In this document: one piece after another, positions 1-64,000 of the stretch
Position numbering within the stretch: the first letter of the stretch is position 1
How the letters are laid out: each line of letters opens with the position of its first letter
DNA from: Nitrosopumilus sp.
Lineage (GTDB): Archaea; Thermoproteota; Nitrososphaeria; Nitrososphaerales; Nitrosopumilaceae
Length of the DNA stretch: 64,000 bases
Assembly: GCA_029862745.1 (NCBI GenBank)
Contig: JAOTWS010000007.1
Location: 1-64,000 of the forward strand
Direction of reading: 5' to 3'
The notes under the pieces: generated by a model
Databases searched by the model: none
Seen by the model: only the letters and a program-made list of their open reading frames with translations
What the model was told of the DNA's origin: nothing
Translations under genes and position numbers: made by a program

Positions 1-2
1 AT

Positions 3-1004
3 ACACTCACTACACAGTATCAATTCCCAGATACTGACGGTGATGGAATTGAAGATAGATGGGACTCATGCATTAATGAGCCTGAAAACTATAATGATTA
101 TCTAGATAAAGATGGCTGTCCAGATGTTGAAGGAACAACGGGAGGTAATATGCTTGATGCTGATTATGATGGTATAGCAGATCATTTAGATCAGTGTCCA
201 ATGATTGCTGAAAGATATAATGGCTTCCAAGATGATGACGGCTGTCCCGATAGTATTGATTATCAAACAATAGGAGATTCTGACGGTGATGGTATCTATG
301 ATGATATAGATCAGTGCCCTCTTGCTAAAGAGACATACAATAGATATCTAGATTCAGACGGCTGTCCAGATTATGTAGCAGATAACAAATTTGTTTTTGA
401 TACTGATGGAGATGGTATTATTGATAACCTAGACTTGTGTCCAAATCGTCCTGAAACATTCAATGGATTTTTAGATTCAGATGGCTGTCCAGATAATCAA
501 ACATCCTCTATTGATACTGATAGAGATGGAATTTCTGATAATTTAGATTCATGTCCTCTAGATCCTGAAACTTACAACAGATTTCAAGATGATGACGGTT
601 GCCCTGACACTGCAGATACACTCACTACACAGTATCAATTCCCAGATACTGACGGTGATGGAATTGAAGATAGATGGGACTCATGCATTAATGAGCCTGA
701 AAACTATAATGATTATCTAGATAAAGATGGCTGTCCAGATGTACCTGGTGCACAATCAACTACTCCTACATATGCCGATTCAGATAATGATGGTTATCCA
801 GATGTAATTGATTCATGTCCATTAAATCCTGAAACATGGAATAAATATCTAGATTGGGATGGTTGTCCTGATACTGCTCCAGAACAGCAAAGATTTGTAC
901 ACGATGATGATCTAGATGGCATCATTAATGATGAAGATCTCTGTCCATTTGATCCTGAAGACTATGATGGAGACAGAGATACAGATGGATGTCCTGACCA
1001 ATAG
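3..1004 (+). CDS. Thrombospondin type-3 repeat protein, 5' truncated by window edge
   Basis: The reading frame is open from the first bases of the window, so the true start lies upstream. Eight repeats end in DGCPD, each with an acidic DxDGDGIxD loop, a CP pair and an ExYN or ExWN segment. This is the thrombospondin type-3/calcium-binding pattern of secreted proteins, with paired Cys likely forming disulfides and Asp-rich loops likely binding Ca2+. The stop TAG lies directly against the next gene's possible GTG. The last part is nearly identical to the ends of the two following genes. The role (cell surface or matrix) is inferred; no enzyme domain is visible. Confidence 0.85.
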   Translation, partial: TLTTQYQFPDTDGDGIEDRWDSCINEPENYNDYLDKDGCPDVEGTTGGNMLDADYDGIADHLDQCPMIAERYNGFQDDDGCPDSIDYQTIGDSDGDGIYDDIDQCPLAKETYNRYLDSDGCPDYVADNKFVFDTDGDGIIDNLDLCPNRPETFNGFLDSDGCPDNQTSSIDTDRDGISDNLDSCPLDPETYNRFQDDDGCPDTADTLTTQYQFPDTDGDGIEDRWDSCINEPENYNDYLDKDGCPDVPGAQSTTPTYADSDNDGYPDVIDSCPLNPETWNKYLDWDGCPDTAPEQQRFVHDDDLDGIINDEDLCPFDPEDYDGDRDTDGCPDQ

Positions 1005-1138
1005 GTGTATCGAAGAATGAAAAAACAATATCTTTTAGGATTTTTGATTTTACTTACTACCACCATTGGAATGTTTCCAAGTGGAGTATATGCTAATGAA
1101 GCAATTGATTCTGACGGTGATGGAGTTCCAAATAACCT
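936..1138 (+). repeat. 203-bp direct repeat, copy 1 (junction of tandem TSP3 genes)
   Basis: Identical to 1986-2188 at a spacing of 1050 bp. It covers the end of one repeat gene, its stop codon and the signal peptide of the next, which is the footprint of a tandem gene duplication or unequal crossover. Confidence 0.9.
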
Positions 1139-2054
1139 AGATCAATGCCCTCATCTTCTAGAAGACTATGATCCACAATATGGAAATAACATTGATGGTT
1201 GTCCAGCAGACTTTGTACCATGGTATGATGAAGATTATGATGGCATTCAAGACCACATTGATAATTGTCCAACTCTAAAAGAGACATACAACAGATTCCA
1301 AGATGAAGATGGTTGCCCTGATACACTTCCAGGAACTAAAGTTGGAGGATCTCCAGATTCTGACGGTGATGGAATTAATGATTATAAAGATCATTGCCCA
1401 AACCAACCTGAAACTTTTAATGGAATTCTTGATTTAGATGGATGTCCAGATAATTATATTTTAAAAACTGATAGAGATCAAGATGGAATTCCAGATGCAA
1501 TAGATGCATGTCCAACTGCTAAAGAAACATGGAATAAATTCCAAGATGATGACGGCTGTCCAGATATTATTTCCAAATCATTTGTCGTTGATTCAGATAA
1601 TGATGGAATATTGAATATCCATGATACATGCATACTGGAACTTGAAACTTATAATTTCTTCCAAGATGATGACGGCTGCCCAGATGTTAATAACATACAA
1701 CCTGATTCTGACGGTGATGGTATTCCAGATGTAATCGATATGTGTCCCACACAAAATGAAACATGGAACAAATATTTTGACACTGATGGCTGTCCAGATA
1801 CTTTACCAGTTGGAAATGTCATAATTGATAGTGATGGTGATGGAATAAACGATAATGTTGATTTGTGTATAAATGAAAAAGAAACCTGGAACAAGTATCT
1901 TGATAATGACGGCTGTCCAGACATTGCACCTGAGCAGTCAAGATACAAGCATGATGCTGATTTGGATGGTATTATCAATCAAAATGATCTCTGTCCATTT
2001 GATCCTGAAGACTATGATGGAGACAGAGATACAGATGGATGTCCTGACCAATAG
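1017..2054 (+). CDS. Secreted thrombospondin type-3 repeat protein (8 repeats)
   Basis: About 345 residues. The ATG at 1017 is preferred over an in-frame GTG at 1005 because it gives a clean signal peptide: two lysines, a hydrophobic core and an AxA-type end near VYANE. Eight Ca-binding type repeats follow, each with the DGCP signature. It is a tandem paralogue of the genes on both sides: the 203 bp from 936 to 1138 recur exactly at 1986-2188, across the stop/start junction. There is no C-terminal membrane anchor, so it is likely exported and held, if at all, by protein-protein contacts. Function is not known. Confidence 0.85.
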   Translation: MKKQYLLGFLILLTTTIGMFPSGVYANEAIDSDGDGVPNNLDQCPHLLEDYDPQYGNNIDGCPADFVPWYDEDYDGIQDHIDNCPTLKETYNRFQDEDGCPDTLPGTKVGGSPDSDGDGINDYKDHCPNQPETFNGILDLDGCPDNYILKTDRDQDGIPDAIDACPTAKETWNKFQDDDGCPDIISKSFVVDSDNDGILNIHDTCILELETYNFFQDDDGCPDVNNIQPDSDGDGIPDVIDMCPTQNETWNKYFDTDGCPDTLPVGNVIIDSDGDGINDNVDLCINEKETWNKYLDNDGCPDIAPEQSRYKHDADLDGIINQNDLCPFDPEDYDGDRDTDGCPDQ

Positions 2055-2188
2055 GTGTATCGAAGAATGAAAAAACAATATCTTTTAGGATTTTTGATTT
2101 TACTTACTACCACCATTGGAATGTTTCCAAGTGGAGTATATGCTAATGAAGCAATTGATTCTGACGGTGATGGAGTTCCAAATAACCT
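1986..2188 (+). repeat. 203-bp direct repeat, copy 2 (junction of tandem TSP3 genes)
   Basis: Second copy of the repeat at 936-1138. It starts after a single mismatch (A at 935 against T at 1985) and ends at A1139 against C2189. Confidence 0.9.
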
Positions 2189-4868
2189 CGATTACTGTCC
2201 TCATCTTCTAGAAGACTATGATCCACAATATGGAAATAACATTGATGGTTGTCCAGCAGACTTTGTACCATGGTATGATGCTGATTATGATGGCATTCAA
2301 GACCACATTGATAATTGTCCAACTGTAAAAGAGACATACAACAGATTCCAAGATGAAGATGGCTGTCCTGATACACTTCCAGGAACTAAAGTTGGAGGAT
2401 CTCCAGATTCTGACGGTGATGGATATCCTGATTATATGGATTTGTGTCCAAATCGTCCTGAAACATTCAATGGCATTGATGATAAAGACGGTTGTCCTGA
2501 TGATGCTTCAAGTTTAAAAGATACTGATAGAGATGGAATTTCTGATAATTTAGATGCGTGTCCTCTAGAATCTGAAACCTACAACTTCTACTTGGATCAA
2601 GACGGCTGCCCTGATAATGTAGATACACTCACTACACAATACCAATTCCCAGATTCTGACGGTGATGGAATTGATGATAGATGGGATCAATGTTTAAACG
2701 AACCTGAAAACTATAATGATTATCTAGATAAAGATGGCTGTCCAGATGTACCTGGAATTTCACAATCTGCATTACCTGATTCTGATTATGATCTGATTCC
2801 AGATATATATGACGCATGTCCATTTGAGCGTGAAAACTATAACAAATTCCAAGATTCTGACGGCTGTCCCGATGAAATTGAACTTTCAGTCTCAGGTGAT
2901 TCTGACGGTGATGGAATTCCTAATAGTGTTGATCAATGTCCTTATTCTAAAGAAACTTACAACAAATTCCAAGATGATGACGGTTGCCCTGATACACTTC
3001 CAGGAACTAAAGTTGGAGGATCTCCAGATTCTGACGGTGATGGAATTGTTGATAATCTAGATCGTTGTCCAAACCAACCAGAAACATATAATGGATTTTT
3101 AGATTCTGACGGCTGTCCTGATAACTCTGACTCTATTCTTGATTCAGATAATGATGGAATATTGAATATCAATGATGCATGCATACTGGAACCTGAAACT
3201 TATAATTTCTTCCAAGATTCTGACGGCTGCCCAGATTCAAACGATTCTATGACTTCATCCTATCTATTCCCAGATTCTGACGGTGATGGAATTGATGATA
3301 GATGGGATCAATGTTTAAACGAACCTGAAAACTATAATGATTATCTAGATAAAGATGGCTGTCCAGATGTACCTGGAATTTCACAATCTGCATTACCTGA
3401 TTCTGATTATGATCTGATTCCAGATATATATGACGCATGTCCATTTGAGCGTGAAAACTATAACAAATTCCAAGATTCTGACGGCTGTCCCGATGAAATT
3501 GAACTTTCAGTCTCAGGTGATTCTGACGGTGATGGAATTCCTAATAGTGTTGATCAATGTCCTTATTCTAAAGAAACTTACAACAAATTCCAAGATGATG
3601 ACGGTTGCCCTGATACACTTCCAGGAACTAAAGTTGGAGGATCTCCAGATTCTGACGGTGATGGAATTGTTGATAATCTAGATCGTTGTCCAAACCAACC
3701 AGAAACATATAATGGATTTTTAGATTCTGACGGCTGTCCTGATAACTCTGACTCTATTCTTGATTCAGATAATGATGGAATATTGAATATCAATGATGCA
3801 TGCATACTGGAACCTGAAACTTATAATTTCTTCCAAGATTCTGACGGCTGCCCAGATTCAAACGATTCTATGACTTCATCCTATCTATTCCCAGATTCTG
3901 ACGGTGATGGAATTGATGATAGATGGGATCAATGTTTAAACGAACCTGAAAACTATAATGATTATCTAGATAAAGATGGCTGTCCAGATGTACCTGGAAT
4001 TTCACAATCTGCATTACCTGATTCTGATTATGACGGTATAGCAGATCATTTAGATCAGTGTCCAATGATTGCTGAAAGATATAATGGCTTCCAAGATGAA
4101 GATGGCTGTCCCGATAGTATTGATTATCAAGCAATAGGTGATGGTGATGCCGACGGTATCTATGATGATGTAGATCAATGCCCTCTTGATAAAGAAACTT
4201 ACAACAAATTCCAAGATGATGATGGCTGTCCAGACTCAGTTGCAGATAATTTAACCACTCATGATTCTGACGGTGATGGAATTGTTGATAACCTTGACTT
4301 GTGTCCAAATCGTCCTGAAACATTCAATAGCATTGATGATAAAGACGGTTGTCCTGATAATGATCTTGGTATAAGAGATGCTGATAGAGATGGAATTTCT
4401 GATAATTTAGATTCATGTCCTATAAATCCTGAAACTTACAACAAATTCCAAGATGAAGATGGCTGCCCTGACACTGCAGATACACTCACTACACAATACC
4501 AATTCCCAGATTCTGACGGTGATGGAATTGAAGATAGATGGGACTCATGCATTAATGAGCCTGAAAACTATAATGATTATCTAGATAAAGATGGCTGTCC
4601 AGATGTACCTGGTGCACAATCAACTGCTCCTACATATACTGATTTAGATAATGATGGTTATCCAGATGTAATTGATTCATGTCCAATAAATCCTGAAACA
4701 TGGAATAAATACAATGATCATGACGGTTGCCCTGATACTGCTCCAGAACAGCAAAGATTTGTACATGACGATGATCTAGATGGCATCATTAATGATGAAG
4801 ATCTCTGTCCATTTGATCCTGAAGACTATGATGGAGATAGAGATAATGATGGTTGCCCTGATTACTGA
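2067..4868 (+). CDS. Large secreted thrombospondin type-3 repeat protein (22 repeats)
   Basis: About 933 residues from the ATG at 2067 (an in-frame GTG lies at 2055). It has the same signal peptide as the preceding gene, then 22 DGCP-ending repeats. The middle contains a 621-bp DNA tandem repeat (207 residues, five DGCP units), present twice in full from 2645 plus a partial third copy ending near 4034. The protein is very acidic and Cys-paired, as expected for an extracellular Ca2+-dependent rod. The C-terminus ends a few residues after the last repeat without an anchor. The repeat number could be mis-assembled. The biological role is unknown. Confidence 0.85.
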   Translation: MKKQYLLGFLILLTTTIGMFPSGVYANEAIDSDGDGVPNNLDYCPHLLEDYDPQYGNNIDGCPADFVPWYDADYDGIQDHIDNCPTVKETYNRFQDEDGCPDTLPGTKVGGSPDSDGDGYPDYMDLCPNRPETFNGIDDKDGCPDDASSLKDTDRDGISDNLDACPLESETYNFYLDQDGCPDNVDTLTTQYQFPDSDGDGIDDRWDQCLNEPENYNDYLDKDGCPDVPGISQSALPDSDYDLIPDIYDACPFERENYNKFQDSDGCPDEIELSVSGDSDGDGIPNSVDQCPYSKETYNKFQDDDGCPDTLPGTKVGGSPDSDGDGIVDNLDRCPNQPETYNGFLDSDGCPDNSDSILDSDNDGILNINDACILEPETYNFFQDSDGCPDSNDSMTSSYLFPDSDGDGIDDRWDQCLNEPENYNDYLDKDGCPDVPGISQSALPDSDYDLIPDIYDACPFERENYNKFQDSDGCPDEIELSVSGDSDGDGIPNSVDQCPYSKETYNKFQDDDGCPDTLPGTKVGGSPDSDGDGIVDNLDRCPNQPETYNGFLDSDGCPDNSDSILDSDNDGILNINDACILEPETYNFFQDSDGCPDSNDSMTSSYLFPDSDGDGIDDRWDQCLNEPENYNDYLDKDGCPDVPGISQSALPDSDYDGIADHLDQCPMIAERYNGFQDEDGCPDSIDYQAIGDGDADGIYDDVDQCPLDKETYNKFQDDDGCPDSVADNLTTHDSDGDGIVDNLDLCPNRPETFNSIDDKDGCPDNDLGIRDADRDGISDNLDSCPINPETYNKFQDEDGCPDTADTLTTQYQFPDSDGDGIEDRWDSCINEPENYNDYLDKDGCPDVPGAQSTAPTYTDLDNDGYPDVIDSCPINPETWNKYNDHDGCPDTAPEQQRFVHDDDLDGIINDEDLCPFDPEDYDGDRDNDGCPDY
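2645..4034 (+). repeat. 621-bp tandem repeat, two full copies plus a partial third
   Basis: Bases from 2645 recur at 3266 and again at 3887 (period 621, in frame). The third copy departs from the pattern near 4034. The copies look identical, so duplication is recent or kept uniform by recombination. The region is also at risk of assembly error. Confidence 0.85.
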
Positions 4869-4916
4869 TGTTAATTATTTGAAATACTAAATATATTCAG
4901 ATTATAAAATTAAATT

Positions 4917-5876
4917 ATGCTTCCAAATTTTTCAAGTAGAGCATTTTTAGCTCCTATGGCTGGAGTCAGTGATCCTGCACTTCGACTACAATGTAAAAAC
5001 ATGGGAGCTGGTCTTGTTGTTACAGAATTTACCAATATCCATAGTATTGTAGCTAAAGAAAACCAACTTAAAGAAAACATGCAAACAATACGAGAATTCA
5101 TTGAATATTCAGAACAAGAACGCCCACTATCTGTTCAGCTGTTCGGTTCTGATCTTATTGCATTAGAAAAAGCTGCAAAAATTGTAGAACCTTATTTTGA
5201 TATGATTGATTACAATATGGGTTGTCCTGCACCTCATATTACTAAACAAATGGCTGGAGGAGCTCTTTTACAAGAAGTTAATCTAACTCAGCAAATATTT
5301 CGCACACTTGTAAATGCCGTAAAAAAACCTGTAACTCTCAAAATTCGTTCCGGTGTGACAAATGCCAGTAGATTTCTTTTTAGAGATATTGCTGAAATTG
5401 CTGAAGATGAGGGAATTCAAATGATTACTCTTCATCCAAGAACTGTAAGTCAAGGTTATTCTGGAAATGCAGATTGGGCAATGATTAAAGAACTAAAAGA
5501 AATTTCCAACCTGCCTATTGTTGGAAATGGGGATATCACTACTCCTGAAGATGCTAAAGCTATGATTGATGAGACTGGTTGTGATTATGTCATGATTGGT
5601 CGTGGTGCAATGGGAAACCCATTTTTATTCGAGCAAATTAATGATTATCTAAAAACTAATTCCTATAGCGAATATTCTTTTAAAGATCGATTGGATTCTT
5701 TTTTTGATTATTTACACATTACAAGTAGGTATAAAATCAAATTTGCAAATATTAAGAGTCAGGCTATACGATTTACAAGAGGTATGTATTGTGGTTCTAA
5801 ACTTCGTTCAAAAATTACCACTTCAAAAAATATTGAGGAACTAAAGAAAATTATGAATGATGCATATAACAAATAG
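4917..5876 (+). CDS. dus: tRNA-dihydrouridine synthase family protein
   Basis: A 319-residue FMN-dependent TIM-barrel enzyme that would reduce uridine to dihydrouridine in the tRNA D-loop. Visible signatures are the N-terminal LAPMAGVSD strand, the active-site NMGCPAP segment (Cys near residue 105), the KIRSG strand, the LHPRT motif, and the phosphate-binding VGNGDI and MIGRGAMGNP loops. The length matches the family. It starts 48 bp after the TSP3 array and is probably an independent unit. Substrate position in tRNA cannot be told from sequence. Confidence 0.93.
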   Translation: MLPNFSSRAFLAPMAGVSDPALRLQCKNMGAGLVVTEFTNIHSIVAKENQLKENMQTIREFIEYSEQERPLSVQLFGSDLIALEKAAKIVEPYFDMIDYNMGCPAPHITKQMAGGALLQEVNLTQQIFRTLVNAVKKPVTLKIRSGVTNASRFLFRDIAEIAEDEGIQMITLHPRTVSQGYSGNADWAMIKELKEISNLPIVGNGDITTPEDAKAMIDETGCDYVMIGRGAMGNPFLFEQINDYLKTNSYSEYSFKDRLDSFFDYLHITSRYKIKFANIKSQAIRFTRGMYCGSKLRSKITTSKNIEELKKIMNDAYNK

Positions 5877-6015
5877 AAATTTATTAAATTATTTTAAATC
5901 ACTTTACATCTATTAATAATAGTACCAAAATTTGTACTAAATTTTTGAAAAAATTTGATTATTCTTATATATTTCAAAATATAGTTCAAAGTATGAACTT
6001 AGGATTTGATTTCTA

Positions 6016-6255
6016 ATGGCAACAGCTTATGTTCTCATAAACTGTGAACTTGGTTCTGAAGATGCAGTAATCTCAGAATTAAAATCCATTAACGGAGTTG
6101 TTGAAGTACATGGTACATTTGGTGCATATGATATCTTAGCTAAAGTTGAATCCAATCTGGTAGAAGCATTGCGTGAAACCATCACTTGGAAGATTAGAAA
6201 AATCCCAAAAATTAGATCAACTTTGACATTGATGGGAATTGAAGGTCAACAATAA
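6016..6255 (+). CDS. Stand-alone Lrp/AsnC ligand-binding (RAM) domain protein
   Basis: 79 residues corresponding to the C-terminal RAM domain of Lrp/AsnC regulators, without the DNA-binding HTH. The pattern AYVLINCELGSE, a GVVEVHGTFGAYDILAKV strand-turn and a closing STLTLMGIE strand are typical. Such proteins form dimers or octamers that bind amino acids and may modulate full-length Lrp partners. A close paralogue lies at 37509-37748. The ATG at 6016 follows a purine-poor leader, and no alternative start is needed. Confidence 0.88.
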   Translation: MATAYVLINCELGSEDAVISELKSINGVVEVHGTFGAYDILAKVESNLVEALRETITWKIRKIPKIRSTLTLMGIEGQQ

Positions 6256-6302
6256 TCTTCAACATACCTTGCTTTTATACTCAAATTGTAATATGTTACC
6301 AT

Positions 6303-6363
6303 CCCTTCAAAAACACGGTCCTCCAAAGGGACACCTAACTGAGAGGGGTAGCAACCTCTCAGT
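6303..6363 (+). ncRNA. Two-hairpin element between convergent genes (terminator or small RNA)
   Basis: A perfect 9-bp stem (6338-6346 with 6355-6363, loop GGTAGCAA) is preceded by a weaker stem pairing CCCTT at 6303 with AAGGG at 6326. It sits between the 3' ends of the RAM gene (plus) and the PII gene (minus). No T-run follows directly, so it is not a classic intrinsic terminator. It could protect transcript ends or be a small RNA. Strand is uncertain because the stem is symmetric. Confidence 0.4.
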
Positions 6364-6420
6364 AGTTAATTCCAAATCAAATTCACATGTAACTATTTTT
6401 AATTTAATAAAAGAAAATGA

Positions 6421-6762
6421 TTAGAGAGCATCATTACCTCTCTTTTTTGATGCAATGTTGATGGTATCATCAACTGATGATATCACTATGATGCCATCTC
6501 CTGGGTTTCCAGTAAATGCTGCATTTGTAATTGCGGTGGTTATTTTGTCCACATCCAAGTCATTCACAATTGTACTAATCGTTGCAACTTTGTTGAATTC
6601 AGCAATAAAAGTACCTGTTCCTCTACCTGCCCTTATGGTTTGTCTTTGTCCAGAACCTCTTCCATTACCTTCAAGAATGGTAAATCCGCCAACTATTCCT
6701 TTTATTGCTTCTGATACTGCACCAGTTTTATCAATATGTACAGTTGCCTCAATTCGTTTCAT
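6421..6762 (-). CDS. glnK: PII-family nitrogen regulatory protein
   Basis: 113 residues with the PII fold order: an N-terminal MKRIEATV strand, a GGFTILEGNGRGSGQRQ segment leading into the T-loop, and a C-terminal TGNPGDGIIVISSVDD segment matching the ATP-binding C-loop. PII proteins sense ATP/ADP and 2-oxoglutarate and control ammonium transport or assimilation. The T-loop lacks the usual tyrosine (GRGTGTF in its place), so control by uridylylation is unlikely. No amt gene adjoins it. The gene converges with the RAM gene. Confidence 0.85.
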   Translation of the reverse strand: MKRIEATVHIDKTGAVSEAIKGIVGGFTILEGNGRGSGQRQTIRAGRGTGTFIAEFNKVATISTIVNDLDVDKITTAITNAAFTGNPGDGIIVISSVDDTINIASKKRGNDAL

Positions 6763-6887
6763 TTCAATTCTTCTTTTATCATTGTTTAAAAAAGATTATA
6801 TGTTTTTATTCAAATTTTATGATACTATAAGGTAATTGGTTATATTATAATCCTCTGACCTTTTTAGTACTAAATTAAATCAAAATT

Positions 6888-7064
6888 ATGAAAAGTGATG
6901 AAAAACGATCTCATAGATTAAACTATCTTTTAAAATATTATTTGACAAATCCTAAAGAATATGATCTATATCTAAGAGCCAAACAAATGGGAGTGACTGA
7001 CTCAACTGCTAAGGATTACATTAGAACAGTAATTATTCAAGCCCAGAAGATTTATTCAAAATAG
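6888..7064 (+). CDS. 58-residue predicted helix-turn-helix protein
   Basis: This small ORF falls under a 60-codon cutoff. It begins MKSDEKRSH, is basic and helical, and contains AKQMGVTDSTAKDYIRTV, which reads like the second and recognition helices of an HTH. An AT-rich TTTTTAGTACTAAATTAAAT stretch lies upstream. The codon pattern resembles neighbouring genes. A DNA-binding role is inferred from the helix pattern alone; no family is recognised. Confidence 0.6.
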   Translation: MKSDEKRSHRLNYLLKYYLTNPKEYDLYLRAKQMGVTDSTAKDYIRTVIIQAQKIYSK

Positions 7065-7162
7065 TTTTAACCTATTCAAAAATTTACCTTTTTCTATTCT
7101 TAAGAAATCCTAAGAATCTAAAACAAGGAATTCATAAATAATCAATATATGAGAAAATACAC

Positions 7163-7858
7163 ATGGATGATCCATTACTAGATGATGTAAAAGCTCTTTT
7201 AGATAAAGACTTTGGAGATGATCGTATTCTAAAGCAAATTTGTAGAGCTTGTGAAAATAACGAAGTCATTAGTAATTATGAAAGAAACTATGTTAGAAAA
7301 TTAGCAGAAAAATATCTGGGAAAAAAACCCAAAATTACTTCCACTCCATCTGCTGAAGAAAAAAATGTGGTTACAGATGTTATGATGTCACAACCAACAC
7401 ATATTCAAAAAATCCAACCACCTCAAAGAAAACCAGTAAAAATTCCATCTAGATCAAAAAATACAAAAATGATTATTGGGATTGGTACTGTTGCTTTGGC
7501 AATTATCATTGTAGTTGGTGTGTCATTTAGTGAAATGTCAGATGGACTTTCAAAAATAGATCCTAAAAATAATTCTATTCCTGTTTCATTATCTATTCAA
7601 ACTGATTTGCCATCATACAATAAAAAAGATCTGATATCCATAAGTGGTGTATCTAATACTTCTGGAAATGTAAATCTCTCTATTGTAAATCAAAATAATG
7701 AACTTGTATGGACAGAACAGGTATCATTAAAAAATAAAGGATCTTATTCGACTATATGTATTGCTGGTGGACCAGGCTGGGAAAGTTCTGGAACTTATAC
7801 CATCAAAGTAGATAATGGAGTGGAAACAAAATCAAGCACATTTTCATTTATTGCATAG
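7163..7858 (+). CDS. Single-pass membrane protein with extracellular beta-sandwich domain
   Basis: 231 residues. Residues 1-100 are a charged, helical, likely cytoplasmic part followed by a Pro/Lys-rich linker. Residues 103-122 are a hydrophobic segment of Ile/Val/Gly. Residues 135-231 are beta-rich, with a PSYNKKDLISISG motif seen in macroglobulin/MG2-like and other adhesion domains. No signal peptidase site is evident, so it is anchored N-in. A TATA-like ATAAATAATC precedes the start. Function is unknown; a surface or sensor role is possible. Confidence 0.75.
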   Translation: MDDPLLDDVKALLDKDFGDDRILKQICRACENNEVISNYERNYVRKLAEKYLGKKPKITSTPSAEEKNVVTDVMMSQPTHIQKIQPPQRKPVKIPSRSKNTKMIIGIGTVALAIIIVVGVSFSEMSDGLSKIDPKNNSIPVSLSIQTDLPSYNKKDLISISGVSNTSGNVNLSIVNQNNELVWTEQVSLKNKGSYSTICIAGGPGWESSGTYTIKVDNGVETKSSTFSFIA

Positions 7859-7859
7859 T

Positions 7860-8435
7860 TTATTCAAATTCTTTCCAATGAGAATCAATTAAATCTCTTA
7901 ATTTCTCAACACTAATTTCTTCCATATGTTCACGATAAACAATGAATTTATTTTGTCTTCCAGATCCTTCATCATAAATATTAGATGTGTTTTTTGGGAT
8001 TGCATTATTTTTCCACTGATCCATTCCAAAAATCCATACTGTTGCATCCGGATTTGAAAATTCAATGTCATCACAACCTATAACATAAAGATAACATTTT
8101 GTTACACGATTTAATTTTTCATGCAATTTTTCATAGGCTATCATTTGACCCTTTGCAATATTGATCTTATCATTATGGAATCCTTTGAATTCTAGAATGA
8201 CAAAACTTCCTTTGTGCTCAATTAGCCAATCTATATCCGTACCACCTGAGGCTATCATTCCATGAACAATTAAATCTCCTAATACCTCTCTCCCGCGACT
8301 AAATTCCTGTTCATCAAAAATTTGGTATTTTGCTTTTGGACTCTTGCGAATTATTTGTCTGGATGTTTCTTTAGAATTAACTAGATTCTCTTTTTCATAT
8401 AATGTATCAATCAAATCGTTAGTTTCATCAGTCAT
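7860..8435 (-). CDS. Uncharacterised protein with a PD-(D/E)XK nuclease-like core
   Basis: 191 residues. The segment GGTDIDWLIEHKGSFVILEF followed by KG has the spacing of a restriction-endonuclease fold active site: an Asp, a hairpin, then E-x-K. A later helix (AKGQMIAYEKLHEKL) fits the fold. A nuclease role is inferred from this motif. The start at 8435 gives a full N-terminal helical region. It lies tail-to-tail with the membrane protein gene and just downstream of the 73-residue ORF on the same strand. Confidence 0.65.
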   Translation of the reverse strand: MTDETNDLIDTLYEKENLVNSKETSRQIIRKSPKAKYQIFDEQEFSRGREVLGDLIVHGMIASGGTDIDWLIEHKGSFVILEFKGFHNDKINIAKGQMIAYEKLHEKLNRVTKCYLYVIGCDDIEFSNPDATVWIFGMDQWKNNAIPKNTSNIYDEGSGRQNKFIVYREHMEEISVEKLRDLIDSHWKEFE

Positions 8436-8499
8436 AATCTTTTTTTAACTTTAAAACTCGATGATAAGAGAGTTTGTACAGTTAGGTGATTTCCTTGAT

Positions 8500-8721
8500 C
8501 TATCTACAGAAAAATTCTTGTCCTGTTCCTTTGTATAAAATAAAATATTCATCTTGATTCTTCCTATCTTTTTTAGCGTTCAATGCATCTTGATACATTT
8601 CGAAATGCTCAATTAAATACAATTGATTTCCTGGTTCTCCAAAATAATCTATTCCTACTAAATTAAATCCAATTTCAGGAGTTAATTTGATCTTTTCACG
8701 CTCAAAAATATCTTCAGTCAA
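8500..8721 (-). CDS. Small conserved-looking hypothetical protein (73 aa)
   Basis: 73 residues, acidic and aromatic, with no signal peptide. It contains NLVGIDYFGEPGNQLYLIEHF and ends GQEFFCR. It lies between the tbp gene upstream and the nuclease-like ORF downstream on the same strand, so it could be cotranscribed with tbp. No family is recognised. Codon use and the absence of a better overlapping frame support it as a gene. Confidence 0.55.
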   Translation of the reverse strand: MTEDIFEREKIKLTPEIGFNLVGIDYFGEPGNQLYLIEHFEMYQDALNAKKDRKNQDEYFILYKGTGQEFFCR

Positions 8722-8737
8722 TTTCTAAAATAAAAAA

Positions 8738-9301
8738 TCACTGATCATAAATCATTAAATCCTTTTCTTCTAATAATGCATGTAAATTATGAACCGAACG
8801 ATATACATCCGATTCTTTTTTAGCACCTGTACATACTAATTTTCCTGAGGCAAATAACAAAATTACAGTTTTTGGATCAAGCATTCTGTGAATTAGTCCA
8901 GGAAACTGTTCTGGTTCATACATACTTCGTGGCAAGGTTCTTGCTGCTTTTTCCAGGTGAATTTTTCCACCCAAATTAATGGCTGCAACAATATTTTGAA
9001 CTGTGATCACTGCATCTTTTTTTATTTTGATTTTTCCCTTTCTTAGTTTTTGAACAACTGTGTTTACAGCTTTAATGGACATCTCTTCTGATTTAGCACC
9101 AGTACATACCATCTTCCCTGTTCTAAAAATTAATGTTGCTGTTCTTGGATTTGCTAATCTAAAAACTAGTCCAGGAAATTGTTCTGGATGATATTCTGTA
9201 TCGGGAAATTTTTCTGTAATTTCAATAAGATCAATTTTTTGATCAACTGATGCAGATGCAACTACGTTCTCAACACTAACAATAGGCTTTGTTTGAGGCA
9301 T
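8738..9301 (-). CDS. tbp: TATA-box binding protein
   Basis: 187 residues made of two direct repeats of the TBP fold. Each has PEQFPGL, an Arg/Lys-containing strand (ATLIFRTGKMVCTGAKSEE; TVILLFASGKLVCTGAKKES) and a closing helix. It is the general archaeal transcription factor that binds promoter TATA boxes and recruits TFB. Length is typical for archaea. Its own promoter has an excellent TATA box 28 nt upstream, so the message is probably leaderless. One of possibly several TBPs in the genome. Confidence 0.96.
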   Translation of the reverse strand: MPQTKPIVSVENVVASASVDQKIDLIEITEKFPDTEYHPEQFPGLVFRLANPRTATLIFRTGKMVCTGAKSEEMSIKAVNTVVQKLRKGKIKIKKDAVITVQNIVAAINLGGKIHLEKAARTLPRSMYEPEQFPGLIHRMLDPKTVILLFASGKLVCTGAKKESDVYRSVHNLHALLEEKDLMIYDQ

Positions 9302-9323
9302 AACGAGGGACTTTAAATAGCCC

Positions 9324-9334
9324 CTTTATATATA
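9324..9334 (-). promoter_or_regulatory. TATA box of tbp
   Basis: The minus strand reads TATATATAAAG, centred about 28 nt before the tbp ATG. This spacing fits a transcription start at or next to the start codon. Confidence 0.7.
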
Positions 9335-9367
9335 CTAGTCAAATTTTTTTCAAAAATATGCCAAACG

Positions 9368-9817
9368 CTAATGATGTCCTATCAATTGATAGCTATGCTC
9401 TTTATCCATGATATCTGTAATAATGTCTCTATTTTTTATTTTAGGTATTTTGAAATCAAATAATCCTAATTGACCCTTCTGTGGAACTGGAATTCTAAAT
9501 GATTTAGGGTTTCTTAACATGAATCCATAAGTCTTATTTTGAAATTTTTTTGATGACAAATGAAATTTTTTATCTAATTTTATTTCTTTTAATGAATTGT
9601 ATTTTTTTATATCGTAAATCTCTGCTTTACCAATAATTGCACCTGTAACAAATTTTTTATCCATTTTTAATCTAATACAATCATCTCTTCTTATTTTTAA
9701 TGGAGAATGAATTAAAAACTCTCCTCTAAAATTTGTACTCCAATTTCGTAATTCAATGGTTTTCTCACCTGAAATAATTAAATCTGCAAATGGCTGAGCC
9801 ACAGAAAGGCATTTCAA
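9368..9817 (-). CDS. ASCH-domain protein
   Basis: 149 residues opening with MKCLSVAQPFADLIISGEKT and IELRNW, the hallmark of ASCH (PUA-like beta-barrel) domains, followed by an IHSPLKIR strand and VTGAIIGKAEI. ASCH domains bind RNA or modified nucleotides and occur in coactivators and amidohydrolases. It starts 4 bp after the stop of the upstream PLP gene on the same strand, so the two are likely cotranscribed. Substrate is unknown. Confidence 0.8.
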   Translation of the reverse strand: MKCLSVAQPFADLIISGEKTIELRNWSTNFRGEFLIHSPLKIRRDDCIRLKMDKKFVTGAIIGKAEIYDIKKYNSLKEIKLDKKFHLSSKKFQNKTYGFMLRNPKSFRIPVPQKGQLGLFDFKIPKIKNRDIITDIMDKEHSYQLIGHH

Positions 9818-9821
9818 GATT

Positions 9822-11372
9822 TTATTCAGTTGCTACCTTAATTAATTCACCAGGGTTTTTACCTCGTCCTTCCGGTAAATTTGTAATTCCGCCATTCAAA
9901 CTTTGCGTAATTATTCCCTTACTGGCTAAAACTTGTGCAGTCATTAACGAAGTATTCCCAGCCATACATACTAGTAATGATTTTCCTTTTGTTCCTTCTA
10001 ATTCTTTTTTAAACTCATTTGGAATTTGTTGAGTTTGTAATAATTGCTCTATAGTTTTTGCTTTAGGTACGGAAATTTTTGATTTATCAATACCCAATGA
10101 TTTTGCTATTAATTCAATTCCTTTCTCACGTGGTGTATATTGTGTATGAACCCAAATAATTCGATCATAGTCTTTTGCTATTAATGCTGCATCATCTATA
10201 GAAATATTCATTGATAGTTTATTTTCTCCTATTTGCTCAAAATTCTTTTTGTATTTTTCAATTCCATCTGCCACTATTACGACCACTTTTTTATTATTTC
10301 CTGAACTGAACATTTGAATTGTTGAATACAATGCTAGCGCTGTACTCTCTCCTATATTATGACCTTTATCTACAAAAAACTTGAGAAGAAACTTTGCTTT
10401 TTCAAAATCTACTTCATGTTCTGCAGCGTATAGGTCAGGGTTATATAATTTCAATCCCAAAGCTTTGCTTTTAGTTCTAATTCCTGCAACATCTTGACCA
10501 GGAATAGGAAATACTACATGAATTGATTTTTTATCATATTTTTCAGTCATATACTGACTCAAACCTCCAGAAGTTCCCCCTGTACCAAATGAACAAATAA
10601 TATGATAGTCCTTTAATGAATCACCCTTCTCATACAGCTGTTGATCAATTTCAGGAGCCGTAATAGTTCTATGAACATCCGTGTTCAATTCATTATCATA
10701 CTGTTTTGGGCAAAATAAATCATAAATTTTTGCAAGAAACCTTGCCAAATTTATGATGTCCTGTTTTGCTAGCAATGCTTCTATCTCTTGAATATTTTTG
10801 TCAAAAATTTCAGGATTAAATCCAAGATCTGACAATTGAGATCTAACATTTCCTGCAGTTGCTTTTGCAGCTAACTCATTTGCTTTATTCTCCATTCCTG
10901 GTGCTGGACAAATATCCATATCTAAATCCATAATTCGAATATTTTCATTTCTTAATTCTTTAAAGACTCCTTCTTGTAATTTTCTTGAAACAAGTACAAC
11001 CACATTAATTCCAAGTTTTGATAATTGTCCTAATGCTATTCCAAAATTTCCTGAGGTAGCTTCAATTACTGTCTGATCTCTTCTCAACTTTCCAGAAAGT
11101 ATTGCGTTATGAATTATATGACTTGCTGCTCTGACTTTGATTGAGCCACTTAGTAATGTAGAATCAAACTTACCATAAACTTTCAAATCTTTATCATCCA
11201 GATCTAATTTATAAATGGTTTTAGCACATTCTATCAAATCTTCAGTAAGATCAACTAATGGAGTAGGATTGATAATCTTTGCATCTTCTAAGTGAGGTAC
11301 ATTACACCATATTTCATCCTCAAATCTTTTTAGTAAAATACTATCGATTTCTTTTCCTTCAATCTCACTCAT
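9822..11372 (-). CDS. PLP-dependent cysteine/threonine synthase-like enzyme fused to a rhodanese-like domain
   Basis: 516 residues. Residues 30-390 are a fold-type II PLP enzyme: the LSGSIKVRAA segment carries the Schiff-base Lys, EATSGNFGIALG binds substrate, and CSFGTGGTSGGLSQY is the phosphate cup. An insertion near residues 160-250 is unusual. Residues 395-516 resemble rhodanese: a strand-helix alternation and LLVCMAGNTSLMTAQVLAS with a candidate catalytic Cys in a CxxGxxS loop, followed by LNGGITNL. A sulfur-transfer role coupled to cysteine chemistry is inferred. The exact reaction cannot be assigned. Confidence 0.8.
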   Translation of the reverse strand: MSEIEGKEIDSILLKRFEDEIWCNVPHLEDAKIINPTPLVDLTEDLIECAKTIYKLDLDDKDLKVYGKFDSTLLSGSIKVRAASHIIHNAILSGKLRRDQTVIEATSGNFGIALGQLSKLGINVVVLVSRKLQEGVFKELRNENIRIMDLDMDICPAPGMENKANELAAKATAGNVRSQLSDLGFNPEIFDKNIQEIEALLAKQDIINLARFLAKIYDLFCPKQYDNELNTDVHRTITAPEIDQQLYEKGDSLKDYHIICSFGTGGTSGGLSQYMTEKYDKKSIHVVFPIPGQDVAGIRTKSKALGLKLYNPDLYAAEHEVDFEKAKFLLKFFVDKGHNIGESTALALYSTIQMFSSGNNKKVVVIVADGIEKYKKNFEQIGENKLSMNISIDDAALIAKDYDRIIWVHTQYTPREKGIELIAKSLGIDKSKISVPKAKTIEQLLQTQQIPNEFKKELEGTKGKSLLVCMAGNTSLMTAQVLASKGIITQSLNGGITNLPEGRGKNPGELIKVATE

Positions 11373-11459
11373 TCTTTTTCCTCTGAATTAACATTTTTTT
11401 CAAGCTCATATAAAATATCTGTTACATTTTATATCAATTATTTTATTGATAACTAATTT

Positions 11460-13022
11460 TTATGCACCTAGAATACTAATTACTTTACTGGGAATATCAT
11501 TTAATCTGCTTACAGCCATAGTTTTCTCATATCCTAAATATCTTAAATTATTTGCAATAGTTGTAGCTCTTACTGTGTTTTGACCAAGACCTAACGCTAC
11601 CATCCTAATTCCTAATCCTTTGAATATTTTGGTTATATTTCTAACAGCATCAGAATCTGATGGTTCACCATCAGTTAATGTCAGAAAAATATCTGGTCTT
11701 TTTGCTTGTAAAATTGGTAGCATTTTATCATAAACTTCTGCTAGTGGTGTTGATCCATTTGCAACAATTTGAGCTAATCTCTTTGCGGTAATGTTGTTCC
11801 ATTTCATATTTTCTGGTTTAATTGACCAGCATACTACTGATCTGTTTTCTGTGCTAAATGCATATACTGCAAATTTTACTTTAAGAAAAGATAAAACTTC
11901 ACATAATGCTAGAGTTGCTTTTTTGTATTCAATAGCATCAGACGCAATACTTGATGAATGATCCAACAAAATTACAATTTTAGTTTTGATTGATTTTTTT
12001 ACATCCGTAAAAAATGACTCATTACCCTCAATGTAGCTCTCCTCATCAAATTCATCTCCAGATCTAAAATGTTGTTCTTTCCAACCATATTTCCATTCTT
12101 TAAATTTCATTTTTAATCCATTAATTAAATTCATGTCATAAATTACCGTTTCATCTATATTGCTTGTAGATGGAATTTGAATTCCTATTGCATCTAATGA
12201 CAATCCTTTATTTTCTGATTTTTTATTTTCGTCTAACAATATTTTATACTCATCATATACATTATCCCCCCTAATCACTGATGCAGGATCAACTGTACCA
12301 AAATCACCTTCTTTGTTTCTAGTAATTATTTTTAAAATTTTTAATAGTTCTTCTTCAGACAATGGCATTCCAGCTTTCATGAAAGGTAATGAAACTGGAA
12401 TAGTTAGAAGAGAATCAATGTCTAAAATCTTGATTATCTCTGTTACATTTTTTCCAATCCAATTTGTATTATGATTTTCATCAATTGCTTTCTTGATAAT
12501 CTTTTTTGCAAATTTGGATGCCTTTTTTATTTTTTCAAAATTACTAGATTGAATTTCGCCCTTGATTGCATCAAACATAAAATATTGATAAAACGCTTCG
12601 ACAATTCTTGCTTTACCGTATACTGTATGAAGTTGAGGTCTAGCCACAAGCATGTATGTATAATTAAAAATTAATTCTTCATCCATTCCCTTCCAAATTT
12701 TTCTTCCTAATTGTTGAATTCTTTGCGTTTCTAATGTATTGAGAATAAATCCAAATGCATGATCATTACTAAGAATTTTTTTACAATATTTTATTCTCAT
12801 TGCTTCATACCACAATGATGTCCTAAATTGTCTATATTTTTGGAAATCATTTCCTATTCTTTTTTCTAGTGGTGTGATCATCACTTTATTTTCATTAAGT
12901 CTTGTTCTAGTTTCTACTTTATCTGAAATCTCTACAATTATGTTTTCTTTTTCAGACCATCTTCTTACTAGAAATGTGGCGATTTCTAATAGTGATTCAT
13001 TTTTGAGCTGAATTGTTTTCAT
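11460..13022 (-). CDS. VWA-domain protein of a MoxR/VWA chaperone pair
   Basis: 520 residues. The long helical N-terminal part has no recognised domain. The C-terminal 190 residues form a von Willebrand A domain with the MIDAS motif (IVILLDHSSS), a conserved Thr-containing NGSTPLAE loop and LTLTDGEPSD. Its start directly abuts the stop of the AAA gene upstream. Pairs of this type (MoxR/VWA, NorQ/NorD, CobS/CobT) insert metals or cofactors or remodel enzyme complexes. The client here is unknown. Confidence 0.85.
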   Translation of the reverse strand: MKTIQLKNESLLEIATFLVRRWSEKENIIVEISDKVETRTRLNENKVMITPLEKRIGNDFQKYRQFRTSLWYEAMRIKYCKKILSNDHAFGFILNTLETQRIQQLGRKIWKGMDEELIFNYTYMLVARPQLHTVYGKARIVEAFYQYFMFDAIKGEIQSSNFEKIKKASKFAKKIIKKAIDENHNTNWIGKNVTEIIKILDIDSLLTIPVSLPFMKAGMPLSEEELLKILKIITRNKEGDFGTVDPASVIRGDNVYDEYKILLDENKKSENKGLSLDAIGIQIPSTSNIDETVIYDMNLINGLKMKFKEWKYGWKEQHFRSGDEFDEESYIEGNESFFTDVKKSIKTKIVILLDHSSSIASDAIEYKKATLALCEVLSFLKVKFAVYAFSTENRSVVCWSIKPENMKWNNITAKRLAQIVANGSTPLAEVYDKMLPILQAKRPDIFLTLTDGEPSDSDAVRNITKIFKGLGIRMVALGLGQNTVRATTIANNLRYLGYEKTMAVSRLNDIPSKVISILGA

Positions 13023-13895
13023 TTAATTTCCAAACATAGAAGTAATTATGTCACTAACTTTTTGATATTCTATATTTCCCCATTGTGTGTACACATTTCC
13101 AAACACGATACCTGCTGCATCTTTTGATGACATTCCTTTATCTAGTAATTTTCCAAATGCAATAGTTTCTCTTAAGCTTGGTGAATAAAATAATTCTTCA
13201 ACTGCAGCAGCTTGTCTTAATGTATTTGCAAGTTTGATTGCTTGAATTATTTCTGATTCATGTTCTCTGGAAACATACTTTTTTACAATTTCTAATTCTA
13301 TGTCTTCTGGTGGGTATTCTAATTTGATTCTTACTGGAAATCTACTTAGTAACTGTGGAGGCAATTCTTTTGTACCGCTATGTGTTAATGGATTGATTGT
13401 TGCAACTACAAACCAATTTTCTTTTGCTTTGACCACTTCTCCTGTCGATTCTTTTAATGCAATTTGTCGTCTATCGTCTAATGCTTCATCTAATCTGAGT
13501 AACACATCTGCTTCTGCCGAATTAATTTCATCAAGGTAAAGTATGTCTCCCACTCTCATCGATTTTATCAATATTCCTTCCTCAAAACTCACTGTTCCGT
13601 TGGTAAGTGTTTTGGTACCGATCAGATGGCTTTCTCTAGTTCTTAAACTAAAATTAATTGATTCTAAATTCATATTCTTCTTTTTTGCAAAATCTCTTAC
13701 TAGAGATGTCTTTCCAGTTCCTTTCGGTCCTATTATGATTACAAAAAGACCTGCCTCATATGCCTTATTCATGATTTGAATTGAATTATTCCAATCTAGA
13801 TATTCTAATTCTTTCAAAGTATATTTTTGTTGATTTGAACAATATTTAATATTAGATCTATTTTCCAAATGCTTCCACTTTTGCAAATGCTTCAT
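13023..13895 (-). CDS. MoxR/CbbQ/NorQ-type AAA+ ATPase
   Basis: 290 residues. Walker A is GPKGTGKTS (residues 56-64), Walker B is ILYLDEIN, sensor 1 is ATINP, and an Arg finger region follows (LLSRFPVRI). The length and compact C-terminal lid fit the MoxR/CbbQ clade. The ATG at 13895 lies 38 bp inside the 3' end of the upstream flavoprotein gene, which suggests translational coupling. It is almost certainly the motor of the adjacent VWA protein. Confidence 0.9.
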   Translation of the reverse strand: MKHLQKWKHLENRSNIKYCSNQQKYTLKELEYLDWNNSIQIMNKAYEAGLFVIIIGPKGTGKTSLVRDFAKKKNMNLESINFSLRTRESHLIGTKTLTNGTVSFEEGILIKSMRVGDILYLDEINSAEADVLLRLDEALDDRRQIALKESTGEVVKAKENWFVVATINPLTHSGTKELPPQLLSRFPVRIKLEYPPEDIELEIVKKYVSREHESEIIQAIKLANTLRQAAAVEELFYSPSLRETIAFGKLLDKGMSSKDAAGIVFGNVYTQWGNIEYQKVSDIITSMFGN

Positions 13896-15315
13896 TTAGT
13901 TTTTTATGTAATATTTTATTCCATTCATCAAAACCTGAAGGATCTTTTGGATAATTCTCATAATGGTTTACTAACCACTGGTTTTGTTTTGATGTGTATC
14001 GTAATCCATCTGCTACTGTTTTATTCATTGCGCCTCTTATGATCAACCCAATTTTTCCCAATCCTGAAAAATCTGGATGCTCTCCTTTGCTAATTGCTTC
14101 AACATCCATATTTCCCAAAAAGTGTTTCATTCCATAACTTATTTGCTCATTACTCATTTGTTGAACTAGTCTTCTAAAAAGTTCAAGACCTGCAGTTTTG
14201 TATCCATATTCTTTAATAAAATCTAAATTGTACTGCCAAAGCCTTGCTTCTGAAACATCATTAGCTTCTAGTGCTTTTACTACATTATTTCCAATAATTG
14301 TACCTGCAATTAATGCAGGTCCAATTCCTCCAGCATCAATTGGTTTTGGCATCCATGCAGAATCACCTACCATCATATACCCACCAGAAACCATACAATC
14401 ATTTTGCCGTCTAACTGAAACTTGGAATATTCCTGAATTATTATTGATATCTTCTGGATCCTCTGAAAGTCTTGGGTTTCTAATTGCTTTATTTCTATGT
14501 AAGTATTCTTTCATTAGGGATTCTACATTATCTTTTTTCCCTAATCTTTTGTTCCTTCTTTCTAAAAGTGATTTCTCAACTCCTAATCCTATGTTTACTT
14601 TGTTATCTGCTTTAGGAAATACCCAGCCATATCCACCAGGTGCGATATCTTGATCTAAATGAATAATACAGTATTCAGGATCAAATTCTGAAAGATCTTT
14701 CTCGCCTTGTTCAAAATACATTATGTATCTGCCAGTTGATTCTAAATCTCTTCTGTCGATTCTTTTTTCTACCTTTGTTGAGTTTTGGAGTCCATTCCTA
14801 AGCATAGATGTAACTCCTGTAGCATCAATCACAATTCTTGATGTTTTCTTAAAAGGTTGTTTTGTTTTATTATCTATTCCTTGAACTCCAACAACTTGTT
14901 GTCCTTCATAAATCAAACCTGTAAGATTTATCTCAAATAGAAATTCAATACCCATTTTCTTACATCGTTCATTTTGGATTTCTGGTAGCTTTTGACGATT
15001 AAGCATATATCCTGCACCATCAAATGGGATTGCTGTTTCTTTGTCTGGAGAATATGCCATTACTCCTTTTACATCATGCTCTATTTCGGGTCCAGTCCAA
15101 GCAACTTTTATTCTATTTGTCATAAAGTCAACTGCTTCTTTGGAGCATGCATCTCCACATACCCAGCCTGCCAATGATTTTCTGCCTGGTAAAAATTCTG
15201 GACTTCTATCCACAATCAAAATCTTCAAGTTTTGATTTGCATAATGAGAAATAGACTGTGCAGTAATTGTGCCTGCAAGACCTCCACCTGCTATTATAAC
15301 ATCATAATCTACCAC
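13858..15315 (-). CDS. Geranylgeranyl reductase family FAD-dependent oxidoreductase
   Basis: 485 residues. An N-terminal Rossmann motif (VIIAGGGLAGTITAQ) binds FAD, VIDATG is the second FAD motif, and VGDSAWMPKPIDAGGIGPAL resembles the GD motif of the geranylgeranyl reductase/halogenase family. Archaeal members saturate the isoprenoid chains of membrane lipids. A gene like this next to MoxR/VWA could also act on quinones or other isoprenoids, so the substrate is inferred only. The last 38 bp overlap the AAA gene. Confidence 0.82.
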   Translation of the reverse strand: MVDYDVIIAGGGLAGTITAQSISHYANQNLKILIVDRSPEFLPGRKSLAGWVCGDACSKEAVDFMTNRIKVAWTGPEIEHDVKGVMAYSPDKETAIPFDGAGYMLNRQKLPEIQNERCKKMGIEFLFEINLTGLIYEGQQVVGVQGIDNKTKQPFKKTSRIVIDATGVTSMLRNGLQNSTKVEKRIDRRDLESTGRYIMYFEQGEKDLSEFDPEYCIIHLDQDIAPGGYGWVFPKADNKVNIGLGVEKSLLERRNKRLGKKDNVESLMKEYLHRNKAIRNPRLSEDPEDINNNSGIFQVSVRRQNDCMVSGGYMMVGDSAWMPKPIDAGGIGPALIAGTIIGNNVVKALEANDVSEARLWQYNLDFIKEYGYKTAGLELFRRLVQQMSNEQISYGMKHFLGNMDVEAISKGEHPDFSGLGKIGLIIRGAMNKTVADGLRYTSKQNQWLVNHYENYPKDPSGFDEWNKILHKKLNEAFAKVEAFGK

Positions 15316-15396
15316 AATAATTGGGCCCGTCTATCCGTATTTAAAATAATACTGTGATGACTAACTATCTATATCAAAAGTATTGATCGATTGATA

Positions 15397-15471
15397 TTTG
15401 GGGTCGGTTCGTCGCGGCTTCTTCAAGGCGTTAGCTCAGACTGGAGCGGCTAATATTTCCTCATTCCCAAA
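15397..15471 (-). ncRNA. GC-rich candidate box C/D-like small RNA
   Basis: A 75-bp GC-rich island in AT-rich intergenic DNA, closed by a 6-bp terminal stem (TTTGGG at 15397-15402 with CCCAAA at 15466-15471). Read on the minus strand it has box C-like ATGAGGA next to the stem, an exact CTGA (D'), a C'-like TTGAAGA and a D-like CCGA next to the closing stem. That is the order of an archaeal C/D guide RNA, though two boxes are off consensus. The plus strand can instead form a tRNA D-arm-like hairpin, so the assignment is tentative. Confidence 0.4.
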
Positions 15472-15496
15472 CTGAATACTCTCATTCCTATTTAAC

Positions 15497-15922
15497 CTAG
15501 GTGACAATTTGAAAAATTTCTGTAAATGTTTTGACAGTATCTTTTTTGTTGTAAATTGGGGTGTGAATTTTTATTTTTATTGTTTCTTTTTGACTAACTA
15601 CAAGATTACCTTTGATTAATTCTTGTTTGTCTACTCTCATATGAAATCTAGAATCTGCGGTTCTTTCTTCAATTTCATCAATTAATTGATCGATTTGTTT
15701 AGCAGACAACAACCCAAGTAATTTTCTCATAAAATTCTGAGCCTGTTTTTTTACTATTTTTGCATTTAAGATAATTATTGGATTTTCAAAGTGACCTATA
15801 GTCTCATTAACTGTAAAATCACTCTTTTTCAGATCTAAATAGTCTTCAAATGATTGAAAAATTTTTAAAATATCCTCAGTGGCATGAACGATCACATCTA
15901 TTGTAATCTCAATTTTATCAAT
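15497..15922 (-). CDS. DUF54/RNA-binding exosome-subunit-like protein
   Basis: About 141 residues from the ATG at 15922. An upstream in-frame ATG at 15961 would overlap the S3Ae stop by 11 bp and adds a non-conserved leader. The start IDKIEITIDVIVHATED, the ENPIIILNAKI strand and the HMRVDKQE segment match the archaeal DUF54 family annotated as RNA-binding or exosome-associated. It is the last gene of the S15-RecJ-Pcc1-SerS-S3Ae cluster, consistent with a role in RNA metabolism. Confidence 0.75.
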   Translation of the reverse strand: MDKIEITIDVIVHATEDILKIFQSFEDYLDLKKSDFTVNETIGHFENPIIILNAKIVKKQAQNFMRKLLGLLSAKQIDQLIDEIEERTADSRFHMRVDKQELIKGNLVVSQKETIKIKIHTPIYNKKDTVKTFTEIFQIVT

Positions 15923-15950
15923 CATAATTGTAAAGAAATAGTCTTGCTGG

Positions 15951-16562
15951 TTATGCTTCAAGTAATTTTGTTTCTTTATCAGCTGTTCTGATGAGTTTTA
16001 CTTTCTCAAGACCTACATGTCTTACTCTGATGACTTTCTTGAATGCTGCCATGATATCTGAATTAATTTTACTGTAGCATGTTGCTTGAACAAATTGTTC
16101 TATGTTCATACTAGGAATTGTATTGTTAATCACATCTCTTGCAATCAATCTTAATGCATGTTGTCTAGATGTGTTTAGTTGTCTATGAGTTAGAGCTAGT
16201 ACTTTGACTCTAAAGACATATCCATCCTTGGTTTTAATATCTACAACGAAATTGATCTTTGATGAACCCCGTCTTACTAAACTACGCAAGAATTCTTTTG
16301 AATATTCATATCTCTTGAAAATTGTTGATGCTTTATCACCATCAACCTTACTAATCTGGAAATAGATTTTGTACTGATGCTGTGATGGATCTCCCTTTAA
16401 TATGTCGTAAAGTGTAACTTCTAGAACCCTACCTAAAGCATTCTTGTCATCTGTAATTGGGACATATCCGATCGGGACATTGTTAAACGAATCTGGCGCA
16501 TACACTGTAACCCAGCGTTTTTCTCGCCACTTGTCCTTTACTCGACCTTTTCTACGTGCCAA
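15951..16562 (-). CDS. rps3ae: 30S ribosomal protein S3Ae (eS1)
   Basis: 203 residues. It begins MARRKGRVKDKWREKRW and contains GRVLEVTLYDIL, the YEYSKEFLRSLVRRGSSKI region and LTHRQLNTSRQHALR, all characteristic of archaeal/eukaryotic S1e (S3Ae) proteins of the small subunit. Length is normal for archaea. It lies in a minus-strand translation cluster downstream of serS. Confidence 0.96.
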   Translation of the reverse strand: MARRKGRVKDKWREKRWVTVYAPDSFNNVPIGYVPITDDKNALGRVLEVTLYDILKGDPSQHQYKIYFQISKVDGDKASTIFKRYEYSKEFLRSLVRRGSSKINFVVDIKTKDGYVFRVKVLALTHRQLNTSRQHALRLIARDVINNTIPSMNIEQFVQATCYSKINSDIMAAFKKVIRVRHVGLEKVKLIRTADKETKLLEA

Positions 16563-16602
16563 TTACTAACGACCTTTGAATCCAAAATATAAGGGTATGT
16601 CA

Positions 16603-17868
16603 CTAGATCTCTTTCTGATTTCCCATGTAACTTTGTAAAACCTGAGGAATTCTAATATGACCATCCTTTGTTTGGAAATTTTCCATAATAGATACCAGAA
16701 CCCTAGTAGTGGCAATCAAAGTACTGTTAAGTGTGTGAATATATTGGGTGTCTTCATTTGTTTTATCTCTGTATCTTATCTTTAATCTTCTTGCTTGATA
16801 GTCCAAACAATTCGAGCAAGAAACAATTTCTCTATATGTATTCTGTCCTGCCATCCAAGCTTCAATATCGTATGTCTTAGATGAAACTTTACCCATATCT
16901 CCAGTTGATAATAGAACTACTTTGTATGGTATTTCTAAATTTTGATAAAATTCTTCAGATACTGCTAACATTTTTTCATGCTCATTACGAGAATCCTCTG
17001 GTTTAGAAAAAATAAACTGTTCAATTTTATCGAATTGATGAACTCTGAAAATCCCTTTTTGATCTCTTCCATGCGCTCCTGCTTCTTTTCTAAAACATGG
17101 ACTAATACCTGCATATCTTAATGGAAGATCTTTTCCATCTATGATCTCTTTTGAGTGCATTGCTGCCATAGCATGCTCAGATGTCCCAATCATGTATAGA
17201 TCTTCTTCTTCAATTTTGTATATGACTTCTTCAAAATCATCTGCAATAACTGCCCCTTCCATTGACTCTCGATTAATCATGTAAGGTGGTTGAACTAACG
17301 AATACTCTTTTTTTGCAAGAAATTCTAATCCATAGTGGATTAATGATTGATTTAATCTTACAAGATCATTTTTTAGATAATAAAATCTTGCTCCTGCTAC
17401 CTTTGCAGCTCTTTCTAAATCTACCAAATCCAAATTTTCAGAAATATTGATATGATCATTTACTTTGAAATCAAAATTTGGTATCGTTCCCCATTTTCGA
17501 ATTTCCTTATTGGCCTTTTGATTCATTCCTATAGGAACTGATTCATCAACAAGATTTGGAATAGTCATTGCTAGTTTTGAATATATATTTTCAATAATTT
17601 GTTGTTCAGATTCTAATTTTGCAAGATTTTCAGAAATATTTTTCATCTCTGATAAAATTGACGATGGATCTCTCCCTTCCTTCTTTTTTTGTGAAATATT
17701 CAAGGCCAGTTTATTCTTCTTTTTTCGTAATTCATCCGTCTGAATTATTAATTCTCGTCTTTTTTGATCTGATTTAATTAATCCATCCAAATCAAAATAT
17801 ACAGATCTTGCCTTGAGCATATCTCGAATAACCTGTGGGTTTTCTTTGATTATTTTTGGATCCAACAT
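16603..17868 (-). CDS. serS: Seryl-tRNA synthetase
   Basis: 421 residues, a standard (bacterial/eukaryal-type) class II SerRS rather than the rare methanogen form. An N-terminal antiparallel coiled coil (residues about 30-105) binds the long variable arm of tRNA-Ser. Class II motif 2 is seen at FRKEAGAHGRDQKGIFRVHQ and motif 3 near NSTLIATTRVLVSIMENFQ. It charges tRNA-Ser in the cytoplasm. Its start overlaps the stop of pcc1 by 1 bp, so translation is probably coupled. Confidence 0.96.
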   Translation of the reverse strand: MLDPKIIKENPQVIRDMLKARSVYFDLDGLIKSDQKRRELIIQTDELRKKKNKLALNISQKKKEGRDPSSILSEMKNISENLAKLESEQQIIENIYSKLAMTIPNLVDESVPIGMNQKANKEIRKWGTIPNFDFKVNDHINISENLDLVDLERAAKVAGARFYYLKNDLVRLNQSLIHYGLEFLAKKEYSLVQPPYMINRESMEGAVIADDFEEVIYKIEEEDLYMIGTSEHAMAAMHSKEIIDGKDLPLRYAGISPCFRKEAGAHGRDQKGIFRVHQFDKIEQFIFSKPEDSRNEHEKMLAVSEEFYQNLEIPYKVVLLSTGDMGKVSSKTYDIEAWMAGQNTYREIVSCSNCLDYQARRLKIRYRDKTNEDTQYIHTLNSTLIATTRVLVSIMENFQTKDGHIRIPQVLQSYMGNQKEI

Positions 17869-18110
17869 TACTCTATCACCTTCAAAGCAACTTGGATATG
17901 CTCAACAACTTCATCTACTGTTCCAATTAGATGTTTCATATTCTTCTTACTTTCAAAATTAAAAACTAGTTTGTTATCAACATTCTCAACATAAAGACTC
18001 AATCCTTCTGGGAAATTCACATTATCTGGTTCTAGAGCTTTTTTGATCGCATCTGCCTTTTCTATTGATATATTATTGAGAATTACCTGAACTTGACACG
18101 TTAATGACAT
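17868..18110 (-). CDS. pcc1: KEOPS complex subunit Pcc1-like protein
   Basis: 80 residues with the small alpha/beta Pcc1 fold: CQVQVILNNISIEKADAIKKALEPDN, then LSLYVENVDNKLVFNFESKK and a C-terminal helix. Pcc1 is the dimerisation subunit of KEOPS, which makes t6A at position 37 of ANN-decoding tRNAs. It overlaps the RecJ-like gene by 38 bp and serS by 1 bp. This recJ-pcc1-ribosomal gene linkage recurs in archaea and supports the call. Confidence 0.8.
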   Translation of the reverse strand: MSLTCQVQVILNNISIEKADAIKKALEPDNVNFPEGLSLYVENVDNKLVFNFESKKNMKHLIGTVDEVVEHIQVALKVIE

Positions 18111-19494
18111 TTATTTCTAAATAATTAAGAAACTCGTCTAATTTGTCTTTAGTTATTTTTGCTCCTGCTGCTGCATTATGACCTCCACCTACACCATCAA
18201 ATTTTTCAGCTCCTGTTTTCATCAATTCACTGAGATTTATCTTTGATTTACATCCAAAGGCTTTTCTTGATGAAAATTTTATTGTGTTCTCTTCACCCTT
18301 GGTTCTTAATATTACAATTTTTCCTGAATTTTTTGGCGATCCTGCAATCAATGATGAAATAGTACCTGTCATGGTTTCTGGAACTATGTCATCTCCATTT
18401 ACCATGATACATGTATCACTTTCTGAAATTCGCCATCTTTCATTAGTTAAGATGTTCATGTATCCTCTGATCATCTTTCTATATTCTGTCAAAATGGCTT
18501 CTCCTTCTCTTAGAATCTTGTTTCTATCCCCCATACATATTGCCATCCCTACACCTGAACGATTAATTCTTCCACATGAATTTAGCATAGTTGAAAATTC
18601 TCGCCCATCTCGTAAGAAACTTCGTCTGTCTTCTCTAGGAAATGTATAGGTGTATCCAATTAATTCCGACATTATCTCTGTAGCGTTTTTTCCAGAAGTG
18701 AATTTTGTAATAGCCTCAATTACCTGTTTTTTTTCATCCTCGTTAAGTTCTGCTGGAACTCGCCACCTTCCCTCTTCTTTTAGCTTAATTCCTGATGAAT
18801 TTAGAAGAGAAAAACATGCATCTCTATTCCATGTTAAGCCTTCGATAAATGGTTGTGAAGTAAAGGCAAGAGCGTCTGGAAGTGATCTTGTTTCTCTACC
18901 TACTAATAATAAATCCAAATCAATGTCTACCAAACCCTCTTCTTTGGCAATATTAGCAATCTCAAAATTTTTACCTGTAAACGATTTCCTTTCTCCTTGA
19001 TCTTGTCTATCTCCTAATGCTGAAACTACTGCAATTGCAGACAAATCTGAATTTCTTTCATCTAAAGCCATTGATGCAAGATATGCCATTCCACCTGCAC
19101 AAATTTCAACTCCTCCATCTATACCGTATTTCCATGCATTGATTATATTTTGATTATCTATCTCCTCCTCTGAAATTTGATGATGATCTAAAACAATCCA
19201 GTTGTCTCCCAGGGTTTGATCAAGTTCATTTGCAAACCCTCCCCCAAGATCTGTTATTATGTGAAAATCACGAGAATCTGTTTTGAAAGACTCTACTACC
19301 TTTCTACTAAATTCCTTTGATGTTCTAACAGTACAATTAGCACCTGCTCTTATGAGTGCTTTAGTGATAATACTACCAGACGTAAGTCCGTCACAATCAA
19401 TATGTGTTGTAACTGAAATTGATTTTTTAGTTTTTATTGATTCTGAAATTTTATCTTTAAAAAATGAAAGCGACTCATTAAATGACTTTGTCAT
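18073..19494 (-). CDS. DHH-family RecJ-like nuclease/phosphoesterase
   Basis: 473 residues. DHH motifs are visible: THIDCDGLTSG (motif I), ITDLGGG, VLDHHQ (motif III, the DHH signature) and a C-terminal DHHA1-type GGGHNAAAGAKI. Archaeal proteins of this type are RecJ-like exonucleases related to Cdc45 and partners of GINS, or act in RNA decay. The gene starts 1 bp into the S15 stop and ends inside pcc1. Which of the RecJ roles applies is not decided by sequence alone. Confidence 0.88.
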   Translation of the reverse strand: MTKSFNESLSFFKDKISESIKTKKSISVTTHIDCDGLTSGSIITKALIRAGANCTVRTSKEFSRKVVESFKTDSRDFHIITDLGGGFANELDQTLGDNWIVLDHHQISEEEIDNQNIINAWKYGIDGGVEICAGGMAYLASMALDERNSDLSAIAVVSALGDRQDQGERKSFTGKNFEIANIAKEEGLVDIDLDLLLVGRETRSLPDALAFTSQPFIEGLTWNRDACFSLLNSSGIKLKEEGRWRVPAELNEDEKKQVIEAITKFTSGKNATEIMSELIGYTYTFPREDRRSFLRDGREFSTMLNSCGRINRSGVGMAICMGDRNKILREGEAILTEYRKMIRGYMNILTNERWRISESDTCIMVNGDDIVPETMTGTISSLIAGSPKNSGKIVILRTKGEENTIKFSSRKAFGCKSKINLSELMKTGAEKFDGVGGGHNAAAGAKITKDKLDEFLNYLEINVINVSSSGNSQ

Positions 19495-19943
19495 TACTCT
19501 AATTGAGCAACCACTGATTTATATTTCCAGATTTTCGAAATTCTGCCAATCCTTTTGTAGTATACGGATAATCTGTGAACTTTAGCTTCGATTAATTCCA
19601 AAGATCTAACGTTTCTGTTATCTCCTTTGTTTGATTTTAGGTGTTTTTGAAGATTAACTGCTTTTCTCACAATATTTTCTAAATCTTCTGGCATCTCTGC
19701 TTTCAAATCATTTTCTTCTAAAATTTGACCCATGCTTTTTTTTGTAATTGGTTTGATTAGAGGAATAGCATGCTGATCTCTTAGCTTAATTCCAATTTGA
19801 CTAGGAGTTAACCCGTCTTTAGAATATTTCACTACTAATTCTTCAACTTCTGAAGGACTTTGTGTGATCCAAGAAGGTGCACGCAACGTAGCTGGTCTAA
19901 TAGAATGTGATTTTCCATGTCTGTGAGAGTGTAATCGTCCCAT
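19494..19943 (-). CDS. rps15: 30S ribosomal protein S15 (uS15)
   Basis: 149 residues from the ATG at 19943, chosen because archaeal S15 begins MGRLHSHRHGKS; an in-frame ATG at 19955 would add four residues. It contains the archaeal N-terminal extension and the conserved uS15 core (LIEAKVHRLSVYYKRIGRI). It is the first gene of the minus-strand translation cluster. The divergent neighbour is the first amo-linked gene, so 19956-20066 is a bidirectional promoter region. Confidence 0.95.
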   Translation of the reverse strand: MGRLHSHRHGKSHSIRPATLRAPSWITQSPSEVEELVVKYSKDGLTPSQIGIKLRDQHAIPLIKPITKKSMGQILEENDLKAEMPEDLENIVRKAVNLQKHLKSNKGDNRNVRSLELIEAKVHRLSVYYKRIGRISKIWKYKSVVAQLE

Positions 19944-20066
19944 AATTTTGCTCATTAAAGAACAGAATTAAATGTTACTTTACTGATCTCGCTCATTTTA
20001 TAGAAATTTGGGGTTTAGAATAAAAGTTAAATAAGTCTCTGGACTCAAAATGAGCAGGTAAACGGT

Positions 20067-20399
20067 ATGAATACAAAAGTACTATTAGCAGCATCCCTAG
20101 TTGCTGTCTTCACTATTGGACTCTATGGAGAGGATGCAATAGCATTTGCACAATACATGGGTAACGTAGGTAGTGAAGGTGAAACCGGATCATACACATT
20201 AGAAGAAGCACTTGAAATTCAAAGAAGAAGAATTCAAGCAGCTGAAGCCAATCCAGCTTCTGGTTCAGGAACTCCATATCTTGACGCAAGCGGTGTAGTT
20301 GGTGCATCAGTTATTGCAGGTGCAGTATTCGGTGGTGTTGCAGGCGCTTTCTTCATTAGAGGAAGATCTGGCAAATACGCAGCAATGGGTAGAGGATAA
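20067..20399 (+). CDS. Small membrane protein of the amo locus, candidate extra AMO subunit
   Basis: 110 residues. An N-terminal signal-like hydrophobic stretch (LLAASLVAVFTIGLYG) is followed by a loop with a charged helix (EEALEIQRRRIQAAEA) and a Gly/Ala-rich transmembrane helix near residues 74-95 ending in a basic tail. Archaeal ammonia monooxygenase is reported to contain small extra subunits (AmoY, AmoZ) besides AmoA/B/C/X. Position, size and codon quality make this a candidate, but I cannot say which one. A TATA-like GTTAAATAAG lies about 38 nt upstream. Confidence 0.75.
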   Translation: MNTKVLLAASLVAVFTIGLYGEDAIAFAQYMGNVGSEGETGSYTLEEALEIQRRRIQAAEANPASGSGTPYLDASGVVGASVIAGAVFGGVAGAFFIRGRSGKYAAMGRG

Positions 20400-20480
20400 A
20401 CAAACCTCACTATTTTCTTATTTTCTTATTTTAATCCTTAGTGTATACTGATCTCGTACTTTATGATAATAAAAGAAATG

Positions 20481-20487
20481 TATATAT
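20481..20487 (+). promoter_or_regulatory. TATA box deciding the start of the 20513 gene
   Basis: TATATAT centred 29 nt before the ATG at 20513. It places transcription initiation just before that ATG and argues against the longer GTG-initiated frame at 20441. Confidence 0.55.
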
Positions 20488-20512
20488 CGCACAAATTGAG
20501 CCAAAATATACA

Positions 20513-20782
20513 ATGACTCCTATCGTAGGAACCTTCCTAAGTATTCTGTCTTCAATTACAGGACAATTAGGACCAAACTATGATCCATTATTCTATGATG
20601 TAATGATTTACATCTTCGGAACCATGATGTTCACAATATTCCTTCTCGGAATTATCTCATTCTGGTTACGTGTACACGGTTGGGCTTACAAAGACAATCG
20701 TGAGAGATGGGTCGATGAATTAGACAGACACTTCGAAAGAGAAGGTATCGGTCTTATTCCAGACAACGGTAAATACTGGTAA
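20513..20782 (+). CDS. Small membrane protein of the amo locus, candidate extra AMO subunit
   Basis: 89 residues from the ATG at 20513, preferred over the GTG at 20441 because a TATA box lies inside the longer version. A first hydrophobic segment (VGTFLSILSSITG), a strong transmembrane helix (VMIYIFGTMMFTIFLLGIISFWL) and a charged cytoplasmic-type C-terminus (RERWVDELDRHFEREG) are visible. With the 110-residue gene before it, it lies between rps15 and amoB. By position and topology it is a candidate AmoY/AmoZ-type subunit; this is inference. Confidence 0.72.
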   Translation: MTPIVGTFLSILSSITGQLGPNYDPLFYDVMIYIFGTMMFTIFLLGIISFWLRVHGWAYKDNRERWVDELDRHFEREGIGLIPDNGKYW

Positions 20783-20874
20783 AAATCACTTCCTTTCTTC
20801 TTTTCATTATTTTTAATACTTTAAGTTGAAAGTGTATTGAGTTTTTAAATATATGATTTCTTCATTTACATTTA

Positions 20875-21405
20875 CTATTTTTCAGGTGGGAGGTAATCTT
20901 TATCCTTGGTTTCATCATATGCCTTTGTGGTAAAGACTCCTTTGTAGTTGTAACCATCTTGCAATGGTTGATTAATGAAATGAGGCGATTCCTTATCGTT
21001 GACGTATATTGTTGATTTACTCTGATCCATATCTTTCAGAGGAAAATCCCACATCCACAAAAAGTGACCTATTTCAAATGGATACTTTTCTTCCCATTCT
21101 ACGTAAATTGTACCATCGTCTGTAAGTGTATACATAGTTCTTTTACATTCATCACCGTTTAATCCTGCGTTAATGTTTGCAGGTATGGGTGTTGGGAGAC
21201 CGTCTATGACTAACTCTAAAGTGACTTTCATTTTGTATGGTGTCTCTTTATCATTAATACAAACTTTGAGAGGATTGTTTTGATTTAATTGAGCTTGAAT
21301 TATTGTACTTCCTAAACCTATTGAAACTGCAATGATTGCCGTTATTGCAAGGAATTTAATGGTTTTTTTCCTTTTGTAGGGATCTCCCATTCCAGGGTAT
21401 TTCAT
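20875..21405 (-). CDS. Membrane-anchored extracytoplasmic protein of the amo locus
   Basis: 176 residues. A basic N-terminus (YKRKKTIKF) precedes one hydrophobic helix (residues about 17-38), then a soluble domain with two Cys (VCINDKE, GDECKRT) and an aromatic motif GHFLWMWDFP. The soluble part would face outside. It converges with the 20513 gene and lies between it and amoB. No family is recognised. Proximity suggests a link to ammonia oxidation, but this is untested. Confidence 0.7.
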   Translation of the reverse strand: MKYPGMGDPYKRKKTIKFLAITAIIAVSIGLGSTIIQAQLNQNNPLKVCINDKETPYKMKVTLELVIDGLPTPIPANINAGLNGDECKRTMYTLTDDGTIYVEWEEKYPFEIGHFLWMWDFPLKDMDQSKSTIYVNDKESPHFINQPLQDGYNYKGVFTTKAYDETKDKDYLPPEK

Positions 21406-21445
21406 ATTGTGATGACTTTAGTTCGATTACTTAAAGTCCTTTCTT

Positions 21446-21760
21446 TTAATCAATCATTATCTCGATTGTATCACATTGATCTTGATGATCAGCTAAAAAG
21501 TATGTGATTTCATCAGAGTCAATTTCTAACCACTCTGATTCTCCTTTGTATTCTAAATAGTCTTCAACAAATAAATCTCCTGGACCTGTTAACCTAACTA
21601 CGACTTTTCCATTTTTTGTTTGTTGTTCAAATGGCAATTTGAGAACTTTACCTCTTCTTTGATTTTGGATATTTATTTTGTATTTGTCTGTTCTAAATTC
21701 TATTTCTCCAAAAAAATAACTTTGAAAAATATCTAATTTGAGTATCTTAAAACTTAGCAT
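21446..21760 (-). CDS. Hypothetical beta-rich protein of the amo locus (104 aa)
   Basis: 104 residues without signal peptide or membrane helix. Alternating polar/hydrophobic strands and an acidic second half (EDYLEYKGESEWLEIDSDE) suggest a small beta-barrel or sandwich. It lies 40 bp upstream of the membrane-anchored protein gene and downstream of amoB, all on the minus strand, so the three could be transcribed together. I do not recognise a family. Confidence 0.6.
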   Translation of the reverse strand: MLSFKILKLDIFQSYFFGEIEFRTDKYKINIQNQRRGKVLKLPFEQQTKNGKVVVRLTGPGDLFVEDYLEYKGESEWLEIDSDEITYFLADHQDQCDTIEIMID

Positions 21761-21858
21761 ATTCTAATTACTTTTCTCTAGAAGATAAAACTTGATCTGT
21801 TGGATTTACGTTAAACGTTGTTAGTATATAGAAAATGAAAAGGAAAAGGTTGGGTTGT

Positions 21859-22428
21859 TTAGATTACTTGCCAGGGTCGTGTTGCAAACGTGATAACATA
21901 ACCAACACCTATTATGATTGATTGATATGCGATGTTAGTATATGGGATTGGTTTGATAATTGGTTCTCCTTCAACAACTACTGTTTGACCTGGACCAAGT
22001 CCTGGACCAACTTGTGCTATGTTGAGTTGGGTGTGTACGTGATAAACACCTGCTTCAAGTGCTTTGGCTGATAGTGAGTAATCGACGACAGCATTACCTG
22101 AAATGTCAAAGACGTTTCCTGGTGGATCTCTTGCCAACATCTCCCATCTGTTACCTGCGTTGGTAGACTCTGTGAAAATGGATAGCCATCCTCTTAGGTC
22201 TCTCTCTACTAAACTGACTAGAGTTCCTTGAACTGTCAAGGTCTCGCCAGTTTGCAGGGATTGTCTGTTGAAGGTTTCATCCTCAATTCTGATGAAACGA
22301 CTCTGGAGTTGTGCTTGGACACCGTGTGCATCTGCAGTTGGAAGTATAGTTTCAACCCAGTTGAAGCCTAGTGTTCCTAGTGCAAGTACTACAGCTAGTC
22401 CAAATACGAAAATTGTTTTTTCGACCAT
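21859..22428 (-). CDS. amoB: Ammonia monooxygenase subunit B
   Basis: 189 residues from the ATG at 22428; a longer frame to 22461 lacks the expected MVEKTIF start. An N-terminal membrane/signal helix ends at ADAHG, whose His after cleavage is the expected N-terminal copper ligand. A cupredoxin-like domain follows with HVHTQ supplying further Cu ligands, and a C-terminal transmembrane helix (SIIIGVGYVITF). Archaeal AmoB lacks the second cupredoxin domain of bacteria, matching this length. It is divergent from amoC. A GGGAT element just before the ATG may serve as RBS. Confidence 0.97.
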   Translation of the reverse strand: MVEKTIFVFGLAVVLALGTLGFNWVETILPTADAHGVQAQLQSRFIRIEDETFNRQSLQTGETLTVQGTLVSLVERDLRGWLSIFTESTNAGNRWEMLARDPPGNVFDISGNAVVDYSLSAKALEAGVYHVHTQLNIAQVGPGLGPGQTVVVEGEPIIKPIPYTNIAYQSIIIGVGYVITFATRPWQVI

Positions 22429-22652
22429 AGTTATCCCTAATATTGAGGAATTAATACACATCGTTATATGTTTTGCTTTAATGACGCAGATCGATATTTA
22501 TTATAATGTTAAACATTGATGTTATACAACAAAATTCATACAAATTAATTCAAAATTACAATTTTTTTACATCATTTTAATAAATTAATTTTATAAATAA
22601 CTAGTAATTTTGCTATAAATTTGATGCAAATCCATTATTTTCAAATCTCTTA

Positions 22653-22662
22653 CTTTATATTC
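22653..22662 (+). promoter_or_regulatory. TATA box of amoC
   Basis: CTTTATATTC centred about 27 nt before the amoC ATG at 22684, which supports that start over the TTG at 22621. A second AT-rich element (TTTATAAATAAC near 22591) could give a longer leader. Confidence 0.55.
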
Positions 22663-22683
22663 AGAATTAACACGTTAGACAAC

Positions 22684-23247
22684 ATGGCACAGATGCCCGC
22701 ATTAATCCCAAAAGAAGTTGAGATCCAGAGACTAAAGAAAATCTGGCTCATCGTTATTGCTATGGGTTCAACTGCAGCATCAGTCGAAGTAGACAACTTC
22801 GTTGATGGTTCTTTACATCAAACCTCTATCAGAGATAGTGCATTTACACCAGCTCACTGGTGGCTATACTCCCACTTCATTACATTACCACTTGGATGGG
22901 GAGCAGCAGCAATCTATGATAGAAAAGTACCAGTTCTTAGAGGTCCAAATAACTCAATGAACACAGGTTTAAAGATGACCATTCTTGGTTACCTTGCAAC
23001 TATGTTTACAATTGGAGTCAATGAGATGTGGCACTTTTGGTTTGTAGAAGAAATCTTTGCAGTTCCAAATCACTGGATGTTTAACATGGGAGTCGTAGTG
23101 GCTTTCATGGGTGCACTTGCATACGTAGTCAGAGTATATGCTCGACTTGTAGAATTAGGTGCAGAAACTCCTGGTGAGAACCCATACGTTGCTGAGATGT
23201 ACAAGATGGCCCTAGAAGGCAAATTGTACAGCAGAGCAATTCCTTAG
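22684..23247 (+). CDS. amoC: Ammonia monooxygenase subunit C
   Basis: 187 residues beginning MAQMPALIPKEVEIQRLKKI, with several transmembrane helices. Conserved metal-site residues appear in SVEVDNFVDGSLHQTS and in HWWLYSHF, with further His in NEMWHFWFVEE. AmoC carries a copper site essential in CuMMO enzymes. The order amoC-amoX-amoA on the plus strand with amoB divergent is a group I.1a arrangement. The gene ends 6 bp before a clear hairpin/T-run terminator. Confidence 0.97.
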   Translation: MAQMPALIPKEVEIQRLKKIWLIVIAMGSTAASVEVDNFVDGSLHQTSIRDSAFTPAHWWLYSHFITLPLGWGAAAIYDRKVPVLRGPNNSMNTGLKMTILGYLATMFTIGVNEMWHFWFVEEIFAVPNHWMFNMGVVVAFMGALAYVVRVYARLVELGAETPGENPYVAEMYKMALEGKLYSRAIP

Positions 23248-23252
23248 AAAAA

Positions 23253-23285
23253 GTGCATTAGCACCTTTTTTTCTTTTATTATTTT
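23253..23285 (+). terminator. Terminator after amoC
   Basis: GTGC-ATTA-GCAC hairpin (23253-23264) followed by CTTTTTTTCTTTT. It lies between amoC and amoX and implies that amoX has its own promoter or is reached by read-through. Confidence 0.65.
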
Positions 23286-23358
23286 TAAACAACGTAGATC
23301 GTACCATCTTGTCAGTTTAGGAAAGACTTAAAAGAATCTGAATTAGAATAGTTCTAGA

Positions 23359-23721
23359 ATGACTCTTCCTAAAGGATTCGGTTCTGGCGGCGCTGGTGGA
23401 TCATCAAGCGCTGATATAGAACGGATGATTGGACGACGCGTTGAAAATATGACTGGTATGATCACAATTTCATATTGGGCAGCATTGTTGGCAACTTTTG
23501 GTGGTACTGCAGCAGGATATTTCTATTATCCATGGGCATATCCAACAGCAAGTGGTCACTTTGCATTCATCGTACTTGCAATCATTGAGGCAATAGGTTA
23601 CATCTTCTGTGTTAAAGTCATGGAAGAAGGTTCCAACAAGAATAGTAATGGTATAGTTGGTGGCAGTATTGCTGCTTCTGTAGTATTTGTTCTATTCGTA
23701 TCTCTGTACGTCGGTTGGTAA
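23359..23721 (+). CDS. amoX: Ammonia monooxygenase accessory subunit X
   Basis: 120 residues. A Gly/Ser-rich N-terminus (GSGGAGGSSS) is followed by three transmembrane segments (near residues 38-58, 66-86 and 100-119). It is the small ORF always found between amoC and amoA in ammonia-oxidising archaea and regarded as an AMO subunit. An own TATA-like TTAAAAGAA about 30 nt upstream supports leaderless initiation at this ATG. Confidence 0.93.
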   Translation: MTLPKGFGSGGAGGSSSADIERMIGRRVENMTGMITISYWAALLATFGGTAAGYFYYPWAYPTASGHFAFIVLAIIEAIGYIFCVKVMEEGSNKNSNGIVGGSIAASVVFVLFVSLYVGW

Positions 23722-23724
23722 CTA

Positions 23725-23755
23725 GAAGGAAAAACCCCTTCAGACATTTCTTTTT
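23725..23755 (+). terminator. Terminator after amoX
   Basis: GAAGG/CCTTC hairpin (23725-23729 with 23737-23741), then T-rich sequence. Confidence 0.5.
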
Positions 23756-23832
23756 CATTTTAGTTCAGGGTAAAAGCAATACCTGAACACGTTTTTTTAA
23801 TTCTGAACAACGATCTTCATCACACTCTAAAA

Positions 23833-23842
23833 TTTTATATAC
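23833..23842 (+). promoter_or_regulatory. TATA box of amoA
   Basis: TTTTATATAC centred about 26 nt before the amoA ATG, the spacing of a leaderless archaeal promoter. Confidence 0.65.
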
Positions 23843-23863
23843 TGACCATTTATTTGACATCAT

Positions 23864-24514
23864 ATGGTCTGGTTAAGACGATGTACACACTACTTATTCA
23901 TAGTAGTTGTTGCAGTTAACTCTACACTGTTAACAATTAATGCAGGAGATTACATCTTCTACACTGACTGGGCTTGGACTTCGTATACGGTATTTTCAAT
24001 ATCGCAAACGTTGATGCTTATTGTAGGTGCTACATATTACCTAACATTTACAGGCGTTCCAGGCACAGCAACGTACTACGCTCTAATTATGACAGTATAC
24101 ACATGGATAGCAAAAGGCGCATGGTTTTCGCTAGGATATCCATATGACTTCATTGTAACTCCGGTTTGGTTACCATCAGCAATGCTGTTGGACTTAGTCT
24201 ACTGGGCAACAAAGAAGAACAAGCACTCCTTGATACTGTTTGGCGGCGTACTGGTAGGAATGTCATTACCATTATTCAATATGGTAAACCTGATAACGGT
24301 AGCAGACCCACTAGAAACGGCATTCAAATATCCAAGACCAACATTACCACCATACATGACACCGATAGAACCACAAGTTGGTAAGTTCTATAACAGCCCA
24401 GTGGCTTTAGGTGCAGGTGCAGGTGCAGTGTTGGCATGTACGTTTGCAGCGTTAGGTTGTAAACTTAACACTTGGACATACAGATGGATGGCTGCTTGGT
24501 CAAAGTGGGACTAA
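23864..24514 (+). CDS. amoA: Ammonia monooxygenase subunit A
   Basis: 216 residues, the standard archaeal AmoA length, starting MVWLRRCTHYLF. Multiple transmembrane helices and the conserved archaeal segments AGDYIFYTDWAWTS, TGVPGTATYYALIM, GAWFSLGYPYDF and PTLPPYMTPIEPQVG are present. With AmoB and AmoC it forms the membrane copper enzyme oxidising NH3 to hydroxylamine, the energy source of the cell. T-rich DNA follows the stop. Confidence 0.98.
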   Translation: MVWLRRCTHYLFIVVVAVNSTLLTINAGDYIFYTDWAWTSYTVFSISQTLMLIVGATYYLTFTGVPGTATYYALIMTVYTWIAKGAWFSLGYPYDFIVTPVWLPSAMLLDLVYWATKKNKHSLILFGGVLVGMSLPLFNMVNLITVADPLETAFKYPRPTLPPYMTPIEPQVGKFYNSPVALGAGAGAVLACTFAALGCKLNTWTYRWMAAWSKWD

Positions 24515-24549
24515 AACTCCAACCTTTTCCTTTTCATTTTATTATTCAT

Positions 24550-24569
24550 GTTTAGACGACTCTCTAAAC
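24550..24569 (+). terminator. Hairpin downstream of amoA
   Basis: Perfect 7-bp stem GTTTAGA/TCTAAAC with loop CGACTC, placed after the T-rich end of amoA. It could be a 3'-end structure of the amoA message. Confidence 0.4.
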
Positions 24570-24653
24570 TTCAAAATTTGATTAAAAAATACTGCACATA
24601 TTGTGATCTTTTATTGTCTGTTTTAACAATATGTAATTTTGTGATTATAATAA

Positions 24654-25520
24654 GTGAAGCAGCAATTTTCTCCACAACTATCAAAAATAATTCCCAAACC
24701 ATTTGTAAAATGGGCTGGTGGAAAACGTCAACTAATCCCAATTTTAAATAAGAATTTACCTAAAACTTTTGGTACTTATTATGAACCATTTCTTGGAGGC
24801 GGCGCATTACTATTTCATATGTTAACTGAACGTAATAGGCAAAAATGTAGTATCTCTGATCTTAACTCTGATCTTGTATTATCATATATTACTATCCGAG
24901 ACAGAATAGATGATCTGATCACATCTCTCAGAAACCATGAAAAGAATTACCAAAAAGATTCAAAATCATACTACTATTTTGTTAGAGAAAGCAATCCTAG
25001 AAGTGAAATTGAAAAAACATCTAGATTGCTCTTTTTGAATAGAACATGTTTCAATGGTTTATACCGTGTAAATAGCAAGGGAAAATTCAATGTCCCACTA
25101 GGTAAATATTCTAATCCAAACATTCTCAATAAGGATAATCTCTACTCTGTAAGTAATATTTTACAATCCAGTAGAATCTCTATTCAATGTTGTGATTTTG
25201 AGGCAGTCCTAAGAGATGTCAAGAAAGGTGATCTTGTATACTTTGATCCTCCTTATCACCCAATCAGTGACACTTCAAACTTTACCAGTTACACAAACAA
25301 GGATTTCACATATGATGATCTTAACAGACTTGCAGATCTTTGTATGAAATTAGATTCTAAAGGCTGTAAGGTTCTTCTGTCGAATTCTAATTCTAACGAA
25401 GTTGTAGATATGTTCTCTACAAAACCTTGGACTATAGCCAAAATTAGAGCAAATCGATCAATCAATTCAAACTCTAAAAAGAGAACTGGTCACTTTGAAT
25501 TGTTAATTAAAAATTATTAG
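24654..25520 (+). CDS. Class D12 DNA adenine N6-methyltransferase
   Basis: 288 residues from a GTG start. AdoMet-binding motifs are FVKWAGGKRQL near the N-terminus and YYEPFLGGGALLFH; the catalytic motif IV is VYFDPPYHP. This is the Dam/DpnIIA/MboIIA class, usually methylating GATC or related sites. No restriction endonuclease lies beside it, so it appears to be an orphan. It follows amoA on the same strand after 139 bp that hold only a hairpin. The specificity is inferred from class only. Confidence 0.9.
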   Translation: MKQQFSPQLSKIIPKPFVKWAGGKRQLIPILNKNLPKTFGTYYEPFLGGGALLFHMLTERNRQKCSISDLNSDLVLSYITIRDRIDDLITSLRNHEKNYQKDSKSYYYFVRESNPRSEIEKTSRLLFLNRTCFNGLYRVNSKGKFNVPLGKYSNPNILNKDNLYSVSNILQSSRISIQCCDFEAVLRDVKKGDLVYFDPPYHPISDTSNFTSYTNKDFTYDDLNRLADLCMKLDSKGCKVLLSNSNSNEVVDMFSTKPWTIAKIRANRSINSNSKKRTGHFELLIKNY

Positions 25521-25521
25521 A

Positions 25522-25595
25522 AGCTTCGAACGGGATCTGAACCCGTGACCTTTACATTACCAATGTAACGCTCTACCAGGCTGAGCTATCGAAGC
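25522..25595 (-). tRNA. tRNA-Thr (anticodon GGT)
   Basis: Full cloverleaf on the minus strand: acceptor GCTTCGA/TCGAAGC, D-arm TAGCTCAGCCTGGTAGAGC, anticodon stem TTACA/TGTAA with loop TTGGTAA, T-arm CGGGTTCAGATCCCG, discriminator T. No intron. Confidence 0.95.
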
Positions 25596-25686
25596 ACAAA
25601 TTTACCGTGTACAAAATCCTTATAATTCTTGATTCTGGACCTATTTTCTCTAAACTGTTAAATTTCACTCAGATTTTTATCCTTTT

Positions 25687-25806
25687 GGAGGAGTAATCAA
25701 GCCTGGCCAAAGTAAGCACTATGCTTTTGGACATGCAGGACTTAAGATCAAATAATGGGTGATCCTGTCTCTCAGGAGTTCGTGGGTTCAAATCCCACCT
25801 CCTCCA
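25687..25806 (+). tRNA. tRNA-Leu (anticodon TAA) with two predicted introns
   Basis: Class II tRNA: acceptor GGAGGAG/CTCCTCC, anticodon stem CAGGA/TCCTG, anticodon TAA at 25743-25745, variable arm with CTC/GAG stem, T-arm GTGGGTTCAAATCCCAC, discriminator A. A 15-nt intron fits 25747-25761 at the canonical 37/38 site. The D-arm carries about 20 extra nt (25713-25732, containing an AAGCA/TGCTT hairpin). Removing them restores a perfect ATC/GAT D-stem, so a second, non-canonical intron is likely. Exact splice points are uncertain. Confidence 0.88.
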
Positions 25807-25808
25807 CT

Positions 25809-26195
25809 TTATCTTGGATTTTTAATTCCTCTGGAGTTTAGAACTTCGTAGATATCTGGTAGTGAAAACACAAAGCCAACGTGTACACAATCTTTTTCAT
25901 CACAGAGCTGACAAAACAATTCACCTTTTTGAATTGTAACTTCTGCAATTCTATTTTTGATATTATCTTTTAAAATAACACGATCATCATCAACTGAAAT
26001 TTTTTCAATTTTTGGAGCATATCTTGCAAATGTTTTATCTTTTTGCATCATCTCCTCTAGCATGTAAGTTACATAACCTGCAAAACTGTTGACCCCCTTC
26101 ATTGTTAGGTCATCTTTACTTTTTTGATAAACTTCGTGGAATTTATCATAGACAGTTTCTGAAACGGTGATTGATTTGAATCCTGCTTTTGGCAA
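25809..26195 (-). CDS. Small protein with a Cys/His cluster resembling a SWIM zinc finger
   Basis: 128 residues. The N-terminus (SITVSETVYDKFHEVYQKSKDD...GYVTYMLEEMM) looks like a ribbon-helix-helix or similar DNA-binding arrangement. The C-terminal part has FCQLCDEKDCVHVGF, a C-x2-C-x4-C-x-H group that could bind zinc. A regulatory role is inferred. It ends 3 bp after the tRNA-Leu gene (opposite strand) and is divergent from the HTH/B12-like gene. Confidence 0.65.
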   Translation of the reverse strand: MPKAGFKSITVSETVYDKFHEVYQKSKDDLTMKGVNSFAGYVTYMLEEMMQKDKTFARYAPKIEKISVDDDRVILKDNIKNRIAEVTIQKGELFCQLCDEKDCVHVGFVFSLPDIYEVLNSRGIKNPR

Positions 26196-26310
26196 TTACT
26201 TTCCCTTACCGTACTTTAAAGTACTCAAGTATATAATGTTTTATGATTAAATAATACTCTTGTGTGCTAATGGAAATTAGTCTTTATACATTACCTTGCC
26301 CTAGAGCACC

Positions 26311-27204
26311 ATGGGTAAAGGCTATTCAACTGAGGAGATTAGAAGAAAACTGATCTCGTCTTTGGATGGTCATAGTGATGGAATGTCTGGTGTTGAAATT
26401 TCAGAGAGAATAGGTGTTAATAGAATCACCATGGCAAAATATCTCAAAGTTTTTGCAGCTGAAGGATTACTGCGACAAAAAAATATTGGAAATATCACAT
26501 TGTGGTTTTTAGAATCAGGACAGGAATCCTTCAATTTCCCTGATGATTACTTCAAAGTAGTATCTAGATATATTGAATGTTTGGTAAAAGGTACTGAAGA
26601 TCAAGTTTATTCTTTAATACGTAATTGTCTCTACTCTGGGGGAGCGATAAATCGTTTGATATTGGAAGTAATTTTACCTTCTATCGATCATGTTAAAAAT
26701 TTGTTTGATGAGGGTAAAATTGGAACTGCAGAACAAAATTTACTTGAAACCACTATCTCCAAATCCCTTCAAATCTTTAATCAGATTCAGATAGTTTCTG
26801 ATCCAAAAAAGAATGTAGTTGTAATTGCAGCTGACATGTACAGTAAATTACATTCTGAAGCAGCATCTGCTGCATATCATTCTGATGGTTGGAAGGTTTC
26901 TCATTTGGGTGATATGTCATCTGCAATTAATGTCTTGTTTGATCTCGATTTTCAAAAACTGATTGGAAAAATATGGAAAAAAAAACCTGGAATACTACTT
27001 GTAGTTATATTTTCACAAACTAGTGAAGGTCTAAACTTTTTTGCAGACTCTATAAATCCTATCAAAAAAAAATCTGGCAAGTATATGAAATTAATCCTTT
27101 GTGGAAAAACATCCAAAAAAGCCAAAATCCTCTCTGATTTATCATCTGAGAAAATTGGAGATGTTTTACAATGGTCTCAAACAGTTTTTCAAAATACAAA
27201 ATAA
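26311..27204 (+). CDS. HTH regulator with B12-binding-like domain lacking the His motif
   Basis: 297 residues. Residues 1-70 form a winged HTH (GVEISERIGVNRITMAKYLKVF). Residues 90-165 resemble the helical cap of methyltransferase B12-binding domains (ILPSIDHVKNLFDEGKIGTAEQNLL). Residues 170-290 have Rossmann-like alternation (VVVIAADMYSKLH...VVIFSQTS). The DxHxxG motif that ligates cobalamin is not seen, so it may bind B12 base-off in another way, a different ligand or none. Target genes are unknown. Confidence 0.75.
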   Translation: MGKGYSTEEIRRKLISSLDGHSDGMSGVEISERIGVNRITMAKYLKVFAAEGLLRQKNIGNITLWFLESGQESFNFPDDYFKVVSRYIECLVKGTEDQVYSLIRNCLYSGGAINRLILEVILPSIDHVKNLFDEGKIGTAEQNLLETTISKSLQIFNQIQIVSDPKKNVVVIAADMYSKLHSEAASAAYHSDGWKVSHLGDMSSAINVLFDLDFQKLIGKIWKKKPGILLVVIFSQTSEGLNFFADSINPIKKKSGKYMKLILCGKTSKKAKILSDLSSEKIGDVLQWSQTVFQNTK

Positions 27205-27211
27205 TAAAAAA

Positions 27212-27286
27212 TGGGCCCGATGTGATTCGAACACATGACCTTTCGATTATCAGTCGAACGCTCCAGCCAAGCTGAGCTACGAGCCC
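27212..27286 (-). tRNA. tRNA-Ile (anticodon GAT)
   Basis: Minus-strand cloverleaf: acceptor GGGCTCG/CGGGCCC, D-arm with GCTC/GAGC, anticodon stem TTCGA/TCGAA with loop CTGATAA, T-arm ATGTGTTCGAATCACAT, discriminator A. No intron. Confidence 0.95.
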
Positions 27287-27319
27287 ACGAACAAATCTCT
27301 AGGCAAGACTCATTTAAGT

Positions 27320-27874
27320 TTAATTTTCTTTCCACTTGATTGAACATCCGATTGATGGCTCAAAATCTTTTTCAATTTTTTCTCCAGACAACAATCTTTC
27401 GATATTTTTAATCATTGTTTTCTCAGTAGCTGAATCATCTGGCTTCATGGCATTATCTATTCTTCCATGAAAAACTAGTTTTTTTTGGCTGTTAAACAAG
27501 AATGGATCTGGAGTGCACATTGCACCATATTTCTTGGCAATTTCTTGAGTTTCATCTACTAGATAATCAAACCCAAATCTTTTCTCTTTTGCTGTCTGTT
27601 TCATTGCATCAAAACTGTCTTCAGGATAGTCAGTAGAATCATTACTGTTTATTCCTATGATATGAATCTCATTTCCAAATTTTTCATATAACTCATTGAA
27701 TGCATCAACTTTTGCCTTGACATATGGGCAATGATTACACATGAAGATAATCAAAATTCCTTTCTTTCCATGATAATCATTTAGAGAGTGTTTTTTGTCA
27801 TCAATTCCTAATAATTCAAAATCTGGCGCAATATCTCCTGTTTTTAATTTGATTTGGGATTCTAAAAGTACCAT
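27320..27874 (-). CDS. Thioredoxin-like (AhpC/TSA-type) redox protein
   Basis: 184 residues. The opening GDIAPDFELLGIDDKKHSLNDY is typical of peroxiredoxin/TlpA-like folds. The motif IIFMCNHCPYVKA holds a CxxC in the thioredoxin position followed by cis-Pro context (CTPDPFLF). No signal peptide, so cytoplasmic. It probably acts as a thiol oxidoreductase; the partner is unknown. Located between tRNA-Ile and tRNA-Ala. Confidence 0.85.
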   Translation of the reverse strand: MVLLESQIKLKTGDIAPDFELLGIDDKKHSLNDYHGKKGILIIFMCNHCPYVKAKVDAFNELYEKFGNEIHIIGINSNDSTDYPEDSFDAMKQTAKEKRFGFDYLVDETQEIAKKYGAMCTPDPFLFNSQKKLVFHGRIDNAMKPDDSATEKTMIKNIERLLSGEKIEKDFEPSIGCSIKWKEN

Positions 27875-27954
27875 GGTATCAAAATCTTGTTTTCAAATAA
27901 AATCCTTGCCAAGAAGACAACAATTAAAATCCACAGATTATTCATTTTTCATGT

Positions 27955-28028
27955 GGGCCGGTAGTATAGCCTGGTAGTATACCCGCCTTGCACGCGGGGG
28001 GTCACGGATTCAAATTCCGTCCGGTCCA
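27955..28028 (+). tRNA. tRNA-Ala (anticodon TGC)
   Basis: Plus-strand cloverleaf: acceptor GGGCCGG/CCGGTCC, D-arm GTATAGCCTGGTAGTATAC, anticodon stem CCCGC/GCGGG with loop CTTGCAC, T-arm ACGGATTCAAATTCCGT, discriminator A. No intron. Confidence 0.94.
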
Positions 28029-28075
28029 CTTCTAATTGTCTCTGATCTACGCTGAATTTCAGATTACTGCATGGG

Positions 28076-28083
28076 TTTAAATA
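28076..28083 (+). promoter_or_regulatory. TATA box of the 33-residue microprotein gene
   Basis: TTTAAATA centred about 26 nt before the ATG at 28106, matching leaderless spacing and supporting the short ORF as a gene. Confidence 0.6.
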
Positions 28084-28105
28084 GGATAAGTTTACGTTTT
28101 TTTTT

Positions 28106-28207
28106 ATGGCAAGTGCAGCAGACGGTTGGCCGGTATTTATTCCACTCATTGTCGGTTTGGCTCCAGGTTTAATCTACTGGATAGCAATTACCGCAAAGAG
28201 AAAATAA
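28106..28207 (+). CDS. 33-residue single-span membrane microprotein
   Basis: The ORF begins MASAADGWPVFIPLIVGLAP and ends in KRK. One hydrophobic helix is flanked by a polar N-terminus and a basic C-terminus (N-out/C-in expected). It has its own well-placed TATA box and is followed by T-rich DNA, so it looks like a complete monocistronic gene. Function is unknown; single-helix proteins of this size often serve as small subunits of membrane complexes. Confidence 0.7.
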   Translation: MASAADGWPVFIPLIVGLAPGLIYWIAITAKRK

Positions 28208-28334
28208 TATTACCTCTATTTTTAATTTCTTTTTATTCTTTGGTAGTGTAAACTAGGTTAAACGTTGTTACCTTTCTTGTTCACTATATCATATGTTACA
28301 TGAAATTAATCTCTAATTTGAAGAAAATTTAGCG

Positions 28335-29408
28335 ATGAAACTTTTTGTATATGCATTTATGATTTTACTTTTGGTTCCTTTTTCACAGGCATTCTCAGCA
28401 GAAAAAACCGATAACCTTCCAACACTGAGTGTTTCTTTGATGAATGAAACTTTTACCTATCGCGATTCTGAAGGCTACACAGTTATAGTTGGATTAGTTG
28501 AAAATAATAATCCTCTAGCTTCTGTGTCCAATGTCAGTCTAAAAGTCAATTTCTTTGATGATTTTGATCCTAATCCTCTGGAAGTAATTAATGGATATAC
28601 CACTCTTGACGTAATTCCACCAAATGGGAAGTCCCCTTATTCTATTCGCTCTCAAACACCTAATCTTGACATCACTCAGGCATCTGTTTCTCTTTTGGGG
28701 TTTGATTCATCTGTAGAAAAACAAAAAGGACTTCATGTAAATCCAAGTGATGTATCTTTGAATACCTCGTTTAGATTTTCAGGAGTTTTACAAAATGGCG
28801 GTGCACCAAGTTCTAACACTAATGTCTATCTTGCTTTCTATGATGCCTTTGAACCCCCAAGAATACTACAAGTATCTACAATTGAACTTGGGTCTATTGA
28901 TTCAAACTCTGAAGTTTCTTTTAATTTTAATGAAAAGATTGATTCAAGAGCAATAGGAATATACCTGTTTGCAGAATCCGACGTTTTCATTTCTGATTTG
29001 GTTGATGTTAAAATCTCTCACCCTCAAATGTCAACTAAACTGGTAACAATTTCTAATGTATCTGTTGAGGATTTGAACGGTGATAAATTATCTGAACTTA
29101 AAGTTGGTTCTATTGTTAATATAAAAAGTCAAACCTTAATTGAATTTGCAGCGGATCAAAAATCTGATGAAACTGCTTATACATATTATATCCAAGTTAA
29201 GAAAACTTCTGATAATCGTAATACTCCTGGAATTATAGAATACATTGGAAAATATGATGGAAGATTCATTGATGATGGATCAGAAATACAAATTATTGAC
29301 TGGATTCCACAACAACAAGGATTATTTTACATCGAGACATTTGTTTGGGATAGAAATAATATTCCAATTGCAGAACCAGGCCCTGTGGTACTAATTATTG
29401 TAAATTAA
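28335..29408 (+). CDS. Secreted beta-rich protein of unknown function
   Basis: 357 residues. Signal peptide at residues 1-22 (LFVYAFMILLLVPFSQAFSA). The rest is Ser/Asn/Asp-rich and beta-strand-like, with repeated Ig/FN3-like patterns (VSNVSLKVNFFDDF, LVTISNVSVEDLNGD). No membrane anchor at the C-terminus. Likely an exported or cell-surface adhesin-like protein. It precedes another secreted protein gene by 50 bp on the same strand. Confidence 0.75.
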   Translation: MKLFVYAFMILLLVPFSQAFSAEKTDNLPTLSVSLMNETFTYRDSEGYTVIVGLVENNNPLASVSNVSLKVNFFDDFDPNPLEVINGYTTLDVIPPNGKSPYSIRSQTPNLDITQASVSLLGFDSSVEKQKGLHVNPSDVSLNTSFRFSGVLQNGGAPSSNTNVYLAFYDAFEPPRILQVSTIELGSIDSNSEVSFNFNEKIDSRAIGIYLFAESDVFISDLVDVKISHPQMSTKLVTISNVSVEDLNGDKLSELKVGSIVNIKSQTLIEFAADQKSDETAYTYYIQVKKTSDNRNTPGIIEYIGKYDGRFIDDGSEIQIIDWIPQQQGLFYIETFVWDRNNIPIAEPGPVVLIIVN

Positions 29409-29458
29409 TCTCTAATTTCATTATTTACTAACCCTTTAAATTATGAAAGAAATGCCTA

Positions 29459-30175
29459 ATGTTAATAATGAGGTCTAACAAAATTTTTGTTTTTATTGTA
29501 ATGTTGATATTTATCACTGCCTCTTCAGAACATCTAGTTTTGGGTTATGGCGGACCTCCTGAACAAACCAGTGCTAATAATTACACTACAAAGATAAACA
29601 CCAATCAGGAGTCTTACGATCTTGGTGAATCTGTTATATTTTCTGGAAATGTCAATAAATACGATGAAGATAGAAGTCTGAGAATTTCAATTTTTGATTC
29701 TAACAAAAACCTAATTGTAACTCAAAAAACTCTTGTTGATACTGATGGTACATTTTCCCATAGTTTAGTCCTTGATGAATATTTTCTTTATGGAAAATAT
29801 ACAGTTAAAGCTCAATATGGTAATTCAAAGGCAACTGTTGAAAGTATTTCTTTCTTGATAAATTCTAATGACATATCATCTATAGAAGAAGCATCTAATC
29901 AAAAAATTCCTAATTGGATTAAGAGTAATGCCGGTTGGTGGGCAAATGGTCAAATTGATGACAATTCATTTGTAGAAGGAATTCAATTCTTGATCAAAGA
30001 AGGATTAATGAAAATACCTGTTACTAAACAAGGTACGATTTCTCAAGACAATGATATCCCTAATTGGATTAAGAGTAATGCCGGTTGGTGGGCAAATGGT
30101 CAAATTGATGACAATTCATTTGTAGAAGGAATTCAATTCTTGATCAAAGAAGGATTAATGAAAATATCAAATTAA
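29459..30175 (+). CDS. Secreted protein with MG2-like domain and two NAGWW repeats
   Basis: 238 residues (a second ATG at 29468 is closer to leaderless spacing from TTTAAATTA). Signal peptide at residues 5-28. Residues 40-130 form a beta-sandwich (TNQESYDLGESVIFSG). Two C-terminal repeats of about 36 residues are nearly identical: IPNWIKSNAGWWANGQIDD, then a helix FVEGIQFLIKEGLMKI. The DNA repeats are 29909-30016 and 30059-30166. The same repeat type is found at 44248-44934. Its role is unknown, probably surface-linked. Confidence 0.78.
   Translation: MLIMRSNKIFVFIVMLIFITASSEHLVLGYGGPPEQTSANNYTTKINTNQESYDLGESVIFSGNVNKYDEDRSLRISIFDSNKNLIVTQKTLVDTDGTFSHSLVLDEYFLYGKYTVKAQYGNSKATVESISFLINSNDISSIEEASNQKIPNWIKSNAGWWANGQIDDNSFVEGIQFLIKEGLMKIPVTKQGTISQDNDIPNWIKSNAGWWANGQIDDNSFVEGIQFLIKEGLMKISN
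29909..30166 (+). repeat. 108-bp direct repeat pair (150-bp period) encoding NAGWW modules
   Basis: 29909-30016 and 30059-30166 match along 108 bp and encode the two NAGWW modules, joined by a 42-bp linker. Confidence 0.85.
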
Positions 30176-30251
30176 TCCCATTTTTGATATTATTTTGATT
30201 AAAACGACGAAAAAAAGATAGTAATTTATTTTCAGACTTTGATAAGTTAGT

Positions 30252-30728
30252 ATGTCAAAATTTCTGCTTGTTGCCATGGGTGGTACATTTGATATTATTC
30301 ATAAAGGACATCTAACTTTACTTTCAAATGCATTTGGAATCTCTGACAAAGTGATAATTGGTCTAACTAGTGATGAACTTGCTATAAAAAAGGGAAAACT
30401 TCTTACCAACAAATATGAAAAACGTTGTGAAAATCTGAAAAGACTTATCTTAAAAGAATTTCCAAATGTTTCATTCCAAATTAGTAAATTAGATAATGAT
30501 TTTGGCCCTGCAGTTTTAGAGAAAGAAGTTGAAGCATTAGTAGTAAGTGATGAAACAAGTAATCAAGGAGATATTTTAAATAAATTAAGAGAGGAAAAGA
30601 AACTCCCACCGGTAAAAATAATTATAATTCCTATGTTTTTGGCAAAAGATGGTAGACGTATATCTACAACTAGAATTAAAAATTCAGAAATAGATGCAGA
30701 TGGAAACTTACTATCTGTTGACAAGTAG
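30252..30728 (+). CDS. coaD: Phosphopantetheine adenylyltransferase (archaeal type)
   Basis: 158 residues of the nucleotidyltransferase superfamily: VAMGGTFDIIHKGHLTLL holds the T/HxGH motif, GLTSDELA and the C-terminal RRISTTRIKNSEID matches the ISSTxxR signature. In archaea this family makes dephospho-CoA from 4'-phosphopantetheine and ATP. Length is normal. It follows the NAGWW protein by 76 bp. Confidence 0.88.
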   Translation: MSKFLLVAMGGTFDIIHKGHLTLLSNAFGISDKVIIGLTSDELAIKKGKLLTNKYEKRCENLKRLILKEFPNVSFQISKLDNDFGPAVLEKEVEALVVSDETSNQGDILNKLREEKKLPPVKIIIIPMFLAKDGRRISTTRIKNSEIDADGNLLSVDK

Positions 30729-30780
30729 CTCCTCTAACATTGAGTAATTGGAATAAAACAAAATTTTTGAATTTAGTCAC

Positions 30781-31110
30781 ATGACAATCATCAATAGTAT
30801 GATGAAAAAAATAGATACTGATGTATCTAACCTTAAGCAGGGCCTATATCCTCAAAACCTATCCTTCTGGTATCATAAAATTATCAAAGAAACAATTGAA
30901 ATGGCTCCACCTTGGCTTCACGACAAAATCAAGGTACATCAAGATCCAATTCTTACTATGAAATTTAATTTAGATATTTCAAAACGTGCTGTCAGATATT
31001 TTATGATTGGAGTAGACAATAATTTAGATAACATGCCATATTCCACAAAACTCTATTTTCTTAAAGTACAAGAAATAATGTCAACTGAAATGGACAAATC
31101 CTTAGTTTGA
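30781..31110 (+). CDS. Hypothetical helical protein (109 aa)
   Basis: 109 residues, mostly alpha-helical, with an aromatic and basic centre (NLSFWYHKIIKETIEMAPPWLHDKIKVHQ) and DISKRAVRYFMIGVDN. No signal peptide or known motif. Located 52 bp after coaD. I do not recognise a family. Confidence 0.55.
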   Translation: MTIINSMMKKIDTDVSNLKQGLYPQNLSFWYHKIIKETIEMAPPWLHDKIKVHQDPILTMKFNLDISKRAVRYFMIGVDNNLDNMPYSTKLYFLKVQEIMSTEMDKSLV

Positions 31111-31183
31111 TGCTTTATATGTATTCTAGGCATAAACTTAAGCCGTAAGTATCTATATACAATAGATCTAAAACATACAGCAA

Positions 31184-32143
31184 ATGGAATTATACAAATC
31201 AAAATATTCGGATAAAAAAAAATCTCACAGAAATAATAAACGAAACAATGAATCATTTCGTTCATTTAGATATTCCAGAGATGACAATAGAGGCGAGTCT
31301 ACAACTGTAACATGTGCTGATTGTAGTGCTGAATGCCAAGTTCCATTTGTTCCAAGAACTGATAGACCTGTTTATTGTAGTGATTGTTTCAGAAGAAACA
31401 AATCACATGATTCAGAAAGTGACAGAAGTTCAAGATATTCCAGAGATGACAGAAGTTCAAGATATTCCAGAGATGACAGAAGTTCAAGATATTCCAGAGA
31501 TGACAATAGAGGCGAGTCTACAACTGTAACATGTGCTGATTGTAGTGCTGAATGCCAAGTTCCATTTGTTCCAAGAACTGATAGACCTGTTTATTGTAGT
31601 GATTGTTTCAGAAGAAACAAATCACATGATTCAGAAAGTGACAGAAGTTCAAGATATTCCAGAGATGACAGAAGTTCAAGATATTCCAGAGATGACAGAA
31701 GTTCAAGATATTCCAGAGATGACAGAAGTTCAAGATCATCTTATGGTCAAGAATCTAGTGCAAACAAATCTAGATCCAAAAAATCAAGAAACGATAAATT
31801 TTTAAAAAAACAAGAGCGTTTCTATTCTCATGGTTCAGATAAATTCTATGCAGGAATAAAAGAAAAATTATTTGAAATATTGGGAGGTAAGATTTGTTCA
31901 AGTTGTGGTTTTAAGGACGAAAGAGCGTTGGAAATTGGCTACATATTTGGCGATGATTCATCTGACGGTACTGGACGAGGTAATGCTTCTCTAATGGGAA
32001 AATATATCTCAGAACCTGAACTTGCCAGAAAAGAACTTAAAGTATTGTGTTTAAATTGTAATGAACTAAGAGAAATTATATCAAAACCCGAAGAAAATTA
32101 TTCAAAACCTAAACAGAAAAAGAGTAGATATTTCCCACGTTAA
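31184..32143 (+). CDS. Zinc-finger and RS-repeat protein with C-terminal CxxC pair
   Basis: 319 residues. It holds two identical zinc fingers (Cys 44/47/51/65/68 and 117/120/124/138/141) with the motif CADCSAECQVPF...RPVYCSDCF, related to CxxC fingers in RNA/DNA-binding proteins. Each is followed by three or more copies of the nonapeptide RSSRYSRDD. The C-terminal domain has CSSC and CLNC about 50 residues apart, like an HNH-type zinc site without the catalytic His. Nucleic-acid binding is inferred. A TATATAC about 28 nt upstream supports the start. Confidence 0.75.
   Translation: MELYKSKYSDKKKSHRNNKRNNESFRSFRYSRDDNRGESTTVTCADCSAECQVPFVPRTDRPVYCSDCFRRNKSHDSESDRSSRYSRDDRSSRYSRDDRSSRYSRDDNRGESTTVTCADCSAECQVPFVPRTDRPVYCSDCFRRNKSHDSESDRSSRYSRDDRSSRYSRDDRSSRYSRDDRSSRSSYGQESSANKSRSKKSRNDKFLKKQERFYSHGSDKFYAGIKEKLFEILGGKICSSCGFKDERALEIGYIFGDDSSDGTGRGNASLMGKYISEPELARKELKVLCLNCNELREIISKPEENYSKPKQKKSRYFPR
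31268..31705 (+). repeat. 219-bp in-frame tandem duplication plus 27-bp RS repeats
   Basis: 31268-31486 recurs at 31487-31705 (period 219). Nested 27-bp units encoding RSSRYSRDD occur three times in the first copy and three to four times in the second. Confidence 0.85.
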
Positions 32144-32205
32144 CCTCTAAAATCATCTTTAAGAATTTATTAACACTTTAATTATAATTATTTTGAAATT
32201 AAATT

Positions 32206-32289
32206 ATGAATGGTGACTTTAAGGCATTAGGAATTTCTTTGATTGTCATAGTTGGAGTTATAACTCTATATACTGTGTTTGGTCAGTAG
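32206..32289 (+). CDS. 27-residue single-span membrane microprotein
   Basis: The ORF begins MNGDFKALGISLIVIVGVIT, with one hydrophobic helix and a short polar N-terminus. TTTAATTATA is centred 25 nt before the ATG, as for a leaderless gene. It converges with a minus-strand ORF ending 2 bp away. No family is recognised. Confidence 0.55.
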   Translation: MNGDFKALGISLIVIVGVITLYTVFGQ

Positions 32290-32290
32290 A

Positions 32291-32572
32291 TTACCCCTTA
32301 ACAATTTCTACAATATTTTCAAGAATATTGGTTGAAACTAGCTGATGCTCTTTATCAATGACTGACTGAATAAAGTCAGCAAATTTCTCTACATCAACTT
32401 CATCTTTTAATAATATACTATGAGCTGATTTATCTTTCAATGAAATAATTAATTCATTTTTCACAGCATTTAGAATACCTGTGATGAAAGTTTCATTACC
32501 ATCCTTGATGAAAATCAATGTGGCTAACTTTGTAGCTTCGTACTTATCGTCACATATGATGCGTATTTTCAT
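32291..32572 (-). CDS. Hypothetical protein (93 aa) coupled to trpS
   Basis: 93 residues, alpha/beta, opening MKIRIICDDKYEATKLATLIFI. Its ATG overlaps the trpS stop by 4 bp (ATGA-type overlap), so it is translated from the same message. It resembles small accessory or KEOPS/Cgi121-like alpha-beta proteins in shape only. Function is not known. Confidence 0.65.
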   Translation of the reverse strand: MKIRIICDDKYEATKLATLIFIKDGNETFITGILNAVKNELIISLKDKSAHSILLKDEVDVEKFADFIQSVIDKEHQLVSTNILENIVEIVKG

Positions 32573-33681
32573 TTATTTTCAAAAAGGAATTCATCTATCT
32601 TATTCTTTGCTTCTTCTCTTTTTTTCTGATGAATTGCAAGAAAATTATTAATTTTTTCAATTAGAATTGCTTTTAATTCCCCTGAAAGCAATTTCCCGGA
32701 CTTATAATTCTCGTAAACTGATTTTAATTTATTGTCATCTGGTTCAAAAAATATTCTTAGGTATTGATATGACACATCAACATCTGGATTACCTCCAAAC
32801 TTTCTATGTTGTTGAACATCTAACTGCCCTCCTGAAAATGCATATTTGTTAATTTTATTTTTCACAATATTTGGTGTATCAGTTGTGTAAACTGTACCTT
32901 TTTCATCAGAAGCTGACATTTTTCCACCTGGACCTTCTAAACCTGGAATCATTATATTGTGAATTAGAGCTGGTTTTGTTTTTCCTATTTTTGGTGCTAT
33001 GTCTCTTGTTAACCTAAAGTGAGGATCTTGATCAACTCCTAATGGAATTAAAACTGGTTTATCTTCAATAAAACACGGTGCAGATTGTAAAGATGTGTAA
33101 AAAATCATACCAATATTTGTTTCATTTGTAAATCCAAATGTAGCTTTTGTATTGGAAAAATTAATTTTTTTTGCTACTTTTGCTGCAATTGGATAGAGAG
33201 TTTGAATATTTTTTGTATTGATAATAATTTTTGTTTTTTCTGGTTTGAAACCTAAAGCGATAAAATCTAATGCATTTTCATACGCAAATCTTCCTGTTTC
33301 TTCCAAAGTCAAGTCAGGTTTTGAATAAAACTTTTCATCGTCGGTAAGCTGAAAATACATATTCACATCAAATTTTTCCTGTAACCATTTTGCAAACATC
33401 CATGGTACTAAGTGCCCAATGTGAGTATGACCTGATGGTCCTCTACCTGTATATAGAAAAAATTTGTTACCTTTTTCATACTCATCAAGAATTCTGTTGA
33501 ACTCTCTATGTGAAAAGAAAATCCCTCTTCTGAGCATATAGTGATCATCTCCAGTAATTCTTTTGATTCTATCCAATAATTCTGAAGATATCTTCTCAGT
33601 ACCGAATTGCTTGATTAATTTATCATAATCTATGTCTCCTTCCACATGCCAAGGAGTTACAATAAAGTCATCAACTGACAT
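32569..33681 (-). CDS. trpS: Tryptophanyl-tRNA synthetase
   Basis: 370 residues, class I. The HIGH motif lies in GPSGHTHIGHLVPW and the KMSKS motif as KMSAS in GGKMSASDEKGT. The archaeal/eukaryotic-type insert and N-terminal DFIVTPWHVEGDIDYDKL are present. Charges tRNA-Trp, whose gene lies at 41412-41565. Divergent from pheS, with about 45 bp between the starts. Confidence 0.95.
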   Translation of the reverse strand: MSVDDFIVTPWHVEGDIDYDKLIKQFGTEKISSELLDRIKRITGDDHYMLRRGIFFSHREFNRILDEYEKGNKFFLYTGRGPSGHTHIGHLVPWMFAKWLQEKFDVNMYFQLTDDEKFYSKPDLTLEETGRFAYENALDFIALGFKPEKTKIIINTKNIQTLYPIAAKVAKKINFSNTKATFGFTNETNIGMIFYTSLQSAPCFIEDKPVLIPLGVDQDPHFRLTRDIAPKIGKTKPALIHNIMIPGLEGPGGKMSASDEKGTVYTTDTPNIVKNKINKYAFSGGQLDVQQHRKFGGNPDVDVSYQYLRIFFEPDDNKLKSVYENYKSGKLLSGELKAILIEKINNFLAIHQKKREEAKNKIDEFLFENK

Positions 33682-33700
33682 TCCTCTTGACTTAGGTTAA

Positions 33701-33711
33701 GGTTTAAAAAG
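33701..33711 (+). promoter_or_regulatory. TATA box of pheS
   Basis: GGTTTAAAAAG centred about 22-25 nt before the TTG codons at 33727/33733, consistent with a leaderless TTG start. Confidence 0.45.
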
Positions 33712-33726
33712 TCTTTTTCGAATTCT

Positions 33727-35121
33727 TTGCTGTTGTCACAAGTTTTTCATGATATTGAAAAAAAAATTATCCTTGCTCTTAGAGAAAACCCAAAACAATC
33801 TCTTGGAACTCTAGAAAAACACACACAGCTTTCACCTGATCAAGTTAGACGAGGAATTGAATGGTTGAAATTAAAAGGTTTAGCTAATGTAGATGAATCA
33901 AAATCAAGTATTATCAGCTTAGGTAAAAATGGAATTGAATCTCTTCAAAAAGGACTCCCTGAAAGAAGATTACTGGATTTGCTAAAAAGTGGACCTAGAA
34001 AACTGTCTGATCTACAAAAAGAACTTGGATCTGTTTTTGGCACTTCAATTGGACTGGCAAGAAAAAATAATTGGATAGAAACATCGTCTGAAAATATTTC
34101 AATAAAGAATCCACCATTAGAATTTCCTGGTGAAAAAACGCTCAACCAAATTGGAGAAAAAAAATTACCAAAAGACGAAATTGATAATAATGATCTTTCT
34201 TCACTTCTAAAAAGACCTGATTTTATTATTGAAGACATTGTGAAAACCAAAGAAATCACTTTGACTGATTCTGGAAAATCAATAGTAATTTCAAATTCTT
34301 CCGGAGAAATAGATGTTGAAGCAAAAGTGCCTAATGTTTTCGTTGCAAAAACTCATCCGCTAAAAGATACTATTGATGAAATTCGTGAAATATTTGTCAC
34401 ATTGGGTTTTTCAGAAATAATTGGTAATATGACTCAATCAAGTTTTTGGAATTTTGATGCTCTGTTTACTCCACAAGATCATCCAGCGAGAGAATTGCAA
34501 GATACCTTTTATCTTGATAGTATTTCAGCCAAAAAAATCGCCACACCTGAACAAATTAGAAAAGTTTCTGATTCTCACAAGAAAAATTGGAGATATCATT
34601 GGGATATCAATGAGGCAAGAAAAATGGTTTTAAGAACACATACTACTTGTGTCACAATAAAACATTTAGCAGAAAATAAGTTAGATGAGGCTAGAGTTTT
34701 TTCTCTAGGACGTGTATTTAGAAATGAAAAAGTAAGTTACAAACATCTTGTAGAATTTAATCAAATCGAGGGAGTTGTTGTTGGGAAAGATGCAAATCTT
34801 CGAAATCTAATGGGGATTCAGCGAGAATTTTATAAACGCATTGGAATTACAAAAATTAAATTTTGGCCAACATTTTTTCCATATACAGAACCATCGCTTC
34901 AAACAATGGTGTATAATGAAAGATTGGGAAAATGGATTGAATTATTTGGAATGGGGATTTTTAGACCTGAAGTGACTAAACCTCTTGGAATTACTACCCC
35001 TGTTTTGGCATGGGGTGGAGGTATTGAAAGAATCGCAATGCTAAAGTATGGTCTAGATGATGTTAGGGAATTTTATAATAATAATCTTGATTGGTTAAGG
35101 AATGTTACAAAATGCCAGTAG
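33727..35121 (+). CDS. pheS: Phenylalanyl-tRNA synthetase alpha subunit
   Basis: 464 residues from a TTG start (a second TTG at 33733 is possible). The N-terminal winged helices are typical of archaeal PheS. The catalytic class II core has motif 2 (GRVFRNEKVSYKHLVEFNQ) and motif 3 (AWGGGIERIAMLKYG). Forms the alpha2-beta2 enzyme with PheT. The ends of pheS and pheT overlap by 10 bp. Confidence 0.95.
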   Translation: MLLSQVFHDIEKKIILALRENPKQSLGTLEKHTQLSPDQVRRGIEWLKLKGLANVDESKSSIISLGKNGIESLQKGLPERRLLDLLKSGPRKLSDLQKELGSVFGTSIGLARKNNWIETSSENISIKNPPLEFPGEKTLNQIGEKKLPKDEIDNNDLSSLLKRPDFIIEDIVKTKEITLTDSGKSIVISNSSGEIDVEAKVPNVFVAKTHPLKDTIDEIREIFVTLGFSEIIGNMTQSSFWNFDALFTPQDHPARELQDTFYLDSISAKKIATPEQIRKVSDSHKKNWRYHWDINEARKMVLRTHTTCVTIKHLAENKLDEARVFSLGRVFRNEKVSYKHLVEFNQIEGVVVGKDANLRNLMGIQREFYKRIGITKIKFWPTFFPYTEPSLQTMVYNERLGKWIELFGMGIFRPEVTKPLGITTPVLAWGGGIERIAMLKYGLDDVREFYNNNLDWLRNVTKCQ

Positions 35122-36746
35122 TTGAACTATCATACACGCGACTTCAAAAATTAGTTGGCAAGGTAACAAAAAAGCAAATTTCTGATTCATTACCTTTTCT
35201 GGGATTAGATATTGAATCTGAAGACAAAGACCTTGTCAGAATTGAATATAGTCCAAACAGACCTGATTATTCTACTGATTTTGGAATTGCACTTGGTTTG
35301 CAAGGATTACTAGATATAAAAACTGGTGCAGTTAAACTAAAAATCAAAAAATCAAACAAGTACCAAATATCTGTAAAATCTGGAGTATCAAAAATTCGCC
35401 CTTTTCTTACTGGAATTATTGCAAAAAATGGTAATATTGACAACAAAATTCTTGAACAGCTCATACAAATGCAAGAGGATCTACATATGGGAATTGGTAG
35501 AAAACGTACAAAATCTTCAATTGGCATTCATGATCTTGATAAAATCTCATTTCCACTAATGTACACAACAACTCACAGAAATACTAAATTCATTCCTCTC
35601 AAATCTACTAAAGAAAATACTATTTCTGAAATACTCGAACAAACTGATGTAGGTAGAAATTATGGATATATTTTAGATAATTCTTCAAGTGTACCCATAA
35701 TTACTGATTCTAATAATATCATAATATCCCTACCTCCAATCATCAATGCGGCAATCACAACTGTTACAACAAAAACAAAAAATCTCTTTGTTGAGGTAAC
35801 TGGAATTAATAAAGATGATGCTGAAGATATGCTTTCAGTAGTTGCAACCATTCTAGAAAGTGCCGGGTTTGCTTTGGAATCGGTTAAAATATCTGGCACA
35901 AAAAATTCATCACCTAAACTAGATCCAAAGAAAATATCTGTAAGTACTTCATTAATTAATCAAATTCTTGGTTTGAATCTCAACACTTCAAAAATTCTTT
36001 CATCACTAAAAAAATCTAGACTAGATGCAATCTCTAATGGGAATAAAATTATTTGTACAATTCCTGCATATCGATTCGATATTTTTGGACCTATGGATTT
36101 GGTAGAAGAAGTTGCTTTAGGATATGGAATTCAGAATCTTGAGCCTACTTTGATTCCTTCTCAAACAATTGGCCAAATAAATCCAGTTTCTCTTCAACTA
36201 AAATCACTAAATCAAATTATGATAGGACTTGGATATCTTGAAGCCCTAAATTCAAGCTTGACCAGTAAACGTGTTTTGTATGATATGACTAACAGAAATT
36301 CAACTAAAATCCTTTCTGTACTTGATTCAAAAAGTCAAGAACATACCATTTTACGTGATTCAATTCTTCCTGGATTATTAGAAAATCTTTCAAGAAACAT
36401 TCATGAATCATATCCTCAAAAACTTTTTGAAACTGGTGTTGTTTTTACTATTGATAATCCAATATCTGAAAAAATTAATTTTTCTAGTATTTGTGCCCAT
36501 AAAGATGCAAATTTCACTGAAATTAAGTCCATACTGCAATCTGCATTAAAAATTGGCTTTGGCATTTCAATTGAAACAAAAACCTTTTCTCATCCAACAT
36601 TTGAAGCAGGACATTGTGCAAGTGTGATTTCAAACGGTAAACCAATTGGGATGATTGGAAAAATTGATTCCAAGATTGTTGAAAATTACAAAATTCGTAT
36701 ACCTGTTATAGGTTTTGAAATATCTCTGTCAGAATCAATTCTTTAA
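35112..36746 (+). CDS. pheT: Phenylalanyl-tRNA synthetase beta subunit
   Basis: 544 residues from the ATG at 35112, chosen over an upstream in-frame start because MPVVELSYTRLQKLVG is the normal N-terminus. B3/B4 domain, B5 domain (KKISVSTSLINQILGLNL) and catalytic-like module are in order, of archaeal length. It provides tRNA binding and editing functions. Translationally coupled to pheS. Confidence 0.95.
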   Translation: MPVVELSYTRLQKLVGKVTKKQISDSLPFLGLDIESEDKDLVRIEYSPNRPDYSTDFGIALGLQGLLDIKTGAVKLKIKKSNKYQISVKSGVSKIRPFLTGIIAKNGNIDNKILEQLIQMQEDLHMGIGRKRTKSSIGIHDLDKISFPLMYTTTHRNTKFIPLKSTKENTISEILEQTDVGRNYGYILDNSSSVPIITDSNNIIISLPPIINAAITTVTTKTKNLFVEVTGINKDDAEDMLSVVATILESAGFALESVKISGTKNSSPKLDPKKISVSTSLINQILGLNLNTSKILSSLKKSRLDAISNGNKIICTIPAYRFDIFGPMDLVEEVALGYGIQNLEPTLIPSQTIGQINPVSLQLKSLNQIMIGLGYLEALNSSLTSKRVLYDMTNRNSTKILSVLDSKSQEHTILRDSILPGLLENLSRNIHESYPQKLFETGVVFTIDNPISEKINFSSICAHKDANFTEIKSILQSALKIGFGISIETKTFSHPTFEAGHCASVISNGKPIGMIGKIDSKIVENYKIRIPVIGFEISLSESIL

Positions 36747-36797
36747 AATAAAATTCAATTTAACAAAAAATAATCTCATGAAACGGTATTTCATCAA

Positions 36798-37015
36798 TGG
36801 TTTTTAGTAGGAGTTGATACATCATTAAATGCCCGAGAGCAGGCACGCAGACGGATTAGGATGATGTCGATCGTAATGATACCAATGATTTCTAATTCAC
36901 CCAGGTGTGCTACATTATGGGCAACCCCGGTTTCAGAACGCGAGGAGGCTTATGGCTATGTACCCATGATTTTGTGCGAGTCAGAACCGGGGAACATTAA
37001 TCTTTCAAAAACCAT
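36798..37015 (+). ncRNA. Unidentified structured RNA (about 218 nt)
   Basis: The 299-bp pheT-EVE gap holds a GC-rich island with nested pairing: outer 9-bp stem ATGGTTTTT (36798-36806)/AAAAACCAT (37007-37015); ATTAAATG/CATTAAT with one bulge; TGCCC (36830)/GGGCA (36918) enclosing GATTAG/CTAATT and GCAC/GTGC stems; and an 8-bp hairpin CCCCGGTT (36925)/AACCGGGG (36985) followed by ACA. No RNase P (GAGGAAAGTCC), SRP (GGAAGGAGCAGC-like) or tRNA signature is present. A TATA-like element exists on either strand, so orientation is not settled. Confidence 0.6.
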
Positions 37016-37045
37016 AAAACACCGCTAATCATATAGAAAAATGAA

Positions 37046-37465
37046 ATGACAAATTATTGGTTGGCAAAACAAGAACCTAGTGGTCCAAGAGGATATAATT
37101 TTGAACAACTAAAAAAAGAAAAAACAACAATTTGGGATGGGGTTCACAATAATTTAGCATTAAAACATATGCGAGGAATGGCAGCTGGTGATCTTGTTTT
37201 GTTTTATCATACAGGTAATGAAAGACAGGCTGTAGGGATAATGGAAGTTACTTCAAAACCTTACCCTAATCCCAGAGAAGATGTTGAACGCTTCATTGCA
37301 GTGGATGTAAAATATAAAAAAACATTGAAACGACCTGTAACCCTTTATGAAATGAAAAAAGATAAAAAATTCAAAGATTGGGAACTGATACGAATTTCAA
37401 GATTATCTATAATGCCTGTACCGAAGCCAATATGGGATGCTATTCTAAAGATTTCTCAAAATTAA
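37046..37465 (+). CDS. EVE-domain protein
   Basis: 139 residues. The start NYWLAKQEPSGPRGYNFEQL, the segment IWDGVHNNLALKHMRGM, GDLVLFYHTG and the conserved SKPYPNP turn identify the EVE (PUA-like) fold of thymocyte nuclear protein-like proteins, which bind modified bases in DNA or RNA. It directly follows the unidentified RNA. Substrate unknown. Confidence 0.9.
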   Translation: MTNYWLAKQEPSGPRGYNFEQLKKEKTTIWDGVHNNLALKHMRGMAAGDLVLFYHTGNERQAVGIMEVTSKPYPNPREDVERFIAVDVKYKKTLKRPVTLYEMKKDKKFKDWELIRISRLSIMPVPKPIWDAILKISQN

Positions 37466-37508
37466 CTATAATCGCTTTATTGATATAGTAGATTTGTTTG
37501 GTTGAATC

Positions 37509-37748
37509 ATGGCAACAGCTTATGTTTTAATAAACTGTGAACTGGGTTCTGAAGAAGCTATTATAAAGCAACTAAAGAGCTTGGACGGTGTTAAGGAAGT
37601 TCATGGAACTTTTGGCGCATACGATATTTTGGCCAAAATCGAATCTGATACTGTTGAAAAACTAAGAGAAACAATTACCTGGAAAATCAGGAAAATTGAA
37701 AAGATTCGTTCAACCCTGACCCTAATGGGTATTGAAGGCCAAACATAA
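37509..37748 (+). CDS. Stand-alone Lrp/AsnC ligand-binding (RAM) domain protein, paralogue
   Basis: 79 residues, same length as the gene at 6016 and closely similar from MATAYVLINCELGSE to the final TLMGIEGQ. HTH is absent. The differences cluster in the first helix and the dimer face (QLKSLDGVKE against ELKSINGVVE). The two may form hetero-oligomers or respond to different amino acids. Confidence 0.88.
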   Translation: MATAYVLINCELGSEEAIIKQLKSLDGVKEVHGTFGAYDILAKIESDTVEKLRETITWKIRKIEKIRSTLTLMGIEGQT

Positions 37749-37763
37749 TATCTTTTTTTTATT

Positions 37764-38330
37764 ATGATTTTACATTTTATTTTTGTAATAAAAGAAGAAG
37801 ATCGTGATAAGCGACAGTTTGAATTTGAATATGTTAAGAAAATGGGCCAATTTTATAAAAGATGGATTAAAGACAAATTTAATAAAGATTATGAGATTCA
37901 GTGTGATGAATTAATCACAACGCCAAGAAATATTCTTCAAAGGCTTGACACTCCCACACTTTTACGTGATCACCAACAACGAGGAAATGACATCTATCAT
38001 TTTTACTTGACATATTTCAAACCTTGGTGGACTGATTGCACTTGTGAAGGATATCACGCTGAAAATTTTGGAATGGTGTTTTGGCAAAAACCTAAAGAAA
38101 CAAATGATACATTGTTTCTTGCAGAAAAAAACTGCACAACTGTATCTCATGAACTCCTTCATGAATTATTAAGAATATCTGGTCATAAAAAATTCATTCA
38201 AGTAGTTCATGATATTTGGACAAAGCATTTGTTTGAACAATTAGAATTTGAACAATTTGATGAAAATTTTCAAAAAACTAATGAAAAACCCATGTTTCTT
38301 ACAATGAATACTTCACAATTAAATCTGTAA
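37764..38330 (+). CDS. Putative zincin-like metallopeptidase or unknown HExxH protein
   Basis: 188 residues, no signal peptide. The motif SHELLHELLRISGH contains HExxH followed by another His, as in zinc-dependent peptidases. An aromatic/Cys stretch (FKPWWTDCTCEGYHAENFG) lies before it. It starts 15 bp after the RAM gene, so cotranscription is likely. The metallopeptidase role rests on the motif alone. Confidence 0.65.
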   Translation: MILHFIFVIKEEDRDKRQFEFEYVKKMGQFYKRWIKDKFNKDYEIQCDELITTPRNILQRLDTPTLLRDHQQRGNDIYHFYLTYFKPWWTDCTCEGYHAENFGMVFWQKPKETNDTLFLAEKNCTTVSHELLHELLRISGHKKFIQVVHDIWTKHLFEQLEFEQFDENFQKTNEKPMFLTMNTSQLNL

Positions 38331-38344
38331 TCTAATTTTTAAAA

Positions 38345-38977
38345 TCAGCACTTTGTAACAGAATATATGTTATTTTCAAAGTTTGCAGTTTTAAAATTCA
38401 ACATATTTTCAGGATCATCTGATCTTGATTTGCTTAATTTTTCAAGTTCTACTAATGCATCTCCTCTGAAACCTACGGAAGAACCATAAATTCCATCTGT
38501 TAACATTGTTCCATGATCTCCTCTTTTGATATCATCAACCATTTCATAAAATCTAGTTGTTTCTTTTTTATTGACTGGGTTTCCTGTTGCTTTGTTATAT
38601 GCAACCGCTATATACATTCCATTATTTTTTATTGCAACTGGAATCTTGTGATTTTTTCCTGATATTCCAGGAATAGTATCATTAACTATGACTTCACATT
38701 TGTGATACATACTTGAAACATATGCAAAAAATCTATACTGTGCATACTTTCCTGCACTATCTTCTTCACATCCGACAAATACCTTATGTAATAATTCCAA
38801 TGCGTCATCATTCATACTTTGTAATCTATCATCAATCCTACCTCTTTCAAGAAGTTCAGATTTACATTCTTTAGCTACTAGTACTAAAATGAAATCTGGT
38901 AAATTATAATTCTTAAGAGCTGCTACAAATGCTCCTGCTTGAGACATTCCAAATTTTGGGAACCCTTTATTGACCAT
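38345..38977 (-). CDS. Hypothetical cytoplasmic protein (210 aa)
   Basis: 210 residues, alpha/beta with a helical N-terminal half (GMSQAGAFVAALKNYNLPDFILVLVAKECK). The C-terminal half carries VIVNDTIPGISGKNHKIPVA and MYIAVAYNKATGNPVNKKET, which could be part of a restriction-like alpha/beta core, but no catalytic set is clear. It converges with the HExxH gene and is divergent from aconitase. Confidence 0.6.
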   Translation of the reverse strand: MVNKGFPKFGMSQAGAFVAALKNYNLPDFILVLVAKECKSELLERGRIDDRLQSMNDDALELLHKVFVGCEEDSAGKYAQYRFFAYVSSMYHKCEVIVNDTIPGISGKNHKIPVAIKNNGMYIAVAYNKATGNPVNKKETTRFYEMVDDIKRGDHGTMLTDGIYGSSVGFRGDALVELEKLSKSRSDDPENMLNFKTANFENNIYSVTKC

Positions 38978-39121
38978 AATTACACCTCAATTTTGTAAAT
39001 TTTGAACTTCTCAACCTTGTATAATAAAACTGCTTTTCGTTTATAATTGTTGAGAATTCTATGCCTAATTATGTATTTTTCTTAATTTTTGAATTGTAAA
39101 TATTAAATTCGGGAAGATTCT

Positions 39122-41398
39122 ATGTTTTACATGGATATCAGTACTACCACTCAACTTGTTTCAAATGTTTATTCAAAAATTAAAGAGAATGTTGTAAAAT
39201 ATAGAAACGTTGTTGGAAGACCTCTTACGCTTACTGAAAAAATTTTATCTGGGCATCTTTATGAGGTACCTAACAAAACTCTTACTGGTGGAAAAGACTA
39301 TGTTTTTCTTAAACCTGATCGAGTTGCATTACAAGACGTAACCGGTCAAATGGTAATGCTTCAATTTATGCAAGCTGGACTTGACCAATCAGTATTACCT
39401 ACAACTGTTCATTGTGATCATCTGATTAGAGCTGAAGTTCAAGGTGATGTTGACATGAAGGTCTCTCTTGATGAAAATAGTGAAGTTTTTAAATTCCTTC
39501 AATCTGCAGCCGCAAAATATGGATGTGGTTTTTGGAGACCTGGAGCTGGAATTATTCATCAAGTAGTTCTTGAAAATTATGCATTTCCAGGAGGTTTGAT
39601 GATAGGTACGGATTCTCATACTCCTAATGCTGGTGGGCTAGGAATGATTGCAGTTGGTGTTGGTGGATTAGATGCAGCTGAAACTATGGCTGGGCTTCCT
39701 TGGGAGTTACTTTATCCAAAAAAAATTGGTGTTAAATTAACTGGAGAACTAAATGGATGGACAGCACCTAAAGATATCATACTAAAAGTTGCAGAAGAAT
39801 TGACGGTTTCTGGAGGAACTAATTCTATTATAGAATACTTTGGTCCTGGAACAAAATCTATCAGTTGTACCGGAAAAGCCACAATTACCAACATGGGAGC
39901 AGAAATAGGTGCAACTTGTTCAATTTTTCCATATGATGAAAGAATGGAAACTTATCTAAAATATACAAACCGAGAAGAAATCGCTGAATTAGCAAATCAA
40001 AATAAAGAATTACTTGTAGCAGATCCTGAAGTCGAGACAAATCCTAAAAAGTTCTTTGATAAAGTAATTGAAATCAATCTATCTACGTTAGAACCTCATA
40101 TTGTTGGCCCTCACACTCCTGATTTAGCAAGAGCAATTTCAAAATTAGGTGAAGATGTAAAATCAAATGATTATGTTGATCCAATATCTGTTGCACTGAT
40201 CGGAAGTTGTACCAATTCATCTTATGAAGACATGTCTAGAGTCGCAAGTATTGCTCAACAAGCAAAAGAAAAAGGAATCAAATCTAAAATCCCCCTGTTA
40301 ATTACACCTGGTTCTGAACAAATTCGTGGAACCATAGAAAGAGATGGTCAAATGGATTCTCTTAAACAAATAGGTGCAACTGTTCTGGCAAATGCATGTG
40401 GACCATGTATTGGACAATGGAATAGACCTGAATTAAAAAATGACGAAAAAAATACAATTGTTACTACGTTTAACAGAAATTTTCCAGGACGAAATGATGG
40501 TCGTAGAAGTACTTTGAATTTTATTGGTAGTCCTGAGATGATTATTGCATTAGCTTTAGGTGGCAAATTATCTTTTAATCCATTAAAAGATGAACTTACA
40601 GCTTCAGATGGAACAAAATTCAAACTAGAACCCCCAAAACCTGCACCAGAAGTTCCTGAAAATGGATTTATGATTCCTGAAGGAATTTTTATTGCACCAC
40701 CTGAAGATTCGAATGATATTGAGGTAATTATTGATCCTAACAGTAAAAGACTGCAACTTTTAGAACCTTTTTCAAAATGGGATGGAAAAGACTTTGTTGA
40801 TTTACCAGTTCTAGTTAAAGCTAAAGGAAAATGTACTACTGACCATATTTCTCCAGCTGGTGCATGGTTGTCTCTTAGAGGTCATTTAGACAATTTGAGT
40901 GATAACATGCTTTTGGGAGCAGTCAATGCATTTAATGATGAAGTAGGTAAGGGTAAGAATATTCTCAATAGTAAACTTGAAACATTTTCAAATATTGCAA
41001 GACAGTATAAAGAAAAACAAATTAGATGGATGATTGTAGGTGACAATAACTATGGTGAAGGTAGCAGCAGAGAACATGCTGCAATGTCTCCTCGATATTT
41101 AGGATGTACCGCAGTTATAACCAAAAGTTTTGCTAGAATTCATGAAACAAATCTAAAAAAACAAGGTATCTTGGCATTGACATTTAGTAATCCCGATGAT
41201 TATGATAAAATCCTTGAAGATGATAAAATCAGTCTTGTAGATTTAAACAAATTAGAACCAAATACGCAAGTCAAATGCATCATCTCACATGCAAACGGAA
41301 GTAAAGATGAATTTTTATTAAATCATTCATATAATAAATCCCAAATTGAATGGTTCAAAAATGGTTCTGCACTGAATGTTTTGAGGAATAATCAGTAG
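39122..41398 (+). CDS. acn: Aconitate hydratase
   Basis: 758 residues (second ATG at 39131 possible). The 4Fe-4S ligands are in ALIGSCTNSSYEDM and ANACGPCIGQW. Further family motifs are DSHTPNAGGLG, the swivel domain KGKCTTDHISPAG and GSSREHAAMSPR. It isomerises citrate and isocitrate in the TCA cycle. It is of the aconitase A/mitochondrial-like length. Monocistronic. Confidence 0.96.
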   Translation: MFYMDISTTTQLVSNVYSKIKENVVKYRNVVGRPLTLTEKILSGHLYEVPNKTLTGGKDYVFLKPDRVALQDVTGQMVMLQFMQAGLDQSVLPTTVHCDHLIRAEVQGDVDMKVSLDENSEVFKFLQSAAAKYGCGFWRPGAGIIHQVVLENYAFPGGLMIGTDSHTPNAGGLGMIAVGVGGLDAAETMAGLPWELLYPKKIGVKLTGELNGWTAPKDIILKVAEELTVSGGTNSIIEYFGPGTKSISCTGKATITNMGAEIGATCSIFPYDERMETYLKYTNREEIAELANQNKELLVADPEVETNPKKFFDKVIEINLSTLEPHIVGPHTPDLARAISKLGEDVKSNDYVDPISVALIGSCTNSSYEDMSRVASIAQQAKEKGIKSKIPLLITPGSEQIRGTIERDGQMDSLKQIGATVLANACGPCIGQWNRPELKNDEKNTIVTTFNRNFPGRNDGRRSTLNFIGSPEMIIALALGGKLSFNPLKDELTASDGTKFKLEPPKPAPEVPENGFMIPEGIFIAPPEDSNDIEVIIDPNSKRLQLLEPFSKWDGKDFVDLPVLVKAKGKCTTDHISPAGAWLSLRGHLDNLSDNMLLGAVNAFNDEVGKGKNILNSKLETFSNIARQYKEKQIRWMIVGDNNYGEGSSREHAAMSPRYLGCTAVITKSFARIHETNLKKQGILALTFSNPDDYDKILEDDKISLVDLNKLEPNTQVKCIISHANGSKDEFLLNHSYNKSQIEWFKNGSALNVLRNNQ

Positions 41399-41411
41399 AT
41401 TTTTTTTGACG

Positions 41412-41565
41412 TGGGGCCGACCGGAATCGAACCGGCGACCTACGGGTCACTACAGCTCCAAACTTACATCATCCGTGAGTCAGTTTAGCTTAGTTAACCT
41501 TTGGAGCCCTTAGCGGTGATCTTTTTCGTAGACACTGTCGCCCTACCAGGCTAGGCTACGACCCC
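41412..41565 (-). tRNA. tRNA-Trp (anticodon CCA) with two introns
   Basis: Minus strand: acceptor GGGGTCG/CGGCCCC, D-arm GCCTAGCCTGGTAGGGC, T-arm GCCGGTTCGATTCCGGT, discriminator A. The anticodon stem forms only after removal of two inserts. Intron 1 is 27 nt (41510-41536) between positions 28 and 29; intron 2 is 53 nt (41448-41500) at 37/38. Spliced, ACGGG/CCCGT closes the loop CTCCAAA. Intron 2 contains CTGA and GATGATG boxes and an 8-nt complement of the anticodon loop. Confidence 0.9.
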
Positions 41566-41655
41566 ACAAACAAGAATAAAATAGACTTGAATTTTAAGTT
41601 ATTTTTAACCAAGATTTATTTGCAATAATAATTAATTTACTATTGATTATCAATA

Positions 41656-42189
41656 ATGGTAAAACCAATTTACTTAGTATTAGGTGCTATTCCAGTAATT
41701 GTAGCTCTGTTAATTTCGGTACCATTAATTATTAAAAATGAAATTCCTACATCTGCAGCAAATTATACTGATGAAATTGAAATTGAATATACAAAACATC
41801 AGTTAAAAAAGATCTCTAATGGGATTACTGAAAGAACTGGTGCACAAAAAACTGAAATTCTTTACATAAAAAATGATGGTGAGACAAAATATTCTGTTAC
41901 TGAACAAGGTTATCTTAAACCTGATGTTCGATCTCATTTAGATGAAAAAAAACTTAATAAAATTAAAGCACTGATAAAAGAAACTGGATTCATTGCAATT
42001 CCATCTGAATCCTTCAAAGTTTTTGACAATGCAACTGAATATCAGAAATCAAATGTCAAAATTACTCTTAATGGTCATGTCAATCAAATACACTGGCCTC
42101 AACAAAACGTTACAAATGATTTTATTCCTCCAATAATCACTATGGTTGAATCAGAACTTGATTTAGTTATGTCTGAACTTAGTGAATAG
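41656..42189 (+). CDS. Membrane-anchored extracytoplasmic hypothetical protein (177 aa)
   Basis: 177 residues with one N-terminal membrane helix (IYLVLGAIPVIVALLISVPLI). The outer domain is alpha/beta, with HLDEKKLNKIKALIKETGF and an INQ-type strand near HVNQIHWPQQN. No Cys. Not recognised. Same strand as pdxS, 30 bp downstream, but it may have its own promoter. Confidence 0.65.
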   Translation: MVKPIYLVLGAIPVIVALLISVPLIIKNEIPTSAANYTDEIEIEYTKHQLKKISNGITERTGAQKTEILYIKNDGETKYSVTEQGYLKPDVRSHLDEKKLNKIKALIKETGFIAIPSESFKVFDNATEYQKSNVKITLNGHVNQIHWPQQNVTNDFIPPIITMVESELDLVMSELSE

Positions 42190-42219
42190 ATACAAATAGT
42201 CATTAGGAAAAATTAGAAT

Positions 42220-43188
42220 ATGCTTTCACTATCTGGCGAACGACATGATGCAAAAGGAATAATTTCTGAAAAAATAAACTCATCTGATATTTTACGCGGC
42301 TCGTCTACTCTTAAACGTGGATTCGCCCATATGTTAAAAAATGGAGTTGTAATGGATGTCACAACTGTAGAACAAGCTCAAATTGCTGAAGAATCTGGAG
42401 CAGTTTCTGTAATGGTTTTAGACAAACTCCCATCTGAAGTTAGAAAAGCTGGAGGAGTTGCACGAACCGCAAGCATTAGAATTATTGAAGATATTATGGA
42501 TTCTGTTACAATTCCGGTAATGGCAAAATGTAGAATTGGTCATATTCATGAAGCACTTGTTCTTCAAGAAACTAATGTTGATATGATTGATGAATCTGAA
42601 GTTCTAACTCCTGCTGATGAGCTTCATCACATTTGGAAATGGGACTTCACTACTCCTGTAGTTAATGGTGCAAGATCCTTGGCTGAAGCTTTGAGAAGAA
42701 TTGAAGAAGGAGCATCAATGATTAGAACAAAAGGAGAACCTGGAACAGGAAATGTTGCAGAAGCAGTAACTCATATTAAAAAATTAAACGATGAATTGAG
42801 AATAATTAAGGGAATATATGATTCTGGAGATAATCAAGATTTAGTTAGAATTGCAAGAGAATTCAAAGTTTCATATGATATTGTTAAACAAACTGCAAAA
42901 CTTGGGAGATTACCTGTAGTAAATTTTGCAGCCGGAGGAATTGCAACACCAGCTGATGCTGCATATCTTATGTCACTTGGATGTGATGGAATATTTGTTG
43001 GCTCTGGAATTTTTAATGCCGATGATGCAAAACAAAGAGCAAAAGCAATAGTTTTAGCTACTACTTTTTGGAACGAATCTGATAAAGTTAAAGAAGCTCA
43101 AAAAATGATAGATGAAAGACAATCTATGTTAGGGTTAGATGTTAAAACACTTGAATTACGTATGCAAGATCGTGGTGGTTCAGCATGA
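42220..43188 (+). CDS. pdxS: Pyridoxal 5'-phosphate synthase, lyase subunit
   Basis: 322 residues of the (beta/alpha)8 PdxS family: [17 protein letters not shown], the catalytic Lys in [18 protein letters not shown] and [14 protein letters not shown]. It condenses ribose 5-phosphate, glyceraldehyde 3-phosphate and ammonia into PLP. It overlaps pdxT by 4 bp. Confidence 0.97.
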
Positions 43189-43802
43189 GTCTTAATATTG
43201 GAATCTTATCTATACAAGGAGATGTTCAAGAAAATCTCCTTTCAACTAAATCAGCAATTGAACAATTAGGATTAGATGCTAAAGTATCTGAAGTAAAAAC
43301 CCCTGATGAAATTTCTCAATTAGATGGTCTGATTATCCCTGGCGGTGAAAGTACAACAATTGGTCAACTCTCTCTAGTAAATGGTTCATTAAAAATCCTG
43401 AAGGAAAAAATTGAAAGTGGAATGCCAGTACTTGGAATTTGTGCAGGAATGATCATGCTTTCAAAAACAGCTGATGATCGTGTTATGGGTAAAACTGATC
43501 AACCTCTTTTAGATATTCTTGATATTAAATTGGAAAGAAACTCATTTGGCAGACAAAAAGAATCCTTTGAATCTTATGTGTCAATGGATTCTATTGGAAT
43601 TCCTAAATTTAATGGTGTGTTTATTAGAGCACCATCTGTCTCTGATGTTGGTTCAGGAGTAGAAATACTTTCAAAATTTAATGAACGAATCATTGCAGTA
43701 AAGAAAGGCAATGTGATTGGTACTGCATTTCATCCCGAACTAACAGGAGATACATCATTACACAAATTCTTTGTAAATCTGATTAAGATCTCAAAAAATT
43801 AG
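43185..43802 (+). CDS. pdxT: Pyridoxal 5'-phosphate synthase, glutaminase subunit
   Basis: 205 residues, class I glutamine amidotransferase: [26 protein letters not shown], nucleophile Cys in [11 protein letters not shown], and the His/Glu pair in FHPELTGD. It supplies ammonia to PdxS; the ATGA overlap indicates coupled translation and stoichiometric assembly. Confidence 0.97.
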
Positions 43803-43864
43803 TCAATCTCTAAATTGATAACTTCTGAGCAATTCTTTTTAAGTATATAGGCTTTTTTTTTAAA

Positions 43865-44245
43865 ATGAAGATAAAGTTGGGATTATTTACGATTTTATCT
43901 ATTTTACTATTATGCTCAATAGGAATTCTTACCATTGATACAGCATTTGCTCAAGATTCTGAAGATTACAGAGAAAACTTAACAGAAAATCTAGGTGGAC
44001 AAACTGAAAAATATGAAGAGAAATTAAGAGAAATTAAAGAAAAATATCAAAAAAAGATTGATGCTCTATCTGAAAAAAACCTTCAAACATTAGAAAAATC
44101 TGAAGCAAGAAAAGAAAAACTAGAAGAAAACTCTGAAAACATACAAGAGAGATTAAAAGCAAAATCTGATATGCTAGATGATGCAGTAGGTGATGAAATA
44201 ACTATAGAATTATCCGAAACTATAGCAGGTATAACTGGAAATTAA
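43865..44245 (+). CDS. Secreted coiled-coil protein (126 aa)
   Basis: 126 residues with a signal peptide ending near TAFAQ, then a long Glu/Lys-rich helix (residues about 40-100, KYEEKLREIKEKYQKKIDAL) of coiled-coil character. No known domain. Starts close to a TATA-like AAGTATATAGG, and the next gene begins 2 bp after the stop, so the two form a unit. Confidence 0.7.
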   Translation: MKIKLGLFTILSILLLCSIGILTIDTAFAQDSEDYRENLTENLGGQTEKYEEKLREIKEKYQKKIDALSEKNLQTLEKSEARKEKLEENSENIQERLKAKSDMLDDAVGDEITIELSETIAGITGN

Positions 44246-44247
44246 GA

Positions 44248-44934
44248 ATGTTTAAAAAAAATTGTTTCTATTTTCTTGGATTTATCTTTTCAATTATTCT
44301 AATCTCACCAATTCAATTATCTCATGGAGAAATAGGGTCTATCTCTGTAGAATCATTTGATGTTAACTATGATATTGAGAATGGAAGTCTTGAAACAATT
44401 TACTTTGATCCTGATTTTGTTGAATTGATCATTATAATGAATACTATATCTGATGGAACTATAGAGTTGACAATTCCAAGATCTCTATTGGATGCAAAAT
44501 TTGATACTTCTGACGATGTCTTTTTTATCTTAGTTGATGGTTTTGAAACTAATTACATAGAAATAGATTCAACATCTGACTCTAGAACTATTATAATTCC
44601 ATTTTTTGGGGGTGATTCAATTATTGGTATTATCGGAACTGATTCTCTTAATATATTCTCAGAGGAACCTAAAATTCCATCTTGGATTAAAAATAATGCT
44701 GGATGGTGGGCTGATGGACAAATTGATGATGTTGCGTTTGTACAAGGAATTCAATACCTGATAAATAATGGCATTATGAATATCCCTCCAACTGAATCTG
44801 GAGATTTGTCTGGAAAAGATATTCCATCTTGGATTAAAAATAATGCTGGATGGTGGGCTGATGGACAAATTGATGATGTTGCGTTTGTACAAGGAATTCA
44901 ATACCTGATAAATAATGGAATTTTAGTGGTATAA
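44248..44934 (+). CDS. Secreted protein with two NAGWW repeats
   Basis: 228 residues. Signal peptide (FLGFIFSIILISPIQLSHG), an acidic beta-rich domain of about 110 residues, then two copies of IPSWIKNNAGWWADGQIDD plus helix FVQGIQYLINNGI. DNA copies 44674-44771 and 44821-44918 are identical. It shares the module with the 29459 gene, but the N-terminal domains differ, so the repeat is a mobile module. Function unknown. Confidence 0.78.
   Translation: MFKKNCFYFLGFIFSIILISPIQLSHGEIGSISVESFDVNYDIENGSLETIYFDPDFVELIIIMNTISDGTIELTIPRSLLDAKFDTSDDVFFILVDGFETNYIEIDSTSDSRTIIIPFFGGDSIIGIIGTDSLNIFSEEPKIPSWIKNNAGWWADGQIDDVAFVQGIQYLINNGIMNIPPTESGDLSGKDIPSWIKNNAGWWADGQIDDVAFVQGIQYLINNGILVV
44674..44918 (+). 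repeat. 98-bp direct repeat pair (147-bp period) encoding NAGWW modules
   Basis: 44674-44771 and 44821-44918 are identical, encoding the two C-terminal NAGWW modules. Confidence 0.85.
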
Positions 44935-44939
44935 TAGGC

Positions 44940-47258
44940 TCAATCTAGTAAATTATGCATAGATTTCAAGTCATTTTTGAATGGCTTGAGAATTTCAGGA
45001 ATTTCAACTTTGATTGGATCTTTTAATGACAAACTTTGAGATTTTTTTTCATTCCACACTTTAGAATTAAATTCAGTTATCTCTTTGGTGATTTTACTTT
45101 GATCTTCTAAATTCTCAGGTTCGATTTGTTTTTGTTTATGTATACTTTCTTTTGAATACAAAATTTTCCAAAGATGTTCAGTTATGAATGGCGTGATTGG
45201 CGCTAATAATTTTAAAATCGTTGAGAGTGATTTATGTAGTGTAAATATGGCACCATCACGTTCTCCATCTGAGAAATTAATGCCATAAGCTCTTGCTTTA
45301 ACCATTTCAATGTAATGAGCTGCAAACAAGTTCCATGTGAATTCTCTAATTGCAATTGCAGGAATAAAAAAGTTATATTCATCATAGCCTCGCTTACATT
45401 CTTTCACTAGGTTATCTAATTCGGATAGAATCCATTTGTCTGACTCACTAAGTGTTCCAGATTTTATTACTGGAAAGCTTGACAAGAATCTTGATATATT
45501 CCATAACTTACTGAGGAATTTTTTAGTTGATTCAATTTTTTGTTCATTACATCTGAAATCATATCCATGATTAATTTCACTTGCGCTCCAAAATCTAAAA
45601 GTGTCTGCACCTAATTTTTCTATCACTGGTAATGGATCTATTGCATTTCCTTTACTCTTACTCATTTTCATTCCTTTTTCGTCAAGACCATATCCCATAA
45701 CCCATGCTTCAGACCATGGCTTCTTTCCTGTTAGTTGTTCACATCTTAGTAGTGTATAATACAACCATGTTCTTACAATATCTTTTGCTTGTGGTCTGAT
45801 TGAAGCAGGATATACCTTTTTGAAAAATTCATCATCTCTATTGAATTTACTAATGAAAAGTGGAGATACACTTGAATCCATCCATGTATCAAATGTTCTC
45901 TCTTCCCCAACAAATTCTGTAGAATCACATTTTGTACAATTATTGATTAAACATCTTTCATTCCAAGGTTTATAGTATTTCCCAGGCTCAGGAACGTAGG
46001 GTTCTGAACATTTTTTACAGTACCAAATTGGAATTTCAGTACCATAATACCTTCTTCTAGATATTGGCCAATCGATATTGATAGATTCCAACCAATTGAT
46101 TAGAATTTGTTTATGCATTGTTGGATGAAATTCTATTTCTTGTCCCAACTTTTTCATTTTTTCAACTGAATCTTTTTGTTTGAGATAATACTCTTCCATT
46201 GGAATGATTTCAATTGGAGTTTTACTTCTTTCTGAAACAGGCGTTCTATGAACAATTTCTTCAATTTTTTCTACAAAGCCATTTCTTTCCAAGTCTTCTA
46301 TGATTTTTGTTCTCGCTTGTTTTGGTTTTAACCCTGCATATTCTCCAGCTGCATCTGTCATCTTTCCATCTAATCCAATTGCAACAACCTCTTCTAATTC
46401 CAGTTCTCTAAATAACGCTACATCGTTTTGATCACCATAACTACATATCATTACAGCACCAGAACCAAATTCTTTTTGTGCTGAATGATGTGTTCTTAAT
46501 TCAACCTCTGCATTAGTAATTGGAACTATCACTTTCTTTCCAATATATTTTGAATATCTTTTATCTTCAGGATTTACAATAATAGTTCTACACGCACAAA
46601 TTAATTCCGGTCTTGTACTGGCAATTATTATTTCCTGATCTGTGTCTTTAATTTTGAATTTCATGTATACCAGTTTAGTGGATAAATCTTCGTATGTTAT
46701 CTCTGCATCTGCGATAGTAGTTCCTGATACCCAATCATAGTTATTTGGTCTGTTTGCCAGGTATATCTGACCCTTCTTCCATAATTCAATGAATGTTGAT
46801 TGAGTTAGAGTTCTGTACTCCTCTGAATCAGTTCTGTAGTAATTTGCAAAATCCCCACTAATTCCCAAATTTTTCATAATGAGAATCATCTCTGCTTCTA
46901 AATCATCAAGTGCATCTCTACACAAATTTAGAAATTCATTTCTATCTGTTTCTCTCATTCTGATGTTGTGTTTTTTTTCTGTGTATAGCTCTACTGGTAA
47001 TCCATTTCTGTCAATTCCTATTGGGAAATAGACATTTTTTCCAGCCATTCTTGCAGTGCGTGCAATCATATCGATCTGTGAATAATGTGCTGCAGCTCCA
47101 ATATGCCATGGTCTACCTGAAGGATATGGGGGAGGAGTATCTATGGTAAAATTCTCATTTTCTGGTTTGAATTCATAAGTTTTTTCTTCTTCCCATTGTT
47201 TTAGAATATTTTTCTCTAACTTTGGATCCCATGCTTTTTCTGATATTTTAGGTTCCAT
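44940..47258 (-). CDS. valS: Valyl-tRNA synthetase
   Basis: 772 residues, class I. HIGH-like motif in PYPSGRPWHIGAAAHY, editing domain in the middle, Cys-rich zinc insert (CKKCSEPYVPE and CLINNCTKCDS), and KMSKSKGNAIDP near residue 540. The anticodon-binding C-terminus is shorter than in bacteria, as in archaea. It converges with the NAGWW gene. Confidence 0.95.
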   Translation of the reverse strand: MEPKISEKAWDPKLEKNILKQWEEEKTYEFKPENENFTIDTPPPYPSGRPWHIGAAAHYSQIDMIARTARMAGKNVYFPIGIDRNGLPVELYTEKKHNIRMRETDRNEFLNLCRDALDDLEAEMILIMKNLGISGDFANYYRTDSEEYRTLTQSTFIELWKKGQIYLANRPNNYDWVSGTTIADAEITYEDLSTKLVYMKFKIKDTDQEIIIASTRPELICACRTIIVNPEDKRYSKYIGKKVIVPITNAEVELRTHHSAQKEFGSGAVMICSYGDQNDVALFRELELEEVVAIGLDGKMTDAAGEYAGLKPKQARTKIIEDLERNGFVEKIEEIVHRTPVSERSKTPIEIIPMEEYYLKQKDSVEKMKKLGQEIEFHPTMHKQILINWLESINIDWPISRRRYYGTEIPIWYCKKCSEPYVPEPGKYYKPWNERCLINNCTKCDSTEFVGEERTFDTWMDSSVSPLFISKFNRDDEFFKKVYPASIRPQAKDIVRTWLYYTLLRCEQLTGKKPWSEAWVMGYGLDEKGMKMSKSKGNAIDPLPVIEKLGADTFRFWSASEINHGYDFRCNEQKIESTKKFLSKLWNISRFLSSFPVIKSGTLSESDKWILSELDNLVKECKRGYDEYNFFIPAIAIREFTWNLFAAHYIEMVKARAYGINFSDGERDGAIFTLHKSLSTILKLLAPITPFITEHLWKILYSKESIHKQKQIEPENLEDQSKITKEITEFNSKVWNEKKSQSLSLKDPIKVEIPEILKPFKNDLKSMHNLLD

Positions 47259-47265
47259 TTTTTAT

Positions 47266-48081
47266 CTATCTTGAAATATTTGAAATAATATGAGATCCTT
47301 TATTGTAGCCTTCATATATGTAAACTCCAAGTGCTTCTACATTTGACGGCATTTTAGGCGCTAATAATTTGATAATCTCACTTGAAAGATTTTCTACCGT
47401 AGCTTCCCCTTCTAACAAATAAGTAGTATTTTTTGGAACTTGTAACTCAAACATTCCTTTAGGACCTTCAAATTGAATATGATAATGTGACTCATCTTCC
47501 TTTCTCAAGTATTTTCTATTTATGAAAAATTTATGATCAAACACATTTACAACCTCTTTGATGATTTTTTTTGCTACCCCAAAATCTAATAGTAAATTAT
47601 CTTTCATCTGTCCTACAAGTTCTACCATTACAGAAGATGTATGCCCGTGCAGAATAGAACATTTTTCAACTAATGGAAGTATGTGTGCATAATCAAATGA
47701 GAATGATGCATCTTCTAAAAATATAGAACCTGTCTGAGGCGATTTTTCATAAAATACAATATCTTGTAATTCTTTAATTTGTGCAACATATTTTGCATGA
47801 CCAATTGCCATTACTTTGTCTTTTGGAAAGTCTTCTTTGATCTGTTTGTATTTTTCAATATCTTCATCATTGTCAATTACTTCAATTAACCCCTTCTTTG
47901 TCTTAAAATCTACAGTAATTTCTTTTCTGTTCTTTAAGACAATCTTGTGATTATATTCATATTCTTCTTCAAGAAAGGTGAGCATCTGTGCAATGGTCAA
48001 CTCTGTTCTTGTCCTAAGCAAATTTCCCTTTTTATCAACATATCTAAAATCTGAATCCATTATTGTTGGAGTTGAAGCCAT
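47266..48081 (-). CDS. 6-pyruvoyl-tetrahydropterin synthase/QueD-family protein with N-terminal extension
   Basis: 271 residues. The C-terminal 140 residues are the PTPS/QueD fold: FSFDYAHILPLVEKCSILHG carries His zinc ligands (with HGHTS), and VFDHKFFINRKYL follows. The first 120 residues are extra; VDFKTKKGLIEVIDND has the layout of a PD-(D/E)XK core with the Lys replaced. Role: pterin, folate-like or queuosine/archaeosine precursor synthesis. The extension's function is unknown. Confidence 0.82.
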   Translation of the reverse strand: MASTPTIMDSDFRYVDKKGNLLRTRTELTIAQMLTFLEEEYEYNHKIVLKNRKEITVDFKTKKGLIEVIDNDEDIEKYKQIKEDFPKDKVMAIGHAKYVAQIKELQDIVFYEKSPQTGSIFLEDASFSFDYAHILPLVEKCSILHGHTSSVMVELVGQMKDNLLLDFGVAKKIIKEVVNVFDHKFFINRKYLRKEDESHYHIQFEGPKGMFELQVPKNTTYLLEGEATVENLSSEIIKLLAPKMPSNVEALGVYIYEGYNKGSHIISNISR

Positions 48082-48151
48082 GTGAAGTCATCTTATTTTG
48101 GATATAATATAAATTCCGTAATGGTTGTGCCTAAAAATATATCCTTTGTAA

Positions 48152-48430
48152 CTATACGAAGGAATTCAGGATTTTTGCTAGATTTACATCATTTTTTGTA
48201 ATGCCTCCAGCATCATGAGTTGTCAATTCCACTGTAATTCTATTGTATACATTAAACCACTCTGGATGATGATTCATTTTTTCAATCTCCATGGCTGCTC
48301 TGGTCATAAAACCAAATGCCTGATTGAAACTATCGAATTGAAACTCCTTGTGTAGTTTTTCATTAACAACACTCCATCCTGATAGATTCTTTAATTCATC
48401 CTCAATATCTTGTTGGGATAATCGTATCAT
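48152..48430 (-). CDS. Pterin-4a-carbinolamine dehydratase
   Basis: 92 residues. The conserved [25 protein letters not shown] motif (catalytic His pair and Trp) identifies the PCD/DCoH family, which dehydrates carbinolamine pterins. It lies 70 bp upstream of the PTPS-like gene on the same strand, so the pair likely shares a pterin pathway. Confidence 0.92.
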
Positions 48431-48499
48431 ACTGTATTATATTTAATGTTAAATTAAAAGATTGATTCATTACCTTTTATGGAATATGTGATATAAACC

Positions 48500-49255
48500 A
48501 TGGATGAAATAAACAAAAAATTACTTGAGCATATCAAAAATTCTATTTCTGAGATTGTTAAAGTGAAAAAAATTGGAATCGCTTTTTCTGGAGGCGTAGA
48601 CAGTGCATTAATCTCTAAAATATGCTCTGACATGAATTATGATATTATATTGCTTACAATTGGATTCCATGAATCTCATGATATTTTATTTGCAAAACAA
48701 GTTAATGAATATCTAAAATACCCTCATCATGTTTTAGAAATTGATTCAGATACATTTCCTTCAATATCCTCTAAAATTCACCAAACAATAGAGACTGATA
48801 ATTTATCTTGGAATGAAAACTGTATTGCTTTTCATTATGTTTCTAAACTAGCAAACTCTTTAGAACTTGACACTGTAATTACAGCAAATGGAATAGATGA
48901 ATTATTTTGTGGATATAATGTATATAGAGAAGTATTTTCTGAAGGAGAATCAAAAATTAACCAAGTCATTCTTGCTAAATTAGATAATGAATTAAAAATG
49001 ATGAAGGCTGTCAATCTAGTTGCATCTGAATTTGGAGTAACAATACTTCAACCATTACTCTCACAAAAATTCATCGAATATGCAAAAACTGTCCCAATAT
49101 CTGAAAAAATTCATGACTCTGAAGATCTATATCGTAAACACATTATACGAAAATTAGCCCAAGAAATTAATGTTCCAGAACTTTCTTGTACAAAACGAAA
49201 AAAAGCATTACAGTATGGCTCTAAAATTCACAAGGCTTTACTAAAAACTAGATAA
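48500..49255 (+). CDS. Asparagine synthase-type ATP pyrophosphatase domain protein
   Basis: 251 residues. The PP-loop IGIAFSGGVDSALISK and VITANGIDELFCGYNVYRE match the synthetase half of asparagine synthetase B. The N-terminal glutaminase domain is absent. It could use free ammonia or belong to another amide-forming pathway. It is divergent from the PCD gene and overlaps the 3' end of purB by 8 bp. Confidence 0.82.
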   Translation: MDEINKKLLEHIKNSISEIVKVKKIGIAFSGGVDSALISKICSDMNYDIILLTIGFHESHDILFAKQVNEYLKYPHHVLEIDSDTFPSISSKIHQTIETDNLSWNENCIAFHYVSKLANSLELDTVITANGIDELFCGYNVYREVFSEGESKINQVILAKLDNELKMMKAVNLVASEFGVTILQPLLSQKFIEYAKTVPISEKIHDSEDLYRKHIIRKLAQEINVPELSCTKRKKALQYGSKIHKALLKTR

Positions 49256-50609
49256 ATTTCTTAACTGTACTTTGAACTGATTTTTCTACATTACTAATGA
49301 TTGTAGGTGATGCTCCAAGGTGTTTTTCTGGTGAAAATATTGCATCAATTTCTTTATCGGTTAGCTTTGAGGAAAATGCTTTATCCCTTTTGATTGCATC
49401 CTTGTAGAACATTCCTTTATCGTTTGCCTCAAATGCAACTCTCTGAACATCTCTATATGCATGAAATCTTGGAATACCTTTTTTGATTAGTGCTTCTAAA
49501 ACAAATTCTGCAAAGATTTGGCCTTTTGTGATGTATAAATTATCTATAATTCTTTTCTCATTTACCAACAAGTTTGAAATAATTCTGGTCATAGTTTCTA
49601 ACATTTCGTCAACTAAAATGGATACAGTTGGTATTACAAATCTTTCATTGGCTGAATTTGAAAGATCTCGCTCATGCCATAATGGAATATTTTCAAATGC
49701 AACCGCGACTTGACTTCTTACTAATTTGGATAGTGATGATACTCTTTCACTCTTTATTGGATTTCTTTTTACAGGAACTGCACTGCTTCCCATTTGCCCT
49801 TTTTTGAATTGTTCTGCAACCTCTCCGATCTCAGTTCTCTGTAAATTTCTAATCTCTATTGCAATTTTTTCTAATGTAGCACCAATTAGTGCCAACTCAA
49901 AAACATATTCAGCATATCTTTCTCTAGGAACAACTTGAGTTGTAACTTCTGCTGGAAATAATTTTAATCGCTTTGCAGCTCTTTTTTGTACTTCAAGTGA
50001 CTTTACGCCCATTAGTGAGCCTGTCCCTACAACACCCAATGTCTTGCAAATCAAAATTCTTTTCTTTATCTCTTCAATTCGCTCTACATGTTTTGCCATC
50101 TCTGCAGCCCAGTTTGCAAATTTCAATCCAAATGAAATAATACTTGCATGTTGACCATGTGTTCTACCAACTGCTGGAATCTTTGCATGGTTTACTGCTT
50201 TTTTTGCAAGAATTGATGCCATCTTTGCAACTTTAGGCTCAATAATTTGTAATGCATCTCTCATCTGCATTGAATTACTAGTATCGACTAAATCATTACT
50301 TGTAAGACCATAGTGAATCCATGGTCTTGCATTTTTGCTACATTTTTCACTAAGTGCTTCTACCAAGGCTGCAGTGTCATGATCACTTTTTGCCTCTAAC
50401 TGTTTGATTCTTTTTGCAGTGATTTTTCCAGACATTACAGCTCTGTGAATTTCTTTACCTACACTTTTTGAGATCATTCCTATCTCGCTTTGGGAAATGG
50501 CAACAGATCCTTCGATCTCCAATTGATAATCTACTTTCTTTTGTTCACTGAAAATATCCATCATTTCTTTTGTGCCATAACGACCATTATCGATAGGTAA
50601 AATTGCCAA
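49248..50609 (-). CDS. purB: Adenylosuccinate lyase
   Basis: 453 residues of the fumarase/aspartase superfamily. Signature GSSAVPVKRNPIKSE is present, with the catalytic His in HGQHAS and TSNDLVDTS. It splits adenylosuccinate and SAICAR in purine synthesis. Length normal. Confidence 0.95.
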   Translation of the reverse strand: MAILPIDNGRYGTKEMMDIFSEQKKVDYQLEIEGSVAISQSEIGMISKSVGKEIHRAVMSGKITAKRIKQLEAKSDHDTAALVEALSEKCSKNARPWIHYGLTSNDLVDTSNSMQMRDALQIIEPKVAKMASILAKKAVNHAKIPAVGRTHGQHASIISFGLKFANWAAEMAKHVERIEEIKKRILICKTLGVVGTGSLMGVKSLEVQKRAAKRLKLFPAEVTTQVVPRERYAEYVFELALIGATLEKIAIEIRNLQRTEIGEVAEQFKKGQMGSSAVPVKRNPIKSERVSSLSKLVRSQVAVAFENIPLWHERDLSNSANERFVIPTVSILVDEMLETMTRIISNLLVNEKRIIDNLYITKGQIFAEFVLEALIKKGIPRFHAYRDVQRVAFEANDKGMFYKDAIKRDKAFSSKLTDKEIDAIFSPEKHLGASPTIISNVEKSVQSTVKKFI

Positions 50610-50790
50610 TATTCTTAGTCATTTTACATTGAAAATAAATCTACTTATGAAATCAATGTTCATAATTTCTTTAGAGATTAAATCTACTCTGACTCTTAAT
50701 TTATGGCAATCACAAAGACAGCCTTTTTGCTATCACATTCGCTTGCAATCTGGACACACCTTCTTTCTCCAATATTGCACTGTATCCATT

Positions 50791-51012
50791 TTAGTATCGC
50801 TGTGTCACTTTGAAAGTCCCTTTTTTCACTTGAAGAAGAATTTTGATCAAATACAATATCCAAAACCCAATTAGTATGTAATACAAAATACTTACATCCG
50901 GCTCTTCTAGAATTTCTCTTGATTCTTCATCTACAGGCTGATCAAATGGTGGTATGTATACAATTCCAAGAAAAATTGGTATTGTTACTAGAATAATAAT
51001 TGGTATTACCAT
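50791..51012 (-). CDS. Small two-helix membrane protein (73 aa)
   Basis: 73 residues with two hydrophobic helices (IPIIILVTIPIFLGIVYI and ILYYILIGFWILYLIKILL) joined by an acidic loop (DEESREILEEPD). Basic C-terminus. It lies 5 bp downstream of the CBS gene on the same strand, so it may be its membrane partner. Not recognised. Confidence 0.65.
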   Translation of the reverse strand: MVIPIIILVTIPIFLGIVYIPPFDQPVDEESREILEEPDVSILYYILIGFWILYLIKILLQVKKGTFKVTQRY

Positions 51013-51017
51013 GATTT

Positions 51018-51503
51018 CTAATTATATGGACTATAATTTGTATAAATTTTTGCTACTGAATGAAAATACATGTCTCTCATATCTTCTTCTACTGATACTG
51101 CCAATAAATTAACAATGTCTGTTGCTGTAATTATACCAACAACATCCCCCTTATCAATTACGGGTAATTTTCTTACTCCACTTTTATGCATCAAATCTCC
51201 TGCAGCTCTCACTGTTTCATCTGAACTTATCGAAATCAATGGTGATGACATTATCTGTTTTATGGGTGTACTAATTTGATATGCATGAGCAGCAACTTTT
51301 ACTGCAAAATCCCTATCTGTGACAATTCCTACTGGTTGGTTATTTTTCATAATAATTATTGCTCCAACTTTTGCATCTTCCATCATTTTTGCAGCTTCAT
51401 TGATTGTCATTGTTGCATCTATGGAAACAACTGATTTAGTCATTACATCTGCTATTGTCATTATTTTTGCCTCTGTCATTTTACGAATTAACTTGTATCT
51501 CAT
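51018..51503 (-). CDS. Two-CBS-domain protein
   Basis: 161 residues (second ATG at 51479). Two CBS motifs: ADVMTKSVVSIDATMTINEA and IKQMSSPLISISSDETVRAA-like segments, each with a G(I/V)VTDRD or GIITATDIV strand. CBS pairs bind adenosine nucleotides and sense energy state. It appears cytoplasmic and is followed directly by a small membrane protein gene. Confidence 0.87.
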   Translation of the reverse strand: MRYKLIRKMTEAKIMTIADVMTKSVVSIDATMTINEAAKMMEDAKVGAIIIMKNNQPVGIVTDRDFAVKVAAHAYQISTPIKQIMSSPLISISSDETVRAAGDLMHKSGVRKLPVIDKGDVVGIITATDIVNLLAVSVEEDMRDMYFHSVAKIYTNYSPYN

Positions 51504-51660
51504 TCCATATTTGGATCTTCTAGAATCTCAAAGCTGAAAATCATACAAGATAATCTAAATTTACTTTAAATAAAAAACTGATTAATTTTTTTTATTTTCC
51601 AGAATAATCTTAAATTATTTTGACTTTACTACTCTCAATAATTTGCAAAGTTTTTTGAAG
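51504..51660. other. Intergenic region, no gene seen
   Basis: AT-rich DNA between the CBS gene and the broken ORF. TTTAAATAAA near 51567 could be a promoter element for the CBS gene. No RNA-like pairing was noticed. Confidence 0.5.
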
Positions 51661-51818
51661 TTATTTTTCTATAATACCTGTATCTTGTAAAACCCATTCT
51701 AGGGATTTGAAATACCATTGTTTAAAATTTTTCTCATCAATTACCCAATCTGGGTTTGCTCTTAGTTCTGCAAGTAACTGATTGGCTTTTTTTGTAATTG
51801 TTGCTTGATCTAACCCAT
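51661..51818 (-). pseudogene. Small helical protein gene with a +/-1 frameshift after its start codon
   Basis: The minus-strand frame reads LDQATITKKANQLLAELR...NPDWVIDEKNFKQWYF...WVLQDTGIIEK then stop, about 50 good coding residues. An ATG at 51818 lies one frame off (ATG GGT TAG). One extra T in the GGTT run would give M-G-L-D-Q and a complete 52-codon gene. A TTTAAATTAAAC element sits 25 nt before this ATG. Either a sequencing error, a recent frameshift or recoding; the product is not recognised. Confidence 0.5.
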
Positions 51819-51906
51819 TTTATAGTTGCTTTTGTTTAATTTAAAATTGTTTTTAGAAATCTTCTGATGATTTAAATTGGATTGAAAGAAAATTTTATCA
51901 ATACTG

Positions 51907-53355
51907 ATGTCTACTGTTATTCCAAAAAAAATTGGAGAAAATCAATACCAAATTGAACCTGATTCAAATCTTGGAATGAAAGTACCTGTGAGAATCTATG
52001 CTGATGAATCTCTTTTGCAAAAAATGCTGTCTGATAGAACAATAATGCAGGCACGAAATGTTGCTTCAATTCCTGGAATTATAGGCCACAGTGTTGTATT
52101 GCCTGATGGTCATGAAGGTTATGGTTTTCCTGTTGGTGGTGTTGCAGCTATGGATGCTGAAGAAGGGATGATTAGTCCCGGTGGAGTTGGATATGATATT
52201 AATTGTGGAGTAAGATTACTTCGTTCAAATTTAAGCGAACAAACAGTTCGTTCAAAACTAAAGGAGCTTGTAACTGATCTTTTCAATTCTATTCCATCAG
52301 GTGTTGGATCTAAAGGTGCAGTTAAGCTAACCCATTCAGAACTTGATGAAGTTTTAGTAAAAGGAGTTAATTGGGCAATTGACAATGGTTATGGTTCATC
52401 ACATGATTCTGATGTATGTGAAGAGAATGGCCAAATTCAAAATGCTGATCCAAACGAAGTTTCTGATAAAGCAAGAAAAAGAGGTGCACCTCAACTCGGA
52501 AGTTTAGGTTCTGGAAACCATTTTCTTGAAGTACAAAAGGTTGCAGAAATTCATGACGAAGAAGCAGCAAGTCGAATGGGAATTAAAGAAGGTACTATTA
52601 CAGTTTTGATTCATTGTGGTTCTAGAGGTTTTGGTCATCAAGTATGTAGTGATTATCTTAGAATTTCTGAACAGGCAATGACAAAATATGATATCAATTT
52701 ACCTGATAGAGAACTTGCCTGTGTCCCTAATAATTCTGATGAGGGTGAATCCTACAGAAAAGCAATGTTTGCAGCATTAAATTTTGCATGGAGTAATAGA
52801 CAAATGATAACTCATTGGACAAGAAATTCTTTTGAACGTGTGTTTCATCAATCCGAATCTGATCTTGATATGAAATTAGTTTATGATGTTGCGCATAATA
52901 TTGCAAAAGTAGAGAAACACAAAGTTGATGGCAAAGAACGTAAACTTGTAGTTCACAGAAAAGGTGCTACACGAGCATTTCCTGCAAACCGAGATGAAAT
53001 ACCATCAAAATACCGTGATTTGGGCCAACCTGTTTTGGTTCCGGGTTCAATGGGTACTGCAAGCTGGATTTTACTTGGAAAACCCAATTCTATGAGTTTG
53101 AGTTTTGGCTCAACTGCTCATGGGGCAGGAAGAACAATGTCTAGATCCAAAGCTAGAAGAAATTACACTGAAGATGATGTAAAAAAATCCTTGAATGACA
53201 AGGGCATATTTATCAAAGCATTAACTCGAGATGGAGTTGTAGAAGAAACTCCTCTTGCATACAAAGATGTTGATGCTGTAGTTAACGTCTCTCATAATCT
53301 GGGAATTGCCACAAAAGTTGCAAAATTAGTACCTATTGGTGTGATTAAAGGTTGA
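51907..53355 (+). CDS. rtcB: RNA-splicing ligase RtcB
   Basis: 482 residues, full archaeal RtcB without intein. Metal and GMP sites are visible: GVGYDINCGVR, GSGNHFLEVQ, IHCGSRGFGHQV, VYDVAHNIAKVEKH and the guanylated His in STAHGAGRTMSR. It joins tRNA exons after intron removal, so it serves the intron-containing tRNA genes seen here. It overlaps the next gene by 4 bp. Confidence 0.97.
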   Translation: MSTVIPKKIGENQYQIEPDSNLGMKVPVRIYADESLLQKMLSDRTIMQARNVASIPGIIGHSVVLPDGHEGYGFPVGGVAAMDAEEGMISPGGVGYDINCGVRLLRSNLSEQTVRSKLKELVTDLFNSIPSGVGSKGAVKLTHSELDEVLVKGVNWAIDNGYGSSHDSDVCEENGQIQNADPNEVSDKARKRGAPQLGSLGSGNHFLEVQKVAEIHDEEAASRMGIKEGTITVLIHCGSRGFGHQVCSDYLRISEQAMTKYDINLPDRELACVPNNSDEGESYRKAMFAALNFAWSNRQMITHWTRNSFERVFHQSESDLDMKLVYDVAHNIAKVEKHKVDGKERKLVVHRKGATRAFPANRDEIPSKYRDLGQPVLVPGSMGTASWILLGKPNSMSLSFGSTAHGAGRTMSRSKARRNYTEDDVKKSLNDKGIFIKALTRDGVVEETPLAYKDVDAVVNVSHNLGIATKVAKLVPIGVIKG

Positions 53356-53762
53356 ATGAAGAAGATTCTGAACTTGAACGATTAAAGGCAAAACGACTAG
53401 CTGAAATGCAAAAAAATATTTCTTCTAGAAAAGATCAAAGTCCTAAATCTCCAGAACAAGTAATCCCACCAAATCCGCGAGATTTATTGGTCAAAATACT
53501 TGGATTTAGAGGATTAGAAGTGTTAGAAAACGCTGAATCTCAATTTCCAAATGAAACTAAAATTATTGTTGAAAAACTATCTGAATTAATTAAAACTGGT
53601 GACATCAATGAAATTATTGATGGAGGGAAACTGTTGACATTATTTAGATCAGTTGGGATAAATGTTCGAATGAAAACAAACATCAACATTGAACAAGATG
53701 GAAAATTTATATCCTTAAGCGATAAACTTAGTAACCAATCCTCTAATGATAATGATGAATAA
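53352..53762 (+). CDS. PDCD5-like DNA-binding protein
   Basis: 136 residues from a TTG start overlapping rtcB. SELERLKAKRLAEMQKNI is the typical N-terminal helix of the archaeal PDCD5 family, followed by a PNPRDLLVKILG core. The C-terminal 65 residues (GDINEIIDGGKLLTLFRSVG, then KTNINIEQDGKFIS) are longer than usual. Function in archaea is not settled. Confidence 0.78.
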   Translation: MNEEDSELERLKAKRLAEMQKNISSRKDQSPKSPEQVIPPNPRDLLVKILGFRGLEVLENAESQFPNETKIIVEKLSELIKTGDINEIIDGGKLLTLFRSVGINVRMKTNINIEQDGKFISLSDKLSNQSSNDNDE

Positions 53763-54073
53763 TGAATATTGTTTTAGAAGTTGGAACAAAAAATTATGTC
53801 GATGATTTACTTATAATTAAAAAAGCTCTTTCCCATATGGAAAGCTTAGTTGGCGCATATAATGGATATGTACTAAGTGAACCATCATCAAAATTTGGAT
53901 GGACATTTTTTAAATTGTCCTTTAAACCAAATTTACAAAATGGTATTGAAGAAAAATTTTCTGACATGATACAAAAATATCCTTCAAGTGATCATACACA
54001 AAAATTTGCAGATTTTATTAATGATTTTTTTATTTCTAAAGGTAGCGACGTTAAAATAAAAATATCTGATTAA
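53762..54073 (+). CDS. Hypothetical protein (103 aa)
   Basis: 103 residues, alpha/beta, no signal peptide, with [21 protein letters not shown] and a helical C-terminus. Start ATG overlaps the stop of the PDCD5-like gene (TAATG), so it is translationally coupled to the rtcB unit. Ends 4 bp inside the S11 3' end on the other strand. Not recognised. Confidence 0.65.
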
Positions 54074-54558
54074 ACTCTTCTTCCTCTTTTTCCACCTTTC
54101 TTTCTAGTGGTATCATGAGGAATTGGTGTTACATCATCAATCCTTCCAATTTTAAAACCGCCTCTTGCTAAAGCTCTGATTGCAGCTTGTGCTCCTGGAC
54201 CAGGTACTCTGGAGCCAACCCCTCCTACTGCACGAACTCTAATATGGAACCCTGTGAATCCTTTGGTTTTTCCAACCTCTACTACTGCATTTGCAGCTTT
54301 CATTGCAGCAAATGGAGATGATTCGTATCTGTCAGCGTTAACATGTACACCACCAGAACTAATGGATACAGTTTCGCCACCTGTCAGGTCGGTCATGTGA
54401 ATAATTGTATTATTATAACTACTGTAAATGTGAACTATTCCCCATTTCTCAGGACCATCTTTCTTTGCTGTCGGCTCAGATTGTGTTTCTTCAACTTCTG
54501 ATTCAACTTCGTCTACAACTGACTCAGTTTCTTTAATTTCCGCCTCAATTTTCGACAA
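54070..54558 (-). CDS. rps11: 30S ribosomal protein S11 (uS11)
   Basis: 162 residues. An acidic N-terminal extension (residues 1-32, rich in Glu/Val/Thr) precedes the conserved uS11 core: [35 protein letters not shown] and the final [15 protein letters not shown] tail. The extension is longer than in most archaea. It stands alone here rather than with S4/S13, as seen in some thaumarchaea. Confidence 0.96.
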
Positions 54559-54653
54559 TGTCTATCCACACCTTAAAGGGTTTAAAAAACATTGATTTTT
54601 TGACTTTATTCCATTTGGTCACTTGACTTAAAATTTGTGATTCTTCATATACT

Positions 54654-54995
54654 GTGGTATTCTGGTTAATTTTAATGACATCTATTTTTTTATTAGCACT
54701 CGGAATTGGGGTTGCAACTCTTTTATTGGCTTCTGCTATATTCTCCTTTCTGACACCGCTCTCCGATTTTGTTTTATCCCCTCAAGAACAAAAATGCCAA
54801 CAAATAGCCAATGAAGGTTACAAAATTCATAAAATTTACCCTAATTCAAATCCAGATGAATTACCTAATAATGATTTTCAGCGTTTGATGTATTTAGATG
54901 ATTTATGGATAAAAGAGTGCGTTTCTGTTTTACCTGCTGATTCTATATTTAATATCGTAAATAACGTAGAAAGAAACTCTCCATATGGTGAATAG
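54654..54995 (+). CDS. Small membrane-anchored protein (113 aa)
   Basis: 113 residues from a GTG (an ATG at 54675 is possible). One or two hydrophobic helices (FWLILMTSIFLLALGIGVATLLLAS) and a soluble Cys-containing tail (KCQQIANEGYKIHKIYPNSNPDELP...WIKECVSVLPADS). The tail would be extracytoplasmic if N-in. It converges with thiL with no gap. Function unknown. Confidence 0.65.
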   Translation: MVFWLILMTSIFLLALGIGVATLLLASAIFSFLTPLSDFVLSPQEQKCQQIANEGYKIHKIYPNSNPDELPNNDFQRLMYLDDLWIKECVSVLPADSIFNIVNNVERNSPYGE

Positions 54996-55946
54996 TTATC
55001 TAAAGTGTTTCCATCCTAAATCTTTCAGACGAAAAAAACCATTATCTTTTTTCACATAAACGCCATTACCAGAAGTAACATATCCAATCTCGATGATTGG
55101 AATCTTGTAAATTTTAGCATTTTTTTGAACTATTTTTTTGTATTTAGGCGACACTGTAAATACAAATTCATACTCTTCTCCTCCATGAAAAATTAAATCA
55201 TTTAAATTAAGTTTTTGAGATTTTGCATATTTTTCTAAATCTGTCATATGTGGAAGATTGTTGATAACAAATTTCTTTTTACTTTGTTTTGACATTTCAT
55301 TTAATGTTGTAGATAAACCATCACTAGAATCCATTGATGATGAAAAATATTTTTTATTTTTTAAACCAAATTTTAATTGAGGTTTTGGTTGTGTTACTGA
55401 TTTAATTGCTTTTTTCACAAAAATATCATTTCCCTTTTTCTTATTGAGAAGTATGTTTAATCCAGCAGATGTGTAGCCAAACGGTCCAGTCACAAATATT
55501 AGATCCTTTTTTTTAGATCCTTTTCTTTCTACTATTCCATCTGTCTCTCCAAAAATACATACATTGAAAACAATCTCTTTCCCTTCATTTGTGTCTCCTC
55601 CAAGAATAGAAATACCGTATTCATTACATGCCTTTTTAAAACCTATTCCAATTTCATTAATTTTTGAGCGTAAAATTGTCTTTGGTAGATTTACTGAAAT
55701 TATCCCAAATTGAGGTTTTACACCCTTTGCAGCAAAATCACTTACACATGCAACAATACTTTTTCTTGCAGCATCTGATAATTTCATTTTAGATGGAATA
55801 TCTGTACTTTCAACTAATGTGTCTGTCTTCACTGCAATTTTGTTTTTCCCAAATTTCCAAATTTCAACATCTTCAGTTACAAACTTCTTACTACCTAATT
55901 TACTCTGAAAGATCTTGATTATTGATGATTCATCTAACTTTCTCAT
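54996..55946 (-). CDS. thiL: Thiamine-monophosphate kinase
   Basis: 316 residues of the PurM/ThiL superfamily: KTDTLVESTDIPSKM, VACVSDFAAKGVKPQ, GDTNEGKEI and the C-terminal MDSSDGLSTTLNEM. It phosphorylates thiamine monophosphate to the diphosphate cofactor. It overlaps the upstream mutase gene by 17 bp. Confidence 0.88.
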   Translation of the reverse strand: MRKLDESSIIKIFQSKLGSKKFVTEDVEIWKFGKNKIAVKTDTLVESTDIPSKMKLSDAARKSIVACVSDFAAKGVKPQFGIISVNLPKTILRSKINEIGIGFKKACNEYGISILGGDTNEGKEIVFNVCIFGETDGIVERKGSKKKDLIFVTGPFGYTSAGLNILLNKKKGNDIFVKKAIKSVTQPKPQLKFGLKNKKYFSSSMDSSDGLSTTLNEMSKQSKKKFVINNLPHMTDLEKYAKSQKLNLNDLIFHGGEEYEFVFTVSPKYKKIVQKNAKIYKIPIIEIGYVTSGNGVYVKKDNGFFRLKDLGWKHFR

Positions 55947-57228
55947 AACTCTGATTCACCAACTCTAATGCATCCTTTACGATTTTTTTACATTTTATCT
56001 CATTATTAGATTCTGCTGAAACCCTAATGATATCTTCTGTGTTTGATTTTCTGATTAGGATCCAACTATCCTCATCAATAATCCCTTTTATCCCATCTAA
56101 TGTATTTACTCCTGAGTATTCTTTTGAAATTTTAGATGTCAATTCTTCAATTACTTTATCATGAAAATTTGAATCAACTTTTATTTTCTCTCTGATTTGA
56201 CAATAACTTTCCATGTAATTCAAAATTTCATTGAATTCTGATGTTCCTAACATTGACGCAATTAGTCCGCTTGTTATAATCCCATCTCTACAATAATTGA
56301 ATTCTGGTAAAATAAATCCACCACTGCTCCCTTCACCTCCAGCTTGCGCATTATTTTTTAACATTAGATCAATCACATTTGCTTCTCCTACTTTGGATCT
56401 TTGTACTGTTCCACCCTTTTCTTTGATGAATTTTTCAACTGAAATACTTGTATCTATACTTAGGACAAAATCTTTGTATCCTAATCCTAGAGATTTCGCT
56501 ACTCCTAACCCTAATGTCACATCTGGAGCTTGTTTTTTTCCTTTTCTAACTACGACTAAACGATCTCCATCTAAATCAAATGCAAATCCTATTTCTTTTT
56601 TATTTGATATTGTAATTAATTCATATAACTCATCGGATGTGGGATCTGGACCTCTGGAACATCCTAAAAGACTTTCATTTAGAATTTCAATATCGCATCC
56701 AATTATTTTCAATAATTCAGGTGCATACCCGCTAGCAGCCCCTCCACCTATATCCACAACTATTTTTGGATTATTTTCTATGCTTCCTATGATTTTCTTT
56801 GCATCGTCTATATACGTAGATGTAATATCATTTTCAGTGCCTATTTCTGTTTTTAATTTTTTTTGATACTTAATAATTTGTGGAAGTTCTTGTTCATTAA
56901 TTCCTCTACCTTCAATAATGAATTTCATCCCATTCCATTCAATTGGGTTATGAGATGATGAAATAACTAATCCCGCACCATATTTCCTTGCCTCTCTAAA
57001 AACTACAGGAGTTGGTGCTGTTTCTAAATTGAAAACATTAATCCCTCTTCCCATTAATCCCGCACTAGCTGTTTCTTTTATAATTGAGCTTGATGGTCTG
57101 GTGTCTTTACCAACAACACATTTTTTTGATTTGATTAATGATGAAAAATTACCACACAATTCTAAAATGTCATTTAGATTAAGGTCCTCTCCAAATATTC
57201 CTCTTATCCCAGAAATTGTTTTTTTCAA
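55930..57228 (-). CDS. glmM: Phosphoglucosamine/phosphomannomutase family protein
   Basis: 432 residues of the alpha-D-phosphohexomutase family. Catalytic Ser loop in VISSSHNPIEWNGMKF, metal loop FDLDGDRLVVV, sugar loop GEGSSGGFILPE and a C-terminal phosphate loop RKSNTEDIIRVSAES. Makes sugar 1-phosphates for glycan or UDP-GlcNAc synthesis; specificity is inferred. It is transcribed with thiL. Confidence 0.85.
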   Translation of the reverse strand: MKKTISGIRGIFGEDLNLNDILELCGNFSSLIKSKKCVVGKDTRPSSSIIKETASAGLMGRGINVFNLETAPTPVVFREARKYGAGLVISSSHNPIEWNGMKFIIEGRGINEQELPQIIKYQKKLKTEIGTENDITSTYIDDAKKIIGSIENNPKIVVDIGGGAASGYAPELLKIIGCDIEILNESLLGCSRGPDPTSDELYELITISNKKEIGFAFDLDGDRLVVVRKGKKQAPDVTLGLGVAKSLGLGYKDFVLSIDTSISVEKFIKEKGGTVQRSKVGEANVIDLMLKNNAQAGGEGSSGGFILPEFNYCRDGIITSGLIASMLGTSEFNEILNYMESYCQIREKIKVDSNFHDKVIEELTSKISKEYSGVNTLDGIKGIIDEDSWILIRKSNTEDIIRVSAESNNEIKCKKIVKDALELVNQSYEKVR

Positions 57229-57281
57229 TTAATCCAACTCAGAAAGACTTTTTATTAACTCTGATGGGTTTATCCAAACGT

Positions 57282-57355
57282 GCCTTGGTAGCTCAGCCTG
57301 GTAGAGCGAACGCCTCGTAAGCGTTAGGCCGCGGGTTCAGATCCCGCCCGAGGCT
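57282..57355 (+). tRNA. tRNA-Thr (anticodon CGT)
   Basis: Plus-strand cloverleaf: acceptor GCCTTGG/CCGAGGC, D-arm TAGCTCAGCCTGGTAGAGC, anticodon stem AACGC/GCGTT with loop CTCGTAA, T-arm GCGGGTTCAGATCCCGC, discriminator T. No intron. Together with tRNA-Thr(GGT) at 25522-25595, two Thr isoacceptors are in this window. Confidence 0.95.
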
Positions 57356-57536
57356 TTTAACACTAGTTTTAATAACCCTAACTACATACATTACGATGAA
57401 AGAAGATATCGATATGGTCATCACAAAAATAGTTTAAATGGACGGTGACCTAAAAGATCAGGAGACAGGTTCTACATCATATTATAAAAAATATCTCAAA
57501 ATGTTTTACATATGAGTCATATTTGGAATATGAACG

Positions 57537-58055
57537 CTATAACTTTACCAGTATTTTTTGTGATTTGTTTTGAGGATCAGTCCACAGGTCGGGATCCATT
57601 TTTTCTCCCATTTGCTTGATGAATTCTTCAGTGTTGGCCCTTATTTGCTCTAGTACTTTTTTGGTAACCTCCATGTCTTTTTTCGATATTTTATCCAATC
57701 CCATATTTCTTATCTCCAAAATTGAATCAATTATTGGATCCACTACATCTTTGGATTTTTTGGTCATAAAGATTAGATTATTTCTCCTATCTTTTGGGTC
57801 TGATTGTCTTGTAAGATACCCTTCTTTTTCCATCTTGTCTATCACTGGTACAAGAGTAGGGGCCTCAACAAATATCATATCTGCAATAGTCTTTTGAGTA
57901 ATCCCCTCTTTTATTGAAAGTACAGCAATTATCTTCCATTGTGCACCTGTTAAGTCAAAACGTTCATGCATCTTAATGTCTGCTGCTTTTTCCCATGATT
58001 TAGCTGATGTTTTTAGCAAAAGTCCTATGCTTTCTCTAAGATCTAGTGTTTTAAT
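57537..58055 (-). CDS. MarR-family transcriptional regulator
   Basis: Winged-helix MarR protein: LTGAQWKIIAVLSIKEGITQ, TIADMIFVEAPTLVPVIDKM and the wing GYLTRQSDPKDRRNNL. A TTG at 58019 would give 160 residues, but the conserved helix LDLRESIGLLL precedes it in frame back to an ATT at 58055, 8 nt after a GAGGT ribosome-binding-like sequence. The longer start is favoured but unproven. Likely controls nearby export or detox genes; divergent from the secreted coiled-coil gene. Confidence 0.82.
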   Translation of the reverse strand: MKTLDLRESIGLLLKTSAKSWEKAADIKMHERFDLTGAQWKIIAVLSIKEGITQKTIADMIFVEAPTLVPVIDKMEKEGYLTRQSDPKDRRNNLIFMTKKSKDVVDPIIDSILEIRNMGLDKISKKDMEVTKKVLEQIRANTEEFIKQMGEKMDPDLWTDPQNKSQKILVKL

Positions 58056-58198
58056 TTCAGATTACCTCTTTACCTTTTTCTTTTTTCAATATGTGTTATA
58101 TATGTAGTAATTAGTCTTATATTAATTAAGAATTAAGTCATTTAAATATAATCATTAGTATCCTAATCTTTATTATTTACAACAAATTAGTCAAAATA

Positions 58199-59716
58199 AT
58201 GGGGGCTGTGTTTACTCAGTTGTGTAAAATCAAAGAAACAAAATTATCAAGAAATAGCAAAAAATTATTTTACCTTATCTTTTTATGTATGATTTCAGTT
58301 TCTCTTATCCAAGTTACCTATGCCCAGACTGAAAGTAATGATAATGATGTTAAGATAGATGAGCAAGTAACTCTGTCTGACGACCTACTTTCTGATCCAA
58401 TAGCACAAGACCTTCTAAAAAAGATAGAACAGACACGAAAGTTCATTGCTGAATTGGAGCAAAAGGAGTTTGAAGAAAATCAAGCAAAACAAAATCTTGA
58501 AGAGAAAAGAATATTATCCTTGAAACACCTCCAGCAGGATTTAGAAGAATGGGAGAGGTTATGGGAGAAGCATTCATCAAAGAATGCATTTGAGAGTTTT
58601 GTAAGCAAGAAACCTGAATATGTACGAGGCGTATTCTGGGATCAGTTTGAATTCAAGGAACAAAAGGTCAAAGCAGGACGAGAAGCTCTAAAACAAGTTT
58701 TACTAGATGGCGGAAGTCTAAAGGATGCACGAGATGCATACCACAAAGCAGCCACAACAAAAAAGATTGAATTAATTGAAATGAATGCACAATTTAACGT
58801 AAAACATAATCTGGCATACTATGGACAACAACAACTATTCAACTCTACAGGGCAGTTCCACCCTTCACCTGCAGCTGAGACAAGTATTGCACAGTACTAT
58901 ACTGATTACAGACTAGATCCAACATACTTGTTGGCAAATCCAGATGATGAATATTCAGCTAATTATGGATCAAATACAAGTCTCGATATGCAATGTAGAT
59001 CAGATTATGTAGTTGTACACAGAACAAATCAAAACGATTACGTTTGCATCCAAGAGTCCACTGCAGAAATATGGGAACGACATGAAATGGGTAAAATTGT
59101 AGACAAGGAAGAAAAAATATCAGTTGATGAAAATTCTATGGTACAAAATGTAGCTACTAACCCCGGTACTCAATGTCGTGAAGGATACACTGTGTTGTAT
59201 CACATAACAGAATCAAATTATCAGTGTGTTTCAGAATCCACTGCAGAAAAATGGCTAAGTGCTGGAACAGGCGAGGTCCATGATCTACTACAATACATCT
59301 CAGGAAAAGATCAATACAAGATAATATTGGATGAGGTCTATGAGATTAATCAGGAAATATCAAACATTGATGAAGAATATGACCTCAAGCTAGTCCAATT
59401 AGAAACCAAATATGATGATATCCTAAAAGATGTCGAAAAATCTGCAAAACAGGTAGAGAAAGATCTGCTAAGTGAATTTCATGCAAGTCAAACTATGACC
59501 AAAGATGATCTAGGCAAAAAAATAATTGTCGTGAGAGACAATCTTGAACTAGAAAAAAAGAGTATAATTCAAGATAAATCAAATGCAATCATATCTCTTG
59601 AATCAGAGCTAAAAGATATGATGCTTGACATTGCAAAAAAATACGAGAATGATTCAGACATTGAAGTAATCTGGAGTACTGTAAAGTCAACCTATGAGGC
59701 AGTTCCAAGAAGATAA
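58199..59716 (+). CDS. Secreted coiled-coil protein with two Cys modules
   Basis: 505 residues. A membrane/signal segment (FYLIFLCMISVSLIQVTYA) lies about residues 25-43. Long charged helices flank two similar modules of about 33 residues: QCRSDYVVVHRTNQNDYVCIQESTAE and QCREGYTVLYHITESNYQCV, each with a Cys pair. The C-terminal part is a Glu/Lys-rich coiled coil. It is likely exported. Function unknown. GTG/ATG starts slightly downstream are possible. Confidence 0.7.
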   Translation: MGAVFTQLCKIKETKLSRNSKKLFYLIFLCMISVSLIQVTYAQTESNDNDVKIDEQVTLSDDLLSDPIAQDLLKKIEQTRKFIAELEQKEFEENQAKQNLEEKRILSLKHLQQDLEEWERLWEKHSSKNAFESFVSKKPEYVRGVFWDQFEFKEQKVKAGREALKQVLLDGGSLKDARDAYHKAATTKKIELIEMNAQFNVKHNLAYYGQQQLFNSTGQFHPSPAAETSIAQYYTDYRLDPTYLLANPDDEYSANYGSNTSLDMQCRSDYVVVHRTNQNDYVCIQESTAEIWERHEMGKIVDKEEKISVDENSMVQNVATNPGTQCREGYTVLYHITESNYQCVSESTAEKWLSAGTGEVHDLLQYISGKDQYKIILDEVYEINQEISNIDEEYDLKLVQLETKYDDILKDVEKSAKQVEKDLLSEFHASQTMTKDDLGKKIIVVRDNLELEKKSIIQDKSNAIISLESELKDMMLDIAKKYENDSDIEVIWSTVKSTYEAVPRR

Positions 59717-60254
59717 TCTTGAAATTCAAACAGATTTTAAGAAATAAAAAAGAATAATTATTCTAGAACTGATTTAATGAAAAATAATTTTGGTTCTTAA
59801 GACGAAAAACTACCAGCAGCATCTTGGTGAGATCCTTTGAAGATTAGTACGATATTTGATTAGAGTATACTGACACAATTCTAACATTAAAACAAAATAA
59901 CATGTCAATTTACTTTATGCTATATTCCTGTATAAAAGATAGATACAACAATGCTTGTCTAGATCTTTTTTTATTTTTATTTCAAATAGTTTATAATTGT
60001 ACATTTGATCTTTTCATATCATTCACTGATGATTTGACTGGATAAATTATTCTTGAACCTTTTCTACAAACTTTGTAATTATCCCAGCACGAATCAACAA
60101 ATGCTAAACTGAGAGGAAGTACGTACATCATCATGGATATTTATTGATGGCAACAAATAATTCTTTTCGCCTTCTTTTTAATTTAGTTTATAACATTTGC
60201 TATTAAATCATAATTTAATCAAACCTTATCTTTTGAATATATCATTGTACTATA
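59717..60254. other. Intergenic region without a convincing gene
   Basis: 538 bp of AT-rich DNA. A 47-codon ORF at 59902-60045 lacks coding character. A CTGATGA at 60024 and an AAACTGAG near 60108 could be chance C/D-like boxes. A TATA-like element lies before the SIMPL gene at about 60230. Confidence 0.45.
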
Positions 60255-61031
60255 ATGAAAACAAACCAGACAATATTTCTTAGTGCAATAATTGCAATAG
60301 CGGTTCTGGCATCAGTGAATGTACTGAATACGAGCAATGAAGCAGTAGCACAAGTAACAGAAAATAATCTTCAAGAGAGAACAATCTCTGTTACAGGTAT
60401 GGCTAATACCTTAGTAGAACCTGATTTGCTAGTAATCACATTTGGAATGGAAACACAAGAAAAGACTGCAAAAGAGGCACTCGATACAAACTCTAATGCA
60501 ATGAATGACGTGATAACTGCAATCAAGACCACAGGAATTGTAGAAGATGAGATTAGTACTTCTCAGTTTAGCATATATCCAATCTATGATGGATTTGAGG
60601 ATCCATTAACTAAAAGATGGACACAAGAACTCAGAGGATACCAGGTCACAAACACCATATCTGTAAAAACCACTAGTTTGAATTTGGCAGCTGAAATCAT
60701 TGATAATGCAGTAACTGCAGGTGCAAATAGAGTAGATAATGTATACTTTACAATCTCTCCGGACAGACAGACAATGCTAAAGGATGATTTGATTGGACGA
60801 GCCATAGAGAATGCAAAAGAAAAAGCTGAAAAAGCACTCTCTCCACTTGATTATACAACTATTGGAGTCAAGGCAGTATCTTTATCTGACTTTGCAATAC
60901 CTCAACCCATGCCAATGTATGACATGGCATTTGAAAGTATGGCAGTAAAATCAGCACCAACACCAATATTCTCATCCGATCAAGAAATCAATACCAGCGC
61001 AAATGTGGTATTTCTAATTGGGAGTAAATAG
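60255..61031 (+). CDS. Secreted SIMPL-domain (DUF541) protein
   Basis: 258 residues. Signal peptide (FLSAIIAIAVLASVNVLNTSN), then the SIMPL domain: ISVTGMANTLVEPDLLVITF, an internal helix around AKEALDTNSNAMNDVI and the YQVTNTISVKTTSLN strand, ending with INTSANVVFLIGSK. SIMPL proteins form ring-like oligomers and are linked to stress responses. A TATA-like AATATATCATT is located before the start. Confidence 0.85.
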   Translation: MKTNQTIFLSAIIAIAVLASVNVLNTSNEAVAQVTENNLQERTISVTGMANTLVEPDLLVITFGMETQEKTAKEALDTNSNAMNDVITAIKTTGIVEDEISTSQFSIYPIYDGFEDPLTKRWTQELRGYQVTNTISVKTTSLNLAAEIIDNAVTAGANRVDNVYFTISPDRQTMLKDDLIGRAIENAKEKAEKALSPLDYTTIGVKAVSLSDFAIPQPMPMYDMAFESMAVKSAPTPIFSSDQEINTSANVVFLIGSK

Positions 61032-61294
61032 CCCAATCTTTTTTTCCTTTTAAATAAATTACAACTATACATTTGTGAAAAATATCAATACCTATCTTCC
61101 TTTGTTTATGATAATTGCAATAATTGGAGTATAGTACAATGTCATAATGTTGATTCACTTTATTTTTTGTTATATTTTTCTTTTATAGGATGATGATCTT
61201 TTGATTCCCGATCTGTTAGGACTCTGAATGGTTGCGTTCAAAATCCACCGAGACTTTGTTTTGTTAATTTTTTTTAATAATATATAGAAAATTC
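61032..61294. other. Intergenic region with a tRNA-Gln-like fragment
   Basis: T-rich termination region for the SIMPL gene, then a short tRNA-like stretch at 61219-61246 (GGACTCTGAA and GTTCAAAATCC). It cannot form a cloverleaf, so it may be a relic of tRNA-Gln or chance. ATGATGA at 61190 could be a C-box-like element. Confidence 0.35.
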
Positions 61295-61381
61295 TTAAGA
61301 GATTGATTCATCAAAGGTTTCAATATCTGTTTCTAACTCTTTTCCTAAACCTTTCCACCATTGCTTTGTTTGATCTGTCAT
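61295..61381 (-). CDS. Tiny ORF (28 aa) or fragment of a longer gene
   Basis: The frame reads MTDQTKQWWKGLGKELETDI and ends FDESIS. Coding-like sequence continues upstream in frame (DNFTQIIRED) without an ATG before a stop, so the start may be non-ATG or lost. Ends in T-rich DNA. Weak evidence. Confidence 0.35.
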   Translation of the reverse strand: MTDQTKQWWKGLGKELETDIETFDESIS

Positions 61382-61471
61382 ATCTTCTCTAATTATTTGC
61401 GTAAAATTGTCCTTTATAGATCTGTCGATTGATTAATAATTAATCATTTCATAACATATTCTAAAATAATT

Positions 61472-61666
61472 TTACTTCTCTTGTTTCCTTTTCATTTTTC
61501 TGTATATGATTATCAAAAGTGTACCTCCTGCACATCCCCAAAATAATTCTGATGTGCCGTTTCTTATTCCATATGATTCAAATAAACCTACAAAGGCTAA
61601 CGACATTACTGCAACAAGAACTAATCCTACAATTTCAAGTATCTTTACCATGATCTTCTGTTGCAA
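61472..61666 (-). CDS. Small two-helix membrane protein (64 aa)
   Basis: 64 residues with two hydrophobic helices (VKILEIVGLVLVAVMSLAFVGLF and ELFWGCAGGTLLIIIYRKM) and a basic C-terminus. It is divergent from another two-helix protein that has the same design, including a Gly-Gly in the second helix. Not recognised. Confidence 0.55.
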   Translation of the reverse strand: MQQKIMVKILEIVGLVLVAVMSLAFVGLFESYGIRNGTSELFWGCAGGTLLIIIYRKMKRKQEK

Positions 61667-61712
61667 TCATGTACTATCAAAAAGATATATGGTTTTGTAA
61701 ATTAGTTCATTT

Positions 61713-61925
61713 GTGGATAAATATCTTTTAGTGATCTTGATCTTTATGGTTGTGACCATTCCTATAGCATTTGTTGAACCTTCTACGGGTCAATTCAGAG
61801 ATCCACCGCTTATTCCACTATTTTATGCAGCTATAGGTGGAATTATAATTATTCTGGTTTATAGCTCTTACAAAGATAAAAAAGACCGCCAAAAGGCTAA
61901 CGCTAAAAGGAGATCTAGAAAATAG
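61713..61925 (+). CDS. Small two-helix membrane protein (70 aa)
   Basis: 70 residues from a GTG. Hydrophobic helices YLLVILIFMVVTIPIAFVEP and LIPLFYAAIGGIIIILVYSSY, then a strongly basic tail (KDKKDRQKANAKRRSRK). Resembles in layout the adjacent divergent protein. Ends 4 bp before the HTH gene stop on the other strand. Confidence 0.55.
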   Translation: MDKYLLVILIFMVVTIPIAFVEPSTGQFRDPPLIPLFYAAIGGIIIILVYSSYKDKKDRQKANAKRRSRK

Positions 61926-61928
61926 ATT

Positions 61929-62210
61929 TTAAAGCTCTAACCCAAATGATTCAGCAATACTTGAAAAATTCATGTATGAATCTAAATACTGTCTACCTTT
62001 AGGAGTTATTACAAAAGTGTTCTTTCCATCAAATTCGATTTTATTAATTAAACCTGCACCGGTTAAATTCTCTAAAAATTTAGATAATCTTGAATGTGAT
62101 AAATTTGCCTTGGTGAGAAGAGATGTTGTTTTAATGCCTTCTTGACCCGATTGTTGAGTGGCAGTTAGTAAATCCGCAACAATTTGCATACTAGTTCTAT
62201 AGGAAGTCAT
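61929..62210 (-). CDS. Winged-helix DNA-binding protein (93 aa)
   Basis: 93 residues, single wHTH: MQIVADLLTATQQSGQEGIK, LTKANLSHSRLSKFLENLTGAGLI and wing FVITPKGRQYLDSYM, of the PadR/ArsR-like archaeal type common in this group. It is likely a dimeric repressor. Divergent from the Cys/His protein gene, whose longer in-frame start would overlap it. Confidence 0.8.
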   Translation of the reverse strand: MTSYRTSMQIVADLLTATQQSGQEGIKTTSLLTKANLSHSRLSKFLENLTGAGLINKIEFDGKNTFVITPKGRQYLDSYMNFSSIAESFGLEL

Positions 62211-62294
62211 ATTCTACTTATTCTCAAACTCAGATATAAGGGTATTACCATTAATTCAGATCAGATAAATAAGCTTCAAGTTGATTTTCATCCA

Positions 62295-62885
62295 ATGTCA
62301 TCCCAATCATCTATACCGTGGTTTGATGACTTTGTGGGTGTTGCTTATAGATACTATGATCTTAGAATGAACGTTGTTCCATTATTTACTGACAGAAAAA
62401 AATCTACATCCATTTGGCATGATATTATTCACTGGTGGGTAGATCCATCCATTAAAATTAGATTTTTAGAAATGGTTGATAAGTATTGGTTTATCCTTGG
62501 TGCTGATTCCCAAAAGCCTGAAACCAATCTATCTTTTTTCAAAGAATTACCAAAATCTGAAAATTATACACGATTTAAGAAGGGTCATGGAGGAGAAGCA
62601 TATCTAAGATTAGGAGTTTATACAAAAAAAATCCTTAATGATGTAAAAAAGGACGCTCTATGTGATTGTGGGCATGAAGCTCAAGATCACGATGAAGGAG
62701 ACTGTGATGTATGTCTTTACAACAAATGTGATTGCAAGAAATTTTCTAGTTTTCAAATAAATTTGTTGAAAAAAAAAAAAATTATTACTGACATTAAATT
62801 TTTAGAAGAAAAAAATGTAAAAAGTGATCCTTTTGTTTGGAATTGTATTAATATTAACAAGTATTCAAAATCTAAAAAAAACTAA
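62295..62885 (+). CDS. Cys/His-rich zinc-binding protein of unknown function
   Basis: 196 residues from the ATG at 62295; an upstream in-frame ATG at 62184 would overlap the divergent gene, while GATAAATAAG lies about 30 nt before 62295. Residues 1-120 are aromatic and basic (WFDDFVGVAYRYYDLRM). Residues 123-150 hold CDCGHEAQDHDEGDCDVCLY and CDCKKF, a probable binuclear zinc cluster. No family recognised. Confidence 0.6.
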   Translation: MSSQSSIPWFDDFVGVAYRYYDLRMNVVPLFTDRKKSTSIWHDIIHWWVDPSIKIRFLEMVDKYWFILGADSQKPETNLSFFKELPKSENYTRFKKGHGGEAYLRLGVYTKKILNDVKKDALCDCGHEAQDHDEGDCDVCLYNKCDCKKFSSFQINLLKKKKIITDIKFLEEKNVKSDPFVWNCININKYSKSKKN

Positions 62886-63097
62886 TCTAAATGTTTGTTA
62901 ACTCTAATGTGTTCTCCTGGATAATATTCGTCTAATTTTTTGGAATAACATTTTCCACAAAGTGTTCCTTCTATACCCCATTCGTCCATTGCTCTGAAAT
63001 GTAATTGGACTTTTTCGCTACAAATTACACATTTGTCTTTTATCCCCAAAGTATCTTTGTTCTTTTTAATCAATATAAAAAACATTCTAGAATACAT
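62882..63097 (-). CDS. Small zinc-finger protein (71 aa)
   Basis: 71 residues with two CxxC pairs: KCVICSEKV and GTLCGKCYSKK, the distance of about 25 residues suiting one zinc finger. N-terminal MYSRMFFILIKKN is hydrophobic-basic, and a start at the second Met is possible. Converges with the Cys/His gene with 4 bp overlap. Not recognised. Confidence 0.6.
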   Translation of the reverse strand: MYSRMFFILIKKNKDTLGIKDKCVICSEKVQLHFRAMDEWGIEGTLCGKCYSKKLDEYYPGEHIRVNKHLD

Positions 63098-63144
63098 GTA
63101 CTTAGAAAAATTATGTTAAATATTACTGGTTTATAGGTAACTTA

Positions 63145-63202
63145 GGTAGAGTCTGATCAATGTAAACCTCCTGCAAGATTTTTACTTGGTTGGATCTCTA
63201 CC
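63145..63202. repeat. 7-bp inverted repeat between zinc-finger and AIPR genes
   Basis: GGTAGAG (63145-63151) and CTCTACC (63196-63202) enclose 44 bp. Located downstream of the minus-strand AIPR gene and upstream of the zinc-finger gene. It could be a terminator structure or an operator. Weak. Confidence 0.3.
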
Positions 63203-63209
63203 CTCCTAA

Positions 63210-64000
63210 TTAAAATAAACTGTTTGCCAATTTTTTTAATGCCGCAATTTCCTCCTCTTCCTGCCTGATCTTCTTATCGATCACGCGAAGCATTGTGTCA
63301 TTCCAAACATGCTGAGAGAAAAAATTATGTTTGGTATTTGCTAATTCAATTTCATCATCTACTACTGTATCTTCAAGAAATTTGGTTACTATTACATCCG
63401 TAATTTTTAAAATTCTTGAATTAAGTTTAAAACTACGAAAAATAGGTTCCAATTTTCTTATATCTTCTTTAAAGTCTCCTTTTGATTCAATGATTTTTTT
63501 ATGTAGTATTCTAAAGTACACTGCAACAAAAAATAAAGTTGCATATCTTTTTGTTTTATGACCTCCTTGTTTTCCATATCTCAATGATTTTTTTGCAAAT
63601 TCTTTAACAAGATATGGATAGAGTAAAATTCTATAATCATCTTTTAAATTATCATTAAAAATATCATCATACTTACTTCCTCTTGGGAGAAATTGGGCCG
63701 GTGAACTATATGCTTCAGTTGGTCTTTGTTCTATTCCTGCAACCAATGATTGAATTGCATCTTTGGCAACAATTACTTTCTTATGATTATCTGGAAGATA
63801 ATTATTATATGTTGAATCTCCCTCGTATTCACATTGCTTTGATTTTGTTTTTGTATCAAAAGAACCTGCTTGAATTTCATAAAAGTAACCACAATTTTTC
63901 AATTGTGATTTAATTGATTTGTGGAAATCCATTAATGAAACGAGATCTTTTCCTCTTACTGAGTTTTGAGAATTTCTATATTTTGTAATGTTATTTTGTT
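63210..64000 (-). CDS. AIPR-family (abortive infection phage resistance) protein, N-terminus beyond window
   Basis: The minus-strand frame stays open to the window end; an internal ATG at 63932 should not be taken as the start. The upstream codons read ITKYRNSQNSVRGKDLVSL, matching the conserved AIPR motif, followed by FYEIQAGSFD. The C-terminal half is helical (KKLANSLF end). AIPR proteins occur in phage-defence loci and are linked to abortive infection. Partners are not visible in this window. Confidence 0.78.
   Translation of the reverse strand, partial: QNNITKYRNSQNSVRGKDLVSLMDFHKSIKSQLKNCGYFYEIQAGSFDTKTKSKQCEYEGDSTYNNYLPDNHKKVIVAKDAIQSLVAGIEQRPTEAYSSPAQFLPRGSKYDDIFNDNLKDDYRILLYPYLVKEFAKKSLRYGKQGGHKTKRYATLFFVAVYFRILHKKIIESKGDFKEDIRKLEPIFRSFKLNSRILKITDVIVTKFLEDTVVDDEIELANTKHNFFSQHVWNDTMLRVIDKKIRQEEEEIAALKKLANSLF

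Follow-up and report, generated by a model that had tools for sequence, protein, structure and literature searches.

What does a Nitrosopumilus gene that sets zinc fingers beside arginine/serine (RS) repeats encode, and is it expanding by tandem duplication, as the original prediction held? The gene lies in a window of 64,000 nucleotides (Nitrosopumilus sp., GCA_029862745.1, contig JAOTWS010000007.1, positions 1-64,000, forward strand), which belongs to a genome in 17 contigs.

Exact repeats and tandem fingers

The encoded protein starts with an N-terminal tail, continues with a pair of fingers and a pair of RS linkers, and closes with a putative C-terminal zinc domain (Table 1). TRF reported a period of 219 bp with 2.1 copies and 100% matches across 31268-31724, and together with the repeat search it bore out the predicted duplication of an intact unit at the DNA level. 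RS-repeat sequence stands at both the start and the end of each 219-bp unit, which suggests that the units may arise by recombination between RS arrays.

Table 1. Coordinates of the finger gene, its internal features and its neighbours in the window
Feature	Positions	Strand	Remarks
Whole gene	31184-32143	+	Intact ORF, ATG start, 319 aa
219-bp unit 1 (finger 1 and RS array 1)	31268-31486	+	100% identical to unit 2
219-bp unit 2 (finger 2 and RS array 2)	31487-31705	+	100% identical to unit 1 (repeat search)
Finger 1, CxxC-x17-CxxC (TIGR04272/PF23477)	31298-31402	+	Profile matches
Finger 2, CxxC-x17-CxxC (TIGR04272/PF23477)	31517-31621	+	Profile matches
RS array 1, 27-bp repeat, nonapeptide DRSSRYSRD	31420-31505	+	3.2 copies; TRF, 100% matches
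RS array 2, 27-bp repeat	31639-31736	+	3.6 copies; TRF, 100% matches
C-terminal domain, putative HNH-like treble clef without DH motif, conserved FPR end	31763-32140	+	About residues 194-319
109-aa protein, upstream neighbour	30781-31110	+	No Pfam match
93-aa protein adjoining TrpRS	32291-32572	-	Sub-threshold match to cyclic-di-AMP receptor family
27-codon ORF MNGDFKALGISLIVIVGVITLYTVFGQ	32206-32289	+	Likely single-helix membrane microprotein

Both finger profiles were matched well above their thresholds: TIGR04272 with 105.4 bits against a curated cut-off of 36 (8.3e-31, two stretches covering both fingers) and PF23477 (zf_Tbcl_2) with 103.5 bits against a gathering cut-off of 27 (4.5e-30). 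Judged by these scores, both fingers are standard, full members of the known CxxC-x17-CxxC domain. Matches to this domain outside Nitrosopumilaceae are mostly short and single-fingered, whereas here the finger occurs in tandem, with RS linkers and a putative HNH-like tail. Elsewhere in the source genome the fingers have none but weak matches (72-74% DNA identity), which lie in a separate gene with two fingers on a different contig.

RS-like repeats beside zinc fingers had been called unusual in archaea, and this is partly right. In a sample of 151 genomes of the phylum, finger matches outside Nitrosopumilaceae came chiefly from short frames with a single finger, and the longer proteins inspected there end in a finger fused to another domain. 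Inside Nitrosopumilaceae, by contrast, fingers are as a rule accompanied by a disordered, arginine-rich linker, and other finger proteins in these genomes have GGRFGG or RGG linkers. Two-finger RGG-linker proteins (C3:68604-68933 in the source genome and G132:C1:1210451) likewise combine two fingers of the family with an arginine-rich, probably disordered linker; they differ from the gene at 31184-32143 in having GGRFGG/RGG instead of RS, non-identical fingers and no C-terminal domain. The second of these proteins (L148) has a classical RGG-box linker, GGRFGGRGGGGYGGNRGGGRF. In some genomes of the phylum (L141-L145) a conserved domain beginning VTVIVDDAGSGDLLFGVVIGAYR, for which there was no clear Pfam match, has the finger fused to its C-terminus.

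AlphaFold gave pLDDT below 50 for the linkers (residues 1-39, 68-111 and 143-201), with the fingers and the C-terminal domain better ordered. SR proteins are recognised by a stretch of at least 50 residues with more than 40% RS content, and residues 154-203 have 56% of their residues in RS/SR dipeptides. Eukaryotic SR proteins likewise place an RS-rich disordered region beside a presumed nucleic-acid-binding module. The archaeal protein differs from them in its RSSRYSRDD repeats with acidic residues and in the absence of an RRM (none among Pfam matches of the whole protein up to E 10), and there is no evidence of common descent.

Turnover of the finger array among orthologs

Orthologs were present in Nitrosopumilus, Nitrosarchaeum and one further genus of the same family. 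Searching 151 genomes of the order with a C-terminal-domain profile returned 22 close orthologs, all in Nitrosopumilus and two further genera of the family, plus five weak matches in three genomes of other families. A scan of named contigs found 48 loci, mostly from Nitrosopumilus, Nitrosarchaeum and Marine Group I; one record labelled Nitrososphaeraceae (L062) resembles the Nitrosarchaeum loci in sequence. Matches to the fingers themselves came from 33 of 61 genomes. Nitrosopumilus accounts for 32 of these, and a few of the matches are to the two-finger paralog only.

The neighbourhood matched that of the source locus in 53 of 53 ortholog loci. Downstream, the cdAMP-receptor-like gene and TrpRS were found in all 53; both upstream neighbours were recovered in 35, and in the other 18 the contig ends inside the gene. 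Sister genera show a closed locus. Eleven genomes of the family are without the gene, and in these the 109-aa gene directly adjoins the cdAMP-receptor-like gene, so the finger gene was either gained at this spot or cleanly lost from it. The 109-aa protein is better conserved than the finger protein and also occurs in other families of the order. A strict pattern picked up homologs of the likely microprotein MNGDFKALGISLIVIVGVITLYTVFGQ immediately after the finger gene in roughly half of the 48 contig loci, and they are present in G020 and G025 too. Further upstream in the window, the protein at 29459-30175 (+) ends in two near-identical copies of IPNWIKSNAGWWANGQIDDNSFVEGIQFLIKEGLMKI.

We surveyed finger number in these relatives, using one genome per species, and found that it varies between species. 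Among single-contig genomes the intact orthologs carried three fingers (G007, all identical, and G035), two (G021, G013, G135, G150 and G129) or one (G126, G153, G009, G062 and G094). One further single-contig gene (G006, L010) has four fingers, but one of its RS repeats has lost about 10 bp, which breaks the frame after finger 1; in another (G156, L108) the whole array is deleted, leaving no fingers and no frame. The frame is also broken in L060 and L065. In these four cases, which span single-contig genomes and drafts, the break inside the RS repeats or the loss of the whole array may be a real mutation or an assembly error. Because several assemblies change frame in the RS repeats, programmed frameshifting there was weighed, but it was rejected, given that the direction and position of the shift vary and most orthologs are in frame. 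Slippage by whole 27-bp units would preserve the frame, 27 being divisible by three, and on/off phase variation by this route was therefore rejected as well.

The same survey bears on whether the exact duplication could be an artefact of assembly. The source genome is in 17 contigs, and the gene is evidently hard to assemble, since 18 of 48 related contigs break off in the 700 bp before the C-terminal domain and none in the 700 bp after it (Fisher p ~1e-6). Against an artefact, short-read errors usually collapse repeats rather than duplicate them, and two or three identical units occur in single-contig relatives. A complete artefact is unlikely because such relatives (G007, G021, G013, G135, G150 and G129) share the architecture, and we regard artefactual duplication in the source genome as very improbable; the exact copy number in this multi-contig genome is provisional. 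The gene is a recurrent break point, many metagenome assemblies being interrupted inside it, and finger numbers taken from short reads or from genomes that are not closed should not be relied on.

To measure homogenisation, fingers were compared across 45 distinct genes, 19 of which have at least two. Finger DNA identity averaged 0.949 within a gene and 0.818 between genes, and synonymous codon differences amounted to 36/870 (4.1%) within against 14977/53829 (27.8%) between; none of 2000 label shuffles reached the observed within-gene likeness. In the source gene none of 28 comparable finger codons differs synonymously, compared with 28% between genes. Identity that extends to synonymous sites points to recent duplication or homogenisation at the DNA level in this gene rather than to protein constraint. 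Several genes hold two or three identical finger copies and others retain two finger types. These comparisons show an array that repeatedly expands or homogenises, its turnover being recurrent and not a single ancient duplication. The proposed expansion by tandem duplication is supported, and it applies throughout the ortholog family.

Turnover of this kind could also be mostly neutral, with the repeats as slippage products, finger number functionally meaningless and the conserved work done by the C-terminal domain. Unit number does vary freely between species, some assemblies show frameshifts and one an array deletion, and a GC-rich relative does without fingers. This relative (G020, GC 70% at the locus) has in the matching position a gene for some 357 residues, with RGG/RD repeats and a 144-bp tandem repeat of its own; the double knuckle is shortened, but the FPR ending is shared. 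Its position and end motifs are the grounds for taking it as an ortholog. In another (G029, 63% GC), GANR repeats separate a retained N-terminal SYRNSRYD motif from a retained C-terminal domain; the fingers are apparently missing, and the assembly shows a frame change. The absence of fingers in these two, together with the broken frames in G006, G156, L060 and L065, indicates that the fingers or the gene may be dispensable.

Three observations speak against neutrality. Tandem periods in the orthologs (TRF) are divisible by three in 123 of 124 cases, 27 bp being the commonest, which indicates selection on the frame; the finger cysteines and a PF.P....P.YC core are invariant; and linker composition is kept despite a changed repeat unit. 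Across orthologs the linkers contain about 24% R, 19% S, 16% D and 6% Y with a net charge near +0.1 per residue, and the G020 linker retains these proportions (R 26, D 16, net charge +0.13) although serine has given way to glycine. Linker chemistry thus seems to be conserved rather than linker sequence, and a mainly neutral origin of the array is, in our judgement, unlikely.

A putative HNH-like C-terminal domain

The C-terminal domain, which the original prediction did not mention, is the best-conserved part of the protein among orthologs, and its dN/dS of 0.07-0.23 indicates purifying selection. No family scored above cut-off in the region after residue 193, PDB sequence searches turned up nothing usable for either the full-length protein or the C-terminal profile, and Foldseek alone found no significant match for the domain model. 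Other families of the order contain distant relatives with the pattern CxxCG..D.R.L.(D/N)H...CANC. By hhalign, the domain matched these HNH-like relatives at 98.2%, the relatives matched HNH proteins at 94.9%, and the domain matched HNH proteins directly at 76.9%, compared with 0.5% and 1.1% for finger-alignment controls. The 15 best VIA-align rows were almost all HNH nucleases or HNH-like proteins (best Z 4.8), for a fold model of moderate confidence (pLDDT 68, pTM 0.50).

Like HNH endonucleases (PF01844), the domain has two zinc-knuckle pairs, CG..D.R.L and C.NCN, in addition to the profile similarity through the HNH-like relatives and the HNH rows of the fold comparison. It differs from them at the catalytic DH motif, where Asp is present in 0 of 52 members and His in 20, with Pro, Asp, Tyr or Asn at the His site in the other 32; the source protein has GY there. 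It also stays below the PF01844 gathering cut-off: seven of the 52 members match weakly (best E 0.04) and the source copy gave no match. The domain is therefore best described as HNH-like and probably not catalytic, and is not classed as an HNH endonuclease. With the DH motif lost, it probably binds rather than cuts.

A candidate multivalent nucleic-acid binder

With moderate confidence, we propose that the gene encodes a modular, multivalent binder of nucleic acid, most likely RNA, whose finger number shifts by recombination. One to three tandem CxxC-x17-CxxC fingers, presumably metal-binding, would be carried on disordered linkers of arginine, serine, aspartate and tyrosine, and a conserved zinc domain would close the protein, a descendant of an HNH-type fold whose catalytic motif is gone. 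The near-identical 27-bp linker repeats flanking each finger could provide the homology for unequal recombination or slippage, which would add, remove and homogenise finger-plus-linker units in frame, so that valency would vary from species to species against a constant linker composition. The possible dispensability of the fingers or of the gene, and the moderate confidence of the C-terminal fold model, weigh against this reading.

A nucleic-acid ligand is favoured by the other finger proteins with GGRFGG/RGG linkers, the exchange of RS for RGG and the absent active site. The ligand might be DNA, with the HNH-derived domain and fingers gripping it and the arginine-rich linkers compacting it in a nucleoid or repair-associated protein: HNH domains normally act on DNA, the fold rows include the HNH domains of Cap5, GmeHNH and ZRANB3, and the linkers are net positive. 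However, RS, RGG and R+Y linkers are generally typical of RNA binders, and helicase, repair and recombinase genes are absent among the neighbours; we hold a DNA-binding role to be rather improbable. RNA thus appears the likelier ligand, with DNA or protein binding also conceivable, and the RNA binding or phase separation originally suggested for the finger protein is plausible. Taken as a whole, the original interpretation is supported in part.

Literature on the finger domain, on Nitrosopumilus zinc fingers, repeats, proteome and HNH proteins, and on archaeal RS/RGG condensates yielded no paper on this finger protein. More speculatively, it might be a disordered RNA-granule scaffold special to these ammonia-oxidising archaea, with valency and linker length tuned by recombination of the 27-bp repeats. 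If so, tuning would occur between species and perhaps strains, with RS swapped for RGG in GC-rich relatives and the chemistry kept, and the protein would be an archaeal counterpart of sticker-and-spacer systems, with a domesticated HNH fold as its foundation. Arginine-rich disordered nucleic-acid binders have been little studied in archaea, and this locus in abundant marine archaea offers a natural ortholog series with 0, 1, 2 or 3 fingers and RS or RGG linkers, in which the influence of valency and linker chemistry on binding or condensation could readily be compared.
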